Assembly: GCA_016841725.1 (NCBI GenBank)
Contig: JAENYP010000005.1
Coordinates: 1-59,392, forward strand
Length of the DNA stretch: 59,392 nucleotides
Source: Thermincola carboxydiphila
GTDB taxonomy: Bacteria; Bacillota; Thermincolia; Thermincolales; UBA2595
Direction: 5' to 3'
A program made the position numbers and the translations under genes. Every line of letters starts with the position of its first letter. Within the stretch, counting starts at the first letter, position 1. This document shows positions 1 to 59,392 of the stretch, piece by piece. A model generated the notes under the pieces. The model saw only the letters and a program-made list of their open reading frames with translations. It did not search any database and was not told where the DNA came from.

Positions 1-3
1 TTT

Positions 4-141
4 ATCTTACCACATTTGACCCTCTCGAGTCAACTGGTAATCTCTGCTGTTTTTCGTATCTCTCCGCAACTCTCTCAAGCCCGGATTTACATCTTACCAC
101 GTTCAACCCTCTTAGGTCAACTGGTAATCTTTGCTGTCTTT
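4..141. repeat. two ~51 bp imperfect direct repeats
   Basis: Two copies, 4-54 and 91-141, share the frame ATCTTACCAC...AACTGGTAATCT followed by a TGCTGT run, with a period of about 87 bp. Each copy ends in TTACCA...TGGTAA, so each can form a hairpin (TTACCA plus GTT pairing with AACTGGTAA). I see no protein gene here. The first copy lies at the window edge, so more copies may exist outside it. The spacer between copies is only 36 bp, and two copies are not enough to call a CRISPR. Confidence 0.6.
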
Positions 142-398
142 GCGGTCTGCTAACTTGACTGACCGACATTGACAAATATATCATAACCCAGTCCCCGTTG
201 TCAAGAGGGTTTAACTATTTTTATGGCACTATCCAACAAGTTTCACGCAATTATCAGGTTTTTATACTGTGCGGCGAGAAGACTCCCACCTCTTTAGGTG
301 GTGAGATGAATCGCCGGTTTCTAAATATTTCCCGAACACCAGTTCCCCTCGACTCCTGTTTATGGTAAAATAGGTTAGAACTCAACTAAGGAGAGGGG

Positions 399-1598
399 GT
401 GTTCAGTATCATTAGAGCCTTAAAAACAAAGTTCCACACATCAAAAGGAAATCTCGACCGTCTTTTTGCCTGCAACCGTGTATCAGCACAGGTTTGGAAT
501 GATTGCCTGCGCCTGGCTAAAGAGCACTTTCAAAAAACAGGCAAATGGATTGACCGAAGGTCTTTACACTATGCCACCAAGGGTCAATATCCAATCCACA
601 GTCAGTCTATCCAGGCAGTATTTGAGAAATATCTCGATGCCAGGAACAATGTCCGGCAAGCCCGGGTATCGGGGCATACCCAAATCCGCTATCCATACAA
701 GGAGAAGCAGCACTTCAATACCAAGTGGAAAAAGGATGGGTTCCGAATACTTGAAAATGGAAAGCTTGAGTTAAGCCTTGGTCTTTTTGGCGGAAAACGC
801 CAAAAGCCAATCATGGTGCGGATTAAGAAGCTGCCACCCGGTAAGGTCAAGGAGATCGAACTCATCTATGACCGGGGTCTACAATTAGCCGTTACCTACG
901 ATGACGGACAAGATCCTAAAGAAAACAATAATATGGGCATTGCTGCCATTGACTTGGGTGAAATCCACACAATCGTCTCCGTAACCGATCATGGGCAAGG
1001 CGTAACCATTACCGGTCGCAAGCTGCGAAGCATCAAACGATTGCGCAACAAGAAATTGAAGGAACTGCAAAAGAAACTGGCTAAATGCGAAAAAGGCTCC
1101 CGTCAGTGGAAAAAATATCGCCGGGCTTTTAACTACATCTTAGGAAAGAGTAATGCCCAGTTGACTGATATCCTCCATAAAACCACCCGCGAATTTGTTA
1201 ACTGGTGCTTGGAAAATCAAGTCAGGGAAGTCGTGGTGGGGGACGTAGCGGGAGTTGAACGTCACACCTCTCCCAAAAAGAAGGGAAACACGCATAAACG
1301 TTCACCCAAGCATAACCAGAAAATGTCCCAATGGCAATTTGGGCGAATCACCAGCTACCTCCAATATAAACTGGCAGCCGAAGGGATAAGCCTGCAAAAA
1401 GTAGATGAAGCCTATACAACACAAACGTGTCCCGTTTGTGGAAGGAGGAAAAGAACCTCCTCCAGAAATTACAGCTGTCTGTGCGGATATCAGGAACACA
1501 GGGATATTCATGGAGCAAAAAACATCTTAACCAAATACAAATATGGGGAGTTTCGGAAAATATCTCTGACGGAACATAAGTATCTACGGATTGCATAA
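399..1598 (+). CDS. tnpB: TnpB RNA-guided endonuclease (IS605 OrfB family)
   Basis: TnpB is the omega-RNA-guided DNA nuclease ancestral to Cas12. The 399 aa length is typical. It shows an N-terminal helix-turn-helix/REC-like region, RuvC-I (AIDLGEIHT, D185), RuvC-II (VVVGDVAG, 278-285), a CPVC...CLC zinc ribbon (C344, C347, C360, C362) and RuvC-III (EHRDIHGAKNI, D369). The RuvC-II position normally filled by Glu in an ED pair is Gly281 here; E287 or E337 (in the E-A-Y-T-T stretch before the zinc ribbon) may substitute. The GTG start at 399 is preceded by AAGGAGAGGGG. The reading frame is intact. Probably it cleaves copies of the empty donor site, using the RNA made from the element's right end. 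Confidence 0.93.
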   Translation: MFSIIRALKTKFHTSKGNLDRLFACNRVSAQVWNDCLRLAKEHFQKTGKWIDRRSLHYATKGQYPIHSQSIQAVFEKYLDARNNVRQARVSGHTQIRYPYKEKQHFNTKWKKDGFRILENGKLELSLGLFGGKRQKPIMVRIKKLPPGKVKEIELIYDRGLQLAVTYDDGQDPKENNNMGIAAIDLGEIHTIVSVTDHGQGVTITGRKLRSIKRLRNKKLKELQKKLAKCEKGSRQWKKYRRAFNYILGKSNAQLTDILHKTTREFVNWCLENQVREVVVGDVAGVERHTSPKKKGNTHKRSPKHNQKMSQWQFGRITSYLQYKLAAEGISLQKVDEAYTTQTCPVCGRRKRTSSRNYSCLCGYQEHRDIHGAKNILTKYKYGEFRKISLTEHKYLRIA

Positions 1599-1786
1599 GC
1601 GAAAAGTAGTAGATGCCATGAACCTGGCCCGTATGCTAATTGGCATATAGTTGCCGGCTCTACCGGAATGATGTACTCACACCTGTCAGGTGAGGCGCCT
1701 TGAAACCGAGATGCCACTGAGACATGCATTCTGAGCTGGCCGGAAGCCCCCACCCTCTACACAAAGTATAGGTGGGGGAGGTTCAC
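1599..1786 (+). ncRNA. TnpB omega-RNA (right-end element RNA) scaffold
   Basis: The non-coding tract after tnpB carries successive hairpins: TATGC/GCATA (about 1631-1647), CCGG-CTCTA-CCGG (about 1653-1666), CACCT-GTC-AGGTG (about 1680-1693) and the terminal CCCCCACC/GGTGGGGG stem (1747-1778), followed by AGGTTCAC. This is the usual form of omega-RNA scaffolds at IS605 right ends. The true 5' end may lie inside the tnpB ORF. The guide would begin at about 1787 with GCAGATACAGTGATTG, which is flanking host DNA. Confidence 0.7.
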
Positions 1787-1824
1787 GCAGATACAGTGAT
1801 TGTTGTTTTTCTTTACCGGTCTCT

Positions 1825-2487
1825 TTAAGGAGCGCTTATTCCGTTAAACTGTCCATTTGGAATATCCAGGTTAAGATAGGTTTCCGGTACCTCACCAACT
1901 ATAATTGTTTCTGCTATAGGAATCTGGGAAGTTACTTCAACATAGTCACTGGCCATCGGAATAACAATTTTAACTCTGCCTGATACATTCAAATAAAGCC
2001 TGTGCCGGGTCTGGTTTATCCCAGCCTGTTGAAAGTCATCAACAACCTTAACTTTAACTGTTCCGATAGGCACGAGGGTTACTTTAATTTTTGGCCCATA
2101 TGCCGCAAGAAGCTGACTCTGCAATACCTGACCCATTGGGATGGGGATTTCTTTTCCCTCCAGACTGGCCAAACTCTTTTGAATATCAAGAACGGTGTCT
2201 GCGGCCAGGTTGTTGATCTTAATGGTATTGGCCTGCATCAAGACAATTCTGCCCCTGTTGTCTGTCCTGATAAATATTAGGTCTTTGTACTCTACTGATT
2301 TGGCGATTTTTTCGTTAACCGCATTCTGAATAGCATCTACGGCGATTTGTTCAGCATATGCTTTGGCTATAGTCAGAATTGTTGGCTTAAGGTTCCTTTC
2401 CACAATCAAGAACGGCACAACCAGAATCACCGCCACTACTAATATCACGACTATCAGTTTTATGGGAAAACGGTGCTGTTGGAACAA
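1825..2487 (-). CDS. yunB: YunB-like sporulation protein
   Basis: YunB is a mother-cell sporulation protein of endospore formers, needed for efficient sporulation; its biochemistry is poorly known. Seen here: a short basic N-terminus, one transmembrane helix (about residues 10-28, rich in I/L/V), then the extracytoplasmic YunB domain (from the YAEQIAVDAIQNAVNEKI helix through IPIPMGQVL to the final VPETYLNLDIPNG). About 220 aa, the family's usual size. I chose the TTG at 2487 because GGAGG lies 8 nt upstream; a GTG at 2502 is the longer alternative, but it overlaps that ribosome site. It is separated from the DUF4097 gene upstream by about 190 bp. Confidence 0.85.
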   Translation of the reverse strand: MFQQHRFPIKLIVVILVVAVILVVPFLIVERNLKPTILTIAKAYAEQIAVDAIQNAVNEKIAKSVEYKDLIFIRTDNRGRIVLMQANTIKINNLAADTVLDIQKSLASLEGKEIPIPMGQVLQSQLLAAYGPKIKVTLVPIGTVKVKVVDDFQQAGINQTRHRLYLNVSGRVKIVIPMASDYVEVTSQIPIAETIIVGEVPETYLNLDIPNGQFNGISAP

Positions 2488-2683
2488 GACATTCACCTCC
2501 ACATATCAATATATGTGATCTGCGCCGGATTGGTGACTGTATATATGGTTTGGGTCAGGTGACTATTGAGGTCCTTGAAGGGCGCTCCGATTTGCTGTAA
2601 ATCAAAAAGGAGCAAATGTTTTCCGCAAGGCTCATTTATCCTCCGCGCGGAATGCACCTGCCCCGTCCAATTATTATCAATTA

Positions 2684-3841
2684 TCAATTGTCAATTATTA
2701 TAGCCCCATTATCACTGGTTACACTGATTACTCCCTTACCCGCTCCCAGCACAGCGGTTCCTTTCGACCCCGAGCCGGGGTTTTCAGGAGTGTTTTGGGA
2801 TTTTTCCATATCAAGCTTTAAAGACCCTGATATTGAACCATGTTTAGTTTCTGCAGTTACTGAAACATCGGATTTCTCCGGAATTCGGACTATTGTGCTG
2901 CCATTTTGATTTGTTACATAGCTTTTGGCAGTCATGGGATTTGTCCCGGAGATTTCGACACTTCCATTCTCCATAACCAATCTCATATCACCTGATACGT
3001 TATTTACATTAATATCACCTGATTCGCAACTGGCATTCAGATTACCGGTCACGTCCTTTACATTAATCCGGCCATAGCCGCCATCCACAGAAACATCACC
3101 TGTTATACCGGCAAGTGATAAGTCACCGTGTTCCATATTGATTTCCATATCTGCTTCCAGGTTATCTGCTCTAAGTCCTCCGGAACTGTTATCAACCGCC
3201 ACTTTGACTTTCGCCGGGACTACAATCCGGTATTTAACAAACGGGGAACGCTTGAAATCAAACATATTTACCTGTGGTGACCTGGAAATGCTGATAACAT
3301 TCCCTTCCGAAATATCAACTGTAAAATCTTCAGCCCTTGTTTTAGCCTCTTCCCTGGTCGGTCCCCAGCCGGTTATTTCTGCCTCCACATAGATTTTATC
3401 ACCCTCACCGGGCACCATATCCAGCTGTCCTCCCAGGTCATCAATCCGGATTTTAGTTCCTGGGGCTGCCGTGATAGGATTGCTCTTATACTCATGCTTA
3501 TAACTGTACTTTGTGCCTGCAACGGCTTCTGTAATTACCCCATTCAGGTCATGGCTCTGCAGGATTCCGGTTACCTGGTGCCCTGCATAACCGCCTAAAG
3601 CAATAAGCAGTATGATAATTAAAGTAGGTAAATGAAACCCCGCCTCACCCTCTTCTTTTTTGCTGTTAAGATAACTCCGGACAAAGTACTCTACTCCCAG
3701 GCCAATCAGCAGCAGCGGCCAGTACTTCAGAGCAGTGGCAAAAATACCTGTACCGGAAAAATTAGATATTAACAGGATAACACCAAACAGTATCATTCCG
3801 AGTGCCAGGGTAACCGGCCCTGCTTTCTTGTTTTTATGCAT
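2684..3841 (-). CDS. LiaF-like transmembrane protein with DUF4097 (putative adhesin) domain
   Basis: The N-terminus has three membrane helices (about residues 8-28, 34-52 and 73-92) of the LiaI/LiaF type. The rest (about 110-385) is a repetitive beta-solenoid with D-N-S-S-G-G-L, D-V-S-V-D-G-G-Y-G and S-C-E-S-G-D-I-N-V-style repeats, which is the DUF4097 fold. Proteins of this type often sit beside cell-envelope stress regulators. Here it is the last or penultimate gene of the ECF sigma/anti-sigma operon, so a role in sensing or responding to envelope stress is likely but inferred. ATG start with AAAGGGGG upstream. Confidence 0.8.
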   Translation of the reverse strand: MHKNKKAGPVTLALGMILFGVILLISNFSGTGIFATALKYWPLLLIGLGVEYFVRSYLNSKKEEGEAGFHLPTLIIILLIALGGYAGHQVTGILQSHDLNGVITEAVAGTKYSYKHEYKSNPITAAPGTKIRIDDLGGQLDMVPGEGDKIYVEAEITGWGPTREEAKTRAEDFTVDISEGNVISISRSPQVNMFDFKRSPFVKYRIVVPAKVKVAVDNSSGGLRADNLEADMEINMEHGDLSLAGITGDVSVDGGYGRINVKDVTGNLNASCESGDINVNNVSGDMRLVMENGSVEISGTNPMTAKSYVTNQNGSTIVRIPEKSDVSVTAETKHGSISGSLKLDMEKSQNTPENPGSGSKGTAVLGAGKGVISVTSDNGAIIIDN

Positions 3842-3873
3842 TTTTAAAACCCCCTTTGGATAAGCTCAGTTGT

Positions 3874-3907
3874 GCTATTGTCTTATGTGCTATTTGCTAT
3901 TGTCTTA
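3874..3907. repeat. 12 bp perfect direct repeat between operon genes
   Basis: GCTATTGTCTTA occurs at 3874-3885 and again at 3896-3907, in the short gap upstream of the DUF4097 gene. The second copy overlaps the region just before the end of the B-box gene at 3913. I see no function for it. Confidence 0.4.
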
Positions 3908-3912
3908 ATGTC

Positions 3913-4563
3913 CTATTCTCTTGTATGGCGGTACAAAATTGCCACACCCAGACCGATTATAATAACCGGGGGCAGCATCCTCTTAAACCAGAATGGAATA
4001 GCAAGAGGCGAATTACTCATCAAAGCCAGAAAGCCGATTACTATCAGGGCATAACCCAGCCATTTCTGATTAAACGGAATGTTCTTGATGTCCCAAAATG
4101 GCGTGTCCTCAACCGGAATTCCTTCATTAATCTTCTTGACCAGCTGCTGGGTATCAAAAATCGAATAAAAAATCACAACAGGCACTACCAGGGACATTAA
4201 TTCCTCAAATCCTATAAAACTGGTAACAAAAATGGAGCCGAAAAATGCCACCATAGTCTGTACGCCGCGCTTCATCAGGCCCAGATACATATATCCCACG
4301 CCCGGGATAAGTGATAATATAAATGACCAAAACCTGCTCTTCCTGCCAGTTTGCACCTTCTGCGCTGTCCCGGCTGAGTCAGCTGTATCCACTGTATCCA
4401 CTCTATCCACTGTTCCAACTGTATCTTCTCCGATCCGGTTCTGCAGGCAGTCCCGGCAGTAATCTTTGCCTCCAAGGTTCACCAGGCATTCATCACAAAA
4501 ACCCTTGCCACACAGCCCGCATTCATTTTGCGATTCTCGTTCGATGTGATTTGCACATTTCAT
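3913..4563 (-). CDS. B-box zinc-finger membrane protein
   Basis: Residues 1-45 carry a zinc-binding B-box-like pattern (C-x2-H ... C-x2-C ... C-x2-C ... C-x2-C, in KCANH, CGLCGKGFCDEC and CRDC). A low-complexity T/V/D linker follows, then four or five membrane helices; the GVGYMYLGLMKRGVQ segment resembles TM2-type membrane proteins. I do not recognise a specific function. It lies between the anti-sigma factor and the DUF4097 gene. The start at ATG 4563 is chosen because AGAGGA lies about 8 nt upstream; the ATG at 4572 is too close to it. Confidence 0.75.
   Translation of the reverse strand: MKCANHIERESQNECGLCGKGFCDECLVNLGGKDYCRDCLQNRIGEDTVGTVDRVDTVDTADSAGTAQKVQTGRKSRFWSFILSLIPGVGYMYLGLMKRGVQTMVAFFGSIFVTSFIGFEELMSLVVPVVIFYSIFDTQQLVKKINEGIPVEDTPFWDIKNIPFNQKWLGYALIVIGFLALMSNSPLAIPFWFKRMLPPVIIIGLGVAILYRHTRE
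4383..4427. repeat. in-frame 9 bp minisatellite in the B-box gene linker
   Basis: Five imperfect copies of CTGTATCCA (plus-strand sense) run in tandem and encode a (V/T-D-T-V)-rich linker between the zinc finger and the membrane region. Copy-number change would lengthen or shorten the linker without breaking the frame. Confidence 0.65.
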
Positions 4564-4578
4564 AGTACTCATCCTCTT

Positions 4579-5067
4579 TTACTCATCTCCCTTCATTTCA
4601 ATGGGGCCAATTTGTTTCATGGAAGCCGACAGCTTATTTGCTGTAGATGCAGAAAAATCAACATAAGACTGAAAAGCCCCTCCGACAGTGTCACTCACTT
4701 TAATAACCCGGTCAGCATCAACAGGGAATTCCCCGCCGGACAAGGCCGGTCCCGAAAACCAGAATAATATCAAGGCAGCTGCAGCAGCGGTTACCAGGTC
4801 CTGCAGAACAGCGACTGTTCTTTTACCGCGACTTTCAGGGCAGCTTTTCTCAGCTTTGACCTGTTTCATTATCCTTCGGGTCAGGTCAATCTCAGGAACA
4901 TCAACGCAGGCTGCATCTATCAGGAAATCGACTTCGCGGAATGAATCCAATTCTTCCCGGCAGTCCCGGCAGGCAATGAGGTGATTCTTAAAGGCGGCAC
5001 ACTCATCTCCGGGCAATTCCCCGGCAAGATAATGGGGTATTTTCTTTTTCCATTCACGGCATTGCAT
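4579..5067 (-). CDS. anti-sigma factor with zf-HC2 domain
   Basis: The N-terminal zinc-containing anti-sigma domain is visible as H-x3-C-x2-C (HLIACRDC, about residues 29-36), preceded by LAGELPGDECAAFKNHL. One membrane helix follows (about residues 88-106, AAAAALILFWFSG), then a short extracytoplasmic tail. This is the standard form of a membrane anti-sigma factor that holds its ECF sigma until an envelope signal releases it. Start ATG 5067 has GAGGTG 6-7 nt upstream, and the gene overlaps the end of the sigma gene, so the two are translationally coupled. Confidence 0.88.
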   Translation of the reverse strand: MQCREWKKKIPHYLAGELPGDECAAFKNHLIACRDCREELDSFREVDFLIDAACVDVPEIDLTRRIMKQVKAEKSCPESRGKRTVAVLQDLVTAAAAALILFWFSGPALSGGEFPVDADRVIKVSDTVGGAFQSYVDFSASTANKLSASMKQIGPIEMKGDE

Positions 5068-5626
5068 CTGTGTCACCTCGCAGTGTTTCCCTCAAAATCA
5101 GCTTAGCCCGGTATAACCTTGTAGCCACTGTTTTTACCGGGATTTCCAGGGCATCGGCAATCTGTTGGTAAGACAGCTCCTGGTAATGATAAAGTACCAG
5201 CGCCAGGCGATACCTGTCCGGCAGTCCTGCAATCATCCTTCTGAGCCGGCGCATCTTTTCCTCTTTTAATACTATCTGTTCCGGGTTGTTTTCCGGGGAG
5301 CAGGTCAAACTCGGTTCCCCCTGATAATCCTCAGAGTCAAAGGTAACTAATCTGGCCTTTTTGTTTTTGCGCAAAAAATCAAGAGTCTTATTGGAAGCTA
5401 TCCGGTATAACCATGTGTTCAGTTTGGCGTCTCCCCTGAATGTGTTCAATGACCGAAACACCTGGAGAAACACCTCCTGGGTAAGGTCTCCGGCATCTTC
5501 CCTGGACTCGACCATCCGGTAAACAAAGGCAAAAATCTTTTTCTGGTAGCGGGATACCAGTTTTTCAAAACTGCCGGAATCTCCGGCAATAATTTTTTTT
5601 ATCAATAATTCATCCAATTCGTCCAA
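5054..5626 (-). CDS. ECF-family RNA polymerase sigma factor (SigW-like)
   Basis: Sigma region 2 is seen at about residues 25-90 (DAGDLTQEVFLQVFRSL, then LNTWLYRIASNKTLDFLRK) and region 4 at about 125-180 (LPDRYRLALVLYHYQELSYQQIADALEIP). Length 190 aa fits the ECF family. It lies at the head of an operon with its anti-sigma factor, the B-box membrane protein and the DUF4097 protein, so it probably directs an envelope-stress response and its own operon. Start is TTG 5626, with GGGGTGA just upstream. I could not identify a convincing ECF-type autoregulatory promoter. Confidence 0.92.
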   Translation of the reverse strand: MDELDELLIKKIIAGDSGSFEKLVSRYQKKIFAFVYRMVESREDAGDLTQEVFLQVFRSLNTFRGDAKLNTWLYRIASNKTLDFLRKNKKARLVTFDSEDYQGEPSLTCSPENNPEQIVLKEEKMRRLRRMIAGLPDRYRLALVLYHYQELSYQQIADALEIPVKTVATRLYRAKLILRETLRGDTDAMP

Positions 5627-5751
5627 CCTGTCACCCCGCTTTCTGCCTTCACCTTTTATGACGAGAGTGTATCCAAAATTACTTCAAATGTTCATTATAA
5701 TTTTAGTTATAAATTTTAAAAATTTTTTGCGCATCCAATCCGGCTTGACAC

Positions 5752-5782
5752 CAAAAAGGATGGGCTCCAAAACACCCATCCT
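5752..5782 (-). terminator. rho-independent terminator of tyrS
   Basis: On the minus strand AGGATGGG (5775-5782) pairs with CCCATCCT (5757-5764), followed by TTTTTGG. It begins six bases after the tyrS stop codon. Confidence 0.85.
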
Positions 5783-5788
5783 AAGACT

Positions 5789-7021
5789 TCACTTTAAAAC
5801 TACCCTGGCAAACTTCCTTTTTCCAGCCTTGATGATGCTGCCATCTTCAGGCATAAAACGCAGTTCAGGGTCATTGACCCTTTCATCATTAATCCTGACT
5901 GCTCCCTGTTTGACCATCCGCTTGCCCTCACTGGTCCCGGAAACCAGGCCTGCCAGAGTAAGCAGTTTGGGAAGCCAGATTAACCCGTCTTCCAGTTGGT
6001 TGGAGTCAAGCACATAATCCGGCACTTCATCAGGAAGCTCCTTCTTCTGAAAAATATTCTTAAACTCTTCCTCAGCCTTTGCTGCGGCTTCTTCCCCATG
6101 GTAAATGGTGACAATTTCCCCGGCCAGGCGCATCTTGACATCCCGCGGATGGAGAGCGCCTTCTTCAAGACCCGTCCGGATTCTGCTGATTTCATCCATC
6201 GCAACAGGGGTTACCAGCTCAAAATAACGAATCATCAGCTCATCAGCAATAGACATAGTCTTACCGTACATTTCCCTGGGCGCTTCGGTAATACCTATGT
6301 AATTACCCAGGCTTTTGCCCATCTTCTGGACACCGTCAAGCCCTTCCAGGATTGGCATCATCAGGGCCACCTGGGGTTCCTGACCATATTCCTTCTGCAG
6401 GTGACGTCCCATCAGCAGGTTAAACTTCTGGTCGGTGCCACCCAGTTCTACATCTGCCTTCAATGCAACGGAATCGTAACCTTGCATCAAAGGGTAAAAG
6501 AACTCATGAATACTTATAGGCAGTTCACTGTGGAACCTCTTGTTAAAATCATCCCTTTCCAGCATCCTGGCAACAGTATATTTGGCGGCCAGTCCGATGA
6601 CATCGGCAAATGTAAGGGGCGCCAGCCACTGGCTGTTAAAAACAACTTTTGTACTGGACTTGTCCAGAATCTTAAAAATCTGGTCCTGATAGGTTGCTGC
6701 ATTTGCCCTGACATCTTCCTCAGACAACTGTTTCCGGGTTTCCGATTTCCCGGTGGGGTCACCGATGCGGGCCGTATAATCACCCAGTATAATTGTCACA
6801 TTATGCCCCAGTTCCTGAAACTGCCGTAATTTCTGCAGTACAACAGTATGCCCGAGATGAATGTCAGGGGCCGTGGGGTCAAGTCCCAATTTAATATGAA
6901 GAGGCTGTCCCGTTTTTACGGATTTTTTCAGTTTTTCCACCAGCTCATTTTCCGGAACCAGTTCGGCAACGCCTCTCTTAATAATTTCAAGTTGTTTTTT
7001 TACTTCATTTTCCACTGCCAT
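5789..7021 (-). CDS. tyrS: tyrosyl-tRNA synthetase
   Basis: Charges tRNA-Tyr with tyrosine in the cytoplasm (class I synthetase). Visible are the HIGH-type motif (PDIHLGH) in the nucleotide-binding fold, the tyrosine-site region around [21 protein letters not shown], a KMSKS-loop variant KMGKS, and a C-terminal S4 RNA-binding domain ([17 protein letters not shown]). About 410 aa, as expected. The ATG at 7021 directly follows GGAAGGAGA; the GTG at 7015 has better spacing (7 nt) and may be the true start. A longer upstream reading to 7078 lacks a ribosome site. I see no T-box leader: only ~145 bp separate it from the divergent gene. Confidence 0.96.
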
Positions 7022-7089
7022 TCTCCTTCCAATCATTCTGCTATAAAGTATAACAAACACCACACTGCCGCGCAACAATTCTAAAAAGA

Positions 7090-7118
7090 TTAACTTTGGG
7101 CTTTTGTTATGTTATAAT
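7090..7118 (+). promoter_or_regulatory. sigma-A type promoter of the penicillin-binding protein gene
   Basis: TTAACT (7090-7095), a 17 bp spacer and TATAAT (7113-7118), 50 bp upstream of the ATG. Confidence 0.75.
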
Positions 7119-7134
7119 CGATTTAAGTCGATTA
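7115..7134. promoter_or_regulatory. 7 bp inverted repeat over the -10 / start site (candidate operator)
   Basis: TAATCGA (7115-7121) and TCGATTA (7128-7134) are perfect inverted repeats with a 6 bp spacer. They overlap the -10 box and probable transcription start of the PBP promoter, a typical place for a repressor site. No regulator is identified. Confidence 0.45.
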
Positions 7135-7167
7135 ACCATACTGTTATCCCACAGGAGGGAGTACATA

Positions 7168-9561
7168 ATGTCAGACCAACAGAGACCAAAGAGAAAAAAA
7201 TCGAAAAGAAAATTAAATTTCCTCAGATTATCACTTGTAGTTTTAATGTTCCTGATGCTGGCCGGTGCGGGTTCAGCCGGCGGATATGTAATGTACAGCG
7301 TCAAGGATATGCCGGCATGGGACCCATCCGCCCTGGAGCTTAACCTGCCCACAATTATCTATGATAAGGACAACAAAGAAATAGCCCGGATATATGTTGA
7401 AAACCGCGAACTCGTACAGCTGGAACAAGTCCCCGCTTCTGTTAAAGATGCTATTCTGGCAACTGAAGATATCCGGTTTTATCAGCATAAAGGTATTGAC
7501 ATCAAACGGATTGGCGGGGCTTTGATTGCTGATATCAAGGCAGGCAGAGCCGAACAGGGAGCCAGTACCATCACCCAGCAGCTTATCAAAAGGGCCTTTC
7601 TTACCCCTGAGAAGAAATTGGAACGGAAGATTCAGGAAGCATTCCTGGCCATTCAGTTGGAACGCAAATATACCAAAGACCAGATTTTCGAAATGTACCT
7701 GAATCAGATCTATTATGGGGGCGGGGCTTATGGCATTCAAAGCGCCTCCCAGGTATTTTTCGGCAAACCGGTCAAAGATCTGACCCTGGAAGAATCAGCT
7801 CTTCTGGCAGGCCTCCCCAGGGCCCCAAGTTATTATGATCCTTTTAAGAACCCCGAAGCCGCTGTCAAACGCCGCAACCTGGTTATTGATAATATGCTCA
7901 GGTATGAGCTTATTTCTGCCACAGAGGCAGAAGCGGCAAAAGCAGCCGAACTCAAACTGAGCAGCAGCAAACCGGCCCAAAATAAGAACTACAAATTCCC
8001 CTACTTTGTCGACTATGTGACCGATTTCATCATTGATAAATATGGTGAAGACAAAGTTTATAAGGAAGGGCTTGCGGTATATACCACTCTTGATCCCAAG
8101 ATACAGGCTCTGGCTGAGGAAGCAATGGCAGACCCCAAAAACTTCCCCAAAGCCAAATATGATGAAAACGGTGTCGTTCAGCCCCAGGCAGCAACAGTTG
8201 TCCTGGATCCCCACACCGGATATGTGAAAGCAATTGTGGGCGGCCGGGACCATAAACAGAAACGCCAGTTTAACCGGGCTACAGATGCTCTCAGGCAGCC
8301 CGGTTCCACCTTTAAGCCGATTGCGGATTATGGGCCTGCCATTGAAAACGGTGATGCCCCGGCAACTGTTGTCAAGGATGAGCCTCTGAAAATCGGTTCC
8401 AAAACCTTCAAAAACTACAACGGGAAATATGCCGGATTTGTTACTTACCGGACCGCCGTCCTAAAATCAATGAACATTCCCGCTATCAAGGTCTTGAGGG
8501 ATACCGGCATTGAGAAAGGGCTCAAGTTTGCCCAGAAGGTAGGGATAACCACCCTGGTTACCAGTGCCGATAACTCCAGTCGCAATGACGAAAACCTCAG
8601 CATGGCCCTTGGCGGAATCACTTACGGGGTAAAACCTCTGGAGCTGGCAGGCGCCTATGGCGCTTTTGCCAATGAAGGTATTTTTGTCCAGCCTACTGCA
8701 ATTACCAAGGTTACCGACAGGGATGGCAGTGTTATTGATAAATTTGAAGCCAAAAAAACGGTGGCCATGAAAAAGACCACGGCTTACCTTGTTACCAGCA
8801 TGCTGCAATCTGTGGTCACCGCTCCCGGCGGCACAGGTTCCAGCGCCAGGCTGGGAAGCCGTCCTGTAGCCGGTAAAACAGGGACCACCAGTGATGATAA
8901 GGATGCCTGGTTCGCGGGATATACCCCCGAACTTGTTACCGTGGTCTGGATGGGCCATGATAATCCCAAGGAAATGTTCGGCGTCTATGGCGGCAAATAC
9001 CCGGCCATGATATGGAAACACATTATGAAAAATGCCCTTGAGGATGCACCGGTGAAAAAATTCCCCAAACCTGCCGGCCTGGTAAGCGCTACAGTCTGCT
9101 CCCAGTCAGGCCTGCTCCCCGGTGAGAACTGCCCTGAGGAACACAGGATCAGTGACCTGTTTGCCAAAGGTACAGTTCCCAAAGAAGTATGTGATAATCA
9201 CACTCTGATGGAAGTATGTGCCGAAACTAATCAGCTTCCCGCCGCAGGGTGTCCGGATAAAGTTATCCGTTCCTTTACCAAGGGCGAAGAACCTACCGAG
9301 ACGTGCACGATTCACACCGGGGCAGCGCCGCCGCCCAGCGGCATACCGGTATGTATTGACCCCAGGCACGGCGGCATTATCTACCGGGCAATGACAGCCG
9401 GGCCAAACGATATGGGCGGATGTCCCCCTGATATGATTCAATACCTTGACTTTCCTCCAGGACAGGAGCCAAATACATATTGCCCAATACCGGAACACCA
9501 GGTTGTCTCCAATCCGGCTGAACAGCCGTCCATGCCCCGGTTAAATGCGGTGAATGAATAA
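7168..9561 (+). CDS. class A penicillin-binding protein (PBP1A type)
   Basis: Bifunctional peptidoglycan glycosyltransferase and transpeptidase anchored by one N-terminal helix (about residues 22-45, after a basic KRKKSKRK stretch). The GT51 domain shows TEDIRFYQHKGID and GASTITQQLIK. The transpeptidase domain shows GSTFKP (active-site Ser), SRN as the SxN element and GKTGT. The last ~150 residues hold about ten cysteines in a proline-rich tail (VCSQSGLLPGENCP, VCAETNQLPAAGCP, VCIDPRHGG, YCPIPEH). Start ATG 7168 has AGGAGGGA upstream; the longer ORF from 7096 would begin inside the promoter. 797 aa. It is divergent from tyrS. Confidence 0.95.
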   Translation: MSDQQRPKRKKSKRKLNFLRLSLVVLMFLMLAGAGSAGGYVMYSVKDMPAWDPSALELNLPTIIYDKDNKEIARIYVENRELVQLEQVPASVKDAILATEDIRFYQHKGIDIKRIGGALIADIKAGRAEQGASTITQQLIKRAFLTPEKKLERKIQEAFLAIQLERKYTKDQIFEMYLNQIYYGGGAYGIQSASQVFFGKPVKDLTLEESALLAGLPRAPSYYDPFKNPEAAVKRRNLVIDNMLRYELISATEAEAAKAAELKLSSSKPAQNKNYKFPYFVDYVTDFIIDKYGEDKVYKEGLAVYTTLDPKIQALAEEAMADPKNFPKAKYDENGVVQPQAATVVLDPHTGYVKAIVGGRDHKQKRQFNRATDALRQPGSTFKPIADYGPAIENGDAPATVVKDEPLKIGSKTFKNYNGKYAGFVTYRTAVLKSMNIPAIKVLRDTGIEKGLKFAQKVGITTLVTSADNSSRNDENLSMALGGITYGVKPLELAGAYGAFANEGIFVQPTAITKVTDRDGSVIDKFEAKKTVAMKKTTAYLVTSMLQSVVTAPGGTGSSARLGSRPVAGKTGTTSDDKDAWFAGYTPELVTVVWMGHDNPKEMFGVYGGKYPAMIWKHIMKNALEDAPVKKFPKPAGLVSATVCSQSGLLPGENCPEEHRISDLFAKGTVPKEVCDNHTLMEVCAETNQLPAAGCPDKVIRSFTKGEEPTETCTIHTGAAPPPSGIPVCIDPRHGGIIYRAMTAGPNDMGGCPPDMIQYLDFPPGQEPNTYCPIPEHQVVSNPAEQPSMPRLNAVNE

Positions 9562-9570
9562 CCGCCTGTC

Positions 9571-9621
9571 TGCGGGATTATGCGTAAAACTTAACTGACA
9601 GCGGGATAATGCTTAAACTTA
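9571..9621. repeat. imperfect ~22 bp direct repeat in a convergent gap
   Basis: GCGGGATTATGCGTAAAACTTA (about 9572-9593) recurs as GCGGGATAATGCTTAAACTTA (about 9601-9621), between the PBP and DUF2148 stop codons. No hairpin terminator with a U-tract is evident here. Confidence 0.4.
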
Positions 9622-10170
9622 CTTGGGTGCGGGATTGTGAGGCTTGCGGTCAAAGAAGGGGTTTTTCCCGGTAACTGATAGCGGTATGCCATATGCAATC
9701 CTGACATCTGTACGGAACAGCTTCAGATTAATCGCAGCCCTCCCTATGGAAAACATGACTCTGTTGTCCACATGGTGGGCTGCAGCCACTTCAGCGGCCG
9801 AACCTATCGCAATGCCAAGGTCCCCGGCATTATAGGCACAGATGCCCCCTGCCTGCTGCATTGCTTCACAGTCGGCGAAACCACAGTAACCACATCCCGG
9901 GAGACCAAGAGGCTTGACTGTGGTGCCAAAAATCACGGCAGCCTTGGTACTTTCCATGTTGCCTGCATCCCTGATGCAGAACCCGGCCCCTTTTGCCTCT
10001 CCCCACTTCCTCATCTCCTCTGCCAGCCGGAGCAGGTCATCACCTGTGGCAATAAATGTTTCCAGAGTATCCAGTCCCCGGCCCTTGGGAGCTGTTCTTG
10101 CCGCTGCACACATCAGTTCGGCAACCTGCAGCAGCGCCTTTTCTTCTGCCTGTTCTCCCCTGATAATCAT
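9619..10170 (-). CDS. DUF2148 ferredoxin-like domain protein
   Basis: The protein shows the DUF2148 pattern: a helical N-terminus (AEEKALLQVAELMCAAARTAPKG), then a cysteine cluster (GLPGCGYCGFADCEAMQQ, followed by GICAYNAGDLGIAIGSA) that could bind an iron-sulfur cluster. Its biochemical role is not established; an electron-transfer role is inference. 183 aa, full length. ATG 10170 follows GGAGGGAATTTAA. It lies 18 bp after mutS2 on the same strand, so it is probably co-transcribed. Confidence 0.85.
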   Translation of the reverse strand: MIIRGEQAEEKALLQVAELMCAAARTAPKGRGLDTLETFIATGDDLLRLAEEMRKWGEAKGAGFCIRDAGNMESTKAAVIFGTTVKPLGLPGCGYCGFADCEAMQQAGGICAYNAGDLGIAIGSAAEVAAAHHVDNRVMFSIGRAAINLKLFRTDVRIAYGIPLSVTGKNPFFDRKPHNPAPK

Positions 10171-10188
10171 TTAAATTCCCTCCTTTAT

Positions 10189-12567
10189 TTATTTCAGTTC
10201 TACAACAGTAACCCCGGTGCCGCCTTCACCATACCGGCCCAGGCGGTATTCCTTGACAAAACGGTGTTTTGCCAACAGGTCGGTGATGGCCTTTCTGAGG
10301 GCTCCGGTTCCTTTACCGTGTATAATCTGCGCCTTGGGAAGGCCTGCCAGGTATGCGTCATCCAGGTATTTTTCGACAGCCTCCATAGCCTCATCAACCA
10401 TCAGCCCCCTGAGGTCAATCTCAGGTGAAATTTCCCTGGCCTTACCTGCCATTAATCCGGGCCCGCCTGTTTCAACCAAGGTTTTCCCCGCATTGGTTCT
10501 TTTATTTTTGCTTTCCACCAGCCTTAATTCCGTCAGGGGCAGGACCAGCTTCATTATCCCCACCTGTACCCCGACGGTTCCGTTGGCATCCGGTTCAGTA
10601 ATCACTATCCCCTGCTGGTTATATCTGGGCAGAAAAATTTCCTGCCCTGCCTTAACCCGTTCGGGGACCTCTCCGGCAGCCACATAGTGTTCCACATCCT
10701 CAGCAGCCCGCAGCCGTTTTAACCGGCTCCTGGCATTCTGTGCCCTGGCCAGTTCCTGATGTCCGGCGCCTCTGGCAGCAGCGGCGGCGGCATCCTTGAT
10801 TTCCTGCAGCAGTCCGTCAGCTTCCATCCTGGCCTTACGCAGCGCCTCATCAGCTTCCAGCCGGACCTTGGCCATGATTTCGGCACGCTTGCGGGACACA
10901 TCGGCCAGCTTCCGTTCATATTCCTCCTTCAGCCGCTGCACTTCCTTTTTAAGCCGCTCCGTCTCCCGCCTGTCATCTGCGCTGGTTTTCCGATTTTCTT
11001 CAAGTCCCCGGATAAGTTCATTCACCTGAATATCTTCCCCTGAAAGGGATTCCCGGGCGGCGCTGATAATATCTTCCCGCAGCCCCAGGCGGCGGGCTAT
11101 CTCAAAGGCGCTGCTGCTCCCGGGCTGTCCGATATTAAGCCTGTATGTGGGCTGTAGTGTTTTGATGTCAAACTCTACCGAGGCATTTTCTATGCCTGGC
11201 CTGTTAAAGGCAAAAGCCTTCAGTTCACTATAGTGGGTTGTCGCAATCACCCTGACCTTTTTGGCATCCAGGTAATCCAGGATTGCCATTGCCAGGGCAG
11301 CTCCCTCAGTAGGGTCGGTGCCGGCCCCCAGCTCGTCAAAAAGTACCAGTGTGTCCGGTCTGACATCGTTCAGGATGCCGATAATGTTGGTCATATGGGA
11401 GGAAAAAGTACTCAGTGACTGCTCAATTGACTGCTCATCACCGATATCGGCAAAAACAGCCGAAAAAATGCCGGTCTCTGACCCGGGTTCCACCGGTATA
11501 TGTAAGCCCGACTGCACCATCAGAGCCAAAAGGCCTACTGTCTTCAGGGCCACCGTCTTCCCGCCGGTATTGGGTCCGGTAATCACCAGGATACGGAAAT
11601 CCCTGCCCAGCTGTACTGTAATGGGTACCGCCTTCACCTGGAGTAAAGGATGCCTGGCCCCAATAATATTAATATGATTATCATCATTAATCCTGACTGT
11701 ACCGGCATCCATTTCCTGACTCAGCTTGCCTTTGGCAATAATAAAGTCTATTTGGCCGCAAATAGCCACACTGGAGCTTATTTCATCTTTATAAACATTA
11801 ACCTGTGCACTCAGTTTTGTCAGGATTCTGATTATTTCCTGTTTCTCTTCCGCAGCCGCCCGGCGCAGCTCATTGTTTTTTTCCACTACTGCCATCGGCT
11901 CAATAAACAGGGTGGCGCCGCTGGCTGACTGGTCATGGATAACTCCCGGGAACTGGCCCCGGTATTCCTGTTTCACGGGAATAACATACCTGTCGCCCCG
12001 CTTGGTCACAATCGGGTCCTGGAAGAATTTCTGGTATTGCGGTGACCTCATAATGGAATCCATCTTTTCTTTAACCTGAACCTGTAAATCGCGTATCCTG
12101 CTCCGCAGCCGGCGCAGTTCCGGAGAGGCCTTGTCGGCCACCTCCCCGCTGGGGTCAATGCTCTCCCTGATGCGATCCTCCAGGTCTCTTAGGGAACAGA
12201 GCTCAGCCGCAAGTGCGGAGACTACAGGATAGGCCTCCCCCTTATCCCGGAAAAAGTTTTTCAGCCGTCTTATTGCATAAAGCATGTCCCCGGTCTGCAT
12301 AAGCTCCGAGGGTTCCAGCACTCCACCGATTGCCGCCTTGCGCAGCAGATTCCTGATGTCCCGCAGCCCTCCCATGGGCAGGTCCGGTTCCAACCGTAAA
12401 ATTTCCCTGGCTTCCGTAGTTTCCCGAAGTTTTTCCAAAATCGCGTCCCTGTCGGTCCCAGGTGTCAGGCTCCCGGCCATCTCTTTGCTGACCGCAAAAG
12501 TGGCGCAGTTCTGCAGTCTTGCGATAATTTTGTGATACTCCAGCCTGTTTAGATTCCGCTGTTCCAT
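10189..12567 (-). CDS. mutS2: MutS2 ATPase/endonuclease
   Basis: MutS2 of Firmicutes suppresses homologous recombination in some species and acts on collided ribosomes in Bacillus. Seen: MutS core and clamp helices in the N-terminal half, Walker A ITGPNTGGKTVALKTVG (about residues 330-346), Walker B LVLFDELGAGTDPTEG, a long charged coiled coil (about 510-620), a KOW-like segment, and a C-terminal Smr nuclease domain (IDLRGLMVDEAMEAVEKYLD, then IIHGKGTGALRKAI). 792 aa is normal. Its ATG abuts the stop of the upstream U32 gene, so the two are probably coupled. Confidence 0.95.
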   Translation of the reverse strand: MEQRNLNRLEYHKIIARLQNCATFAVSKEMAGSLTPGTDRDAILEKLRETTEAREILRLEPDLPMGGLRDIRNLLRKAAIGGVLEPSELMQTGDMLYAIRRLKNFFRDKGEAYPVVSALAAELCSLRDLEDRIRESIDPSGEVADKASPELRRLRSRIRDLQVQVKEKMDSIMRSPQYQKFFQDPIVTKRGDRYVIPVKQEYRGQFPGVIHDQSASGATLFIEPMAVVEKNNELRRAAAEEKQEIIRILTKLSAQVNVYKDEISSSVAICGQIDFIIAKGKLSQEMDAGTVRINDDNHINIIGARHPLLQVKAVPITVQLGRDFRILVITGPNTGGKTVALKTVGLLALMVQSGLHIPVEPGSETGIFSAVFADIGDEQSIEQSLSTFSSHMTNIIGILNDVRPDTLVLFDELGAGTDPTEGAALAMAILDYLDAKKVRVIATTHYSELKAFAFNRPGIENASVEFDIKTLQPTYRLNIGQPGSSSAFEIARRLGLREDIISAARESLSGEDIQVNELIRGLEENRKTSADDRRETERLKKEVQRLKEEYERKLADVSRKRAEIMAKVRLEADEALRKARMEADGLLQEIKDAAAAAARGAGHQELARAQNARSRLKRLRAAEDVEHYVAAGEVPERVKAGQEIFLPRYNQQGIVITEPDANGTVGVQVGIMKLVLPLTELRLVESKNKRTNAGKTLVETGGPGLMAGKAREISPEIDLRGLMVDEAMEAVEKYLDDAYLAGLPKAQIIHGKGTGALRKAITDLLAKHRFVKEYRLGRYGEGGTGVTVVELK

Positions 12568-15180
12568 TTATTCCACACCCCTGTAATAATGACCCTTGGT
12601 CAGTCCCGCTGGGCTCATGCCGGCAAATTTATCTTTGATCCCGGCGCTGACCTGATATGCCGCAGGACTGGAGATAAACCTGTCCAGCTCCCGGCGCCAG
12701 TTTTTTATGAGCACAGCCGCTCTTTCCGGTTCCTCATAAGATATTTCAAGCCTGAACCCGGTTATTCCTGCCTCATATAATGGCTGGATATCTTCAATCA
12801 TACTCAGTTCCTTGGCATTATATATATAAGTCCGGCAGAACTCATCATGGCTCACCGGGAAGACCAGTCCCAGCCGGTCTTTAAGGCCTTTGGCGCCGCC
12901 TGTCCCGGAACCGCCGGAACGGCAGACCCCGCCGCATTCCGAATCTCCTGTAAGAGCGCCTAAAATGCTCCCGGTGGGGCAGTACTCGGTAACCATTAAC
13001 GGCAGGTGTCCTTCCACGATTGCTTCCAACTGCAGTCCTGCTGACCGGGAAAACCGGGAAATCTGTTTCAGGGTCAGTTCCGGTGAAACCACTGCCCTGG
13101 TAATGCCATAAGTCTCCTTAAGGAAGTTAAGGGTCTGGGAATTAAATATGTTTAAGCCGTAATCAGCATATGTTTCCTTAATGCCCTCTTTTTGGGCTTC
13201 AAATAATGTCCCCAGATTGGCAGCCAGAAAGGGCAGGTTATGGGAAACCGCAAACCCTGTCAGGGTCCGGATATATTCCAGTTCTTCCTCCCTGACAATC
13301 CTGGGTGAAGCTATCACCAGCCCGGTATTGTTTTGGGCACACAGTGAAAGCGCTGCTTCCAGTTCCCTGAGCGCTGCATCTTTGTTTCTGATATCGGCTC
13401 CCCTGAAATAAACACTGTCCACTCCGTTTTCCACTGCCAGCTTCAGAATTTCATACCTGTTGGTATGAACTGTCAGCTGTGGTTCACCAACTGCCTGCGG
13501 TTCCCGGAGAGCATCCTGATTATCACTGCGTTCCTTGATCTTACGGGCTCTTTCAGCAAAATCCGGGGCCACCACAACATCTGGTTTCATCTTCCGGGCC
13601 CTGAGTTCCGCCACGCCTTCCACAGCAATCCGGCGGGTCTCGTTTATTTCACTGGCCGGAACCATGACATTACCGGCAGCTTCCATGTGTAGGCTGCCTA
13701 TTTCAAAAGGAGTGTTTCCCAGCCTGTCCATTTGTTTTTTCAGGTAATCGGGAGTCAGTGGTTTATTGAGGGCTTCCTGCCCCGGTGAACTGCCGTGAGC
13801 GGTAAAGACATTCCCCATGGTATCACCGGCCGTTATTTCCAGCGGGCTGCCCACCGCTGCTTTAACTGTGAAGTCCAGGGGTATTTTTTTGATCTCCCTG
13901 GTCGATTTATAGCTCTGTTCCGCCTGTGAAATGAGTTCAGCATCATGTGTCTTAAAAACCCGGTCACCCGGTTTCACTTTGCCGGTATAGGGCACCCAGA
14001 CCTTTTCTCCGGGTCCGGCTCCGGCAACCTGTTCTCCGGGTTCCGCAGCCTGCTTCCCGTCCTCTTTACCCTGCAGGCCGGCAGCCAGTATCCTGTTGAC
14101 CACAACACCGGTACGTCCCCCGTCAGTAACCCAGAACTCAATACCGTCACCCTGGTGCAGGCTGTCTTCAAGCGCAATCTCAGCCATTTTCCCGGCCCAG
14201 TCGGTCTTGCTGACCCGGCCCAGGCGGCGGCCGCGGTTATTGGGTCTCTTATAGCTCATCATATCACGGCCCTGTTTCCCAAAGAAGTATCCTGTGGTAA
14301 AACCACGGTTAAAAATCTGGGTCAGATCCTTAAGGTCTTTTTCCGGCACACTATAATCATCAGGTGAGGTCCGGTATCTGTCCAGAGCCTCCCGGTAAAC
14401 CCTGGTCACTATAGCCACATATTCCGGGCGTTTCATCCGGCCTTCAATTTTAAGGGAATCTACACCGGCCTGGGCCAGTTCCGGGATATATTGGATCATA
14501 TTCAGGTCCCTGGGACTGAGCAGGTGACTTCCGGTTTTTGCCGGGTCAGCCAGGACACCTTTTCTTTCATCAACAAAGGTATATTCCATGCGGCACGGTT
14601 GGGCACACCGGCCCCTGTTTCCGCTCCTGCCGCCAATCATACTGCTCATCAGGCACTGTCCCGAATAAGAGACACAAAGCGCCCCGTGAACAAAAACCTC
14701 CAGCTCCATCCCGGTTTTCTGCTTGATTTGGGTGATTTCCCTGAGGGAAACCTCCCTTGCCAGGACCACCCTGGCAAAGCCAAGGCTTTTCAGGCTGACA
14801 GCTCCGGAACTGTTGTGGATGGTCATCTGGGTACTGGCATGAAGCGCCAGGCCCGGCAGGAGTTCATGAACCACCATGGCAATACCGGGGTCCTGGACGA
14901 TAATCGCATCAGCTCCGGCCTCATGCAGGAACTTCAGGTATTCCACCAGCTCTCCAAACTCCGAATCGGCCACCAGAGTGTTTACCGTTACATAAACCTT
15001 GACACCCCTGATATGTGCATATTCTATTGCTGCATTCATTTCTGCCCGGTCAAAATTATCTGCATACTGCCTGGCGCTGAACAATTGCCCGCCGAGATAG
15101 ACGGCATCAGCGCCGTTTTGCACAGCCGCCCTGAAGGCTTCTTTGCCGCCGACCGGGGCCAGTAATTCAGGTATTTTCAT
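12568..15180 (-). CDS. U32 family protein with DUF3656 (RlhA/TrhP-like RNA hydroxylation enzyme)
   Basis: The N-terminal U32 domain (about residues 5-330) carries the family signature EVFVHGALCVSYSGQCLMSS and the cysteine pair of GRCAQPCRMEY, which with later cysteines (CPTGSI, CGGVC) can hold an iron-sulfur cluster. A central DUF3656 region and a second U32-like half (from about residue 570, TNRYEILKLAVENGVDSVYF) follow. At 870 aa it matches the long RlhA/YhbU-type members, several of which hydroxylate rRNA or tRNA using prephenate. Substrate here is unknown. ATG 15180 has GGAGGTCACAG upstream; directly followed by mutS2. Confidence 0.88.
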   Translation of the reverse strand: MKIPELLAPVGGKEAFRAAVQNGADAVYLGGQLFSARQYADNFDRAEMNAAIEYAHIRGVKVYVTVNTLVADSEFGELVEYLKFLHEAGADAIIVQDPGIAMVVHELLPGLALHASTQMTIHNSSGAVSLKSLGFARVVLAREVSLREITQIKQKTGMELEVFVHGALCVSYSGQCLMSSMIGGRSGNRGRCAQPCRMEYTFVDERKGVLADPAKTGSHLLSPRDLNMIQYIPELAQAGVDSLKIEGRMKRPEYVAIVTRVYREALDRYRTSPDDYSVPEKDLKDLTQIFNRGFTTGYFFGKQGRDMMSYKRPNNRGRRLGRVSKTDWAGKMAEIALEDSLHQGDGIEFWVTDGGRTGVVVNRILAAGLQGKEDGKQAAEPGEQVAGAGPGEKVWVPYTGKVKPGDRVFKTHDAELISQAEQSYKSTREIKKIPLDFTVKAAVGSPLEITAGDTMGNVFTAHGSSPGQEALNKPLTPDYLKKQMDRLGNTPFEIGSLHMEAAGNVMVPASEINETRRIAVEGVAELRARKMKPDVVVAPDFAERARKIKERSDNQDALREPQAVGEPQLTVHTNRYEILKLAVENGVDSVYFRGADIRNKDAALRELEAALSLCAQNNTGLVIASPRIVREEELEYIRTLTGFAVSHNLPFLAANLGTLFEAQKEGIKETYADYGLNIFNSQTLNFLKETYGITRAVVSPELTLKQISRFSRSAGLQLEAIVEGHLPLMVTEYCPTGSILGALTGDSECGGVCRSGGSGTGGAKGLKDRLGLVFPVSHDEFCRTYIYNAKELSMIEDIQPLYEAGITGFRLEISYEEPERAAVLIKNWRRELDRFISSPAAYQVSAGIKDKFAGMSPAGLTKGHYYRGVE

Positions 15181-15215
15181 CTGTGACCTCCATTATAGTT
15201 CCCTAATCTTATTAA

Positions 15216-15250
15216 AAGGCCAAATGATTTTCAGGAAACCATTCGGCCTT
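15216..15250 (-). terminator. hairpin after the NIF3 gene
   Basis: AAGGCC with an inner AATG pairs with CATT and GGCCTT across a ~14 nt loop. On the minus strand it is followed by TTAATAAG, a weak U-tract. It could also act on plus-strand transcripts, where GTTTTT follows. Confidence 0.5.
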
Positions 15251-15283
15251 GTTTTTAACGTGTATTTCACCTTGAGATAAGGT

Positions 15284-16237
15284 CTATATCCGGGCAAACC
15301 TGGTCAGACCGGAACATGTGATTATCTCAATTCCTTTTTTGGCAAATTCGTCAATAATCAGGTTCATGCCAAGGGAATCACTGGCCATATGTCCTGCAAT
15401 AATAACATTTATATGGTTCTTTTCAGCTTCTTTACGGTGTTTTTCCCCGATATGCATACCTACAATCGTACCCACACCTGCCTGTGACAGCTTGGCAAAG
15501 GCATCCTCCGACCCGCCGGTACCGCCGGTCATATCAACAAACACCTTGCCGCACTTGCGCTCCTTGTCCCCGACGACGGCTACCGGACCGGCGCCTATTT
15601 TCACAGCCTCGGCATATTCGGGAATCTCTTTTAAGATGAAAATAAGGTCACCAACAGTTTCCGGCTTTTTATCCTCAATGGTTTGCTGCAGGAAACCTGT
15701 CACCATATTATCAGCCGGTGTGTGTACACACATCAGAGGCAGCTCAAACATCACAGCCGCATCCACAGCCTTGTTATGATTCAGGGGCAGCAGTCCTCTC
15801 CTGACCTCGTTTATTCTGGGGGCCATTATGCCCTGGGCCACATTAATGGGAACACCGAAAACCTCTAAAATTTCCGACTGCATATGCATAACCTCATACA
15901 GCCCTACAAGAGCCTTCCCTTCAGGGTGGTGAGCCAGCACCAGGTCAATCTGCCTGCCCTTTTCCCGCAGCCGGTCGGCAATCAGGATCTCTCCGACCTC
16001 AATGTCTATTCCGGCCAGGATAGTCTTTATTTCCTGCTCCGGGTCTCCACAAAGAATACGGGTATCACTATATGGATTATTCAGTTTTTCCCGGTCAAAC
16101 TCCTGTTTTTCGTCGTCTTTTAAATCCTCAAATTTTTTCTTGGCCCTTTCCAGGACACGGTCCGTTTCCTCCCGGCCCCTGGGGTCATTTTCCAGCCCTT
16201 TGTTTACCGCCATCTCATAAAGCTCTCTCAGTTTCAT
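15284..16237 (-). CDS. NIF3-like (GTP cyclohydrolase 1 type 2 family) metal-binding protein
   Basis: A NIF3/YbgI-fold protein: DLVLAHHPEGKAL is the metal-binding motif near the N-terminal third, and MVTGFLQQTIEDKKPETVGDL, VDMTGGTGGSEDAFAKL and INVIIAGHMASDSLG match the C-terminal half. The family binds two metal ions; its cellular role is unsettled. The N-terminal ~70 residues are a charged helical extension. The ATG at 16237 has GAGGAGGAG 5-6 nt upstream and was preferred over the ATG at 16261. 317 aa. Lies between polX and the U32 gene. Confidence 0.85.
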   Translation of the reverse strand: MKLRELYEMAVNKGLENDPRGREETDRVLERAKKKFEDLKDDEKQEFDREKLNNPYSDTRILCGDPEQEIKTILAGIDIEVGEILIADRLREKGRQIDLVLAHHPEGKALVGLYEVMHMQSEILEVFGVPINVAQGIMAPRINEVRRGLLPLNHNKAVDAAVMFELPLMCVHTPADNMVTGFLQQTIEDKKPETVGDLIFILKEIPEYAEAVKIGAGPVAVVGDKERKCGKVFVDMTGGTGGSEDAFAKLSQAGVGTIVGMHIGEKHRKEAEKNHINVIIAGHMASDSLGMNLIIDEFAKKGIEIITCSGLTRFARI

Positions 16238-16370
16238 GGAACTCCTCCTCAAAAATGCCATTCACTACCACCATATACATTTTTTGTTTATAACATAAAC
16301 ATTTAGCTTTATTCGATTCCAAACATAAAATTCCTTTTAAAATTGTAATATTTATGAGCTTTTTTTTGGT

Positions 16371-18107
16371 TTATCCCGGCCTGTCTCTTTTAAGGTAATC
16401 CAGCAGTTCCTCTTTGCCCATGGTATTCAGGATATCGTTCTTTTCCAGCCAGCCGCGGCGGGCTGTGGCCACACCGTACTTCATATCATCCATCCGGTTA
16501 ATGTCATGGGCATCTGTGTTAATACATATTCTGATTCCCATCTCTGCAGCCCTGCGGACATACCTGTCGCTGAGATCGAGCCTGTCGGGGGAAGCGTTGA
16601 TCTCCAGAGCAGTTCCATACTTTACGGCAGCCGCAAAGACCTCCTCCATATCGATGGCGTAAGGTTCCCTTCTGCCAATTAAGCGTCCCGTCGGATGGGC
16701 CACTATGTCAACATGGCTGTTTTTCATTGCTGAAATGACTCTTCCGGTAATCTTCTCCCTATCCTGCCTGAAGCCTGAGTGTACCGAGGCCACCACAATA
16801 TCTCGCGCAGCAAGGATTTCATCAGGATAATCCAGATTACCATTGGAAAGGATGTCAGCCTCTATCCCACTCAGTATTTCAATTTTGTCTGTCTTTTCAT
16901 TCAGCGCCCTGAGATACCTTTCCTGTTCCCCCAGGCGCTCCACAGACAGCCCTCCGGCTATTCCCAGAGACCTGGAATGGTCAGTAATGGCAATATACTC
17001 ATAACCCATTTCAGATGCCCTGCCGACTATCTCTGTTATAGAATTGACCCCATCACTCCAGTCTGAGTGAATGTGCAAGTCCCCTTTGATATCCCCTGTT
17101 TCCACCAGGTCAGGCAGGCGCCCATTAAGGGCCACCTCCACCTCGCCCAGGTCCTCCCTGAGTTCGGGAGGGATATATTCCATACCCAGATGGGTATAAA
17201 TATCAGCCTCACCGGCAGCAGACAGCTGTGTATCGTCATCTCTGCCGAATATGCCATACTCATTTATTTTCAGGCCTTTTTTGTGGGCAATCTCCCGGAG
17301 CCGGACATTATGTTCTTTGGAGCCGGTAAAATGGTGCATGGCAGTACAATATTGTTCCGGCTCTACAACCAAAAGATCAATGCCGATTCCGGCCAGGGTC
17401 ACCACCCGGGCCTTGGTATCACCTTTGGCCAGTACTTTTTTTACCTGGGGGTGTTTGACAAATATGTCGATCACTCTTTCCGCTTCATATGAGCCAACGA
17501 CCAGATCAATATCCCCAATGGCATCCTTCATGCGGCGAACGCTGCCGGCGGCCCCGGCCTCGGTTACACCGGGAAGTGACTTCAGGAAACCGGTAAAGGC
17601 CTCTGCCATGGCATCGGCAATTCCCAGAGTAACCAGCCCGGTACCGCTTCTCAGCATTTCAATGCCCCTGAGGATGTTCATCTCAGTCTTATTCCCCATG
17701 CCCGGAAGCCCCCTGATTTTCCTGCCCCGGGCTGCTGCCTCCAACTCATCCAGTGAAGATATGCCCAGCTTTTGATATAGCTGCTGAGCCATCCTGGCTC
17801 CGATTCCGGGAACGCTGACCACCTCCAGGAGCCCTGGCGGCACTTCTGCTTTCAGATTTTCATAGTACTCTATTTTACCGGTTTTGAATAATTCCCCGAT
17901 TTTCCCGGCTATGGCCTTCCCAATGCCGGGAACAGTTTCCAGTTTTCCCTGGGAGGACATCTCCGACAGGTCGGCGGCCAGAGTGGCAATTGCCTTGGCC
18001 GCCTTCCGGTAAGCCCTGATTTTAAAAATGCTTTCCCCCTGGAGCTCCAGCAGGTCGGCTATTTCACTCATTATCCAGGCAGCTTCTATGTTCTCAATAC
18101 GCCTCAT
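16371..18107 (-). CDS. polX: family X DNA polymerase with PHP exonuclease domain
   Basis: PolX fills short DNA gaps in repair and has a 3'-5' exonuclease in its PHP domain. Seen: helix-hairpin-helix repeats (VPGIGKAIAGKIGEL, VPGIGARMAQQLYQKLG, LPGMGNKTEMNIL), the nucleotidyltransferase motif GSVRRMKDAIGDIDLVV with the metal-binding D-I-D and a later GIDLLVV Asp, then a PHP domain (DLHIHSDWSDG, ITDHSRSLGIAGG, EINASPDRLDLSD, INTDAH). 578 aa, full length. ATG 18107 follows GGAGGGCTT. In Bacillus polX sits between zapA/cvpA and mutS2; here zapA is 37 kb away. Confidence 0.96.
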   Translation of the reverse strand: MRRIENIEAAWIMSEIADLLELQGESIFKIRAYRKAAKAIATLAADLSEMSSQGKLETVPGIGKAIAGKIGELFKTGKIEYYENLKAEVPPGLLEVVSVPGIGARMAQQLYQKLGISSLDELEAAARGRKIRGLPGMGNKTEMNILRGIEMLRSGTGLVTLGIADAMAEAFTGFLKSLPGVTEAGAAGSVRRMKDAIGDIDLVVGSYEAERVIDIFVKHPQVKKVLAKGDTKARVVTLAGIGIDLLVVEPEQYCTAMHHFTGSKEHNVRLREIAHKKGLKINEYGIFGRDDDTQLSAAGEADIYTHLGMEYIPPELREDLGEVEVALNGRLPDLVETGDIKGDLHIHSDWSDGVNSITEIVGRASEMGYEYIAITDHSRSLGIAGGLSVERLGEQERYLRALNEKTDKIEILSGIEADILSNGNLDYPDEILAARDIVVASVHSGFRQDREKITGRVISAMKNSHVDIVAHPTGRLIGRREPYAIDMEEVFAAAVKYGTALEINASPDRLDLSDRYVRRAAEMGIRICINTDAHDINRMDDMKYGVATARRGWLEKNDILNTMGKEELLDYLKRDRPG

Positions 18108-18244
18108 AAGCCCTCCATCAATATGTACCCAAAATGGTTCTCCGAATTTTTGTTTTTTCCTCCAAGATTTGTTTCACTGCTTTTCACGTGTAGGCTTCGG
18201 ATATGGCCGTGGAATATGGTGAGATGTTGTACAAGGTTTTCCTT

Positions 18245-18399
18245 ACACTGCTGCCCTGAGAAATATTATCGCAGTTCCGCTAAGCGAAATCCGGGACGCG
18301 GGCCATGGACGGCCCGCGCCGCCATTGAGGCAGGATGCCGAATTGGCGGTGTTCCCGGAGTTCGCCAGGAACAAGATTAGATTTCTCGGGCGGCAGTGT
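18245..18399. repeat. ~155 bp palindromic element, predicted three-way junction (MITE-like)
   Basis: Long imperfect inverted arms flank two abutting hairpins. The left arm (18245-18296) pairs with the right arm (18353-18399): ACACTGC-GCCC-GAGAAAT-ATC, then GTTCC/GGAAC, GCGAA/TTCGC and CCGGGA/TCCCGG. Inside, CGCGGGCC/GGCCCGCG (18297-18318) and CCGCCA/TGGCGG (18319-18349, with inner GGCA/TGCC) form two hairpins with no gap between them. Short ORFs across it are by-products of the structure. It sits in the ~450 bp between polX and the surface-protein terminator. Copy number in the genome is unknown from this window. Confidence 0.75.
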
Positions 18400-18467
18400 G
18401 GAAAATTGGTACAATAGCTCACCATATTCCATCTCCGGCCATTTCGAATGCCTACCACTTATATTTT

Positions 18468-18514
18468 CCCCAAAAATAAGTCCTCTACCCTGCTTTTCAG
18501 CAAATGTAGAGGAC
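18468..18514 (-). terminator. rho-independent terminator after the surface-protein gene
   Basis: On the minus strand GTCCTCTAC (18506-18514) pairs with GTAGAGGAC (18480-18488) across a 17 nt loop, followed by TTATTTTTGGGG. It lies 40 bp past the stop at 18556. Confidence 0.8.
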
Positions 18515-18555
18515 AATTTACTTTAGTACGGATAGTTCTCAACTTAAACCTGAAT

Positions 18556-20532
18556 TTACTTCACTTTAGACCTTACTCTACCCGGTATAGCTATTGCGGC
18601 TACAAGTACCAAAGCAACGATTGCGGCAGCCCACAGATACAAACTGTAATTGATAGTCCCGGTTTCCGTTCCGGCGCTTTCCGGGTTAACCACAGCTGTT
18701 TTAACTATAGTAACTGTCTTCCAAGCGTCAGACATTGCAGTCTGCACTTCTACCGGTATTACAGTCAGTGAGAGAGACTGATTAACCTGATAACCAGATT
18801 CATCAATGGCCCTGATACTGCCATCACCTGCAGGTACAACTGCCGACCACCAGCCTCTTTGGGCCCGGCTCAGTTTCACTGTCTTGGGTCCCACACTGTA
18901 ATCAATGGCTACAGCATTAAACAATGGCTTAATTTCCAGCATGTACGTTCCGTTAGTCTGAGCAGACTTTTTGATCTCCATCAGTGGCAGGCTGTTGTCA
19001 ATAGTAATAGTGTAAGTACTCTGCCTGGTAACTCCGAACTTATCAACGGCGTATACCTCGATGGGATACGGCCCGTCATCAGTACCAAAAGCCACCATAA
19101 AGGATACTGTCCAGAAACCTTTTTTGTCCTGCTTCAGTTCCAGCCTGCGGCCATCAGGCAGCAATGCATAAACCTGCACCGTATCGGCTCCCGGAGTTAC
19201 CCTGATTGTGGGGTCACCGGCGGGAACCCGGGTCGGGGTTACCTTTACTTCCAATGGTACAATCGGAGTCGGTTCAGGTCCGGCTGTTGGCGGAATGATT
19301 ATTTCAGAATCTTCTTCGTTGCCGAAATCGAGGTCTCTGTGGTTTTCGGTGTTCCTGTTAATATCAACCGTAAAATCGAAAGATTCGGGAGCAGTCTGGG
19401 TCCAGCCTTCCTGCTGCACTTCTGAAACTGTATAAGTACCGTAAGGAAGTCTGGTGAAACTGTAGTAACCGTCTTCATCGGTGATATCAGTATCCCCATT
19501 GCTGAGATTGATGGTCCAGCCGCTTAAGGCAGGTTCCGGGTCATCTCCGTCTTTGTCCCATTCACCGTTCCCGTTAAGGTCATTAAACTTATGTCCACTG
19601 ATGCTGCCATAATCTTCACCACCACCACTGGGGCGATAGTTGCCGAAATCCAGGTCTCCTGCTGATCTGTATGCTTCATCAAGAGTTACATCGAAGTATC
19701 CAGGGTTTTCTTCGGTATCGGGAGCTGTCTGGGTCCAGCCTGTCTGCTGTACTTCTTCGACCCTGTAATCTCCAAACTCCAGGTTGGTGAATTCATAATA
19801 CCCGCTGGAATTTGTTACTGTTTCGTCAATTTGTTCCTCACCAGAGTACAATTTGATGGTCCAGTTTGACAATCCGGGTTCCCCTGTATCCCAGAGGCTG
19901 TTCCGGTTGTTATCCTTGAATTTATGTCCACTGATCTTGCCTTCAGGGTATTCGCCTTCAGGGCGGTTACCGAAGTCCAGGTCAAATGGCGCCCCATTGT
20001 CATCGACTACGGTTATAGTGGCTTCAGCAGAAACGGGGTCTGGGGGAGCTACATAGCGCGCGTGATCTTCATCATACTCCTCGTCAACGTATTTCCCGTC
20101 TAAAGTTATTAACCGCAGACTTGCATCAGCATTAAGGAAGTATTCACCTGGATGTTTCCCATATACATTCACATTAACTGAATCTGACCCGCCGCAAATC
20201 AACCTTTTAGTACTGGTGTATGGCAGATACTCACTGTAAACCGTACCGTTGACTGACCATTCTATAATATCAGGCCCCAGGTCCACCTCGTAGTAGCCTA
20301 ACGAGGGTAAGGTTTGCTCCCAACCGGCTTGCATTACTTCTTCTATTCTGAACTTTCCATAAAAATCAGAATTAATTTCAAATTCATAATAACCATCTTC
20401 ATCGGTATATGTTTGGGCAACTACTGTTTCATTTACATTAATCATTCTGATTTCCCAGTCGGATAACCCGTCTTCATCATCATCCCAGACACCATTGCCG
20501 TTACTGTCCTTAAATTTATACCCACAAATCAT
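18556..20532 (-). CDS. cell-surface protein, SdrD B-like repeats and C-terminal membrane anchor (downstream part of a TGA-split gene)
   Basis: Three SdrD B-type domains are visible (I-x-G-x-K-F-x-D-x-N-x-N-x-x-W-D ... D-G-Y-Y-x-F ... V-x-E-V-x-Q-x-G-W-x-Q-T), at about residues 2-80, 197-290 and 312-405. They are calcium-binding Ig-like modules in staphylococcal Sdr proteins. A P/T-rich linker, two Ig-like domains (about 440-600) and one C-terminal helix plus basic tail (about 632-658) follow. There is no LPXTG and no signal peptide. The ATG has no ribosome site, and the frame is open upstream to a TGA at 20578 shared with the preceding ORF, so this is probably the C-terminal part of one protein. 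Confidence 0.8.
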   Translation of the reverse strand: MICGYKFKDSNGNGVWDDDEDGLSDWEIRMINVNETVVAQTYTDEDGYYEFEINSDFYGKFRIEEVMQAGWEQTLPSLGYYEVDLGPDIIEWSVNGTVYSEYLPYTSTKRLICGGSDSVNVNVYGKHPGEYFLNADASLRLITLDGKYVDEEYDEDHARYVAPPDPVSAEATITVVDDNGAPFDLDFGNRPEGEYPEGKISGHKFKDNNRNSLWDTGEPGLSNWTIKLYSGEEQIDETVTNSSGYYEFTNLEFGDYRVEEVQQTGWTQTAPDTEENPGYFDVTLDEAYRSAGDLDFGNYRPSGGGEDYGSISGHKFNDLNGNGEWDKDGDDPEPALSGWTINLSNGDTDITDEDGYYSFTRLPYGTYTVSEVQQEGWTQTAPESFDFTVDINRNTENHRDLDFGNEEDSEIIIPPTAGPEPTPIVPLEVKVTPTRVPAGDPTIRVTPGADTVQVYALLPDGRRLELKQDKKGFWTVSFMVAFGTDDGPYPIEVYAVDKFGVTRQSTYTITIDNSLPLMEIKKSAQTNGTYMLEIKPLFNAVAIDYSVGPKTVKLSRAQRGWWSAVVPAGDGSIRAIDESGYQVNQSLSLTVIPVEVQTAMSDAWKTVTIVKTAVVNPESAGTETGTINYSLYLWAAAIVALVLVAAIAIPGRVRSKVK

Positions 20533-20547
20533 ATCATCTTCATCGGA

Positions 20548-20580
20548 GGAAGTAATACTTACTTCCAGCTCTGCATATCA
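20548..20580 (-). other. in-frame TGA followed by a short hairpin
   Basis: TGA (20578-20580) joins two ORFs in one frame: W-A-G-Y before it and Y-A-E-L-E-V-S-I after it. Eleven bases after the TGA, GGAAGTAA pairs perfectly with TTACTTCC across a GTA loop (20548-20566). A nonsense change of a Trp codon is the simplest explanation. Readthrough or a SECIS-like element are alternatives that the sequence alone cannot exclude. Confidence 0.6.
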
Positions 20581-21147
20581 GTAACCTGCCCACGAAGTTA
20601 TATCCTGATAAACTGGGCTTACGACCGGAGTACTATCCTGTTCTTCCCCATCCAATTCGATTTTCCACCGGAAATCATCTCCTGATTCATATGTGTCATA
20701 GGAACTTACATCAATCATTGCGTCAATTTCAAATGGTTCTGTATAAAGGGTTTGTTCATTTACCAACTCAATGACTACATCATTACCGTCTCTACCCTCA
20801 TACGCAGCCCAATTTCCGGAACTGTCCTTATGCTCCATGTAAATGTTAAGGGAATTAACATATACAGAATCAACAACACCTGTTAAGCCTATTTCACCGG
20901 TAATATGTATTTTGTGGGGAGCAGTTACCTCAAATGAAATCTGTTCTTGTTCATTTGTATTAATTGTTACATTATCAGGATTTACCTCGAAATCGTTAAG
21001 ATCCCAGGTATTGAAGCCGACATTAATGTCAGCATCAATTTGCACTTCAGCAGAAGCAGCGCTGGGCAGCAAGAGAAGCAACGACATAACTAACAGCAAC
21101 CCCAAAACACATCTGACACCATGTATTCTGTTGTCCTTTTTATTCAC
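20578..21147 (-). CDS. signal-peptide-bearing N-terminal part of the surface protein
   Basis: Residues 1-33 form a Sec signal peptide (basic MNKKDNRIHGVR, a leucine-rich core, cleavage near ASA-EV). The rest is a beta-rich domain I do not recognise (VTINTNEQEQISFEVTAPHKIHITGEIG, then IELVNEQTLYTEPFEIDAMIDVSSYDTY). It ends in a TGA that is in frame with the downstream SdrD-repeat ORF. Joined, they give a protein of about 863 residues with signal peptide, repeats and membrane anchor, a normal surface-protein plan. The GTG start at 21147 has GGGAGGTG 7 nt upstream. Preceded by a small RiPP-precursor-like ORF on the same strand. Confidence 0.75.
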   Translation of the reverse strand: MNKKDNRIHGVRCVLGLLLVMSLLLLLPSAASAEVQIDADINVGFNTWDLNDFEVNPDNVTINTNEQEQISFEVTAPHKIHITGEIGLTGVVDSVYVNSLNIYMEHKDSSGNWAAYEGRDGNDVVIELVNEQTLYTEPFEIDAMIDVSSYDTYESGDDFRWKIELDGEEQDSTPVVSPVYQDITSWAGY

Positions 21148-21219
21148 TAATTTTCACCTCCCTTCACAAAAAATGAATATCATGATAAGGCTAATATTCT
21201 AAATCTCAGTCTAGATATT

Positions 21220-21300
21220 TCACCAACCACAGTTACTTATAGCTGTCTCAAACTCAATTTCCTCTTCATGGGTTATCTCGGGTTTGGAATACTCTTTCAT
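21220..21300 (-). CDS. small RiPP precursor-like peptide 3 (26 aa)
   Basis: Found by direct reading. It starts MKEYSKPEI, continues with an acidic E-E-E-I-E-F-E-T block and ends S-N-C-G-W. ATG 21300 has GGGAGGT 7 nt upstream. Its leader matches that of the precursor at 21993-22121 (MK-x-Y-x-K-P-x-I ... E-x-E-I-x-F-E-T-x-x-S) in more than half of the positions. The core would be only the last few residues, with one Cys and one Trp. It could be a minimal precursor, a decoy leader or a decayed copy. It lies between an S26 peptidase gene and the surface-protein gene. Confidence 0.65.
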   Translation of the reverse strand: MKEYSKPEITHEEEIEFETAISNCGW

Positions 21301-21478
21301 CTTCCGTACCTCCCTTCGTCGGCTAAAAATTAATAATTTTCAAAATAATAATTGTTAAAAAAAAAGCTGCATAATAGCTGCCTCTTTTTCGCAAATAAAA
21401 AATAGAATAATTCCGCAATAAAATTTCCATATATTTATATTTTATAGTTCTTTAAAGACTAATACAATAAGTTTCTAT

Positions 21479-21949
21479 CTACATTTTTCGACATTTTTCG
21501 ATACGTCTGACAACCCTTAGAACCACGCGGCATAGTTTGGCCCAAAACCTTGCTGCAGATAGGGATGAACACAGCAGGCGGCCAAACAGCCGCCAAAACC
21601 CCCGGTTCGGGTTCCGGATACCGTATGTATCATGTTTCAGCATCACTACCTGGCCCAGTACTAAATCACGGGTAACCGGAGGGTCAAAACAAATATTGGT
21701 GTCCCCTTTTGTCAATATCAGGGGAACACTTTTATCATGTTGAACCCCCCAATACCGGTGTACCATCAGACCATTGCCCCCTTTTACCAAAATCATGGCC
21801 CCCTTTGGGGGCAGTTCTGCATCAAGAGGCGCTATTTCAGCCTTCATCCCTGCAATAATCGCAGGCCACATGCTGACACCTGAGGCTGTCATGAAGGCGT
21901 TTTTACCTGATTTAATTACATCTTCACAGAAAATCTGAGAATAGTCCAA
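21479..21949 (-). CDS. S26-type signal peptidase-like protein, module 2
   Basis: The S26 Ser motif is seen in TASGVSMWPAI, followed by ILVKGGNGLMVHRYWGV and LILTKGDTN-x-x-x-D-P-P. The H-R after the strand is where ER/SipW-type peptidases carry the catalytic His in place of the bacterial Lys. The C-terminal ~40 residues are basic and amphipathic (GRLLCSSLSAARFWAKLCRVVLRVVRRIEK). Start is uncertain: TTG 21949 has AAGGAG 6 nt upstream; ATG 22039 is longer but overlaps the precursor gene at 21993. A role in removing the leader of the neighbouring precursor is inferred from context. Confidence 0.78.
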   Translation of the reverse strand: MDYSQIFCEDVIKSGKNAFMTASGVSMWPAIIAGMKAEIAPLDAELPPKGAMILVKGGNGLMVHRYWGVQHDKSVPLILTKGDTNICFDPPVTRDLVLGQVVMLKHDTYGIRNPNRGFWRLFGRLLCSSLSAARFWAKLCRVVLRVVRRIEKCRKM

Positions 21950-21992
21950 TGGCAGCTCCTTATGCACCAGATTATTTAGGTAACTTATGTGT

Positions 21993-22121
21993 TTAGTCTC
22001 CTCCACCAAAGCCTCCAGTGCCTCCGACAGTACCCTCATGTTTGTAAAGCGGGCAGCTCACCAGAGTCTCAAACTGGATTTCCGTCTCATTTATTATCAT
22101 TGGCTTAACATATTGTTTCAT
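21993..22121 (-). CDS. RiPP precursor-like peptide 2 (42 aa)
   Basis: Starts MKQYVKPMII, then an acidic E-T-E-I-Q-F-E-T-L-V-S leader, a single Cys at residue 23 (SCPLYKHEG) and a Gly-rich tail (GGTGGFGGGD). The Y-x-K-P-x-I leader start matches the Y-x-x-P motif that RRE/PqqD-type domains bind in lasso systems. ATG 22121 has AAGGAGGTG about 7 nt upstream. It is sandwiched between the second HprK-like kinase and the second S26 peptidase. Probable modified region is the C-terminal half; the product is unknown. Confidence 0.78.
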   Translation of the reverse strand: MKQYVKPMIINETEIQFETLVSCPLYKHEGTVGGTGGFGGGD

Positions 22122-22125
22122 TTCT

Positions 22126-22947
22126 TTACACCTCCTTACCAAGTACTGTATCAATAGATTCCCAAAAGGTATCATCCTTCCTGAAATGAAGTTTAAAAAC
22201 GGGAACCTGTTTTAACAAATCGGCACAAAGACTAAAAATCTTATTTTCAAACAGTTGTGTCTTATTAATTGGGAAAAATACCATTGGCAAAATTGCGAAT
22301 ATAGCCTCTTTTGGCGGCATTTTTTCCAAAAAAACCCTGGAATCCTGTCTGAGAAAAAATATTCCGGCTATATCTGCAGTTGGAGGCAGGTAATCACTGT
22401 GAAATTCGCTGCGGAAAGGAGAGTGATGAATTGAAAAAAGACCTTTGTCATTCTTTTTTAGCAGGGTTACTTCATCTGAATAGATTACGGGATCCTCTGT
22501 CAGTTTGATAACAGTTGATTTGCCGGCCCCGGAATATCCGGTAAAGATGTAGGTTTTGCCGTTTCTCAGGATACATGAGGAATGCAGGGCCAGTCCGCCG
22601 CAATTCACAATTATGACTGTCACTACAGTTCTGAGGTAACTCACCAGAAATTCCCGGCCGCTAAACCATACCTTACCCTTCCCCTCAGCAAGGGAAAATG
22701 TTCCTTTATAACAAGGATGCTCCAATATCAGAATACCGTCATTAATACTTGCTTCCGGCGGTTGGCCCAGATATTGATAATTGTCCACTAAGGTCAGCCT
22801 CGAATCAGGAGCAATTTCAATTTCGGTCCCGGCACCATCTTCTGCCTGTTCACCTGAGAAGTGTTCCGCTAACCAAGCGACGATTTCATCATCATGGGTT
22901 TTAACAACAAATGGCATCTCAGCAAATTCAAGTAGTATTTTGTTCAA
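22126..22947 (-). CDS. HprK-like kinase domain protein, module 2
   Basis: The C-terminal HPr-kinase-like ATPase shows LHSSCILRNGKTYIFTG and Walker A GYSGAGKST, then a YSDEVTLLKK Asp and SPFRSEFHSDYLPP. Relatives in lasso clusters phosphorylate the precursor's C-terminal Ser. The N-terminal ~120 residues look like the usual beta-rich extension. TTG 22947 has GGGAGG 5 nt upstream; the ATG at 22995 would overlap pqqD and is an alternative. 273 aa by the TTG start. Followed 4 bp later by precursor 2. Confidence 0.82.
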   Translation of the reverse strand: MNKILLEFAEMPFVVKTHDDEIVAWLAEHFSGEQAEDGAGTEIEIAPDSRLTLVDNYQYLGQPPEASINDGILILEHPCYKGTFSLAEGKGKVWFSGREFLVSYLRTVVTVIIVNCGGLALHSSCILRNGKTYIFTGYSGAGKSTVIKLTEDPVIYSDEVTLLKKNDKGLFSIHHSPFRSEFHSDYLPPTADIAGIFFLRQDSRVFLEKMPPKEAIFAILPMVFFPINKTQLFENKIFSLCADLLKQVPVFKLHFRKDDTFWESIDTVLGKEV

Positions 22948-22981
22948 AGTGACCTCCCTATTCTTAGGAGCTTGTCCGAAA

Positions 22982-23254
22982 TTAAGCGGTAACAACCAAA
23001 TCTTTTGACTTTAATACTGCTAAAAATTCCTCCAAATCCGCTGCGGCCTCTTCCCGGCCAACATTAAACTCACGGCATATTTTATCCAGCAGATCCCCTT
23101 GGCTGTGGGGACTGTCAAGCAGCTCCCAAATAAAAGAACCCACTTCATTCAACGCCAATACCTTACCCTGTTGGGGGTCCATAATAACGGCCTCCCCATC
23201 GATTACTCTGGTAATCATTGTACTATTCCGGCAAAAATCAGCCAGGTCAGTCAT
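22982..23254 (-). CDS. PqqD-family RiPP recognition protein, module 2
   Basis: About 90 aa. The PqqD fold is seen in VIDGEAVIMDPQQGKVLALNE followed by VGSFIWELLDSPHSQGDL and a helical tail (EEAAADLEEFLAVLKSKDLV). PqqD/RRE proteins bind leader peptides and bring them to the modifying enzyme. ATG 23254 has AAGGAGGTGG close upstream; a longer reading to 23293 lacks a ribosome site. First gene of the second module, behind its own promoter. Confidence 0.85.
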   Translation of the reverse strand: MTDLADFCRNSTMITRVIDGEAVIMDPQQGKVLALNEVGSFIWELLDSPHSQGDLLDKICREFNVGREEAAADLEEFLAVLKSKDLVVTA

Positions 23255-23367
23255 TAGGCCACCTCCTTGTAGTAAAAATAAAAAGGACGTCATCCGATAA
23301 TCCCTTTTGGAATATCACGGCTCGTCCCTGAATCCGAAACTAAATCTTCAATTTTTATTTATGTTCA

Positions 23368-23397
23368 ATTTTACCACACAAGTTATTTCCTGGTCAA
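23368..23397 (-). promoter_or_regulatory. sigma-A type promoter of RiPP module 2
   Basis: Minus strand TTGACC (23392-23397), an 18 bp spacer and TAAAAT (23368-23373), about 115 bp upstream of the PqqD gene and downstream of the ABC transporter stop. Confidence 0.65.
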
Positions 23398-23435
23398 TAC
23401 TTTTTCATAATATTTAAACAATTATACAGGACATA

Positions 23436-25112
23436 TTATTGGCAAGTTTCTTCCACCAATCTGCCCTCTTCTATTCTGAGGACCCTGGAACATATTTTTA
23501 AGGCTGTCAGCCTGTGGGTAATGACCAAACACGTCCGTGAATCACCCATATCTTTCATCGCCTGCAGGACATGCTTTTCTGTTTCCACATCCAGGGCAGA
23601 AGTTGCTTCATCAAATATCATGACCGGCGCTTCCCGTAAAAAAGCCCGGGCAATGGCAATCCTTTGGGCCTGTCCCTCAGAAAGCCTCAGGCCGCGCTCT
23701 CCGATGACTGTATTCAGGTCTTGAGGCATCTTGGCAATAAAGTCCTCCGCGGCAGCCATCCGTAAAGCCCTTTCCATCTCCGCCATTGATGCATCCGTTT
23801 TGCCACTGCGCAGATTATCCGCAATCGTGCCGCTGAATAAGGTGTTTTCCTGGGGTACATAGGTAAGCCAGTCCCGGGTTGCGGCCGATACCTCATACCG
23901 GCTCCCCTTCCGGTCTGTAAAGTACACCTGACCGGCGCTCGGGCGAAGCAGGGCCAGCAGTAACCGGATCAGGGTGGTTTTGCCCTCCCCGGAAGAACCC
24001 ACTAAAGCCACCAGCTGACCTGGCAGAATTTCTGTGGTTACATTGGACAATACCGGCCTTTCGGGCGAATAATCAAAGCTGACATCCTCAAAGACAATGC
24101 CGACATCCCGGATTGCCGGAACACGCTCAGTTATTTTTTCACTCTCCATCTTCTCCAGTTCCATCAAACGCTCCATTGATGCTATCATATTAATCAGATT
24201 GGAAATCGTTCTGGCCAGCCCGACAAAAGGGCTCTGGACCTGCTGCACCAACTGCAGAAAAGCAGTCATGGTGCCAAAGCTGATTGCCTTCTGGGAGATA
24301 CGGTAAGCGCCCCAGCCAAAGGCCAGCAAATATCCCGACCAGTAGCCCACAGCGAGTACGTTGTTGGCTGCAAGTGTTTTCCTGTTTTTTTGAATAACCC
24401 ATTTCATCCTGTTTTCATGCAGGCTTTGTAAAGTATCCTCATTATGTTTCTCCAGCCGGAAAGACTTAATCACAATAAAATTCTGCAGGGCTTCCTGCAG
24501 GTGGGAACGATAAGCGCTCTCGGATTCCTGGACCTTAATCTGCAGCTTTTTTAAGGTGCGGCCCCATATCCGGCTGAAGATTATGGAGCAGGGCCCCAGG
24601 ACAAAAGCGAAAATAGCCAGATATGGTTCAAAATATAACAAGGCCGCAAATGAGGCCACTAATTGAGCAGTTAAAGCAAACATACCCGGAATCACGTTGA
24701 CGATGGTATTGGTGATAGCGCTGACATCACTGGTCATCCGGGTTAACAGATCACCACTGTGATAAGCAGTCAGAGACTGCCATTCTGTGCCCAGCAGCTG
24801 CCTAAAAACGCGCTGCCGGATAGAATTGGAAAAGGACTCGGAGACCCGCACCGAAAGCAGTGATACACCTACCTGCAGTAAAAGATTGCTGATAATCAGC
24901 AGCACAAAAACTCCGGCGGCAATAGCGGTTAAGCGCAGTTCATTAGCCACCGCGTGATCGATCATGTTTTTGGAGGCAAAGGCTGTAGCCACATTCATCA
25001 GTGACCCCAAAACCTGAATCAGCAAAATAGCTGCCAGCGCCGGCAGGTACGGGAAAAGATCCGGCTTAATCCAATGTGCAAATTGTCTTAGTTTGCTTAG
25101 CATTCCACTCAT
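23436..25112 (-). CDS. ABC transporter, fused permease and ATPase (peptide exporter type)
   Basis: 558 aa half-transporter. Six membrane helices are expected in residues 15-310. The ATPase domain shows Walker A VGSSGEGKTTLIRLLL, the signature LSEGQAQRIAIARAF, Walker B VMIFDEATSALD and the switch His (VITHRL). There is no N-terminal C39 peptidase domain, so leader removal must come from elsewhere; the neighbouring S26 proteins are candidates. The ATG overlaps the stop of the S26 gene by 4 bp. By position it exports the mature peptide or its transport intermediate. Confidence 0.93.
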   Translation of the reverse strand: MSGMLSKLRQFAHWIKPDLFPYLPALAAILLIQVLGSLMNVATAFASKNMIDHAVANELRLTAIAAGVFVLLIISNLLLQVGVSLLSVRVSESFSNSIRQRVFRQLLGTEWQSLTAYHSGDLLTRMTSDVSAITNTIVNVIPGMFALTAQLVASFAALLYFEPYLAIFAFVLGPCSIIFSRIWGRTLKKLQIKVQESESAYRSHLQEALQNFIVIKSFRLEKHNEDTLQSLHENRMKWVIQKNRKTLAANNVLAVGYWSGYLLAFGWGAYRISQKAISFGTMTAFLQLVQQVQSPFVGLARTISNLINMIASMERLMELEKMESEKITERVPAIRDVGIVFEDVSFDYSPERPVLSNVTTEILPGQLVALVGSSGEGKTTLIRLLLALLRPSAGQVYFTDRKGSRYEVSAATRDWLTYVPQENTLFSGTIADNLRSGKTDASMAEMERALRMAAAEDFIAKMPQDLNTVIGERGLRLSEGQAQRIAIARAFLREAPVMIFDEATSALDVETEKHVLQAMKDMGDSRTCLVITHRLTALKICSRVLRIEEGRLVEETCQ

Positions 25113-25618
25113 GAATTCCCCCGAGGTTCCAATAAAATTTTCAGGAACTTGGAAAGAAACGGCCGGTGTAAAACCGTTTTTATTATCTGAGGCCTAATGG
25201 GACGCACCAGCAGCCATAATTCAGAAATAAACCGGTAACCCCTCTCACTGCAGCGGATGGTTTTTTCTTTTCTGATTAGTTCCATGACCACTGCCAGGAC
25301 TTCTTCTTCCCGGATAGGACCTTCAATCCAGGTCTGAGCATCCCCAAGCATATAATACATCGAGTTTTTTACATGGTGAATCCGGTGCAGGACATGTGTG
25401 CCGTCTTTTCTTGCATACAGGACAATATCGCCGCGTTTCAGGTGTCTTCCCGAGGCCGCCGCAATAATAACCTCATCCCTGCCGCCTACGAGCAAAGGAA
25501 ACATACTTAATCCTGCAAAGGGTAATCTTAAGGTATGACCTGCAGCCAAAACCGGCATGATAGCTGAAGACCACTGAGCTGCGGGAATAAATCCAGGGCT
25601 TAATTTATTTACAGACAC
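25109..25618 (-). CDS. S26-type signal peptidase-like protein, module 1
   Basis: Shows the S26 Ser motif (LPFAGLSMFPLL), the strand KRGDIVLYARKDG and HVLHRIHHV, where His-Arg occupies the Lys position, as in SipW/ER-type enzymes. MLGDAQTWIEGPI matches the following GD motif. The basic C-terminus (RPFLSKFLKILLEPRG) may bind the membrane. Start uncertain: GTG 25618 lies just before the end of the kinase gene; the reading to 25657 overlaps it by 49 bp. Directly coupled to the ABC transporter, which supports a leader-processing role (inference). Confidence 0.8.
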   Translation of the reverse strand: MSVNKLSPGFIPAAQWSSAIMPVLAAGHTLRLPFAGLSMFPLLVGGRDEVIIAAASGRHLKRGDIVLYARKDGTHVLHRIHHVKNSMYYMLGDAQTWIEGPIREEEVLAVVMELIRKEKTIRCSERGYRFISELWLLVRPIRPQIIKTVLHRPFLSKFLKILLEPRGNS

Positions 25619-26469
25619 TTTTTCACCAACTCCACCGCCGCAAAATCCGGCAGGCAATTAAGCAGGTAACAGTCAGTCTTGGCGGCAATTTCCTGCACCG
25701 TATCCAGGTATTGATGCATCAGTTTCTCGTTCCAGGGCAATAGAAAGCATCTGGCGGCTAGCCTGATAATGCTTTCCCGCAAGTCGAGCCTGACGATACT
25801 GTTCTCCTGGGCCTGCTGTAAAAATACGATGGCCCCGAGAGGGGCGCTTTGATTAAGGAATTCTCCTGAGGTACCGCACCAGGGAAGGCCATAGACAACC
25901 GGGGTTCCATCTGCAACCCGGCAGGCGGCAGAGTCTCCGTCCAGGATTGGAGTGTGATATAACTGCTGCCAGAGGTGAGCATGGGTAGATTTACCGGTTC
26001 CGGCCGGGGCGGAAAACATGATTCCCCTGCCCTGCCATAAAATCGTACTGGAATGAATGATAACCCCATTTTTCTGTGCCAGTCTTCCGATCATAACATC
26101 GCGCAAAGAGACATGAATCCCGTCTTGGACAACCTGAACTATCTCAGCATCATCCGGATTGTTGTATTCAAGATCTACGAACATGGTATACGCAGACCAG
26201 TCCATAGATACGGCAGTATATGACGGGATATCGTGATCATCACCGCTTAAATTATGAATAAATTCGCTGTCCTCGAAAATTAATGTCCCCGGCGTGTCAG
26301 CAATTATTTTAACTCCACCCGCCGGTTTATCAGGACGCTTTTTAAACACAACTTTGCAGTGAATATCCGGATTGCCTTGCCGGCACGAAAACAATTTAAG
26401 GTTGTCATGCAAAGCCCAATCAGGGGCAGCTATTTCCATAATCAAATCAGAAATACAATATTTCGTCAA
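25609..26469 (-). CDS. HprK-like kinase domain protein, module 1
   Basis: An HPr-kinase-like ATPase: IIHSSTILWQGRGIMF, Walker A SAPAGTGKSTHAHLW, then ILDGDSAACRV and VVYGLPWCGTSGEF. The arrangement resembles kinases of paeninodin-type lasso clusters that phosphorylate a precursor C-terminus; precursor 1 just upstream ends S-N-G-S-T. Start TTG 26469 has GGAGGAGG 5 nt upstream; ATG 26514 lacks a site. 286 aa. Confidence 0.84.
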   Translation of the reverse strand: MTKYCISDLIMEIAAPDWALHDNLKLFSCRQGNPDIHCKVVFKKRPDKPAGGVKIIADTPGTLIFEDSEFIHNLSGDDHDIPSYTAVSMDWSAYTMFVDLEYNNPDDAEIVQVVQDGIHVSLRDVMIGRLAQKNGVIIHSSTILWQGRGIMFSAPAGTGKSTHAHLWQQLYHTPILDGDSAACRVADGTPVVYGLPWCGTSGEFLNQSAPLGAIVFLQQAQENSIVRLDLRESIIRLAARCFLLPWNEKLMHQYLDTVQEIAAKTDCYLLNCLPDFAAVELVKKCL

Positions 26470-26534
26470 GAGGTCCTCCTCCAACTTATCTATGCTAAAA
26501 GAAAAGAAGCACACGATAGTGTGCCTGGTAGAAA

Positions 26535-26708
26535 TTATGTACTTCCATTAGATTTAAATGCTGCCCACTCTTCGTCACTGGGTGACCAACCGGGAATATA
26601 ATAACAGGTTTCTTTTTTGTCATTACCCTTAGTACAGTTGGTAAAAACATTTTCGAACTGGGCATAGGCTGTGGCATCAAGCTGCGGTTTGGTGTATTCT
26701 TTTTTCAT
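26535..26708 (-). CDS. RiPP precursor-like peptide 1 (57 aa)
   Basis: Starts MKKEYTKPQL, with the Y-x-K-P-x-L leader motif. A second half holds C25 and C35, tandem Tyr and a Trp (E-T-C-Y-Y-I-P-G-W-S-P-S) and ends F-K-S-N-G-S-T. The Cys/Tyr/Trp-rich core is the sort of sequence radical SAM enzymes crosslink, but the chemistry cannot be read from it. ATG 26708 has GAGGTG 6 nt upstream. Flanked by the radical SAM gene and the HprK-like kinase gene. Confidence 0.82.
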   Translation of the reverse strand: MKKEYTKPQLDATAYAQFENVFTNCTKGNDKKETCYYIPGWSPSDEEWAAFKSNGST

Positions 26709-26726
26709 AATGATCACCTCACTACC

Positions 26727-26756
26727 TAAATACTACTAAATACTACTAAATACTAC
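26727..26756. repeat. three perfect 10 bp tandem repeats in the precursor 1 leader
   Basis: TAAATACTAC three times in a row (26727-26756), with a partial fourth unit on each side. They lie between the proposed promoter and the ribosome site of precursor 1. Confidence 0.85.
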
Positions 26757-26764
26757 TTAAATTA

Positions 26765-26793
26765 AAACTACCATATTTTATGAATCTTGTCCA
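26765..26793 (-). promoter_or_regulatory. possible promoter of precursor 1
   Basis: Minus strand TGGACA (26788-26793), 17 bp and TAGTTT (26765-26770). The -10 box is weak, but position and spacing fit separate, stronger expression of the precursor from within the operon. Confidence 0.4.
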
Positions 26794-26815
26794 GCATTAA
26801 TTTTCATAAAATTCT

Positions 26816-27955
26816 TTATTCTGTCTTAAACCGCCTTGATCTCTCCTTAGCGACCTCACAAATATAGGGAGAAATCCGGTGTAAAGACCCTGTTTCCGTT
26901 TGAAGTATGGCCGGACAATTGGAGCATCTTCCATTGGCATATTCGCATTTCCGGCATTCCTCCGGAAGCGATAGATCTTCAAATAAAGCCGGCAGGCGGT
27001 CCCAGGCCTGCTGGAAACCCTCTTCAAACGGTACAGTGTAAGGGCTTACAAAGGAACCGCAGGGCAGCATTTTGCCATCCCAGGTAATCCAGTACATGGA
27101 CTTTGCCGCCAGACAGGTAATGATTTTGGGAGGGAGGTTAAACCCATATACCCTCGCCTGCACATGGTTATCTGTCTCCATATTCCTTTCCAGAGCAGAT
27201 TCCGTCTCGCTGTTAAGTAACCGATAATATTCCGCATTAGCCTCAGCAAGATCAAACATTTGTACAGGTGTCAGCCTGCAGTTTTCCACATCGGAACATG
27301 CTCCCCGCACAGCCTTATTCACCGTTACATTAATCCCAAAGCGTTTGGTATACCTGTTGGCTATTTCGCGAAGGGCATCTAATTCATGCATATTATCACG
27401 GATAAAAGTCGTCCGGACTTCGAGCGCCGTGGCAACCTCTGTAAGCATTTCCAGACCTCTGATCGTGGCCTGAAAAGCTTCTGGATTGCCACAGATTGAC
27501 TCATAGGTCTGCGGGTTTGCCCCATATAAGGTGACATTTGTTGCGGTAGGCGGGTATTTCTTAAAGAGCTTAAGTATTTCCGGAGTTATCAGGGTGGCAT
27601 TGGTATTTAAGGTGATTACAAATCCCATCATCGTCAGGGCGGTATAGATCTCAGCAAAATCCTCCCGTAATAGGGGCTCCCCCCCGGTAAGCAGCAGATT
27701 CAGTGTCCCGGCCTTGATGGCCTCTTTGGCCAGGCCAATCCATTCAGCTGCCGTCCTCTCCCTGCCTATTGGCTCCATTTGACGTTTATCAAGCCTGATG
27801 TAACACATCTTGCAGCTCAGGTTGCATCGCGGGGTTAACTCAAAGGTACCGCCTAAAGGAATATGCCTCTGCGCAGCATATCCGGCCAGGGTAATCTCCG
27901 AACTTTCCCACTTTTGGGCAAGCCTATTATTGTTCCTCTTAATTTCAGTACTCAT
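26816..27955 (-). CDS. radical SAM/SPASM peptide-modifying enzyme
   Basis: The radical SAM cluster motif is C44-x3-C48-x2-C51 (PRCNLSCKMC), followed by LLLTGGEPLLREDF for SAM binding. A C-terminal SPASM domain supplies auxiliary-cluster cysteines (IITCLAAKSM, MLPCGSF, CRKCEYANGRCSNCPA, ICEVAKE). 379 aa, like PqqE or sactisynthase enzymes. It overlaps the upstream PqqD gene by 4 bp (ATGA) and is followed by precursor 1, which makes it the likely peptide-crosslinking enzyme. Bond type (thioether, C-C or epimerisation) is unknown. It is the only such enzyme in the two-module locus. Confidence 0.92.
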   Translation of the reverse strand: MSTEIKRNNNRLAQKWESSEITLAGYAAQRHIPLGGTFELTPRCNLSCKMCYIRLDKRQMEPIGRERTAAEWIGLAKEAIKAGTLNLLLTGGEPLLREDFAEIYTALTMMGFVITLNTNATLITPEILKLFKKYPPTATNVTLYGANPQTYESICGNPEAFQATIRGLEMLTEVATALEVRTTFIRDNMHELDALREIANRYTKRFGINVTVNKAVRGACSDVENCRLTPVQMFDLAEANAEYYRLLNSETESALERNMETDNHVQARVYGFNLPPKIITCLAAKSMYWITWDGKMLPCGSFVSPYTVPFEEGFQQAWDRLPALFEDLSLPEECRKCEYANGRCSNCPAILQTETGSLHRISPYICEVAKERSRRFKTE

Positions 27956-28218
27956 TCCTCAAGAACCCCGTTCTGCCGGGCATCCTCCAGAAATTCATCA
28001 AGGTCGGCCCTGGCGGTGGCCTCATCAATTTCATATTCATCCAGAATGGCTGACAGTAATTGAGCATAAGCAATATCCTCAGAGAGACACTTCCAGATAA
28101 AATAACCCGTATCATTCAAGGTCATGATCCCCTTGAAGTCTATCACCCGGTCGCCAATGGGAACAACGATATGACAATCGGCAATCTCTCTGACAAGATA
28201 ACCTTCTTTAATTCTCAT
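27952..28218 (-). CDS. PqqD-family RiPP recognition protein, module 1
   Basis: 88 aa with the PqqD winged-helix pattern (VIDFKGIMTLNDTGYFIWKCL, then an acidic helix ATARADLDEFLEDA). It probably binds the Y-x-K-P leader and presents the precursor to the radical SAM enzyme, with which it is translationally coupled. The ATG follows the stop of the metallophosphoesterase gene by one base. Confidence 0.88.
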   Translation of the reverse strand: MRIKEGYLVREIADCHIVVPIGDRVIDFKGIMTLNDTGYFIWKCLSEDIAYAQLLSAILDEYEIDEATARADLDEFLEDARQNGVLEE

Positions 28219-28219
28219 C

Positions 28220-29074
28220 TCAATCTCCTGCCTTCCGTTGTAAAGTAATCACTGTTATCTCGGGCCTGGTAAGGAAACGCAGCGGAATATTATTTACACC
28301 CAGCCCGCGGTTAACATACATCTGGGTGTTCCCCACCTGGAAAAGCCCGGCCATGTATTTTTCATAGCCCTTTTTAACAATATGTAAAAAATCGGGCATA
28401 TATGGTGACTTAATCTGCCCGCCATGGGTATGTCCGGCAAGGACCAGGTCAACCCCTGCTTTGGAGGCAGCATCAATGATTTCCGGCCGGTGGGCCAGCG
28501 CTATAGCAGGTTCCCCTTCGTTATGCAGTAAGTCTGCAAAGTCCCCGGTGTCCTGATAGGTACGGGTATAGTTAAGGCCGATTAAACTAACAGCCTGCCC
28601 TTTGACCTTCAAGGGCAGTTTTTCGTCATTAAGTGTTTTGATATCCAATTGCTCCATTACTGTCTTAATTTTATTGAGACCAAGGTAGGTATCATTATTG
28701 CCATAGACGTAAAACACCCCATATGGAGCATTCAAGCCGCCCAGGGCATTTTCCGCATATCCCAGTGGTGTTTCATTTGATTCATCAAATACATCACCTG
28801 TGATCACAACCAGATCAGGTTTCAGGGCATTAACCCGGCTTACCAGCCCCTTTTCCGGGAATAATTTACCGTGCAGGTCGGAAAGCTGAACTATCCTGAA
28901 CCCCTCAAAAGCCGCAGGCAGCCTCTCTATATAGACCGGTTGTTCCTTTTCCTGGATCCAGTCAGGCTCAATCCTGGCGGCATAAAACACCAGAAGGGCC
29001 ACGATCACTCCCGTAGTAAGCAAAGACTGGAGAATAAATCTGGTTACCTTCCAGATGGCTTTCAATATTGGCAT
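28220..29074 (-). CDS. membrane-anchored metallophosphoesterase (YkuE/YaeI-like)
   Basis: Calcineurin-like phosphoesterase motifs are complete: LSDLHGK (D-x-H), VVITGDVFDE (G-D), YGNNDT (G-N-x-D), LAHRPEI and LAGHTHGGQ. One N-terminal helix (about residues 8-28) anchors it, and the catalytic domain faces outside. Relatives act on lipid or cell-wall phosphates; the substrate here is unknown. ATG 29074 has GAAGGAG upstream. It is coupled to the PqqD gene, and a remnant of a similar gene lies at about 34.8 kb. Confidence 0.9.
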   Translation of the reverse strand: MPILKAIWKVTRFILQSLLTTGVIVALLVFYAARIEPDWIQEKEQPVYIERLPAAFEGFRIVQLSDLHGKLFPEKGLVSRVNALKPDLVVITGDVFDESNETPLGYAENALGGLNAPYGVFYVYGNNDTYLGLNKIKTVMEQLDIKTLNDEKLPLKVKGQAVSLIGLNYTRTYQDTGDFADLLHNEGEPAIALAHRPEIIDAASKAGVDLVLAGHTHGGQIKSPYMPDFLHIVKKGYEKYMAGLFQVGNTQMYVNRGLGVNNIPLRFLTRPEITVITLQRKAGD

Positions 29075-29113
29075 GAAAATACTCCTTCAGTTAGTACATC
29101 TGTACTTAGATTC

Positions 29114-31027
29114 TTATTTACCGGCGGCTGTTTCGCTCCGGCTTTGCATGATTTCATCAACTGCAGCCCGATCGTAGACCGGCAGATGGTAGGTGGGGAC
29201 AATCTGCTGCAGCAGTTCCCTGATTTCTCCCAACCGATCAGCAGACTGATTTCTGGCGGCTGCTTTTTCCAGTTTGCGCAGCATGAACTGCAGTTCTTCC
29301 CAGGAATAGTCTCCCGGCTGGCCGACAAAAATACGGTCATGCCTGGTAGCAGTGATTCCCTCCTCATTGGTGAGAATTTCTTCATAGAGCTTTTCTCCCG
29401 GGCGAATGCCGGTATACTTTATTTCAATATCCCGGTCCGGTTCCAGTCCGGAAAGGCGGATCAGGTCCCTGGCCAGGTCGTTTATTTTGACCGGTTTGCC
29501 CATATCCAGAATAAATATCTCGCCACCCTCAGCAAAGGCTCCGGCCTGGATAACCAACTGGACTGCCTCAGGAATAGTCATAAAATAACGGACCATATGT
29601 GGATCGGTGACGGTGACCGGGCCGCCATCGGTAATCTGCTTTTTGAATAAAGGAATCACACTGCCCCTGCTGCCCAGGACATTGCCAAACCTTACGGCCA
29701 CAAACTTGGTTGGGCTTGTCCTGCCCAGACCCTGGACAAACTGCTCAGCCACCCGCTTGGTGGTACCCATAATACTGGTGGGGTTAACAGCCTTATCGGT
29801 GGATATCATCACAAAACGGGAAACCCCGTATTCATGGGCGCATTCCGCAACATTCCGGGTCCCCAGGATATTGTTTTTGACTGCTTCCAGGGGATTACTC
29901 TCCATCAGGGGGACATGTTTGTGGGCTGCGGCATGAAACACTACCGCCGGACGATAGGAGGCAAAAACCTCATTGAGCCGCTGGTGGTCCTGGATATCGG
30001 CGATAATCGCCGCTGTCTTCTGATTGGGATGAGTCTTGCTCAGTTCCATCTCAATATCATAAATGCTGTTCTCTCCATGACCCAGAAGCAGCAATTGCTC
30101 CGGGACAAAAGCCGCAATCTGGCGGCAGAGTTCGGAACCAATGGAACCCCCGGCCCCCGTAACCAGAACCACCTGGCCGGTAACATAATTTGCTATTCCC
30201 TCTAAATCAACCTTCACCGGGTCTCTCCCCAGCAAATCCTCAACACTGACTTCTCTGATCATGCTGACCGAAAACCGCTTGCTAATCAGGTCTGATACCT
30301 TTGGCAGCATCTTGACCTGGGCCCCGGTATCTTTACATATCTCGATAACCCGGGCTATCTCTGACTTTGAAGCAGAAGGAATGGCAATGATAATCTTCTC
30401 AATATCATGGTCCTTCACTATTTCGGGTATCTGCTCCCGGCCGCCCAGAATGGGAAGCCCGAGGACCTCCAGATTCCACTTATTTTGGTTATCGTCCACA
30501 AAAGCGACCGGATATAGGTCAGAGTCCCCTGACTGCTTTAATTCCCTGGCCACCAGTACTCCCGCCTGACCGGCACCCACAATCAGGGTACGGCGGTTAC
30601 CGGTCCGGTGCCGGGGACTCAGATACGAATCCCGGACCATCCGCCAGAACAGGCGTGACCCGCCCACACCCAAAACAATCAGGACCAGGGACAGGAGGTA
30701 GATGGACCGCGGCACAACCAACTTCGGAGCTAACAGGCGCAGAATGTTGTGCAAGAGGAAAAATACTGCTTCAGAGAAAGCCGCGACCTTGACCAACTGT
30801 ACCAATTCCCCGATGCTGGCATACTGCCAGACCCGCCGGTACATCTGCACCCAGTTAAAAAAAATCTGAGTCAGGATAACATGGGCAGCCATTACATACG
30901 GCAGCAGGGCAAAATACCTGGGATCAACCCGAAAATCAAACCTGATCAGGTAGGCCAGACCGACTGCCAGTGTTACGATAACAGCATCAATAAAGCTTAG
31001 CAGAAGTATTCTCTTTTGGTATCTCAT
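29114..31027 (-). CDS. CapD/PglF-like nucleoside-diphosphate-sugar 4,6-dehydratase
   Basis: A membrane-bound dehydratase that starts the path to bacillosamine-type or related amino sugars. Four N-terminal helices (about residues 5-125), a CoA-binding-like Rossmann domain (RTLIVGAGQAGVLVAREL) and the catalytic SDR domain (VTGAGGSIGSELCRQI, then STDKAVNPTSIMGTTKR and VRFGNVLGSRGSVIPLF). About 637 aa. ATG 31027 has AGGTGG upstream; it overlaps the epimerase gene by 41 bp. Together with the aminotransferase at 51.6 kb it may make the first sugar of the repeat unit. Confidence 0.93.
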   Translation of the reverse strand: MRYQKRILLLSFIDAVIVTLAVGLAYLIRFDFRVDPRYFALLPYVMAAHVILTQIFFNWVQMYRRVWQYASIGELVQLVKVAAFSEAVFFLLHNILRLLAPKLVVPRSIYLLSLVLIVLGVGGSRLFWRMVRDSYLSPRHRTGNRRTLIVGAGQAGVLVARELKQSGDSDLYPVAFVDDNQNKWNLEVLGLPILGGREQIPEIVKDHDIEKIIIAIPSASKSEIARVIEICKDTGAQVKMLPKVSDLISKRFSVSMIREVSVEDLLGRDPVKVDLEGIANYVTGQVVLVTGAGGSIGSELCRQIAAFVPEQLLLLGHGENSIYDIEMELSKTHPNQKTAAIIADIQDHQRLNEVFASYRPAVVFHAAAHKHVPLMESNPLEAVKNNILGTRNVAECAHEYGVSRFVMISTDKAVNPTSIMGTTKRVAEQFVQGLGRTSPTKFVAVRFGNVLGSRGSVIPLFKKQITDGGPVTVTDPHMVRYFMTIPEAVQLVIQAGAFAEGGEIFILDMGKPVKINDLARDLIRLSGLEPDRDIEIKYTGIRPGEKLYEEILTNEEGITATRHDRIFVGQPGDYSWEELQFMLRKLEKAAARNQSADRLGEIRELLQQIVPTYHLPVYDRAAVDEIMQSRSETAAGK

Positions 31028-32009
31028 GATAACCACCTAACCATTCAACAAACTTCCTGATTCCCTCTGCAAAACCCGTCTGTGGATTATATCCCAGGAT
31101 TCTCTTTGCTTTTGAAATATCAGCAAAGGTACGGTTAACATCCCCAGGCTGCAGGGGTAATTTATTTAGGATAGCTTTTTTGTTTAAGGTATCTTCAATA
31201 GTCCTGACCATGCTGCTCAGGCTGACAGTATTGGACTCACCCAGGTTGAAAACTTCATATTTGCCACTGCCTGCACTGACCCAGGCGATGGCTTTGGTGA
31301 CCCCGTCAATAATATCGTCAATAAATGTATAATCCCGCTCAGTACTGCCATCCCCGTAAAACGGGACAGCCTGCCCGGCTGTTATTAATCGGGTAAACTT
31401 AGATATCGCTAAATCCGGTCTCTGCCTGGGCCCGTAAACTGTAAAAAACCTTAGGCAGGCCATATTTATGTCATATAAGCTGTGATAAGTGTGACACAAC
31501 AGCTCACCGGCCTTCTTGGTAGCCGCATAGGGTGATATCGGAAAATCCACCACATCATCTTCGGAAAAAGGTACTCTCTCATTATTTCCATAGACGGAAG
31601 AGGAGGAAGCGAAAACAAACTTATCAATCCCGTATATTCTGCTGATTTCCAGGAGATTTACCGTGCCGTTTATATTGACATCGGTATACAATACCGGATT
31701 CTGAATAGAGGGTCTTACCCCTGCATATGCGGCCAGGTGGACAATAACGTCTGGCTGATGCTCCTCAAAGACCTTCTTTAAAAATTCAAAATCACGGATA
31801 TCCCCTTCTGCTGCCTGATATAAAGTTCTGTCCATGTTATGGGCGCTGATAAAGGCCTCTGTGTCCCGGACATTGCGCCTCTTAATCCGGGGGTCATAAT
31901 AATCATTGAAGCTGTCAATATTGATAACCCTATTCCCACTATGCAGCAATGCCTCGCAAAGGTGTGAACCGATGAATCCGGCTCCACCTGTGACTACGAT
32001 GGTTTTCAA
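30987..32009 (-). CDS. NAD-dependent nucleotide-sugar epimerase (UDP-glucuronate 4-epimerase-like)
   Basis: An extended SDR: VTGGAGFIGSHLCEAL for NAD binding, SSSSVYGN, and Y-A-A-T-K-K (YxxxK). The sequence resembles UDP-glucuronate 4-epimerases, which make UDP-galacturonate. This fits the UDP-glucose dehydrogenase gene next to it, which supplies UDP-glucuronate. The start is TTG 32009 behind AAAGGGGGAA. 340 aa, full length. Confidence 0.9.
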   Translation of the reverse strand: MKTIVVTGGAGFIGSHLCEALLHSGNRVINIDSFNDYYDPRIKRRNVRDTEAFISAHNMDRTLYQAAEGDIRDFEFLKKVFEEHQPDVIVHLAAYAGVRPSIQNPVLYTDVNINGTVNLLEISRIYGIDKFVFASSSSVYGNNERVPFSEDDVVDFPISPYAATKKAGELLCHTYHSLYDINMACLRFFTVYGPRQRPDLAISKFTRLITAGQAVPFYGDGSTERDYTFIDDIIDGVTKAIAWVSAGSGKYEVFNLGESNTVSLSSMVRTIEDTLNKKAILNKLPLQPGDVNRTFADISKAKRILGYNPQTGFAEGIRKFVEWLGGYHEIPKENTSAKLY

Positions 32010-32046
32010 GCAAGTTCCCCCTTTAGATACCTGAAGTTGGTGTTTA

Positions 32047-33402
32047 TTACCTTCCTATGGAGTAATATTCCACACCCGCTTCCCTCATCTCCTGTACTCC
32101 GTATATATTTCTGCCGTCATAAACCAAAGGAGTCCGCATCAGTTTCTTATAGGTTTCCGGCTGTACTGCCCTAATCTCGCCCCACTCGGTAAAGATAAAG
32201 CAGACATTGGCATCCTCCAGGGCTTCCTCGATGTTGTCAACATACTTAATGCTGCCCCTGCCATTTTCCCCCTCAGGGTACTTCCGTTTAAAATTGTCCA
32301 TGCCAACAGGGTCATATGCATAAATATCAGCTCCCTGGGCTAATAATAAGGGGACATTGGAAAGCGATGGAGCCTCTCTCAAATCATCCGTGTCAGGCTT
32401 AAAGGTCAGCCCCAGCACGGCTGCCTTTAGGCCGCTAAAGGTAATCAGCCTTTTACAGGCCTTCTTATACAGCATAGTCTTCTGATCGGAATTTACATCT
32501 ATTGCAGCCTTAACAGTCCTCAGTTCATACCCATGCTGCCTGGCTAAATACTCCAATGCTTTGGTATCTTTAGGGAAACATGAACCACCATAGCCAACCC
32601 CGGCATTGAGGAACCTGCTGCCGATACGTTCATCAAAGCCCATACCCCTGGCCACGTCCTGAATATCAGCGCCAGCCAGTTCACAGAGGTTGGCAATATC
32701 ATTCATATAGGATATTTTAAGGGCCAGGAAGTCATTGGAGGCATACTTGATCATCTCTGCAGACCTTCTGCTGACAGATACGATGGGCAGGTTGAAGGGT
32801 TCATATATTTTCATGAGCATTTCTTCAGCCCATTTGCTCTCTGTTCCGATGATAATCCTGGCTGCCTGGAGAGTATCGCGAACCGCTGTACCCTGTGCTA
32901 AGAACTCCGGGTTGGAGGCCACTTCCACTCTGATCTTCCGATTAGACCCTGCTCCATTACCGGTGTGTTTTTCCCCATCATGGGGCAGGAAATCGTGAAT
33001 AAACTGTTCTACCTTATCATTTGTGCCCACCGGGACGGTGGACTTGACCACAACCAGGCAATCCCGCTCAATGGTCTCCGCAATCTGCCGGGCAACGGTG
33101 GCTATGTAGGACAGGTCCGCAGAACCGTCAGGCTGTTCAGGGGTCCCCACACCGATGAATATGGCATCAGCATCCTTGTAAGCCGATCTGTAATCGGTAG
33201 TATAATCAAGCCTGCCGGCGGCATAGTTCTTCCGCATCAGTTCCTCCAAGTCCTGCTCATAGATGGGAGAAACGCCCTGTTTCATCATGTTTATTTTGTT
33301 TTCATCAACATCAACACAGGTAACCTGGTGGCCAACTTCGGCCAGACAGACACCTGACACCAGGCCGACATAGCCTGTCCCTGCTACTGCTATATTGTAC
33401 AT
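32047..33402 (-). CDS. ugd: UDP-glucose 6-dehydrogenase
   Basis: Oxidises UDP-glucose to UDP-glucuronate for the polysaccharide. N-terminal NAD motif (VAGTGYVGLVSGVCLAEVGH), active-site Cys in GVGYGGSCFPKDTKAL, and the C-terminal UDP-binding domain (VLGLTFKPDTDDLREAPS). 451 aa, normal. It marks the more GC-rich, conserved end of the EPS locus; the next gene upstream starts the AT-rich part. Confidence 0.95.
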   Translation of the reverse strand: MYNIAVAGTGYVGLVSGVCLAEVGHQVTCVDVDENKINMMKQGVSPIYEQDLEELMRKNYAAGRLDYTTDYRSAYKDADAIFIGVGTPEQPDGSADLSYIATVARQIAETIERDCLVVVKSTVPVGTNDKVEQFIHDFLPHDGEKHTGNGAGSNRKIRVEVASNPEFLAQGTAVRDTLQAARIIIGTESKWAEEMLMKIYEPFNLPIVSVSRRSAEMIKYASNDFLALKISYMNDIANLCELAGADIQDVARGMGFDERIGSRFLNAGVGYGGSCFPKDTKALEYLARQHGYELRTVKAAIDVNSDQKTMLYKKACKRLITFSGLKAAVLGLTFKPDTDDLREAPSLSNVPLLLAQGADIYAYDPVGMDNFKRKYPEGENGRGSIKYVDNIEEALEDANVCFIFTEWGEIRAVQPETYKKLMRTPLVYDGRNIYGVQEMREAGVEYYSIGR

Positions 33403-33629
33403 TTAAATCACTTCCCTAAATTGATTAAAATAAGTGCTAGGCTCAGTTAAAAAACATTGTCTTTGATGCTTTTAAAATTGACTGGGATGGAACTAACAAG
33501 AACCTCCTTGAAAAGCCCAGTAACACACTAAATACTAATGACATTATCTCCCTGTAATCAATTCATTTTGAGGTAACATTTTCACTCAATATTGACATTG
33601 TTGCTTTTATAAAAGCAGTAATAGAAATA
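33403..33629. other. 227 bp gap in the EPS locus, no supportable gene
   Basis: AT-rich. A short open stretch on the minus strand ending at 33447 (K-E-V-L-V-S-S-I-P-V-N-F) has no start codon and could be a gene remnant, but I cannot identify it. Confidence 0.4.
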
Positions 33630-34784
33630 TTAGGTATTTCTGATAGTATAGGGAACTTTGCCTTTAAATAGTATGTAGCTGAAATAAAATACTGTCTTAA
33701 AAACAAAAGTAAAAAATCGAATCGGATAAAAAATACAGGCTCCCAGTACACTAACATTATAAACCTTGCGCATCTGAGAAACGGGAGGAAATAAAATACG
33801 CCATATAGATACCAAAAACCCACTTAAACCTTCATTGCGAACAAGGCCGCTGGTAATAAAGCTCAGTTTTTGGGGCAAATGCTCCGGTCTGCACTCGCGT
33901 TCTAACAAATAACGAATATAGCCTGAAGGTTTAATATCCTCTAAAACCGAACTGGGAACGGGTGCAGAAAACATAATGGCAGCAAAATTAAGAGAGGCAA
34001 AAACCCTGTGGGTAATATGATACTCCTTTACCAACCGTGTGAACTCCGGCCAATCAATCAAATGCTCTTCTTTTTCTATTATCCTACAAACGTCAAGTAC
34101 ATGCCTTAAAATTTCAAAATTATGCCCGGCAGAATGTAAACAAAGGTGAATTAATAAATCCATCGGGGCTAATTGTTGCGCTGCACTTTGATTGTCGCCT
34201 GCCGTTAACGCCCTCTTCCATATGTCTTGCATTTTAATAAACTTGTTAGACCGATGAGTAAAACTAAAATGCAATTCAACGAAATACTGCCCCAATGAAG
34301 TTACCTTGCCCAATTTGACATGATGATTAAATTCATTGTCCCAGGAAGCATCCTCTTCTTCTTCAACATATTTATAACCCATTCCTCCAAGTACATCGAC
34401 GGCCTTCTTCAGATTATCTTCTTCCACCATTATATCTATATCCCAGCTCCGCCTTACCCCTGGGTCATCATACAATCTGAGAGCCAATATCGCCCCCTTT
34501 AGAACAATACTGGGAATCCCTGAATTACGCATATTAGTTGCCACGATTTCTGTTTCCTTCATAAAACAAAGATTAGCGCCTAATGTTCGAAGATATTGTT
34601 TTTCAAGATAAGCCAGCACAGTTTTGGGAACTGATTCCTTAGACACTTCTTTAAGAATAAGTAATAATAATTCCTCAACCTTGTGTTGTTTAGCATTTTT
34701 TAAGACCATATCCCATGCAGGCATGTCATTAGCAGCCGGAATTGACTTTTTTCTAAAAATTTGGAGTAAATCAGATTTGCTCAT
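33630..34784 (-). CDS. nucleotidyltransferase family protein (PF14907 type)
   Basis: The core motif VLKGAILALRLYDDPGVRRSWDIDIMV (positions about 98-124) carries the D-x-D of this nucleotidyltransferase family; helical regions with HLCLHSAGHNFEILRHVLDVCRI follow. Such proteins are frequent beside PqqD, HprK-like and lasso genes, but their reaction is unknown. Start ATG 34784 sits in an ATGA overlap with a relic of a metallophosphoesterase gene. 384 aa. By family it belongs with the RiPP genes more than with the EPS genes around it. Confidence 0.82.
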   Translation of the reverse strand: MSKSDLLQIFRKKSIPAANDMPAWDMVLKNAKQHKVEELLLLILKEVSKESVPKTVLAYLEKQYLRTLGANLCFMKETEIVATNMRNSGIPSIVLKGAILALRLYDDPGVRRSWDIDIMVEEDNLKKAVDVLGGMGYKYVEEEEDASWDNEFNHHVKLGKVTSLGQYFVELHFSFTHRSNKFIKMQDIWKRALTAGDNQSAAQQLAPMDLLIHLCLHSAGHNFEILRHVLDVCRIIEKEEHLIDWPEFTRLVKEYHITHRVFASLNFAAIMFSAPVPSSVLEDIKPSGYIRYLLERECRPEHLPQKLSFITSGLVRNEGLSGFLVSIWRILFPPVSQMRKVYNVSVLGACIFYPIRFFTFVFKTVFYFSYILFKGKVPYTIRNT

Positions 34785-34850
34785 AGTCTCCCCACCCAAT
34801 TTTGTTTTGCCGGTAAAGTAATCACTATAATTTCAGGCTGAACCAAAAAA
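34781..34850 (-). pseudogene. 3'-terminal remnant of a metallophosphoesterase gene
   Basis: About 22 codons in frame (F-L-V-Q-P-E-I-I-V-I-T-L-P-A-K) ending in a TGA that overlaps the nucleotidyltransferase start. They match the C-terminus of the intact phosphoesterase at 28220-29074 (F-L-T-R-P-E-I-T-V-I-T-L), including the 13 base string GTGATTACTTTAC. The rest of the gene is missing; the next 35 bases lead to another gene. Confidence 0.7.
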
Positions 34851-34885
34851 TTTTTTTTTGATAATTCATGGCAGCCACCTGCTCA

Positions 34886-36055
34886 CTATTCCTTGATAAT
34901 CATTATGGAATTGTTATATTTATCTGTGTTTTGTAAGCTGAAAATCAAGTTCTTTCCACTATACTCTCTTGGAAAACGCACTACAGCATACCTGTCAGTA
35001 AAAGGATCCGAAGATACGGTTAAAATTCGACTCCAGTTTTGTCCATTAAATGATTTCCATATACCAACCGTGTTGTCCGAACTCCTTCCATCTTTTTCAA
35101 CCGTTGTTCCAATAAACATGCACTCACTGTCTAATTTAGTTGAAAAATAAGCCGGGCCGTTTATAGCTTGAAGTTTCTCCACATCTTGCGACTTTTTGTT
35201 ATACCTGTATATATAATTTTGAACACTGGGAGAATCCATACCCCAGTAAACATAGTCCTTGGAAAAAATCATGCTTACGGCTCTAAAAGCCTGGCTTCCT
35301 GAACATACGATATTGAGATTTTCATCCTTGTCAAAGTATCCAATAGCAGCTTCTTTATCTCCATCTCCCGTAGCATACCATAATTGATCTGTATAGCGGT
35401 CATACTGAACTGCATGAATATGTCTTATACTATTAGCTGGGAATTCGTAAAACACACTCCATCTTTTACCATCATTAGAACCTTTATAAATATACATTTT
35501 ATCTCTATTTGTATTTCCTGCATATTCTCCATAATATACATCGCCATTCATGTCTTCAGTAATGCCCTGAGCCATCACACCTCGTCCTACGCCTCTACCA
35601 AAAAATCTTAGCTTATGTACTTTTTGAAAAGTTTTCCCCTTGTCTGATGAGTGGTAAATATAACCTCCCGCAAATGTCAGTAATGAACCAGACCGTAATA
35701 CCTTAATTTCCATCAGGTCACTTAAACCAAGAAGTTTTCTCAGCGTTTTACTATTACCAAAAAATGATACACTCATCATCGGTACTGGTGCTCTAAATTT
35801 ACGTTCAAATGTTTTCCCATTATCTTTACTCAAATATGCTACATAGCCGCTGCTCGCCCAAATAAAACCACTACTGACTTCCCTATCTTGAATAAGAAGG
35901 GAATCTGCTTGATATCCTTCCATGTTATCTATCCGTACGGGTATCCCGGTTATTATTTTGGGAGAAATTGCAGTGTCAAATATTACGAACAGCAATAACA
36001 AAAATGTCGCCATTGAACCAATTATCAGCTTCCTATTTTTAACATTAAAGTTCAT
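34886..36055 (-). CDS. membrane-anchored beta-propeller protein (sialidase/BNR-like)
   Basis: One N-terminal helix (about residues 10-28), then repeated S-x-D-x-G-x-T-F/W Asp-box motifs (LSKDNGKTFER, HSSDKGKTFQK, GSNDGKRWS, KSFNGQNWS), typical of BNR/sialidase-type beta-propellers. No sialidase catalytic set is obvious, so binding or a polysaccharide-related enzymatic role is equally possible. 389 aa. It overlaps the next gene's start by 4 bp. AT-rich codon use, as in the island centre. Confidence 0.72.
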   Translation of the reverse strand: MNFNVKNRKLIIGSMATFLLLLFVIFDTAISPKIITGIPVRIDNMEGYQADSLLIQDREVSSGFIWASSGYVAYLSKDNGKTFERKFRAPVPMMSVSFFGNSKTLRKLLGLSDLMEIKVLRSGSLLTFAGGYIYHSSDKGKTFQKVHKLRFFGRGVGRGVMAQGITEDMNGDVYYGEYAGNTNRDKMYIYKGSNDGKRWSVFYEFPANSIRHIHAVQYDRYTDQLWYATGDGDKEAAIGYFDKDENLNIVCSGSQAFRAVSMIFSKDYVYWGMDSPSVQNYIYRYNKKSQDVEKLQAINGPAYFSTKLDSECMFIGTTVEKDGRSSDNTVGIWKSFNGQNWSRILTVSSDPFTDRYAVVRFPREYSGKNLIFSLQNTDKYNNSIMIIKE

Positions 36056-37194
36056 AATCTATCCTCACTTTGCTCCGGTTGAAGCTGCAATTGTTGAATT
36101 AACCTAATATGGTCCTCCAGTCCTATAGCTGACTTTTCGTTTTGTTTACAGATAAGAATTGCCTTATGAACTTCTTCAGGGGTTAATGCAAGTATCGTGT
36201 TAATTGCATCCTTAACGTTATTAAAATCAATTACCCACCCACATTTCAATTTTCTTACCCGTTCACCTACACCACTGCCATCATGGGCGATCATCGGCAC
36301 ATTATAATACAAAGATTCATAATACCGGTTTGGCAAGGCCCATTTAGCGTTTAAGGATTCATTCCCAAGATTGCCTATAAAACATATGTCAATTTTGGAA
36401 TATATTTCAGCCAGGTCGTCTGGTGAAACATATTCTCCTTCATAAACCAGGTTTTCCAGTTCATTAATTCTGTTATCGAAGTTTTCCAAATTAAGGACAT
36501 ATCCCTTAATAATTATGACAATTTTGCCCAGATTCTCTTTAGCCAATTTGTACAACAGTTCCCATGACTTTTGACATCTAATAACCCCAAATAACCCTAT
36601 TACTAAAGGACGGCTCCCATCCCAGGCTGATTTCTTTAAAGGGCGAGGAACGGGCGGGTAAAGCTTGTTTTCCAAGAGAAAAAACTTGTTTACTAACACT
36701 TTTTGCCATTTAACAAAATACTCGTCCCTAAAGGCCGGAGAAGTAACCGGTATCAGCGCGGCTTTCCTGATTATGATTCTTTCAATCCACCTGAATATCT
36801 TGTTTCTCAGGTTATTCCCCTGCATAACCGACCTTATATCAGCTACTTCATAAACCAAAGGTGTGTTTATTCTAAAAACGCTTTTTATGAAATAAGCTAA
36901 GATAGCTGTATCCAAGCCAAAAGTATATATACAACTTGAATGAACAAGCTTCTGTTTGTTTTTTGCAAGAATCCTTATTGCCCCAATAAGTTTAGGCACA
37001 CGCGCAAGGTATTTCTGATGGGAAATATATCCTAACGATGTATACAATAATTCGTTTTCCCTGCCCTTAAAATAGTCTCTTTCAAAGCTAAATGCATAAT
37101 ATTCATAACCGCAGTCCTGAAATGCTCGTATTCTTTTGTGATACCTTGGTTGAGATGTTACAGGCATCAGGAAGGTAATAAAACTGTTTGCCAT
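36052..37194 (-). CDS. glycosyltransferase (GT-B fold, family 4-like)
   Basis: A two-domain GT-B protein: N-terminal part with YEVADIRSVMQGNNLRNKIFRWIE, C-terminal donor site with PLVIGLFGVIRCQKSWELLYKLA and Y-E-S-L-Y-Y-N-V-P-M-I. The glycosyltransferase call is firm; sugar and linkage are unknown. 380 aa. Coupled to the beta-propeller gene. Confidence 0.82.
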   Translation of the reverse strand: MANSFITFLMPVTSQPRYHKRIRAFQDCGYEYYAFSFERDYFKGRENELLYTSLGYISHQKYLARVPKLIGAIRILAKNKQKLVHSSCIYTFGLDTAILAYFIKSVFRINTPLVYEVADIRSVMQGNNLRNKIFRWIERIIIRKAALIPVTSPAFRDEYFVKWQKVLVNKFFLLENKLYPPVPRPLKKSAWDGSRPLVIGLFGVIRCQKSWELLYKLAKENLGKIVIIIKGYVLNLENFDNRINELENLVYEGEYVSPDDLAEIYSKIDICFIGNLGNESLNAKWALPNRYYESLYYNVPMIAHDGSGVGERVRKLKCGWVIDFNNVKDAINTILALTPEEVHKAILICKQNEKSAIGLEDHIRLIQQLQLQPEQSEDRL

Positions 37195-37221
37195 TTAATA
37201 AACTCCCTCAACAATAGCATA

Positions 37222-38358
37222 TTATTCTTTGTTAATAAGAAGCAATTTATTCTCTTGATTCTCCCAAAGTATATGTGTACTTGCTTCCCTGGCACCTTCT
37301 GTGTATCTTTTTAAATTCTTTTGAATTTCTGTTATCCCCTTGGCCATTTGGTTAATTTCTGAACACTCAACAGAGACCCCACATTTAAATCTGTTTACAA
37401 TTTTATTCATGGGGGGATTTAATCCAGTCAGAACCGGCACTCCTCTGACAAGAGCCTGATACATTCTGTTAGGTGCGCATAATCTGCTGTTTTCCTTATC
37501 TGTCTGGTAAAAAACAGCGCTAAATAATGCGTTATCTATGTATATAGGCATGTCCATTTGGGGAACAAAACCAGTAAATAATACAAATTTATCAAGTTCA
37601 GGATACTTCAAACGCAGTTTCTCAATGTCATTTTTTGAAAACGGCCCGATTACAATAAGACACAAATCCTCTTTATTGTGGACTGCTTCCACCAACTCGA
37701 ACAGCCTCCGTTTTGGGCTAGCCCCTCCCTGAGCTAACACATAAGGACGATTTCTTAACCAGCCCGTTATCTCAGGTGGAAGGTTTTGTGCAGAGACCTC
37801 CTTGAATTTACGGTCAGGCCAGTTTTCCATTACAATGAATTTCTGTTCTTCGATAGAAAAGCACTCTACCATCAAATCCTTTCTTTCTTCATTTGCAGCT
37901 ATAATATTGTCACACCGGTTTAGAATTAATTTCAATAATCCATTGAATACTCTTTGGTCAAACCATATTTCCCCAGGTAGTTCGTGTAAATCCCACACTA
38001 CAGTATTTATTCGTTTGATACCTCTTAAAACTAAACAGTATATTACAAGTCCAATCATTTCCATATTATGAACCCATGCCACCTGGGGTTTCCTCTTCCA
38101 AATTTCAGAACTCATTTTCAAGTACATCTCAAGGGTCTTCAAAAAAAGACCTTTACTTCTCTTAAACCAACGACGGGAATGAAGGCAGATGGTCTGGGTC
38201 TTGATATGATTCCATAATTCACTTTTGATTTCCCTATTTTCATGTTCGAGAGCTAGGATACAGTATTCACAACCTAATTTCTGAAGAGAATTTGCCTCCT
38301 TGCGCAAACGATCATCATAAATCAAGCCAGTCGTTTTTATAACTGATAATATCTTCAA
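37222..38358 (-). CDS. glycosyltransferase (GT-B fold)
   Basis: GT-B protein with VVWDLHELPGEIWFDQRV in the acceptor half and RPYVLAQGGASPKRRLFELVEAV, LVRGVPVLTGLNPPM in the donor half. 378 aa. It resembles the neighbour at 36052-37194 in layout. Adds one residue of the repeat unit; sugar unknown. Confidence 0.82.
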   Translation of the reverse strand: MKILSVIKTTGLIYDDRLRKEANSLQKLGCEYCILALEHENREIKSELWNHIKTQTICLHSRRWFKRSKGLFLKTLEMYLKMSSEIWKRKPQVAWVHNMEMIGLVIYCLVLRGIKRINTVVWDLHELPGEIWFDQRVFNGLLKLILNRCDNIIAANEERKDLMVECFSIEEQKFIVMENWPDRKFKEVSAQNLPPEITGWLRNRPYVLAQGGASPKRRLFELVEAVHNKEDLCLIVIGPFSKNDIEKLRLKYPELDKFVLFTGFVPQMDMPIYIDNALFSAVFYQTDKENSRLCAPNRMYQALVRGVPVLTGLNPPMNKIVNRFKCGVSVECSEINQMAKGITEIQKNLKRYTEGAREASTHILWENQENKLLLINKE

Positions 38359-38393
38359 CTGTCCACACCCTTTTTAAAATTAGGTTTTTACCT

Positions 38394-39383
38394 TTAGCCA
38401 CCTTTTTTAATCATGCCTTTTAGCCTTTTAATTGAATAAGCTATCCCTGTGCCCTTAACCCGGTGGAATGTTCCTGGAAAACTTTTAATGAGTCCATTTA
38501 AAGAAATATCTGCATTATGTTTAACTACAAAAGAGTTTTTATCTTCCTGTTTTTTGATATCCACTACAGGCAGGCTTGAATCCGCATATTCGGATATTGT
38601 GCTAACAGGAATTTCTGTCCTCTTTAAATAATCCAGTACCCTTTTTAGTTTCTCCTCTGCTTTAAAGTCCGGCAAATATTTTCTTCCCCTGTCGGCCAGG
38701 GAAAAGCTATGCATAAACATTATTATGGGATTGTAGTCATTAGTGGTCATTAATTCTATGACATTTATTAATTCGGAAGTCGCAGAACTATTGATGTCAA
38801 CTTTACTGCGGTATCTTAAACCAAATAAATTTAACCCAAAAGTAGAAACAGGAATTTCGTACACACCGCTTTGGTAATATACATCATTGGGACAATTTCC
38901 TGCAGGCAATAACATTTTACAGTTCTTTTTTTCGAAATAAGCTGAAAAGTCAAGACTTATACCTGCCAAGGCAAGAGCATGCAAAGTTTCATCATTAGCC
39001 CCATAACTTCCAGCCCTAAATGCTTGGGGACTATAGCCTACAATTTCTTCAAATATTTTTTTTGCCTCTCTGATAATCTCTGACTGTTTTAAAAGGGCAT
39101 ACTGCCAAAAATAATACTTGGAGGGATCCCCAAGATAGTTGGGATGAACATGAAGCTGTATTTCATTGCCCGATGCCTTAAGGCAATCTGTGACAGCCTT
39201 TAATTCCTTCTCTCCCCATTTGGTTATCTCACCCACATCCAGGAAAAAGGTGGCACGAATATCAAAATCGTTAAAAATTCGGCATATTTTCTCAATACCA
39301 TAAGAACCTTTTTGACTGCAACCCCAAAATTCGCTTAAATCTCTGTGGGCTTCCGTATCAACAGTTATTAGTATATTAGTCAA
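38394..39383 (-). CDS. polysaccharide deacetylase-like (NodB-type) protein
   Basis: A NodB-like catalytic barrel: LITVDTEAHRD gives the first Asp, RATFFLDVGE and IQLHVHPNYLG follow the fold and metal-binding His pair, and AFRAGSYGANDETLHAL matches the R-x-G motif. The protein has no signal peptide, so it may act on a lipid-linked intermediate or precursor. 329 aa. A second deacetylase-like gene lies at 40647. Confidence 0.78.
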   Translation of the reverse strand: MTNILITVDTEAHRDLSEFWGCSQKGSYGIEKICRIFNDFDIRATFFLDVGEITKWGEKELKAVTDCLKASGNEIQLHVHPNYLGDPSKYYFWQYALLKQSEIIREAKKIFEEIVGYSPQAFRAGSYGANDETLHALALAGISLDFSAYFEKKNCKMLLPAGNCPNDVYYQSGVYEIPVSTFGLNLFGLRYRSKVDINSSATSELINVIELMTTNDYNPIIMFMHSFSLADRGRKYLPDFKAEEKLKRVLDYLKRTEIPVSTISEYADSSLPVVDIKKQEDKNSFVVKHNADISLNGLIKSFPGTFHRVKGTGIAYSIKRLKGMIKKGG

Positions 39384-39396
39384 TAAAGACTTCCTC

Positions 39397-40599
39397 CTAA
39401 ACAGGCATTTTTAATTCTGAACCCGTCATTTGTTGACTGTTTTGCTGTTTTTTATAGCGAGCAATGCAAATAACCATTATAAAGATTACGATTTGAAATG
39501 GAAGTTTAAGCCTCTGATGAGGGCCACCGTACAAATGAAAACTATAAATTGGCCAATACATAATTAAATAACCCAATATAGTGGTCTGCATTCGATTAAA
39601 ATTCCTCATTACCCTGAAAAGAAATTTATAATTAAGTAATAAATAACCCATCAAAAGATAGTAACCGACCTGACTCAGAAATCTCACGAAATCGTCAGCT
39701 ATACCCCACTCGGAGCCTCCTTGCAGGAAGCGGAGAAAAATTGAGTGAGGAAAAGGTGTTACCACAAAACGAATGCTTGATAATCCAAAATCCACCAACC
39801 TATTACCTGTTGCGTATTCGTAATCCGAGGTTACCTTGTTTATATGCTGTTCCTGCCCTTCGCCAGTGGTGTATTTAAACCAATCGTAATAATTGTCAAT
39901 TTTGCTTTGAAAGGCTGGCAGAATTATTGGTAATAATAGTACTAACAATAGCAGCATAACAAAAGACCTTTTTAAAACTGTAATCTTAAAGGAATTACCG
40001 GCTAATGATTTAATAAACCTTGCTAACAATTGACCTCCGATTATTATCAAGACAATAAAAGCAGCGAATGGCCGTAGTAAATAAAGCAATGCTAACGAAC
40101 ATAATCCGAATATATTCATAACTATAGATTTTTGATAGACTAAAAAAATGGATAGGATAGAGAACAATAAAATGCTGGGGTCTCTCAGGTTTTGTGTTGC
40201 TACATAGGTAAAATACGGCAAAAATACAGGAATAAAAAAAACTTTTTTGTCTTTATCGAATGCATAATACAAAACAATTAAAGCAAGAGCTGATATTGGA
40301 ATGTTAATTAATTTCAGTGCAAGTCCGTTTAAAGAGAAATCAAAGTTTAAAATCAAATAATTTATTAAGTACCATAAAAATCTATCAGGGTCATTTGTAA
40401 GACCATTAAGATTATAATTAATGTAGCCAACCTCATCACTGTTAAAAAAGTCTATCACTCGAATACTGTATTCAAGGCTGAACAGGGTCAAACAAAACAA
40501 TGAAATAAAAAAAATAAGCAGTGGTGTAACGCCTGTTTTTTCTCGCTCTTTCAAATAGAAAAATATGAAAACCAAAGTTAAAAACAGTACAATAATCAT
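39397..40599 (-). CDS. probable polysaccharide polymerase (Wzy/EpsG-like)
   Basis: About ten membrane helices and little else. A loop with Asp/Arg residues (LNGLTNDPDRFLWYL) and a larger periplasmic loop (about residues 230-290, YDWFKYTTGEGQEQH) are seen. Length 400 aa and position in a Wzx/Wzy-type locus fit the polymerase; sequence similarity of such proteins is low, so the call rests on topology and context. Confidence 0.68.
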   Translation of the reverse strand: MIIVLFLTLVFIFFYLKEREKTGVTPLLIFFISLFCLTLFSLEYSIRVIDFFNSDEVGYINYNLNGLTNDPDRFLWYLINYLILNFDFSLNGLALKLINIPISALALIVLYYAFDKDKKVFFIPVFLPYFTYVATQNLRDPSILLFSILSIFLVYQKSIVMNIFGLCSLALLYLLRPFAAFIVLIIIGGQLLARFIKSLAGNSFKITVLKRSFVMLLLLVLLLPIILPAFQSKIDNYYDWFKYTTGEGQEQHINKVTSDYEYATGNRLVDFGLSSIRFVVTPFPHSIFLRFLQGGSEWGIADDFVRFLSQVGYYLLMGYLLLNYKFLFRVMRNFNRMQTTILGYLIMYWPIYSFHLYGGPHQRLKLPFQIVIFIMVICIARYKKQQNSQQMTGSELKMPV

Positions 40600-40646
40600 A
40601 TTAACCTCGCTTGTTCAAGAAGATACTCAAAAATCTTCTTTAGATT

Positions 40647-41747
40647 TCACATTTCTATGTAATCGCCTGGTTCAACGTTATTGAATATCCATTCTCCGTT
40701 TTTGAAAACACCTTCAATATAACTATCGGTTGCTATATTTTTTAATGTCTTGCTTTTAGAACAGATACTTAAAAACATCTTTTCCCAATTACCTTTGTAA
40801 TTAATACGGTAACTACCATCGGTTAACTTCTGAACTTCAGTAAAATCATAACTGTCAAGGTAGTGAGCTATCTCACTACACGTCGCATACCAAATATCTA
40901 CACCTCTCAAGTTATCGTAAAACTTTTCAAGTGAACTAATATCATCAAAAATGTTTGGGGGTTGTCTTTTACCGTCGACTCGAGTTGGCGAAAAGTGCTC
41001 CTGTATGGAAATAAGGTGTTGATTATCAATAAAACGCTGAAGAATAAATTCATTTTGAAGGATCTTTAACATATTTAATAAAGGGTTTCTAATTCTCCTA
41101 AAAAGACTTCCACTAAAATTGGCTGGAAAATCTAATATCCCTTTCCGGTAATCATGCTTTTCTTTAAACTTAATAAAATCAAAAGACCACCATTTCAATG
41201 GACTTCCAGTTATTATGTCTTCAACCTTCTTATCATAGTTCCAGGCAGGAAATTTTCCTCCATTTATATCAATATCTAATTCGTCTTTAATCCTTCGGAT
41301 ATCACACGAAAAATTTTTTTCGTATTCATCATACCCTATAAATTCATACTCTTTACTCCAAGTTGATGGATCCAGAGTAGGATGTGGGCTACCGTGGTGA
41401 TACCCATGGTAAGCTATTTCATTATTTTCACTAACTATATACAATAATAATTGTTTAAATTCATCTGATTGAAAAATGTCGCTCCCAAAAGAAGGATATA
41501 CAGTATCAACCAAAAAGGTGCTATGTTTCCCAAATGGTAGAAATACTGTGTACTTAATTTCAGGATAACGCTTTAATAATGTATCTTCGTAATATTTAAA
41601 TATGGATTTAGGTGCGCGGCAACCATAACCCCAATCATTCCAAGGATTTAAACCAGAGAAATTAATATCAATATAGCCATTAGATAAATCATCAATCATT
41701 AAGACAGTAGCTGTCTGTGCATTATTAAACCATTTACATTTTTGCAT
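40647..41747 (-). CDS. polysaccharide deacetylase-like protein
   Basis: Begins with VLMIDDLSNGYIDINF and continues with EIKYTVFLPFGKHS and NEIAYHGYHHGSPHPT, matching the Asp and His-rich motif region of deacetylase-like barrels (DUF2334 type). No signal peptide or membrane helix. 366 aa. Function in the EPS locus unknown; the weaker motifs make this less sure than the protein at 38394. Confidence 0.65.
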   Translation of the reverse strand: MQKCKWFNNAQTATVLMIDDLSNGYIDINFSGLNPWNDWGYGCRAPKSIFKYYEDTLLKRYPEIKYTVFLPFGKHSTFLVDTVYPSFGSDIFQSDEFKQLLLYIVSENNEIAYHGYHHGSPHPTLDPSTWSKEYEFIGYDEYEKNFSCDIRRIKDELDIDINGGKFPAWNYDKKVEDIITGSPLKWWSFDFIKFKEKHDYRKGILDFPANFSGSLFRRIRNPLLNMLKILQNEFILQRFIDNQHLISIQEHFSPTRVDGKRQPPNIFDDISSLEKFYDNLRGVDIWYATCSEIAHYLDSYDFTEVQKLTDGSYRINYKGNWEKMFLSICSKSKTLKNIATDSYIEGVFKNGEWIFNNVEPGDYIEM

Positions 41748-41803
41748 GATTCCTCCAACAGTACTTTGTCAGATTAAAAGAAATTTTATTTTTTATCCTA
41801 ATT

Positions 41804-43276
41804 TTATAAATTTCCCAACCCTTTATCTTTTGACAAGATATAAGAATTGAGGTCTTTAATCAATCTACTTTCAAAAATAATAATTAGAATCCCGTAAATT
41901 AAAACCCCACTAAAAATCTGCACCATTAACACAACACTTGAAGATAATCTTAGCAGGTAGTTTCCTATTTCCCAAACAATCACAGCCATTGTTAGACTGA
42001 ACAATAAAGCGCTGAGTAAACTCAAAATATACCTCTTTAAGCACTGACCCAGAGAGGATCGGATTAAGACAAAATAATGACAAATAGAATAAATTACTTG
42101 AAGCAACAAACAAGCAATTGCAACCCCTACAACCCCTCCGAATCTGGCACCAATATATATTCCAGGGATTTGAGTTAATAACAGCGTTAAATCCCATTTA
42201 AACTCAAGGTTTACTAATCCCTTAGCCATTAATATCGAACCAATTGGGTTGCCAATAGAGCGAAGCAACCCCACTCCTGCTAAAATTTGTATAAGAATAA
42301 TGCTTGGAGTCCAATGATTGCCAAATATTACAGGAACAAAAGTCGAAGCTGTGACAAACAAGCCAAAAAAAATCGGGAAATTAACTATGCTAAGAAACTC
42401 AATAACTTTAAAATACCAGTCTTTCAAACGTTCATTCTGATTTTGAATTTTAGAGAAAACAGGGAAAGCGACCCTAGTCACTATAGGATTAATTTTATTT
42501 ACCGGTAAGACAATAATATTATAAGCAAGGGTATATAAACCCAGAACCTCTTTCCCCAGCAGGCTTCCTATTAAAAGATAGTCAATGTTAGAATTAAAAT
42601 AATTAACCGTCCTCGATCCTAGTTGATACAATCCAAAACTAATATAACTTTTCAGTTCACGAATTTCAAAATGGATTTCAGGTCTCCAGTTGTACCATCC
42701 TAATAAAACTAGATTTACTGTTCGAACAAATGTATTACATACCTGTCCCCATACCAAAGACATAACTCCATAGTTATTTAAGGCAAGAACGATGGCTGTG
42801 CCACATCCTAGAAATGTCGATACTATTTCAATCTTCGCCAATTGATTAAACATCAATTCTTTTTGAAGCAGAGTCTGAAATTGTTGACCGAAAGGGGCTA
42901 TTAAGAAAACCAATAACAAGGAATGTAAAATTTTAATTAATTCAGGTTCTTTATAAAAATAAACAATTAAAGGCGTAACATTAAAAACCAAAACTAAAAT
43001 GGCTGCCCCACTAAAAATATTTAGCCAATATAAGCTTGACAGTTGACTCTTTGTTGTATCCTGCCGGTGAATAATAGCACTAGAAATACCAAAGTCAGTG
43101 AATATTTGAGAAAAACCTATTACTACCGTTGCCATTCCCATCAGGCCAAAATCAGAGGGTTGTAATAACCTAGCTAAAATAGTAAGCTGCAGTAACTGCA
43201 AAACAGTAACCGTAATTGTGGAGATACTTGTCCATGTAAATCCTTTAATCGCTTTCTGTTTCAATGTTCTTCTCAA
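41804..43276 (-). CDS. polysaccharide flippase (Wzx/TuaB-like, MOP superfamily)
   Basis: 490 aa with 12-14 membrane helices. The N-terminus (KGFTWTSISTITVTVLQLLQLTILARLLQPSDFGLMGMATV) is typical of Wzx/TuaB. It flips lipid-linked repeat units across the membrane before polymerisation. AT-rich; starts ATG 43276. Confidence 0.9.
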   Translation of the reverse strand: MRRTLKQKAIKGFTWTSISTITVTVLQLLQLTILARLLQPSDFGLMGMATVVIGFSQIFTDFGISSAIIHRQDTTKSQLSSLYWLNIFSGAAILVLVFNVTPLIVYFYKEPELIKILHSLLLVFLIAPFGQQFQTLLQKELMFNQLAKIEIVSTFLGCGTAIVLALNNYGVMSLVWGQVCNTFVRTVNLVLLGWYNWRPEIHFEIRELKSYISFGLYQLGSRTVNYFNSNIDYLLIGSLLGKEVLGLYTLAYNIIVLPVNKINPIVTRVAFPVFSKIQNQNERLKDWYFKVIEFLSIVNFPIFFGLFVTASTFVPVIFGNHWTPSIILIQILAGVGLLRSIGNPIGSILMAKGLVNLEFKWDLTLLLTQIPGIYIGARFGGVVGVAIACLLLQVIYSICHYFVLIRSSLGQCLKRYILSLLSALLFSLTMAVIVWEIGNYLLRLSSSVVLMVQIFSGVLIYGILIIIFESRLIKDLNSYILSKDKGLGNL

Positions 43277-43309
43277 AGTCCACTTCTCCCATTATATCTA
43301 GGTACTACA

Positions 43310-44497
43310 CTACCTGTTGTAGATTACGTCCCAAAATTGCCTAAATGCTAACTCGTTGCCAATCTCTTGCTTAGCAACTCTGTTACGCATAGTCTCTAAC
43401 ATACTCCTATCCAGCAACACTTCTTTTACCGCTTTATAAACACCGTCAGTACTGTTTTGCGTAATCATGCCATTTAGTCCCTGCTCAACAATTTCACTAG
43501 CTGAATCATAATTAGTTGATATAATTGGCAGTCCAACAGTCAATGCTTCAAGTAGTACCATGCTATAAGCTTCATATAATGAAGTCTGTACAAATAAATC
43601 AGCATTTTTCATATATGGATAAGGATTACTTTTGTTACCTGTAAAGATAACAATATCATTTACCCCTGCATTGGCAGCTTCTTCTTTCAACCACTGCAGG
43701 TCAGGACCATCACCTAATACGTACCACCTGAAATCTGTTATCCCATCATGCTTCAATCTCCGACAGGTTTCAATAATTCTATCAATGCGCTTTGGTTGAT
43801 TCTTGATTCTGGCTACTGTAACAATTCTAAAACCGCCCCAGTCAAAAGGATTTAGCTCCTCTCCCTTATTCCTTATTTCTTCTACATTAAACATGTTATA
43901 GACAACTTTAGATTTAAAGGCATACTCAGGAACAATCTCATCAAATTTCTCTTTACAGGCATTGGAAACATTTACGATGCAATTAAAATTATGATAAGTC
44001 TGCCTACAGATCTCTTCTGTGAAACCAAGCTTATAGGGGTCACTATGCACCCATGCTATTTTGCGTTTGGCAATAGTTTTCTGAAGTACAAAATCGTTGC
44101 ACCCACCCCAAAATTCTCCCGCCCAGATATCATTGGAAAATGATATCGCCACATCATAGCCATTAAGTGATTTTTGAAAACCCATTAAAAACAACAAGGT
44201 TTTCCTCATTCCAAATATTTTGGTCAATCCAAATAACATTATTTTTATAATCATCTTAAAGATATCTCTTTTTGTTAAATAATCTTTAATTGAAGTAAAA
44301 AAAACGGTCATTAATAAAGACGGTTTGCATAAATTCACCCCTTGAAGCATCTCACAATCCCTTCGGGCATTCTCATCATTTTTTAGTAAAAATAAGTCTA
44401 TTTGACAATTGTGGTCTGCAATAGTTGGAAGCAAATTTAAAAGTGCTCTTCTTATTCCTCCCACATCTAAATGTGTATTAACAAATAATATTTTCAT
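43310..44497 (-). CDS. glycosyltransferase family 4
   Basis: N-terminal FVNTHLDVGGIRRALLNLLP, a donor-domain RIVTVARIKNQPKRIDRIIE and the E-x7-E motif in LYEAYSMVLLEALTVGLPII, which is the signature of GT4. 395 aa. Acceptor and sugar unknown. Confidence 0.9.
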   Translation of the reverse strand: MKILFVNTHLDVGGIRRALLNLLPTIADHNCQIDLFLLKNDENARRDCEMLQGVNLCKPSLLMTVFFTSIKDYLTKRDIFKMIIKIMLFGLTKIFGMRKTLLFLMGFQKSLNGYDVAISFSNDIWAGEFWGGCNDFVLQKTIAKRKIAWVHSDPYKLGFTEEICRQTYHNFNCIVNVSNACKEKFDEIVPEYAFKSKVVYNMFNVEEIRNKGEELNPFDWGGFRIVTVARIKNQPKRIDRIIETCRRLKHDGITDFRWYVLGDGPDLQWLKEEAANAGVNDIVIFTGNKSNPYPYMKNADLFVQTSLYEAYSMVLLEALTVGLPIISTNYDSASEIVEQGLNGMITQNSTDGVYKAVKEVLLDRSMLETMRNRVAKQEIGNELAFRQFWDVIYNR

Positions 44498-44503
44498 ATT
44501 TAG

Positions 44504-44614
44504 CTAAACCCGGTCCCTCCAAACACCTCTAATTAAACCTTCCAAATCGCAAAAAACTCTTCGAATTCTTTTAATTCTATAGTTTCGCCATTTTATGACA
44601 TTTCCCTGTTTAAT
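44504..44614 (-). pseudogene. possible 3' remnant of a family 2 glycosyltransferase
   Basis: 36 codons open to a TAG at 44504, with no start codon. The translation (W-R-N-Y-R-I-K-R-I-R-R-V-F-C-D-L-E-G-L-I-R-G-V-W) is basic and resembles the C-terminal amphipathic tail of GT2 enzymes. Lies in a gap with no other gene. Confidence 0.4.
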
Positions 44615-44657
44615 TTATACTTATTACTGTTATTTAACAATATCTGTTAAATGATAT

Positions 44658-46514
44658 TTAATGCAGCTCCATATCAAATTTAATTATACATCTCTTTTGA
44701 CTCATTCTACATTTTAAAGAAACGCAGCTAATTTCTTGTTTTATCAAATAATAAATGCTTACATATGCTTTCTTAATAAATATATCACTTTCATTCACTA
44801 TAATGGTGCATATAGATGAATCGTTTACAAGCAGCTGAAATCCTCCTTTAATTAGTCTTACTTCACATGGAGTATGAAAATTAAACTCACAATACTCTCC
44901 TTCTCCTTTTACTTCATCAATAACCACATATCCCCAAGGTGTCTGATTTATTGTTCTGGTATGCTCATAACCATTCTTTGAAACCATGGTACCCGTGAAA
45001 CAGTTCTGTGTACACTTTACATTTCCGACACCAGTCCAGTCGTAAACCATAAATGCGTTACGCTTTTTCATTTGTTCTTTGCCATTAAATTTTACTGTAT
45101 TGTGGGCCGCCGTTAAAGCCATCGCTTGTCCACTTTCAGTCGCATATGAATAAGTACCACTATCGCACAACACATTTACATTTTTGTGCCACAAATCAAT
45201 ATGAAGTCCATCCATCTGTGAAGGTCGTGTTTTATAATCGGGTAGGACTACCATCAGAAACCCCCCGTCGTGACGCAATGTATAAAGGCCTGAGTTAAAA
45301 AACGATGATGGTTCTTTACTTATTCCAGCAACAGAATTATCAATCACATTTTGGGTGCTAAACCACAAGAGTTCTTCGTCATAGTCTCCTTGTTCATATA
45401 GCCGCTTAGCTTCTACTAAAGCATATACTGAATTTAATACCGGGCGGAAATCTCGATATCCACAAACTGAAATCGGGAATATTAGAGCGCCATCATTGGA
45501 TCCGTAATTAGGCATGTCACCACATTCATCTTGCATCTGATACATAAAGATGACACTAGCTTTTATACGACTCTTTATACTATCTGGTATCACTTTTTCT
45601 GTTCTTTCGCTCAGTTTAATAATGCATTCCATTATCTGGAGTGCAAATCTCTGATAATTGAATGAATACTGAATGTATCCTCCATCAGGAAGAAACTGTT
45701 TATCTATCTCTTTATTCAATAGCTGATAAGCTTTATCTAACCTTTTATGATCATTACAACACCATGCTCCAATAATGAGGCCGCAGATTTCAGAGAGAGT
45801 ATGATTGTTTTTAATACATTTATGAGCATAAAAAAAATTAGCCAAAACCTTGCTGTAACATACCTCTACTATTTTCCTTATGTTTTGCTCATCATTAACC
45901 GTGACAATACCGTAGTATTTAAAAACCGAATACGCCATCAAAGCATTCACCATTCGCAGTGTACATTCCTGTCCACATTTGTAATTTGCGCCATATGGAT
46001 ATGGATTGTCCTGCAACCACTGCTCAATCTGCTCTGAAAAAACCTGATAATATTTCTTATCTCCGGTTAACAAGTAAGCTCTAGAAAAATAAAAAAAATG
46101 AGTAAAACGAGATGCCTCCCAAATAACCTTAATATCTCCACGGTCAGCATCAAAATCCGGTATGTGATACCACTTTACTTCCCTGTTACTTTCTACTTTT
46201 GTTAAAGGATTGTAATGCCAATTAATTGGATTGCCATAATCAAGTTCAATCGAAGAAAAACCTGTAATTATTCCTTTGCATGCTTTATCGGCCAATGACA
46301 TGATTGCAATTTGCTTATCCTTTGTGAGGCTTTGTAAAAACTCTTTTATTCTCCCGACATCCAAGTTGAAAATGTCTATGCGTTTTATATCCACTTTCTT
46401 TTCAAAAATCTTCTCTGTCGCTGGTATCATTTCCAGCATTTTAATTTTTGTTGAATACAGGGAGCGATTGACCGCCCATAATAAGCCGTATTCAGTAAAA
46501 ATTGAATTTATCAT
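44658..46514 (-). CDS. heparinase II/III-like polysaccharide lyase
   Basis: 618 aa: an N-terminal all-alpha toroid (WEASRFTHFFYFSRAYLLTGDKKY, IKNNHTLSEICGLIIGAWC) and a C-terminal beta-sandwich with MDGLHIDLWHKNVNVLCDSG and ALTAAHNTVKFNGKEQ. These are the two parts of the heparinase II/III family (PF16889 and PF07940). In capsule and EPS loci such proteins may cut or edit the chain. No signal peptide is obvious. Confidence 0.86.
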   Translation of the reverse strand: MINSIFTEYGLLWAVNRSLYSTKIKMLEMIPATEKIFEKKVDIKRIDIFNLDVGRIKEFLQSLTKDKQIAIMSLADKACKGIITGFSSIELDYGNPINWHYNPLTKVESNREVKWYHIPDFDADRGDIKVIWEASRFTHFFYFSRAYLLTGDKKYYQVFSEQIEQWLQDNPYPYGANYKCGQECTLRMVNALMAYSVFKYYGIVTVNDEQNIRKIVEVCYSKVLANFFYAHKCIKNNHTLSEICGLIIGAWCCNDHKRLDKAYQLLNKEIDKQFLPDGGYIQYSFNYQRFALQIMECIIKLSERTEKVIPDSIKSRIKASVIFMYQMQDECGDMPNYGSNDGALIFPISVCGYRDFRPVLNSVYALVEAKRLYEQGDYDEELLWFSTQNVIDNSVAGISKEPSSFFNSGLYTLRHDGGFLMVVLPDYKTRPSQMDGLHIDLWHKNVNVLCDSGTYSYATESGQAMALTAAHNTVKFNGKEQMKKRNAFMVYDWTGVGNVKCTQNCFTGTMVSKNGYEHTRTINQTPWGYVVIDEVKGEGEYCEFNFHTPCEVRLIKGGFQLLVNDSSICTIIVNESDIFIKKAYVSIYYLIKQEISCVSLKCRMSQKRCIIKFDMELH

Positions 46515-46567
46515 ACCCCTATCCCATCTTCACCGTTTTTCTGACACGTTCTAACGTTTTGTCTATG

Positions 46568-47788
46568 TTACAGTCTATAAGTACCCTCTAAATTACAAAC
46601 ATTTCTTGTATCAAGAACAATCTTCTCTTTAATCTTATCCATGTTTTTTTTAAGCTCATCATGACCGACTAGTAGAACTACCATGTCAATATCTGAGATG
46701 AACGAATCAAAATCATGGTACTGGTTCTCAACAATATCTTTTTCCACATAAGGATCATAAACCTTGACACCGCTCGCAAGATGCTTCTCCATGCATTCGA
46801 GCATCTGCAGGGTCGGGCTCTCACGCACATCATCTACATTTTCCTTATATGTAAGGCCGTACAAACCAATACGAGAAATATCATTGATTCTGTTTTCTTT
46901 CATAATATTATAAATACGCTCAAGAACGAATTCCGGCATAGAATCATTGATTTTACGTGCTGCCAAGATAATATTGGCAAGTCCTGGATAATCCCCCACT
47001 AAGAACCAAGGGTCAACAGAAATACAATGACCACCAACGCCAGGTCCCGGCTGTAAAATATTTACCCGAGGGTGCTTATTGGCAATACGAATTATTTCAT
47101 TGACATCCATATTGTCTAATCGACAGATTTTTGCCAGTTCATTAGCAAAAGCAATGTTAATGTCACGGAAGGTGTTTTCAACAACCTTAGTCATTTCTGC
47201 TGTACGGATGTCAGTGACTACAATCTCACCTTCACAGAAAGCCGAATAGAACTCCTTAACCATTTCACCAATACCTTTATCATCAGCTCCAATAGTACGG
47301 GAATTGTACTTCAACTCAGAAATCATGTTACCTGGGATAATTCTCTCTGGTGCATGAACTAAATGAATATCCTCACGGATAGTGAAACCGTTTTCTTTAA
47401 CTACCGGACGGACGAATCTATCTACTGTACCAGGTGATATTGTGGATTCTATAACGACTATCGATCCTTTTGGACAAACATTCATGATTTCTTTAATTGC
47501 CGCTATTACATAACATGGGTCAATCTTTTTGCTGAATTTATCATATGGGGTTGGCACTGATATAACATACACATCTGCAGATATATACTTGTTGGTAAAC
47601 TTGATTTCCTTGGATAAAGCCCTAGTAAATAACTCCTCCAAGCCATCTTCCTCAAAAGTGGTTTTACCCGAATTCAATGTTGTTATCAATTCTTCATTAT
47701 AATCTGTTCCTACCACACTCAAACCGTGGGATGCGAACATCAATGCTGTAGGCAGACCAATGTAACCTAGACCTATCACATTAATCAT
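46568..47788 (-). CDS. UDP-N-acetyl-D-mannosamine dehydrogenase-like nucleotide-sugar dehydrogenase
   Basis: Start VIGLGYIGLPTALMFASHGL (NAD site), active-site Cys in GPGVGGHCISVDPWFL and C-terminal LYGLTYKENVDDVRESPT. 406 aa. The WecC/WbpA type motif (GGHCISVDP) suggests an N-acetylhexosamine substrate, converting it to the uronate. Different from the UDP-glucose enzyme at 32047. Confidence 0.9.
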   Translation of the reverse strand: MINVIGLGYIGLPTALMFASHGLSVVGTDYNEELITTLNSGKTTFEEDGLEELFTRALSKEIKFTNKYISADVYVISVPTPYDKFSKKIDPCYVIAAIKEIMNVCPKGSIVVIESTISPGTVDRFVRPVVKENGFTIREDIHLVHAPERIIPGNMISELKYNSRTIGADDKGIGEMVKEFYSAFCEGEIVVTDIRTAEMTKVVENTFRDINIAFANELAKICRLDNMDVNEIIRIANKHPRVNILQPGPGVGGHCISVDPWFLVGDYPGLANIILAARKINDSMPEFVLERIYNIMKENRINDISRIGLYGLTYKENVDDVRESPTLQMLECMEKHLASGVKVYDPYVEKDIVENQYHDFDSFISDIDMVVLLVGHDELKKNMDKIKEKIVLDTRNVCNLEGTYRL

Positions 47789-47820
47789 ACTATTAACCCC
47801 TATCTTTACATTTTTTTATA

Positions 47821-49077
47821 TTAGATGCTCTCTATTACATTAATCAACTTACTAGTAAGAACTTCAATATCAAAATTCTTTACACCATTCCTCGCATTGC
47901 GTCCCATCTCTTCATACTTATCTTTGGGCATATTTTTAATATGATAAATAGCCTTAGCCAGCTGAGCACCTGTACACTCTTCCAAAGAAAGTCCACATTT
48001 GTATTTGTCCAAAATGCAATACCCCATCTTTACAGTAGAAACAATCGGTTTCCCGGAAGCCATATATTCAAATAACTTATTTGAGCTATTGCCTCTTGCC
48101 CAGTTGTATTGTGACTGAGAATAATTTAGTATGTTTACCGATGATTTGCTCAAAATGTATGGAATAAACTGCTTATTAATGTAACCCTTAATCTTAACAT
48201 TTGTAAGCCCTTCGCTTAAAACCCTCTGGCGAAGCATATCGAGTTGATTACCGTCACCATAAATTAGAAACTGAATGTCTGCTTCCTTTTTAAGTAAAGC
48301 GGCAGCATCGAGAATGATTCCCACATTATTTACCGGTCTAATTGCTCCGACATATAACACGTTGAATTTATCAGCAATCAAGTCATCATCATCAACTACA
48401 TTCTCTTCAGCCGATTTGATAAATGCATTTAGGTCAACTCCGTTATTGATGTAGTGACATTTTTTCAAATCTATATCCCCGTCATGCCCAGTGTCCCACT
48501 TCTTTTCTTTGATATAATCGGTATCCCCTTCCTTGGTGAAAATCAATGCATCTGCTTTTCTATAGATCCAATGCTCTCCAGCTATCATCAATTTTCCTAA
48601 AAAGGTATTCTCATTTGCCTTATTAAATGCAAAGATCGCTTCAGGCCATAAATCCCGGACTTCACAGATGCAAGGAACCTTCAACTTTTTGGCAATCTGA
48701 ATTCCTGCCACCATTGTTAATGGATGAACACTTGAAGCAATAATAATATCTGGTTTACCATCTATTTTAGAATAGTTTTTTGCAGCCGAAAGTAAATTTA
48801 AGTAGAATAGGCCCATGTTCTTAACTCTGGCAAGTCCATTGTCAAAAGCTGAAGTTGTCTTGACAAAAACAAACGGGATATTATTAATTGTATCTTTAGA
48901 ATACTTCTTGTCACCGGTATCTATATATTCAGCTTTATTATGATAAGTGTTAGCACAAAAAACCGTAGCTTCATAACCGCGACTTATAAGTTTTTCTGCG
49001 AACCAATAGTGTCTTCCACCTTGGTTTTTATACATATCAGTTGCATAATGATTCCATAACCAAATCTTTTTCTTCAA
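47821..49077 (-). CDS. glycosyltransferase family 4 (WbuB-like)
   Basis: The N-terminal domain shows GGRHYWFAEKLISRGYEATVF and IIASSVHPLTMVAGIQIAKKL; the donor domain has NVLYVGAIRPVNNVGIILDAA and LFEYMASGKPIVSTV. Best resembles WbuB-type enzymes that use N-acetylated sugars, consistent with the dehydrogenase gene next to it. The TTG at 49077 follows GAGGTGG by 7 nt; the GTG at 49089 lies within it. Confidence 0.87.
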   Translation of the reverse strand: MKKKIWLWNHYATDMYKNQGGRHYWFAEKLISRGYEATVFCANTYHNKAEYIDTGDKKYSKDTINNIPFVFVKTTSAFDNGLARVKNMGLFYLNLLSAAKNYSKIDGKPDIIIASSVHPLTMVAGIQIAKKLKVPCICEVRDLWPEAIFAFNKANENTFLGKLMIAGEHWIYRKADALIFTKEGDTDYIKEKKWDTGHDGDIDLKKCHYINNGVDLNAFIKSAEENVVDDDDLIADKFNVLYVGAIRPVNNVGIILDAAALLKKEADIQFLIYGDGNQLDMLRQRVLSEGLTNVKIKGYINKQFIPYILSKSSVNILNYSQSQYNWARGNSSNKLFEYMASGKPIVSTVKMGYCILDKYKCGLSLEECTGAQLAKAIYHIKNMPKDKYEEMGRNARNGVKNFDIEVLTSKLINVIESI

Positions 49078-49112
49078 ACCGTAAACCACCTCAGCAACAA
49101 ACCTGTTTGATA

Positions 49113-49225
49113 TTACTTCTTTATCTTTCCCGCCGGAACCCCAACATAATTACCAGCCTTTGTTATATCCCAAACTACCATAGCATCTGCACTGACAACT
49201 CACCACCGAAGATGCTTCTTTGACT
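49113..49225 (-). pseudogene. 3' remnant of a hexapeptide-repeat acyltransferase
   Basis: Read on the minus strand, A-D-A-M-V-V-W-D-I-T-K-A-G-N-Y-V-G-V-P-A followed by G-K-I-K-K and TAA matches the C-terminal end of LbH/NeuD-like acetyltransferases (V-V-T-K-x-V-P-x-G-x-x-V-V-G-x-P-A). Upstream codons (E-A-S-S-V-V-S) continue the match in another frame, so it carries frameshifts as well as a truncation. Confidence 0.5.
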
Positions 49226-49233
49226 GCTTGTGC

Positions 49234-49905
49234 TCACAACAGTTTAATAATGTCTCCCAAACTGCAAACTAAATAATCCTCTTTAACATTTTCAAAGTAT
49301 TTTCTGTCCTTGTACACACCTTCTCGGCATATCCTCGCTGTTTTGATTGGATAGATACTGGAGATATAAAAATCCTTCTCAGGATTATCTGCAACGTAAA
49401 GCATTCTGTCAAACCCAACTTTTAATGTCTTATTCATTAACTCAAAGGACCTAGGATGTGGCTTCCAGTATTCTCTTCCAAGCTCTTCCGTAATAATGAT
49501 GTGGTCGAAATACTTTTTAGCACCCAGTACTTTCAACTTGTTTCGTTGGGTTGAAATATATCCATCTGTTATGATACCTGTCTTTATACCTTTATCTTTT
49601 AATTGCACCAGACAAGGAATCACATCATCATAAAACTGAATATCCGGAAAATGGTTCCGATATACTTCTACCAATTTAAAAATATCTTCTTCATCATATG
49701 GAATATTCAAATTATCAAACAGCCTGTTAAACACATTTTGGGGCCCTTTGGAAAACAAATCCATAAGCATTTTAAAGACAGCAGCCTTATCGGCAGCAAT
49801 TTTACCTGATATTACCTCAGCTACAAGCCGGTATCCACTCTCAATGTACTGCTTTTCTGAAATTAATGTATCATCCAAATCAAAGACTACTGCTTTAATT
49901 CTCAT
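49234..49905 (-). CDS. HAD-family hydrolase
   Basis: The four HAD motifs are present: FDLDDTLISEK, GIITDGYISTQ, a Lys in EYWKPHPRSFE and VADNPEKDF. 223 aa. Probably a sugar or metabolite phosphatase; the start of a two-gene pair with the ATP-grasp protein. Confidence 0.85.
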   Translation of the reverse strand: MRIKAVVFDLDDTLISEKQYIESGYRLVAEVISGKIAADKAAVFKMLMDLFSKGPQNVFNRLFDNLNIPYDEEDIFKLVEVYRNHFPDIQFYDDVIPCLVQLKDKGIKTGIITDGYISTQRNKLKVLGAKKYFDHIIITEELGREYWKPHPRSFELMNKTLKVGFDRMLYVADNPEKDFYISSIYPIKTARICREGVYKDRKYFENVKEDYLVCSLGDIIKLL

Positions 49906-49938
49906 AATCCCTCACTACCCTGCACTCAGCACATCTGC

Positions 49939-50943
49939 TCAAAATCCATCACCGAAACTATGTCCTACAACTTCCAGCCTGTCATTTAGGCATATACTGC
50001 TATCGAACCTAAGAAACATTAAATTCTCAATATATTGTTCGTTATACTCCAGACGCTCGCCCATTAATAATCTATATATATTCTCACAAGAATCGGCACC
50101 ACTTGCTATGCTCATCGGTGCACCTCCACCAAAACGCGGGTTAATTTCGATGAACTCAACGCCCCTTTTGGTCTTTACACACTGAACTGTAATGTGCCCT
50201 ATTGGTCTTAATATGGAAAGAAGGCTTTTCACCTCAGTGATGATTTCTCTATCTTTAATGACTCTTCCCTTGGCTATCTCACCACTTCTGGTGGAAATCC
50301 TTAATCGGGGAACTATGGTAATAATATTGCTGTCAAAATCTAGGAAGGCATCCACAGTAAACTCTTCCCCTTCTAAAAAATCCTGAACTATAGGATTTTT
50401 TATTAACCCCCTGAAGGCATTAAGGTTATCAGCACTGTTTACCTTAAATGCATCTATACTGGAACTACCGTCTTTAGGCTTAATAAATAGTGGATATGTT
50501 AAGTCTTGCGGCTTATCCAAATCCTCCTCTATATACATACGCGGTGCCTTAAAGTCGTTGGCTTCCAGGAAGCTTTGGGTTTTTGATTTGTCACCACATA
50601 CTTCTATAACTGGCTTATCTGAAATCAATACTTTAGCCTTTGTTATACTTTCTATCTTTTCTTTGTTGCTCGATAGGGGTAAAAGGTCCGTATCAATGGT
50701 CGGTACTATTAGTGCAATATCATTCAGATTACATACGTTGATTACGCTGTCTATGTAGTTTGGAGATGATATTTCCGGCAGAAGACACTTTTTATCTGTA
50801 AAGTAAAGAGCCGGAGCAGTTTCCTGACAATCACAACCGACAATCAGACTTTTTATCTTTAATTTCCTGGCAGCGTTCTTAAAACAGCTTACCAACTCCA
50901 CGCGTCTGCCAACACTAAGTATTAAAATATTATAAGATTCCAT
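49939..50943 (-). CDS. ATP-grasp domain ligase
   Basis: Residues 1-110 form a preATP-grasp Rossmann domain (ILILSVGRRVELVSCF, IVPTIDTDLLPL). The ATP-grasp fold follows (DKSKTQSFLEANDF, PLFIKPKDGSSSIDAF, FLEGEEFTVDAF, EFIEINPRFGGGAPM). Such enzymes ligate a carboxylate to an amine or thiol, for example adding an amino acid to a sugar. 334 aa. Adjacent genes: sugar transferase and HAD phosphatase. Confidence 0.85.
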   Translation of the reverse strand: MESYNILILSVGRRVELVSCFKNAARKLKIKSLIVGCDCQETAPALYFTDKKCLLPEISSPNYIDSVINVCNLNDIALIVPTIDTDLLPLSSNKEKIESITKAKVLISDKPVIEVCGDKSKTQSFLEANDFKAPRMYIEEDLDKPQDLTYPLFIKPKDGSSSIDAFKVNSADNLNAFRGLIKNPIVQDFLEGEEFTVDAFLDFDSNIITIVPRLRISTRSGEIAKGRVIKDREIITEVKSLLSILRPIGHITVQCVKTKRGVEFIEINPRFGGGAPMSIASGADSCENIYRLLMGERLEYNEQYIENLMFLRFDSSICLNDRLEVVGHSFGDGF

Positions 50944-51626
50944 TATTTGCTCGCCGCCTTAATACTTGAACCCTCAAATGGCTCCATTGTTGCTTCCCCT
51001 GCCTGATTAATCCCTTCACGCTTAAAAGCCTTTTTTATCGTCAAAAATATAATCTTCCAATCATCAATAAAACTGACATTTTCCACGTAATGCACATCAA
51101 GATCAAACTTATTTTCCCAACTAAGCGCATTTCTGCCACTAATCTGTGCTAAACCCGATAATCCCGGCCTAACATCATGTCTTTGTTTTTGCTCCTCATT
51201 ATAAAGTGGCAGATATTGCACCAATAACGGCCGGGGCCCTACAACACTCATATCTCCCCTTAATATATTGAATAACTCCGGCAGCTCATCAAGTGATGCT
51301 GACCGCAGAAATTTACCAAATCGCGTCAGCCTTATTTTATCAGGCAGCAGCTCACCCTTCTCATCTCTCTCATCAGTCATTGTCCTGAATTTGTACATTG
51401 TAAAAATCTTCTCATTCAGCCCAGGTCGTTTCTGCTTAAATATAACGGGACTGCCCAGTTTCACTCTTATCAGTACCGCCACTATTATCAAAATTGGCGC
51501 TAACACTATAATCGCGCACAATGATAAAGCAAAATCCATCGGCCTTTTTAGATAATTTCTGTAAACACCATTTCTGGCAGAATGCCGCACAGGCATCTCT
51601 GTACCTGGCCTAACCTCAATTTGCAC
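50943..51626 (-). CDS. undecaprenyl-phosphate sugar-phosphate transferase (initiating)
   Basis: One membrane segment (KRPMDFALSLCAIIVLAPIL, about residues 28-50) then the bacterial sugar-transferase motif (KQKRPGLNEKIFTMYKFRTM, LRSASLDELPELFNILRG, SVVGPRPLL). It puts the first sugar phosphate on undecaprenyl phosphate. 227 aa, the short PglC/EpsL form. The GTG start is weakly supported; ATG 51596 is possible. Confidence 0.93.
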   Translation of the reverse strand: MQIEVRPGTEMPVRHSARNGVYRNYLKRPMDFALSLCAIIVLAPILIIVAVLIRVKLGSPVIFKQKRPGLNEKIFTMYKFRTMTDERDEKGELLPDKIRLTRFGKFLRSASLDELPELFNILRGDMSVVGPRPLLVQYLPLYNEEQKQRHDVRPGLSGLAQISGRNALSWENKFDLDVHYVENVSFIDDWKIIFLTIKKAFKREGINQAGEATMEPFEGSSIKAASK

Positions 51627-51643
51627 TCTATATCCACAACCCC

Positions 51644-52756
51644 TTATCTACTCCACAATCCCCTTATTATATCTGTAACCCTCGCCAAGTCCTCACCTGT
51701 CATCTTGGTATCACTCGGCAGGCAGATCCCATCCTCAAATATCTGCTCAGATACGCCCTCACCCACAAAATCATACTCCGCAAAAAAGGGCTGCCGGTGC
51801 ATCGGCTTCCAGATTGGCCTGGATTCAATATTCTCAGCTTCCAGTGCCTCCATTATATCCAGCGGCCTAACCTGCCCGCTCAGAGTCATACAGCTCAGCC
51901 AGTAGTTGGGCTCATTCCACTCATTAACCGGCATCATGGTGACACCTGCTAATCCTCCCAATTCCTTCTTATAAAACTCAAATATCTGCCTTTTCTGCTC
52001 AATACGCTTATCTAAAACCCTGAGCTGCCCCCTGCCAATACCGGCCACAATATTGCTCATCCTATAATTGAAGCCCAGTTCACTGTGCTGGTAATGCCTT
52101 GCCGGGTCTCTGGCCTGGGTGGCCCAGAATCTGGCCTTGGCAATTCTCTCTTCATTATTGCTGACAAGCATCCCACCACTTGAAGTAGTGATAATTTTAT
52201 TGCCATTAAATGAAAAAACACCATAATCGCCCATAGTGCCGGAGTAACACCCTTTGTACAATGTCCCCAGGGATTCGGCAGCATCCTCAATCAGCGGCAC
52301 ATCATGTTCCCTGCATATCTCAACAATCTTATCCATATCAGCCGACAGGCCGTACAGGTGGACTGCTAACACTGCCTTTGGCATATACTTCTCAAATGCC
52401 CTTTCCAGCGCCGCCGGACTCATATTCCAGGTTTCCCGGTCACTGTCAATAAAAACTGGAATTGCATTTTGATATATAATCGGATTTGCTGAACCGGAAA
52501 AGGTGAGGCTCTGACAGAAGACAATATCTCCGGTTCCTACTCCGGCAGCTTTAAGCGCCAGGTGGATGGCAGCCGTCCCTGAGGACAATGCTGCTGCTGC
52601 TTTGATCCCAACCTTATCTGCCATCTCTTGCTCAAACTGATTTACATTTTCCCCTACAGGGGCAACCCAGTTCGTATCAAATGCTTCCTTCACATAAAAC
52701 TGTTCATAGCCTTCATCACTCATATGGGGTGAGGAAAGGTATATTCTTTTACCCAT
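51644..52756 (-). CDS. DegT/DnrJ/EryC1-family sugar aminotransferase
   Basis: PLP-dependent aminotransferase: SSGTAAIHLALKAAGV, VPLIEDAAESLGT, and the PLP-lysine region VFSFNGNKIITTSSGGML. 370 aa. With the 4,6-dehydratase at 29114 it would make a UDP-amino sugar such as the PglE/PglF product. Overlaps cpsD by 8 bp. Confidence 0.93.
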   Translation of the reverse strand: MGKRIYLSSPHMSDEGYEQFYVKEAFDTNWVAPVGENVNQFEQEMADKVGIKAAAALSSGTAAIHLALKAAGVGTGDIVFCQSLTFSGSANPIIYQNAIPVFIDSDRETWNMSPAALERAFEKYMPKAVLAVHLYGLSADMDKIVEICREHDVPLIEDAAESLGTLYKGCYSGTMGDYGVFSFNGNKIITTSSGGMLVSNNEERIAKARFWATQARDPARHYQHSELGFNYRMSNIVAGIGRGQLRVLDKRIEQKRQIFEFYKKELGGLAGVTMMPVNEWNEPNYWLSCMTLSGQVRPLDIMEALEAENIESRPIWKPMHRQPFFAEYDFVGEGVSEQIFEDGICLPSDTKMTGEDLARVTDIIRGLWSR

Positions 52757-53381
52757 CGTTCATGACAACCCCTAAGATCCTGGCCCCGGTTTTCTCCAGC
52801 CGGTCTTTAGCTTTCTGCACTGCTTCTATCTTGGTCTTGCCTGTTCTTAAAATCATCAGCGCCCCGTCTGCCATAGATGACAGGACAACAGCATCAGCCC
52901 TGATCAAAAGCGGCGGAGAATCTATCAGCAGGACATCACACATCTCCATCAGCCGGCCCAGCAGTTCCCTGGCCTTTTCTGACTGCAGCAGTTCAGAAGG
53001 GTTAGGCGGCAGCTTGCCTGCGGTAACCACATTCAAATTAGGTGTCCTGGTTTTATTGACAAGCTGGTTGAGATTGGCTTCACCGGTCAAATAATCAGTA
53101 ATTCCCTTGTCATTACCCAGTCCAAATATCGTATGCTGTTCAGCCATCCTCAGGTCACAATCCGCAATAATCACCCTGACACCTGCCTGGGCCATGACCA
53201 CACCCAGGTTGGCTGTCGTTTCCGATTTGCCTTCCATGGGGCTGGAGCTGGTTATCAAAACAGATTTAAAGGGCTTGTCCACTGATACAAACTTCAGGTT
53301 TGCCCTGATCAGGCGAAACGCCTCTGCCACCGGTGATCCCGGATCTATCTCGGCAATTACCTTTTTCTTCAGCTTTTCCAT
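52749..53381 (-). CDS. CpsD/CapB-family tyrosine kinase (BY-kinase)
   Basis: Walker A SSSPMEGKSETTANLG, Walker A' VIIADCDLRMAEQHTIFG, and Walker B DVLLIDSPPLL. 210 aa. It pairs with the Wzz-like membrane activator upstream and would regulate polymer length and export. It ends G-V-V-M-N-D-G, with no C-terminal tyrosine cluster, which is usually the autophosphorylation site in this family. Confidence 0.93.
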   Translation of the reverse strand: MEKLKKKVIAEIDPGSPVAEAFRLIRANLKFVSVDKPFKSVLITSSSPMEGKSETTANLGVVMAQAGVRVIIADCDLRMAEQHTIFGLGNDKGITDYLTGEANLNQLVNKTRTPNLNVVTAGKLPPNPSELLQSEKARELLGRLMEMCDVLLIDSPPLLIRADAVVLSSMADGALMILRTGKTKIEAVQKAKDRLEKTGARILGVVMNDG

Positions 53382-53396
53382 CTATACCTACCTCTC

Positions 53397-54767
53397 TTAC
53401 ATATCCATGGGACGTCCCACATTATCAGATACAGCTATCGTGCTGGGACGGCCTCCCTTAAACGGCTTGTAGACCGGTATCTGCCCCAGAACCGGCAGCC
53501 CCAGGATATCCTCTGCTTCCTGAGCGGTTTTGATGGTGTTATCCATATAATTGAGCAGCAGAGCCAAAGCAACTGAAATCATCAGCCCCAGGACAACTGC
53601 TATCATCATATTCAACGTCTTATTTGGTTTAACGGGATATTCGGGAATCGGCGCCTCAGACACTACCGTCAGTCCTGTTTCACCAAGCTTCAGCGCTTTG
53701 GCAATCCGGGCCTCATTGATTTTGGCCCTGAGCAGTGAATAAGTCTCCTGGAGGCGGTTAACGTCATTTTCAGCTGCCTCTTTGATATTGGTTTTCTGGT
53801 TCAGCTCAACCTCCATATCCAGCAGTTCCGCGTAAACCTGTCCTTCCATGGCGCTGAGTTCTGCAGCCCGGGCATTCATCCCGGCAGCATCAACAGTCTT
53901 CTGGACAACCATGGTGTTCAGGGTATTGTAGGTTGGGTTGGGTTCTTCAACAACCACCTGCACACTGGCATCAGCGCTGTTTCTGATAACCGGGACGGTG
54001 GGTAAGGTCACATTTAACTGTTCCCCGGCCTGGTCTATCCCGGCCGCCAGCTGGCGGTATTCTGCCCTGGCCTGTACCAGTTGAGAGCGTATCTGGGTAA
54101 GTTCCTGTATTTTGGCATTAACCAGTTGATCCAGAATGGTGACTCCACTCTGTTCTGCCTCAAGCTGATTCAGGTTTTCCACCGCCGCGTCAAGTTCCTC
54201 GCGGGTTGTTTTGACCTGCTGTTCCAGGAAATCCAAAGACTTTGTCATCTGCTCCTGATTGGATTCAGTGACATAGACCAGAAACTCACTGCTGATGGCA
54301 TTGGCAATCTTTTGAGCTGTAAAGGGATTGGTATGATTGACATATATATTAATCAGATTGGTCTCGGGAACAGGAGTAATACTGATGAGGCCCGCCAGAT
54401 TGCCGGGAGTGTAACCTTCCCGGTCCAGCTTAAGTTTTTTGATGACCCTTTCCAGTACGGCATTGCTGCCTAACTGCCCCACATAAGTGTTCATGGTCTG
54501 GGCGGGAATAATGGCAATGCTGTTTACCAGTCCTTCCAGGCCTTGCCCGGTGTTCGTCCGGTTAACAGTACCCTCGGGTACTGCCTGGCTGACCATCATC
54601 ACAGCCTTGGTTGCATAGATCGGGGTTAACATAAAACTGTTTGCCCCCAGGCTGATCAGAAATGCGGCCAGGGTAATCAAAACAATTAACTTGCAGCGTC
54701 TCTTCAATATCCTGAATACGTCTCTCAAGTCAATTTCATCACCGGATACTCTTTTTTCCTCACTCAT
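53397..54767 (-). CDS. Wzz/CapA-type chain-length regulator
   Basis: A membrane protein with N-terminal helix (about residues 30-52, CKLIVLITLAAFLISLGANS), a long coiled-coil periplasmic domain (about 170-360) and a C-terminal helix (about 395-420, NMMIAVVLGLMISVALALLL). This is the Wzz domain, which sets polysaccharide length and activates the BY-kinase. Start ATG 54767 has GTGAGG upstream; ATG 54773 is the alternative. First gene of the EPS operon. Confidence 0.93.
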   Translation of the reverse strand: MSEEKRVSGDEIDLRDVFRILKRRCKLIVLITLAAFLISLGANSFMLTPIYATKAVMMVSQAVPEGTVNRTNTGQGLEGLVNSIAIIPAQTMNTYVGQLGSNAVLERVIKKLKLDREGYTPGNLAGLISITPVPETNLINIYVNHTNPFTAQKIANAISSEFLVYVTESNQEQMTKSLDFLEQQVKTTREELDAAVENLNQLEAEQSGVTILDQLVNAKIQELTQIRSQLVQARAEYRQLAAGIDQAGEQLNVTLPTVPVIRNSADASVQVVVEEPNPTYNTLNTMVVQKTVDAAGMNARAAELSAMEGQVYAELLDMEVELNQKTNIKEAAENDVNRLQETYSLLRAKINEARIAKALKLGETGLTVVSEAPIPEYPVKPNKTLNMMIAVVLGLMISVALALLLNYMDNTIKTAQEAEDILGLPVLGQIPVYKPFKGGRPSTIAVSDNVGRPMDM

Positions 54768-54803
54768 AAACATGCCTCACTTACATCATTTTTGCTCTTG
54801 GCA

Positions 54804-54868
54804 ATAAACAAAAAGCGCGCCCCTCAATTCAGAAAACAATCAGAATCAACCTAGAGTTAAGCCGCGCT
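54804..54868 (-). terminator. terminator-like hairpin in the EPS operon leader (attenuator candidate)
   Basis: Read on the minus strand, AGCGCG (54863-54868) pairs with CGCGCT (54814-54819), and the inner CTTAACTC pairs with GAATTGAG; TTTTTGTTT follows. It lies between the proposed promoter and the wzz gene, so transcription into the operon may depend on antitermination or attenuation. Confidence 0.6.
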
Positions 54869-54914
54869 GTTATGAAATGCCAAATTATAACAAAGAATTT
54901 TTTTCCATGCATTA

Positions 54915-54943
54915 ATTTTACATAATTTTTCTGTTTTTGTCTA
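54915..54943 (-). promoter_or_regulatory. sigma-A type promoter of the EPS operon
   Basis: Minus strand TAGACA (54938-54943), a 17 bp spacer and TAAAAT (54915-54920), about 150 bp before the wzz start. Confidence 0.72.
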
Positions 54944-55026
54944 GGCATATTTATGTTTATTGATACTTAGCGCCTTTTATGTAATCTGCTAACCGACGTT
55001 TATTGTTACCTCTCCACCCGGATCAG

Positions 55027-55176
55027 TCACTGCCTATTTGAAGGGGAGCCGACTTCGGATGGCGAGGTCATCATAAACCCTGCCGAAATAAACGCACCTG
55101 ATGCATAAGCCTCCGGTATCAACATAAACAGCAGCGCTATTGTGACCGCCATTGAAATAAGCCGGTGCTTTTTCAT
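55027..55176 (-). CDS. small secreted or membrane peptide (49 aa)
   Basis: Found by direct reading. MKKHRLIS is followed by a hydrophobic run (MAVTIALLFMLIPEAYA) with a possible cleavage site A-Y-A-S-G, then a short Ser/Pro/Gly tail (PSEVGSPSNRQ). ATG 55176 has GGGAGGT 11 nt upstream. I do not recognise it. It lies just upstream of the EPS operon promoter and downstream of the zapA terminator. Confidence 0.5.
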   Translation of the reverse strand: MKKHRLISMAVTIALLFMLIPEAYASGAFISAGFMMTSPSEVGSPSNRQ

Positions 55177-55284
55177 ATATTTACCATACCTCCCTCAATT
55201 ACTTGTTCATTTCGCCATTTTGTTACATTTTCCTCTCTTTTTTCTTGCTATATATACATTTTTTTCTTATCCTGCTATCTGTAC

Positions 55285-55310
55285 AAAAAAGACGCCTCAC
55301 ATGAGACGTC
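55285..55310 (-). terminator. rho-independent terminator after zapA
   Basis: On the minus strand GACGTCTC pairs with GAGGCGTC (55291-55310) with a tiny loop, followed by TTTTTTGT (55283-55290). Eight bases after the zapA stop. Confidence 0.85.
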
Positions 55311-55317
55311 CTGACTG

Positions 55318-55683
55318 TTATGCTTTCTTTTTATGGAATTCTTTTTTTTTATCATGGTCAGACCTGTTCTTCTCCCCGTCAGACCTGTTCTTATTCTGGT
55401 CAGGCCTGCTCTGCTCCCCGTCAGGTTTTTTCTTTTCAGTGTCCATCAGCTTCACCAGGGTATCATAATCCTCCTGGAGTTTGCTCATTTCATCAGCTAT
55501 GTTGAGCGCCGTCAGCACCGCCACCCTGGCCGTTGTCAGCCTTGGCTGGCGTGTGGCAACCTGTCTCATCATCTTATCGATATAGGCGGCAAGCATTCTC
55601 AGGTATTCGGGCGAAGCCTCGCCTTTCACTGTATATTCCTCACCATAAATCTGTACCGTTGCCCTGCCCTTTTCTTCCACCAT
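55318..55683 (-). CDS. zapA: cell division protein ZapA
   Basis: ZapA binds FtsZ and stabilises the Z-ring. The N-terminal ZapA domain (ATVQIYGEEYTVKGEASPEYLRML) is followed by a helix with TARVAVLTALNIADEMSKLQEDYD. The C-terminal ~40 residues are a charged K/R/D/E repeat tail (D-Q-N-K-N-R-S-D-G-E-K-N-R-S-D) made by a tandem-repeated DNA stretch. Start ATG 55683 has GGGAGG 6 nt upstream. 121 aa. Follows pheT, as in Bacillus. Confidence 0.92.
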   Translation of the reverse strand: MVEEKGRATVQIYGEEYTVKGEASPEYLRMLAAYIDKMMRQVATRQPRLTTARVAVLTALNIADEMSKLQEDYDTLVKLMDTEKKKPDGEQSRPDQNKNRSDGEKNRSDHDKKKEFHKKKA

Positions 55684-55800
55684 ACCGATCCTCCCATTGA
55701 CTTCTTTTATATTCATCTTTTTCAATATTCGCCATATATCGGCAAATTCCTGCCGGGGATTTTGAAAGGTTGCCGGTATGTTTGTTGTCTTCTCTTCTCT

Positions 55801-58218
55801 TCATCCCCTCAGCTCAGCCTGGAAATTATCCTTTAAGGCCTGCTGAATTTTTTGATGAATCACATTTACCTCTTCATCTGTCAGGGTCCGCTCAGGCGAC
55901 TGGAACCTCAGGGAAAATCCCATACTCTTGAAGCCTTCCTTTATCTGAGAACCCTGGTAGACATCAAACAGGCTGATCCGTTCCAGGAGATTGCCGGCGC
56001 TTTTCCTGATTATCCGGTTAATATCCCCTGCCATAATGTCCTTACTCACAACTATCGCCATATCCCGTTCCATGGCCGGATACCTGGGCAGCGGGCTGTA
56101 CTGCTTGACCCCGCCGGCAAACCGGAGGAGTGTCTCCACATCCAGCTGCATCACATAGACCCTCTCATTGAGACGGTAATTTTCCGCCACATTGGGGTGA
56201 ATCTCACCGATAACCCCGAGGGTTTCGCCCCCAATTTCCACCCTGGCAGTCCTTCCGGGATGGCATGAAATCTCCCGGTTTTCCGGGACAAGATTGTATT
56301 TTCTGATATTCAGGGTATCAAGCAAAGTCTCCAGGACACCCTTGAGATAGTAAAAATCCATTTCCTGGGCCGCTGACTGCCAGCCGGCCCTGGTTTTGCC
56401 CATCACGGCAGCCGCCAGGGTGAGCTTTTCCTGTGGCAGTTTCAAACCCTTTTCAGGGATAAATATCCGGCCCATTTCGAAAAACGCCAGATCCCGGTTT
56501 TTCCTGGCTGTATTGCGTGACAGGATGTCAAGGATACCGGGCAGCATAGTAGTTCTGAGGACCCGCTGTTCCTCACTGAGGGGATTCTGTACTGTCACCG
56601 CATTCCTTAATGTATGCTCCTGGGGCAGGTTTAACATATCAAAGGCCCTGGGGTTCATAAAACTCAGGGTAATAATTTCATTCAGACCACACTCTGCCAT
56701 CAAATTACAGATGGTGTCAGCCATGACCTGGGCCTCGCTCTTGCGTCCTTCTGTACTGGCCCCTTCCGGAAGGGTGGTCGGTATATTGTTGTAGCCGAAC
56801 AGCCGGGCGACCTCTTCTATCAGGTCAATCTCAGTCGATATATCCCCGCGCCTGGTCGGGACCTCAACCATAAAATCACTGCCATCCTCAGTTACCCCAA
56901 ATCCCAGCCGGGTCATAATATCCCTGACCTGCTCCCCGGGAACCGGAATACCCATTATCAGGGCCACTCTTTCAGGCCGCAGCCTGATAACCGGGTTCGC
57001 CGGCGGAGCCGGGAAATTGTCGACAGCCCCCTTGACCGGACGGCCCCCGCCCATCTCCTGAATAAGTTGGCAGGCCCTGTCAGCCGCAGCCAGACAGCCA
57101 TTGATATCAATACCCTTTTCAAACCTGGCTGAGGACTCAGACCTCAGGGCCAGATTTTTGGAAGTCCGGTGGATGCCGGCAGGCTTGAAATAAGCTGCCT
57201 CAATAAGGACTGAGCCTGTTTCACCGGTAATTTCAGTATCCAGCCCCCCCATAACTCCGGCTATGGCCACCGGCCCTGTGGGATCGGTAATCACCAGCAT
57301 ATCAGGGTTCAGTTCCCTTTCCGTATTATCCAGGGAGAACATTTTCTCCCCCTCCCGGGCCCGGCGCACGATAATTGCCTGTTGGGCAAGCTTGTCATAG
57401 TCAAAGGCGTGCAGCGGCTGTCCCATTTCCATCATCACATAATTGGTGACATCAACAATATTACTGATAGGCCTCACCCCGGCAGCCTGCAGCCTCTGCT
57501 GCATCCATACCGGTGAAGGGCCGATTTTCACATTTCTGACCAGGCGGGCCACATACCGGCCGCACAATTCGGGATTCTTAATCTCAACAGTCACCTTGCC
57601 GTCAATGGCCTCCTCGATTTCGGCCACCCTTATCTCAGGCAGTTTCAGCGCTGTCCCCAGCACTGCAGATACCTCCCGGGCCACACCTGTCATACTGAGA
57701 CAATCAGCCCTGTTGGGGGTAAGCTCGAGTTCCAGGATAGCATCATCAAGCCCCAGGAGTTCCCGGGCATCCATGCCCAGCCGGGTGTCTTCCGGAAACT
57801 CCAGGATACCCTCTCTCTGGGCGGGGGGAAAGTTTTCCGGGTCCAGCCCCAGTTCCTGGGCGGAGCATAACATTCCGAATGACTCCACACCTCTCAGCTT
57901 GGCTCTGGTAATTTTCATTCCGGGAATCTCTCCTCCGACCAGCGCCAGGAGGATAACCTGCCCTTCCCTGACATTGGGCGCCCCGGTGACTACCTGCAGT
58001 ATTTCCGAACCGGTATTGATCCTGCAGACAACCAGCTTGTTGGCATCAGGGTGTGGTTCAATTTTCTCTATTTTTGCGGTGACGACCTTTTCAATTCCCT
58101 TGCCCGGATATTCAATGTTCTCTACGGCAACACCGGCCATTGTCATCCGCTCTGCCAGTTCCTCGGGCGAAACGGGAATATCAACATATTCCCTGAGCCA
58201 CTTGTATGAAACCCTCAT
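55801..58218 (-). CDS. pheT: phenylalanyl-tRNA synthetase beta subunit
   Basis: Tetrameric class II synthetase subunit. Seen: an EMAP/tRNA-binding domain near the N-terminus (ENIEYPGKGIEKVVTAKIEKIEPHPDANKL), B3/B4 editing region (VTNYVMMEMGQPLHAFDYDKL), B5 domain (VDNFPAPPANPVIRLR) and a C-terminal anticodon-binding FDX-ACB fold (YSPLPRYPAMERDMAIVV). 805 aa, the usual bacterial size. Preceded by pheS with a 13 bp gap. Confidence 0.97.
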   Translation of the reverse strand: MRVSYKWLREYVDIPVSPEELAERMTMAGVAVENIEYPGKGIEKVVTAKIEKIEPHPDANKLVVCRINTGSEILQVVTGAPNVREGQVILLALVGGEIPGMKITRAKLRGVESFGMLCSAQELGLDPENFPPAQREGILEFPEDTRLGMDARELLGLDDAILELELTPNRADCLSMTGVAREVSAVLGTALKLPEIRVAEIEEAIDGKVTVEIKNPELCGRYVARLVRNVKIGPSPVWMQQRLQAAGVRPISNIVDVTNYVMMEMGQPLHAFDYDKLAQQAIIVRRAREGEKMFSLDNTERELNPDMLVITDPTGPVAIAGVMGGLDTEITGETGSVLIEAAYFKPAGIHRTSKNLALRSESSARFEKGIDINGCLAAADRACQLIQEMGGGRPVKGAVDNFPAPPANPVIRLRPERVALIMGIPVPGEQVRDIMTRLGFGVTEDGSDFMVEVPTRRGDISTEIDLIEEVARLFGYNNIPTTLPEGASTEGRKSEAQVMADTICNLMAECGLNEIITLSFMNPRAFDMLNLPQEHTLRNAVTVQNPLSEEQRVLRTTMLPGILDILSRNTARKNRDLAFFEMGRIFIPEKGLKLPQEKLTLAAAVMGKTRAGWQSAAQEMDFYYLKGVLETLLDTLNIRKYNLVPENREISCHPGRTARVEIGGETLGVIGEIHPNVAENYRLNERVYVMQLDVETLLRFAGGVKQYSPLPRYPAMERDMAIVVSKDIMAGDINRIIRKSAGNLLERISLFDVYQGSQIKEGFKSMGFSLRFQSPERTLTDEEVNVIHQKIQQALKDNFQAELRG

Positions 58219-58231
58219 CTTAGTCCTCCTC

Positions 58232-59254
58232 CTAAAACTGTGCTAAAAAACGCTTGTCATTATCAAACAATAACCGCAGGTCATCAATTCCGTATTTGAG
58301 CATAGCTACCCGTTCAATACCAATTCCGAAGGCAAAGCCGGTGACCTCTTCGGGGTCATATCCGGACATCTTCAGCACATTGGGATGGATCATGCCGGCG
58401 CCCAGTATTTCCAGCCAGCCTGTGTTGGAACAAACCCGGCAGCCCTTGCCGTTGCACATGATACAGGAGACATCCACTTCCGCGCTGGGTTCCGTAAACG
58501 GGAAAAAGCTGGGCCTGAGCCTGATTTCCCGGTCTTCGCCAAACATCTGCCTGACCACTATCAGCAGGATTCCCTTAAGGTCACTGAAGGAAATATTCTT
58601 ATCGATAATAAACCCTTCCACCTGGTGAAACATGGGGGAGTGGGTGGCATCATCATCCCGCCGGTAAACCTTGCCGGGTCCGATAGCCTTTACAGGTATG
58701 TATGGAGCCCTTTTTTCCATTAACCGCGGCTGTACCGGGGATGTATGGGTCCGCAGCAGGATGCCTTCATCAATATAAAAGGAGTCCTGCATATCCCGGG
58801 CCGGGTGGTCGGGAGGGAAATTCAGCGCCTCAAAGTTATAGTAATCCAATTCCACCTCGGGACCTTCGGCAATTTCAAAGCCCAGTCCCAGGAAAATATC
58901 CTTTATCTCATCAAGTACCATTATCAGCGGGTGGCGCCTGCCCACCTGAAAAGGCCTGCCGGGCAGAGTTACATCAATAGTCTCCTCCTGCAGACGCCCC
59001 AGCTTTTCCTCTTCCTTGAGGGCTTCAGTTTTCCGGCCCAGTTCTGTTTCAATACTCTGGCGCACCTCATTGGCCAGCTGGCCTGCCAAAGGCCTTTCCT
59101 CGGCGCTGAGAGCGCCCATGCCTCTCAGGATTGTGGTCAGTTCACCCTTTTTCCCCAGATACCTGACCCTGATTTCATTAATCTGGTCCAGGTCCGCTGC
59201 AGCAGCTATGCTGTCAAGGGCAGCTGCCTTAATCTGCTCAAGCTTGTCCTTCAT
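58232..59254 (-). CDS. pheS: phenylalanyl-tRNA synthetase alpha subunit
   Basis: Catalytic subunit of phenylalanine charging. N-terminal coiled coil, class II motif 1 ([20 protein letters not shown]), motif 2 ([36 protein letters not shown]) and motif 3 ([22 protein letters not shown]). 340 aa. ATG 59254 has AAGGAGGAAGG upstream. No T-box is visible in the 138 bp upstream that the window includes. Confidence 0.97.
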
Positions 59255-59332
59255 TTCCTTCCTCCTTAAAACTCCGCTGTTCTCACGGAATTATTGTTTC
59301 CTACCTCTATATACAAAGCATCTCTGCTTGTT

Positions 59333-59392
59333 TTCTCTTTATCTCTTTATCTCTTTATCTCTTTATCTCTTTATCTCTTTATCTCTTTATCT
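59333..59392. repeat. 8 bp microsatellite upstream of pheS
   Basis: ATCTCTTT repeats about seven times and runs off the window end. It lies about 80 bp upstream of the pheS start; copy number may affect promoter spacing. Confidence 0.9.

Follow-up and report, generated by a model that had tools for sequence, protein, structure and literature searches.

Two adjacent, probably LPP-type, peptide modules in Thermincola carboxydiphila, one with a radical SAM enzyme

Introduction

What kind of peptide is made by a locus that joins a radical SAM enzyme to HprK-like kinases and S26-type peptidases? Such a locus occupies positions 21220-28218, on the minus strand, of a 59,392-nucleotide stretch of Thermincola carboxydiphila DNA (assembly GCA_016841725.1, contig JAENYP010000005.1), which is referred to here as the window. 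An initial annotation described it as a two-module RiPP locus with kinases and leaders of lasso type, and knew of no characterised family with this gene set.

Linear polyphosphorylated peptides (LPP) have been described from the lpp locus of Paenibacillus alginolyticus (Popov et al., Nat Commun, May 2026; PMC13381572). The LPP core consists of a discrete RRE, an HprK-like kinase, a SipW-like leader peptidase, an MsbA-like pump and an NTP-transferase. The leader, YxxPxVLxHQxIxFETxxS, is cleaved behind T-1, and Ser3 of the core is the target of the kinase LppK; the Ser3Thr change in LppA abolished phosphorylation (PMC13381572). Lasso HprK-like kinases phosphorylate a C-terminal Ser (PMC9266682).

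Results

Gene calls from the sequence recovered every gene of the initial annotation in the order given there, and the division into two modules is supported (Table 1). Module 1 reads PqqD, radical SAM/SPASM enzyme, precursor A1, HprK-like kinase (K1), soluble S26 peptidase (S26a) and MsbA-type exporter. Module 2 reads PqqD, kinase (K2), precursor A2 and S26 peptidase (S26b), plus a further precursor, A3. PqqD1 is translationally coupled to the radical SAM gene by an ATGA overlap. S26b starts at a TTG after AAGGAG, or alternatively at 22039, in which case it overlaps A2. The hairpin behind A1 is a probable attenuator between A1 and the enzyme genes. Both modules adjoin a polysaccharide locus. 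Within that locus, 4.6 kb upstream of the gene for the phosphoesterase, is the NTP_transf_5 gene; its product shares 47% identity with the NTase of the lasso cassette in a congener (G002). The gene probably belongs to the system, and the extent given above is thus incomplete. The gene pair for a signal-peptide protein and a surface protein 3' of A3 is also found 3' of an LPP precursor once in G002 and twice in G003.

Table 1. Features of the two-module locus and its surroundings in the window
Feature	Coordinates	Strand	Evidence or remarks
PqqD1, discrete RiPP recognition element	27952..28218	-	PF05402 E=6e-17
Radical SAM/SPASM maturase	26816..27955	-	PF04055 E=8e-23; SkfB (6efn, E=1e-22) and PqqE profile matches
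Precursor A1	26535..26708	-	Orthologues in G001, G002, G185; leader profile match
Terminator-like hairpin directly 3' of A1	26507..26526	-	Kept in G001, G002; degenerate form in G185
K1, HprK-like kinase, TTG start	25609..26469	-	HPr kinase profile matches; AF2 fold
S26a, predicted soluble SipW/LppS-like leader peptidase, GTG start	25109..25618	-	TIGR02228 E=1e-6; GLSMFP Ser, VLHR His, GD
MsbA-type ABC exporter without C39 peptidase domain	23436..25112	-	PF00664/PF00005
PqqD2, discrete RRE, LPP-type module	22982..23254	-	PF05402 E=3e-20
K2, second HprK-like kinase	22126..22947	-	TIGR04249 E=1e-10, below cut-off; orthologues in G002, G003
Precursor A2	21993..22121	-	Leader MKQYVKPMIINETEIQFET, core LVSCPLYKHEGTVGGTGGFGGGD; LPP motif in exact register, Ser3
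S26b, LppS-like peptidase	21479..21949	-	Triad spacing; orthologues in G002, G003
Precursor A3, short-core LPP type, Ser3	21220..21300	-	Leader MKEYSKPEITHEEEIEFET, core AISNCGW
NTP_transf_5 nucleotidyltransferase, LppN/PsmN-like, within polysaccharide locus	33630..34799	-	PF14907 E=2e-48
Calcineurin-like phosphoesterase	28220..29074	-	PF00149; adjoins the system in three species, including G002, G003
Signal-peptide protein, 3' of A3	20578-21147	-	
SdrD/SpaA-domain surface protein, 3' of A3	18556-20532	-	

No curated model matched the precursors. A2 and A3 follow the LPP leader motif in exact register (Y-16, P-13, I-5, F-3, E-2, T-1). Residues Y-16, P-13, F-3, E-2, T-1 and Ser3 are common to both, to their G002 orthologues and to two precursors of G003, whose short cores are similar to that of A3; the cores of these six precursors from three species begin with LVS, AIS, RIS, FVS or GWS. 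Because A2 and A3 keep this register and an LppN-like gene lies in the polysaccharide locus, module 2 is, judged by its leader motif, an LPP system.

A1 departs from this pattern. Its leader runs from Y-16 KP to FEN, and its predicted core is VFTNCTKGNDKKETCYYIPGWSPSDEEWAAFKSNGST, with two conserved Cys, of which C5 lies within a Cys-X3-Asn motif. In four genomes (the window's, G001, G002 and G185), Y-16, P-13, F-3, E-2 and both Cys are kept. Position -1 is N instead of the T of LPP, and the third core residue is Thr (Ala in G185) instead of Ser. The dN/dS ratio of A1 is 0.24 in the leader and 0.87 in the core. By the same kind of comparison, module 1 is LPP-like with an added radical SAM/SPASM enzyme, two conserved Cys and Thr3.

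Both PqqD proteins scored above the Pfam PF05402 cut-off, as expected of discrete RREs. PqqD2 matched TbiB1 (5v1u, E=7e-11), PbaB1 (9x90) and LppB (9x8z; both E=2e-5), and PqqD1 matched the same three proteins weakly (0.003, 0.005 and 0.012, respectively). Neither matched LppB better than lasso RREs. The dN/dS of PqqD1 against its G002 orthologue is 0.03.

K1 and K2 have no HprK Pfam match. Their family profile matches HPr kinase structures in the PDB, and the AF2 model of K1 (pLDDT 93.7) matches the PEPCK/HprK superfamily; profile and fold thus point to the HprK-like kinase of the LPP core. They were the sole matches to a kinase profile in the window's genome. K2 has orthologues in G002 (78%) and in G003, which belongs to another genus (52%). 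K1 contains H139, a P-loop GTGKST and an acidic motif DGD. The acidic motif is SDE in K2 and TDD in the lasso kinase of G002; given DGD against TDD, K1 may be missing one acidic residue.

The radical SAM enzyme scored above the PF04055 cut-off, and the SPASM model stayed below its own. It contains CX3CX2C plus seven cysteines in the SPASM region, the seven being invariant in an alignment with six relatives. SkfB is the nearest solved structure. No NCBIfam model was above cut-off, and no curated model predicted a thioether. A SPASM radical SAM maturase with a Cys-containing precursor is also found in ranthipeptide and sactipeptide systems (PapB, SkfB, AlbA), but the present module has a kinase, a discrete RRE and an S26 peptidase in addition, no curated maturase model was passed and the crosslink is putative. 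Module 1 could still be of that type, with K1 inactive in a binding or structural role and a thioether product without phosphate. The absence of Ser3 from A1 fits this reading, as does a Gly in the first position of the DD pair, which K1 shares with 64 radical SAM-linked kinases. On the other hand, 90 of 91 kinases retain both the His and the Lys of the P-loop (the exception is truncated), and a C-terminal Ser ends 35 of 39 precursors of GD kinases (vs. 1 of 19), though largely as a clade effect. We regard an inactive K1 as possible but rather unlikely. Coevolution of the Gly-for-Asp kinases with the C-terminal Ser was considered and rejected: the kinase tree shows only some five changes, there are too few independent pairs, and the association is mostly a clade effect.

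The S26 proteins match SEC11/SpsB profiles, and GSMxP, HR and GD are invariant; the Ser, His and Asp of an SpI-like peptidase, as in LPP systems, are thus present. In S26b, which has orthologues in G002 and G003, 38 residues separate Ser from His and 25 His from Asp. The triad of LppS (S29, H68, D93; PMC13381572) is spaced by 39 and 25. In S26a the second acidic residue is Glu.

Bacillus SipW processes matrix proteins, and the surface gene pair adjoins S26b and A3 in the window's genome, G002 and G003. These points would suit ordinary SipW-like signal peptidases that serve the surface proteins at 18556-21147, the small open reading frames being unrelated. Such a role is very unlikely: S26a has a LexA/signal-peptidase fold without a predicted N-terminal membrane helix, S26 genes accompany PqqD and kinase in many radical SAM loci, and leader cleavage has been demonstrated for the homologue LppS (PMC13381572). 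Processing of a TasA-like neighbour was also considered and rejected, the neighbouring protein having no TasA/camelysin-like Pfam domain.

The exporter, whose best NCBIfam match is MsbA (E=2e-88, below cut-off), completes with the NTP transferase the LPP set, and it is the only exporter for two modules. The modules might then cooperate on one two-component product instead of making two independent peptides. G185 and L073 likewise have a radical SAM-linked module next to a radical SAM-free one, in favor of such cooperation. Module 2 occurs alone in G003, however, and an RRE, a kinase and a peptidase are encoded in each module; we consider a joint product unlikely.

The whole locus is conserved in G002, with enzyme dN/dS of 0.03-0.32. 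There, the phosphoesterase gene and PqqD1 are separated by an entire lasso cassette of paeninodin type, with genes for the NTase, cyclase, precursor (leader MKKEWQRPVVETLDIAETM, core LGTGMSNIDFSYSDEDETVFLHSS), kinase, B1 and B2. The lasso association was therefore a good lead. Paeninodin-type systems (PadeA/K/C/B1/B2, PsmN) share the HprK-like kinase, PqqD-like B1, NTP transferase and [Y/W]xxP leader, but the window has no cyclase or B2, and an S26 peptidase takes the place of B2. Is the locus, then, a degraded or split lasso locus, with cyclase and B2 elsewhere or recently lost? Besides the G002 cassette next to PqqD1, a lasso NTase remnant adjoins PqqD1 in G001. In G002, however, the intact locus coexists with a lasso cassette equipped with a separate RRE, kinase and precursor; these are therefore two distinct systems. 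As the initial annotation had stated, neither a lasso cyclase nor a B2 protease is visible in the locus, and the B2 domain is absent across the window's genome. Asn_synthase matches outside AsnB are weak in this genome, and one that was inspected sits in a different polysaccharide context. With lasso C/B2 also absent from all 80 loci described below, a split lasso locus is extremely unlikely and already largely refuted. The WQRP of the G002 lasso leader and the YxxP of the LPP leaders fit the published discrimination rule (PMC13381572). That the radical SAM enzyme replaces the cyclase, as had been proposed, holds for module 1 only; module 2 has neither.

SynChlorMet (NCBIfam TIGR04248-04251, ScmC/D/E/F) likewise combines PqqD-like, HprK-like and radical SAM/SPASM proteins, and within NCBIfam its models rank first or close to first for K1, K2, the radical SAM enzyme and PqqD2. 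It differs in having two radical SAM enzymes where this locus has one, and the S26 peptidase and exporter are found here. Membership was rejected, all scores being below cut-off (K2 41 bits vs. 125, PqqD2 43 vs. 100, radical SAM enzyme 82 vs. 400).

With the radical SAM enzyme alone as query, 80 loci were recruited, mostly from gut Clostridia. Radical SAM enzyme, kinase and PqqD recur together without lasso genes, in support of the initial annotation: a kinase was present in 68, PqqD in 64, S26 in 29 and lasso C/B2 in none. S26 is not within 5 kb in most of this wider family. Kinase matches lie within 4 kb of the radical SAM gene in 76 cases and farther away in 2, and the two enzymes are correlated in a Mantel test (rho 0.51, p 0.001). 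Among 56 radical SAM-linked precursors, 45 have at least two Cys and 39 end in Ser (10% for background open reading frames). Conservation of the whole locus in G002 and recurrence of the radical SAM, kinase and PqqD trio in most of the 80 loci indicate that the locus is more than a chance arrangement.

Discussion

The locus is probably best explained as two adjacent LPP-type RiPP systems, of which module 1 is a radical SAM variant. What sequence and fold show directly is the gene content, the register of the leaders, and how far the locus is conserved and recurs. A characterised family with much of this gene set thus exists, contrary to the initial annotation. LPP systems have in common with the locus the RRE, HprK-like kinase, SipW-like peptidase, MsbA-like pump, NTP transferase, lasso-like YxxP leader (with FET and xxS around the cut in A2 and A3) and polysaccharide-locus setting, and a paeninodin lasso cassette is nearby in the congener. 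Module 2 matches known LPP. The new part is module 1, which is apparently undescribed; the word "radical" is absent from the main text of the LPP paper (PMC13381572).

By analogy with LPP, we infer that in both modules the PqqD-like RRE would bind the YxxP leader of its own precursor, the core would be phosphorylated by the HprK-like kinase, and a SipW-like serine peptidase in the cytosol would cut behind FE[T/N] to free it of the leader. Both products probably leave the cell through the one MsbA-like pump, which lacks a C39 domain. In A2 and A3, Ser3 would be the residue that K2 (poly)phosphorylates, and the NTP transferase may decorate the phosphate. For module 1, the composition of the locus suggests that the SPASM enzyme modifies A1, most likely forming a thioether from one of the two conserved Cys, and that K1 would phosphorylate a residue other than Ser3, A1 having none. 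Any order of steps or biological role would likewise be read from composition.

Several observations speak against our explanation. A1 has no Ser3, and in LppA the change to Thr at this position abolished phosphorylation (PMC13381572). K1 has DGD, neither PqqD protein matches LppB better than lasso RREs, the putative thioether is predicted by no curated model, and S26 is more than 5 kb away or absent in most radical SAM relatives.

Module 1 may also be one lineage within a large class of RiPPs that has not been described and is found mainly in Clostridia of the gut and rumen, a proposal that we consider about as likely as not. This class would have a SPASM radical SAM enzyme, PqqD, a Cys-rich precursor whose leader reads MKKxYxKP and a coevolving kinase of HprK type, and its products would be radical-crosslinked and phosphorylated, often on an invariant C-terminal Ser.

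If these readings are right, one system would combine C-S crosslinking by radical chemistry with (poly)phosphorylation of a peptide, a pairing not found in the literature searched, and the LPP family would gain a radical SAM branch. Two LPP-type systems side by side with the lasso system of the congener would be a natural test of the Y/W leader rule. Many uncharacterised clusters of gut bacteria would also be indicated.

Organization of the two-module locus

The genes described in the initial annotation are real. PqqD1, a radical SAM/SPASM enzyme (rSAM), precursor A1, kinase K1, peptidase S26a and an ABC exporter (module 1), then PqqD2, K2, A2, S26b and the small peptide A3 (module 2), lie in that order on the minus strand. 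Both PqqD proteins pass the Pfam model. K1 and K2 have no HprK match in Pfam; the kinase family profile matches HPr kinase/phosphorylase structures, and an AF2 model of K1 (pLDDT 94) leads to the PEPCK/HprK superfamily. GSMxP, HR and GD are invariant in S26a and S26b. The S26a model has a LexA/signal-peptidase fold without an N-terminal membrane helix, which favours a leader peptidase in the cytosol over a Sec signal peptidase. A Pfam search found no C39 domain in the exporter. The nearest solved relative of rSAM is SkfB.

An ATGA common to the PqqD1 stop and rSAM start region, together with the K1/S26a and S26a/ABC overlaps, suggests tight operons. Two transcription units fit the promoter-like site upstream of PqqD2, from a scan that yielded hardly more promoters than chance. 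A terminator-like hairpin directly 3' of A1, kept in two congeners, would lift precursor above enzyme levels. Just upstream of A1 are about three tandem units of TAGTAGTATT, a form absent from both congeners (G001 and G002).

Coordinates of features in the window and in loci of related genomes
Feature	Position	Remarks
Promoter-like site	23397-23368	Upstream of PqqD2
Short tandem repeat	26725-26755	Upstream of A1
Precursor/surface-protein arrangement	18556-21147; L153:3071-7387	
Calcineurin-like phosphoesterase	28220-29074	N-terminal hydrophobic stretch; adjoins system in three species
Exopolysaccharide locus, large, co-directional	29114-54773	Upstream of cluster; Wzz, Wzx-like flippase, glycosyltransferases, UDP-sugar dehydrogenases, heparinase-like protein
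NTP_transf_5 gene	33630-34799	In the adjoining polysaccharide locus
Lasso cassette, G002	L021:2775-7821	
Decayed module 1, G001	L022:3794-5918	

Relation to linear polyphosphorylated peptides

Linear polyphosphorylated peptide (LPP) clusters encode LppB (RRE), LppK (HprK-like), LppS (SipW-like, residues S29/H68/D93), LppD (MsbA-like) and LppN (NTP transferase); they lie in capsular loci, often co-located with paeninodin lasso clusters (Popov et al. 2026, PMC13381572). The leader YxxPxVLxHQxIxFETxxS is cut behind T-1, and Ser3 carries the phosphates (PMC13381572). A2 and A3 match this motif in exact register, Ser3 included, and the polysaccharide locus holds an NTP_transf_5 gene; thus module 2 is, by its sequence anatomy, an LPP system. 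S26b is close to LppS in spacing (Ser-His 38 vs. 39; His-Asp 25 vs. 25). The initial reading of a RiPP locus stands, with no lasso B2 found in a search of the genome, but its view that no characterised family fits does not, since module 2 fits LPP.

Module 1 differs from LPP by the SPASM radical SAM enzyme in its operon. A1 keeps Y-16, P-13, F-3 and E-2 of the LPP leader but has Asn/Ser at -1 and Thr/Ala at position 3. It has two conserved Cys, from which, with the enzyme class, we infer a thioether in the product. The LPP paper (PMC13381572) does not use the word "radical" in its main text, and the combination with a radical SAM branch was not found in the open library searched.

Distribution and relatives

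Scanning GTDB species genomes with an rSAM alignment gave 80 loci, mostly from gut and rumen Clostridia. Within a few kb of rSAM, an HprK-like kinase was found in 68, PqqD in 64, both in 58 and S26 in 29, counts that are lower bounds because contig ends cut some loci. The neighbourhood check proposed initially thus bore out recurrence of rSAM, kinase and PqqD without lasso genes: C or B2 occurred within a few kb in 0/80. Kinase matches numbered 76 at ≤4 kb from rSAM vs. 2 in a similar amount of farther DNA; distances among the kinases also correlate with those among the rSAM enzymes (rho 0.51, p 0.001).

The rSAM-linked precursors share an MKKxYxKP leader; 45/56 have at least two Cys, and 39/56 end in Ser (25/25 in the CY[H]-containing class), compared to 10% of background ORFs. 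Lasso HprK-like kinases are known to phosphorylate a C-terminal Ser (PMC9266682). The rSAM-linked kinases carry Gly-Asp at the active site in 64 cases vs. Asp-Asp, as in the G002 lasso kinase, in 8. Gly-Asp kinases and C-terminal Ser largely mark one set of clades. At loci L046-L125, most precursors of Gly-Asp kinases end in Ser.

The whole locus is present in G002 (rSAM 89% identical); dN/dS against the window is 0.03-0.32 for enzymes, and within A1 it rises from 0.24 in the leader to 0.87 in the core. In G001, rSAM has a large internal deletion and K1 is truncated next to a surface protein gene. A genome of another family, G185, has 77% (rSAM) and 59% (K1) identity, consistent with horizontal transfer. 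In G003, from another genus of the family, module 2 occurs without rSAM; an NTP transferase and two precursors (MRKYSKPAIVFEESVVFETFVSRCE and MKRKYIKPIIVIEETITFETGWSCWDLPQ) accompany it. Elsewhere in Bacillota (L073, L038, L040), too, an rSAM-linked precursor module rich in Cys stands beside an rSAM-free one that has a kinase to itself.

Between the phosphoesterase gene and PqqD1, G002 has a complete paeninodin-type lasso cassette, where the window has none; its precursor, MKKEWQRPVVETLDIAETM|LGTGMSNIDFSYSDEDETVFLHSS, has WQRP in the leader, and the core would allow an L1-D9 ring. An NTase remnant of the cassette adjoins PqqD1 in G001. The simplest history would be an ancestral cassette since lost in the window's lineage, although the junction by itself would also fit gain.

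Neighbouring genes

LPP precursors lie directly upstream of a signal-peptide protein and an SdrD/SpaA-domain surface protein in three species, twice in G003. Possible substrates of the phosphoesterase are the phosphorylated product or lipids. The conserved position beside surface-protein genes and the polysaccharide locus is suggestive only; a functional link between peptide and surface proteins is possible.
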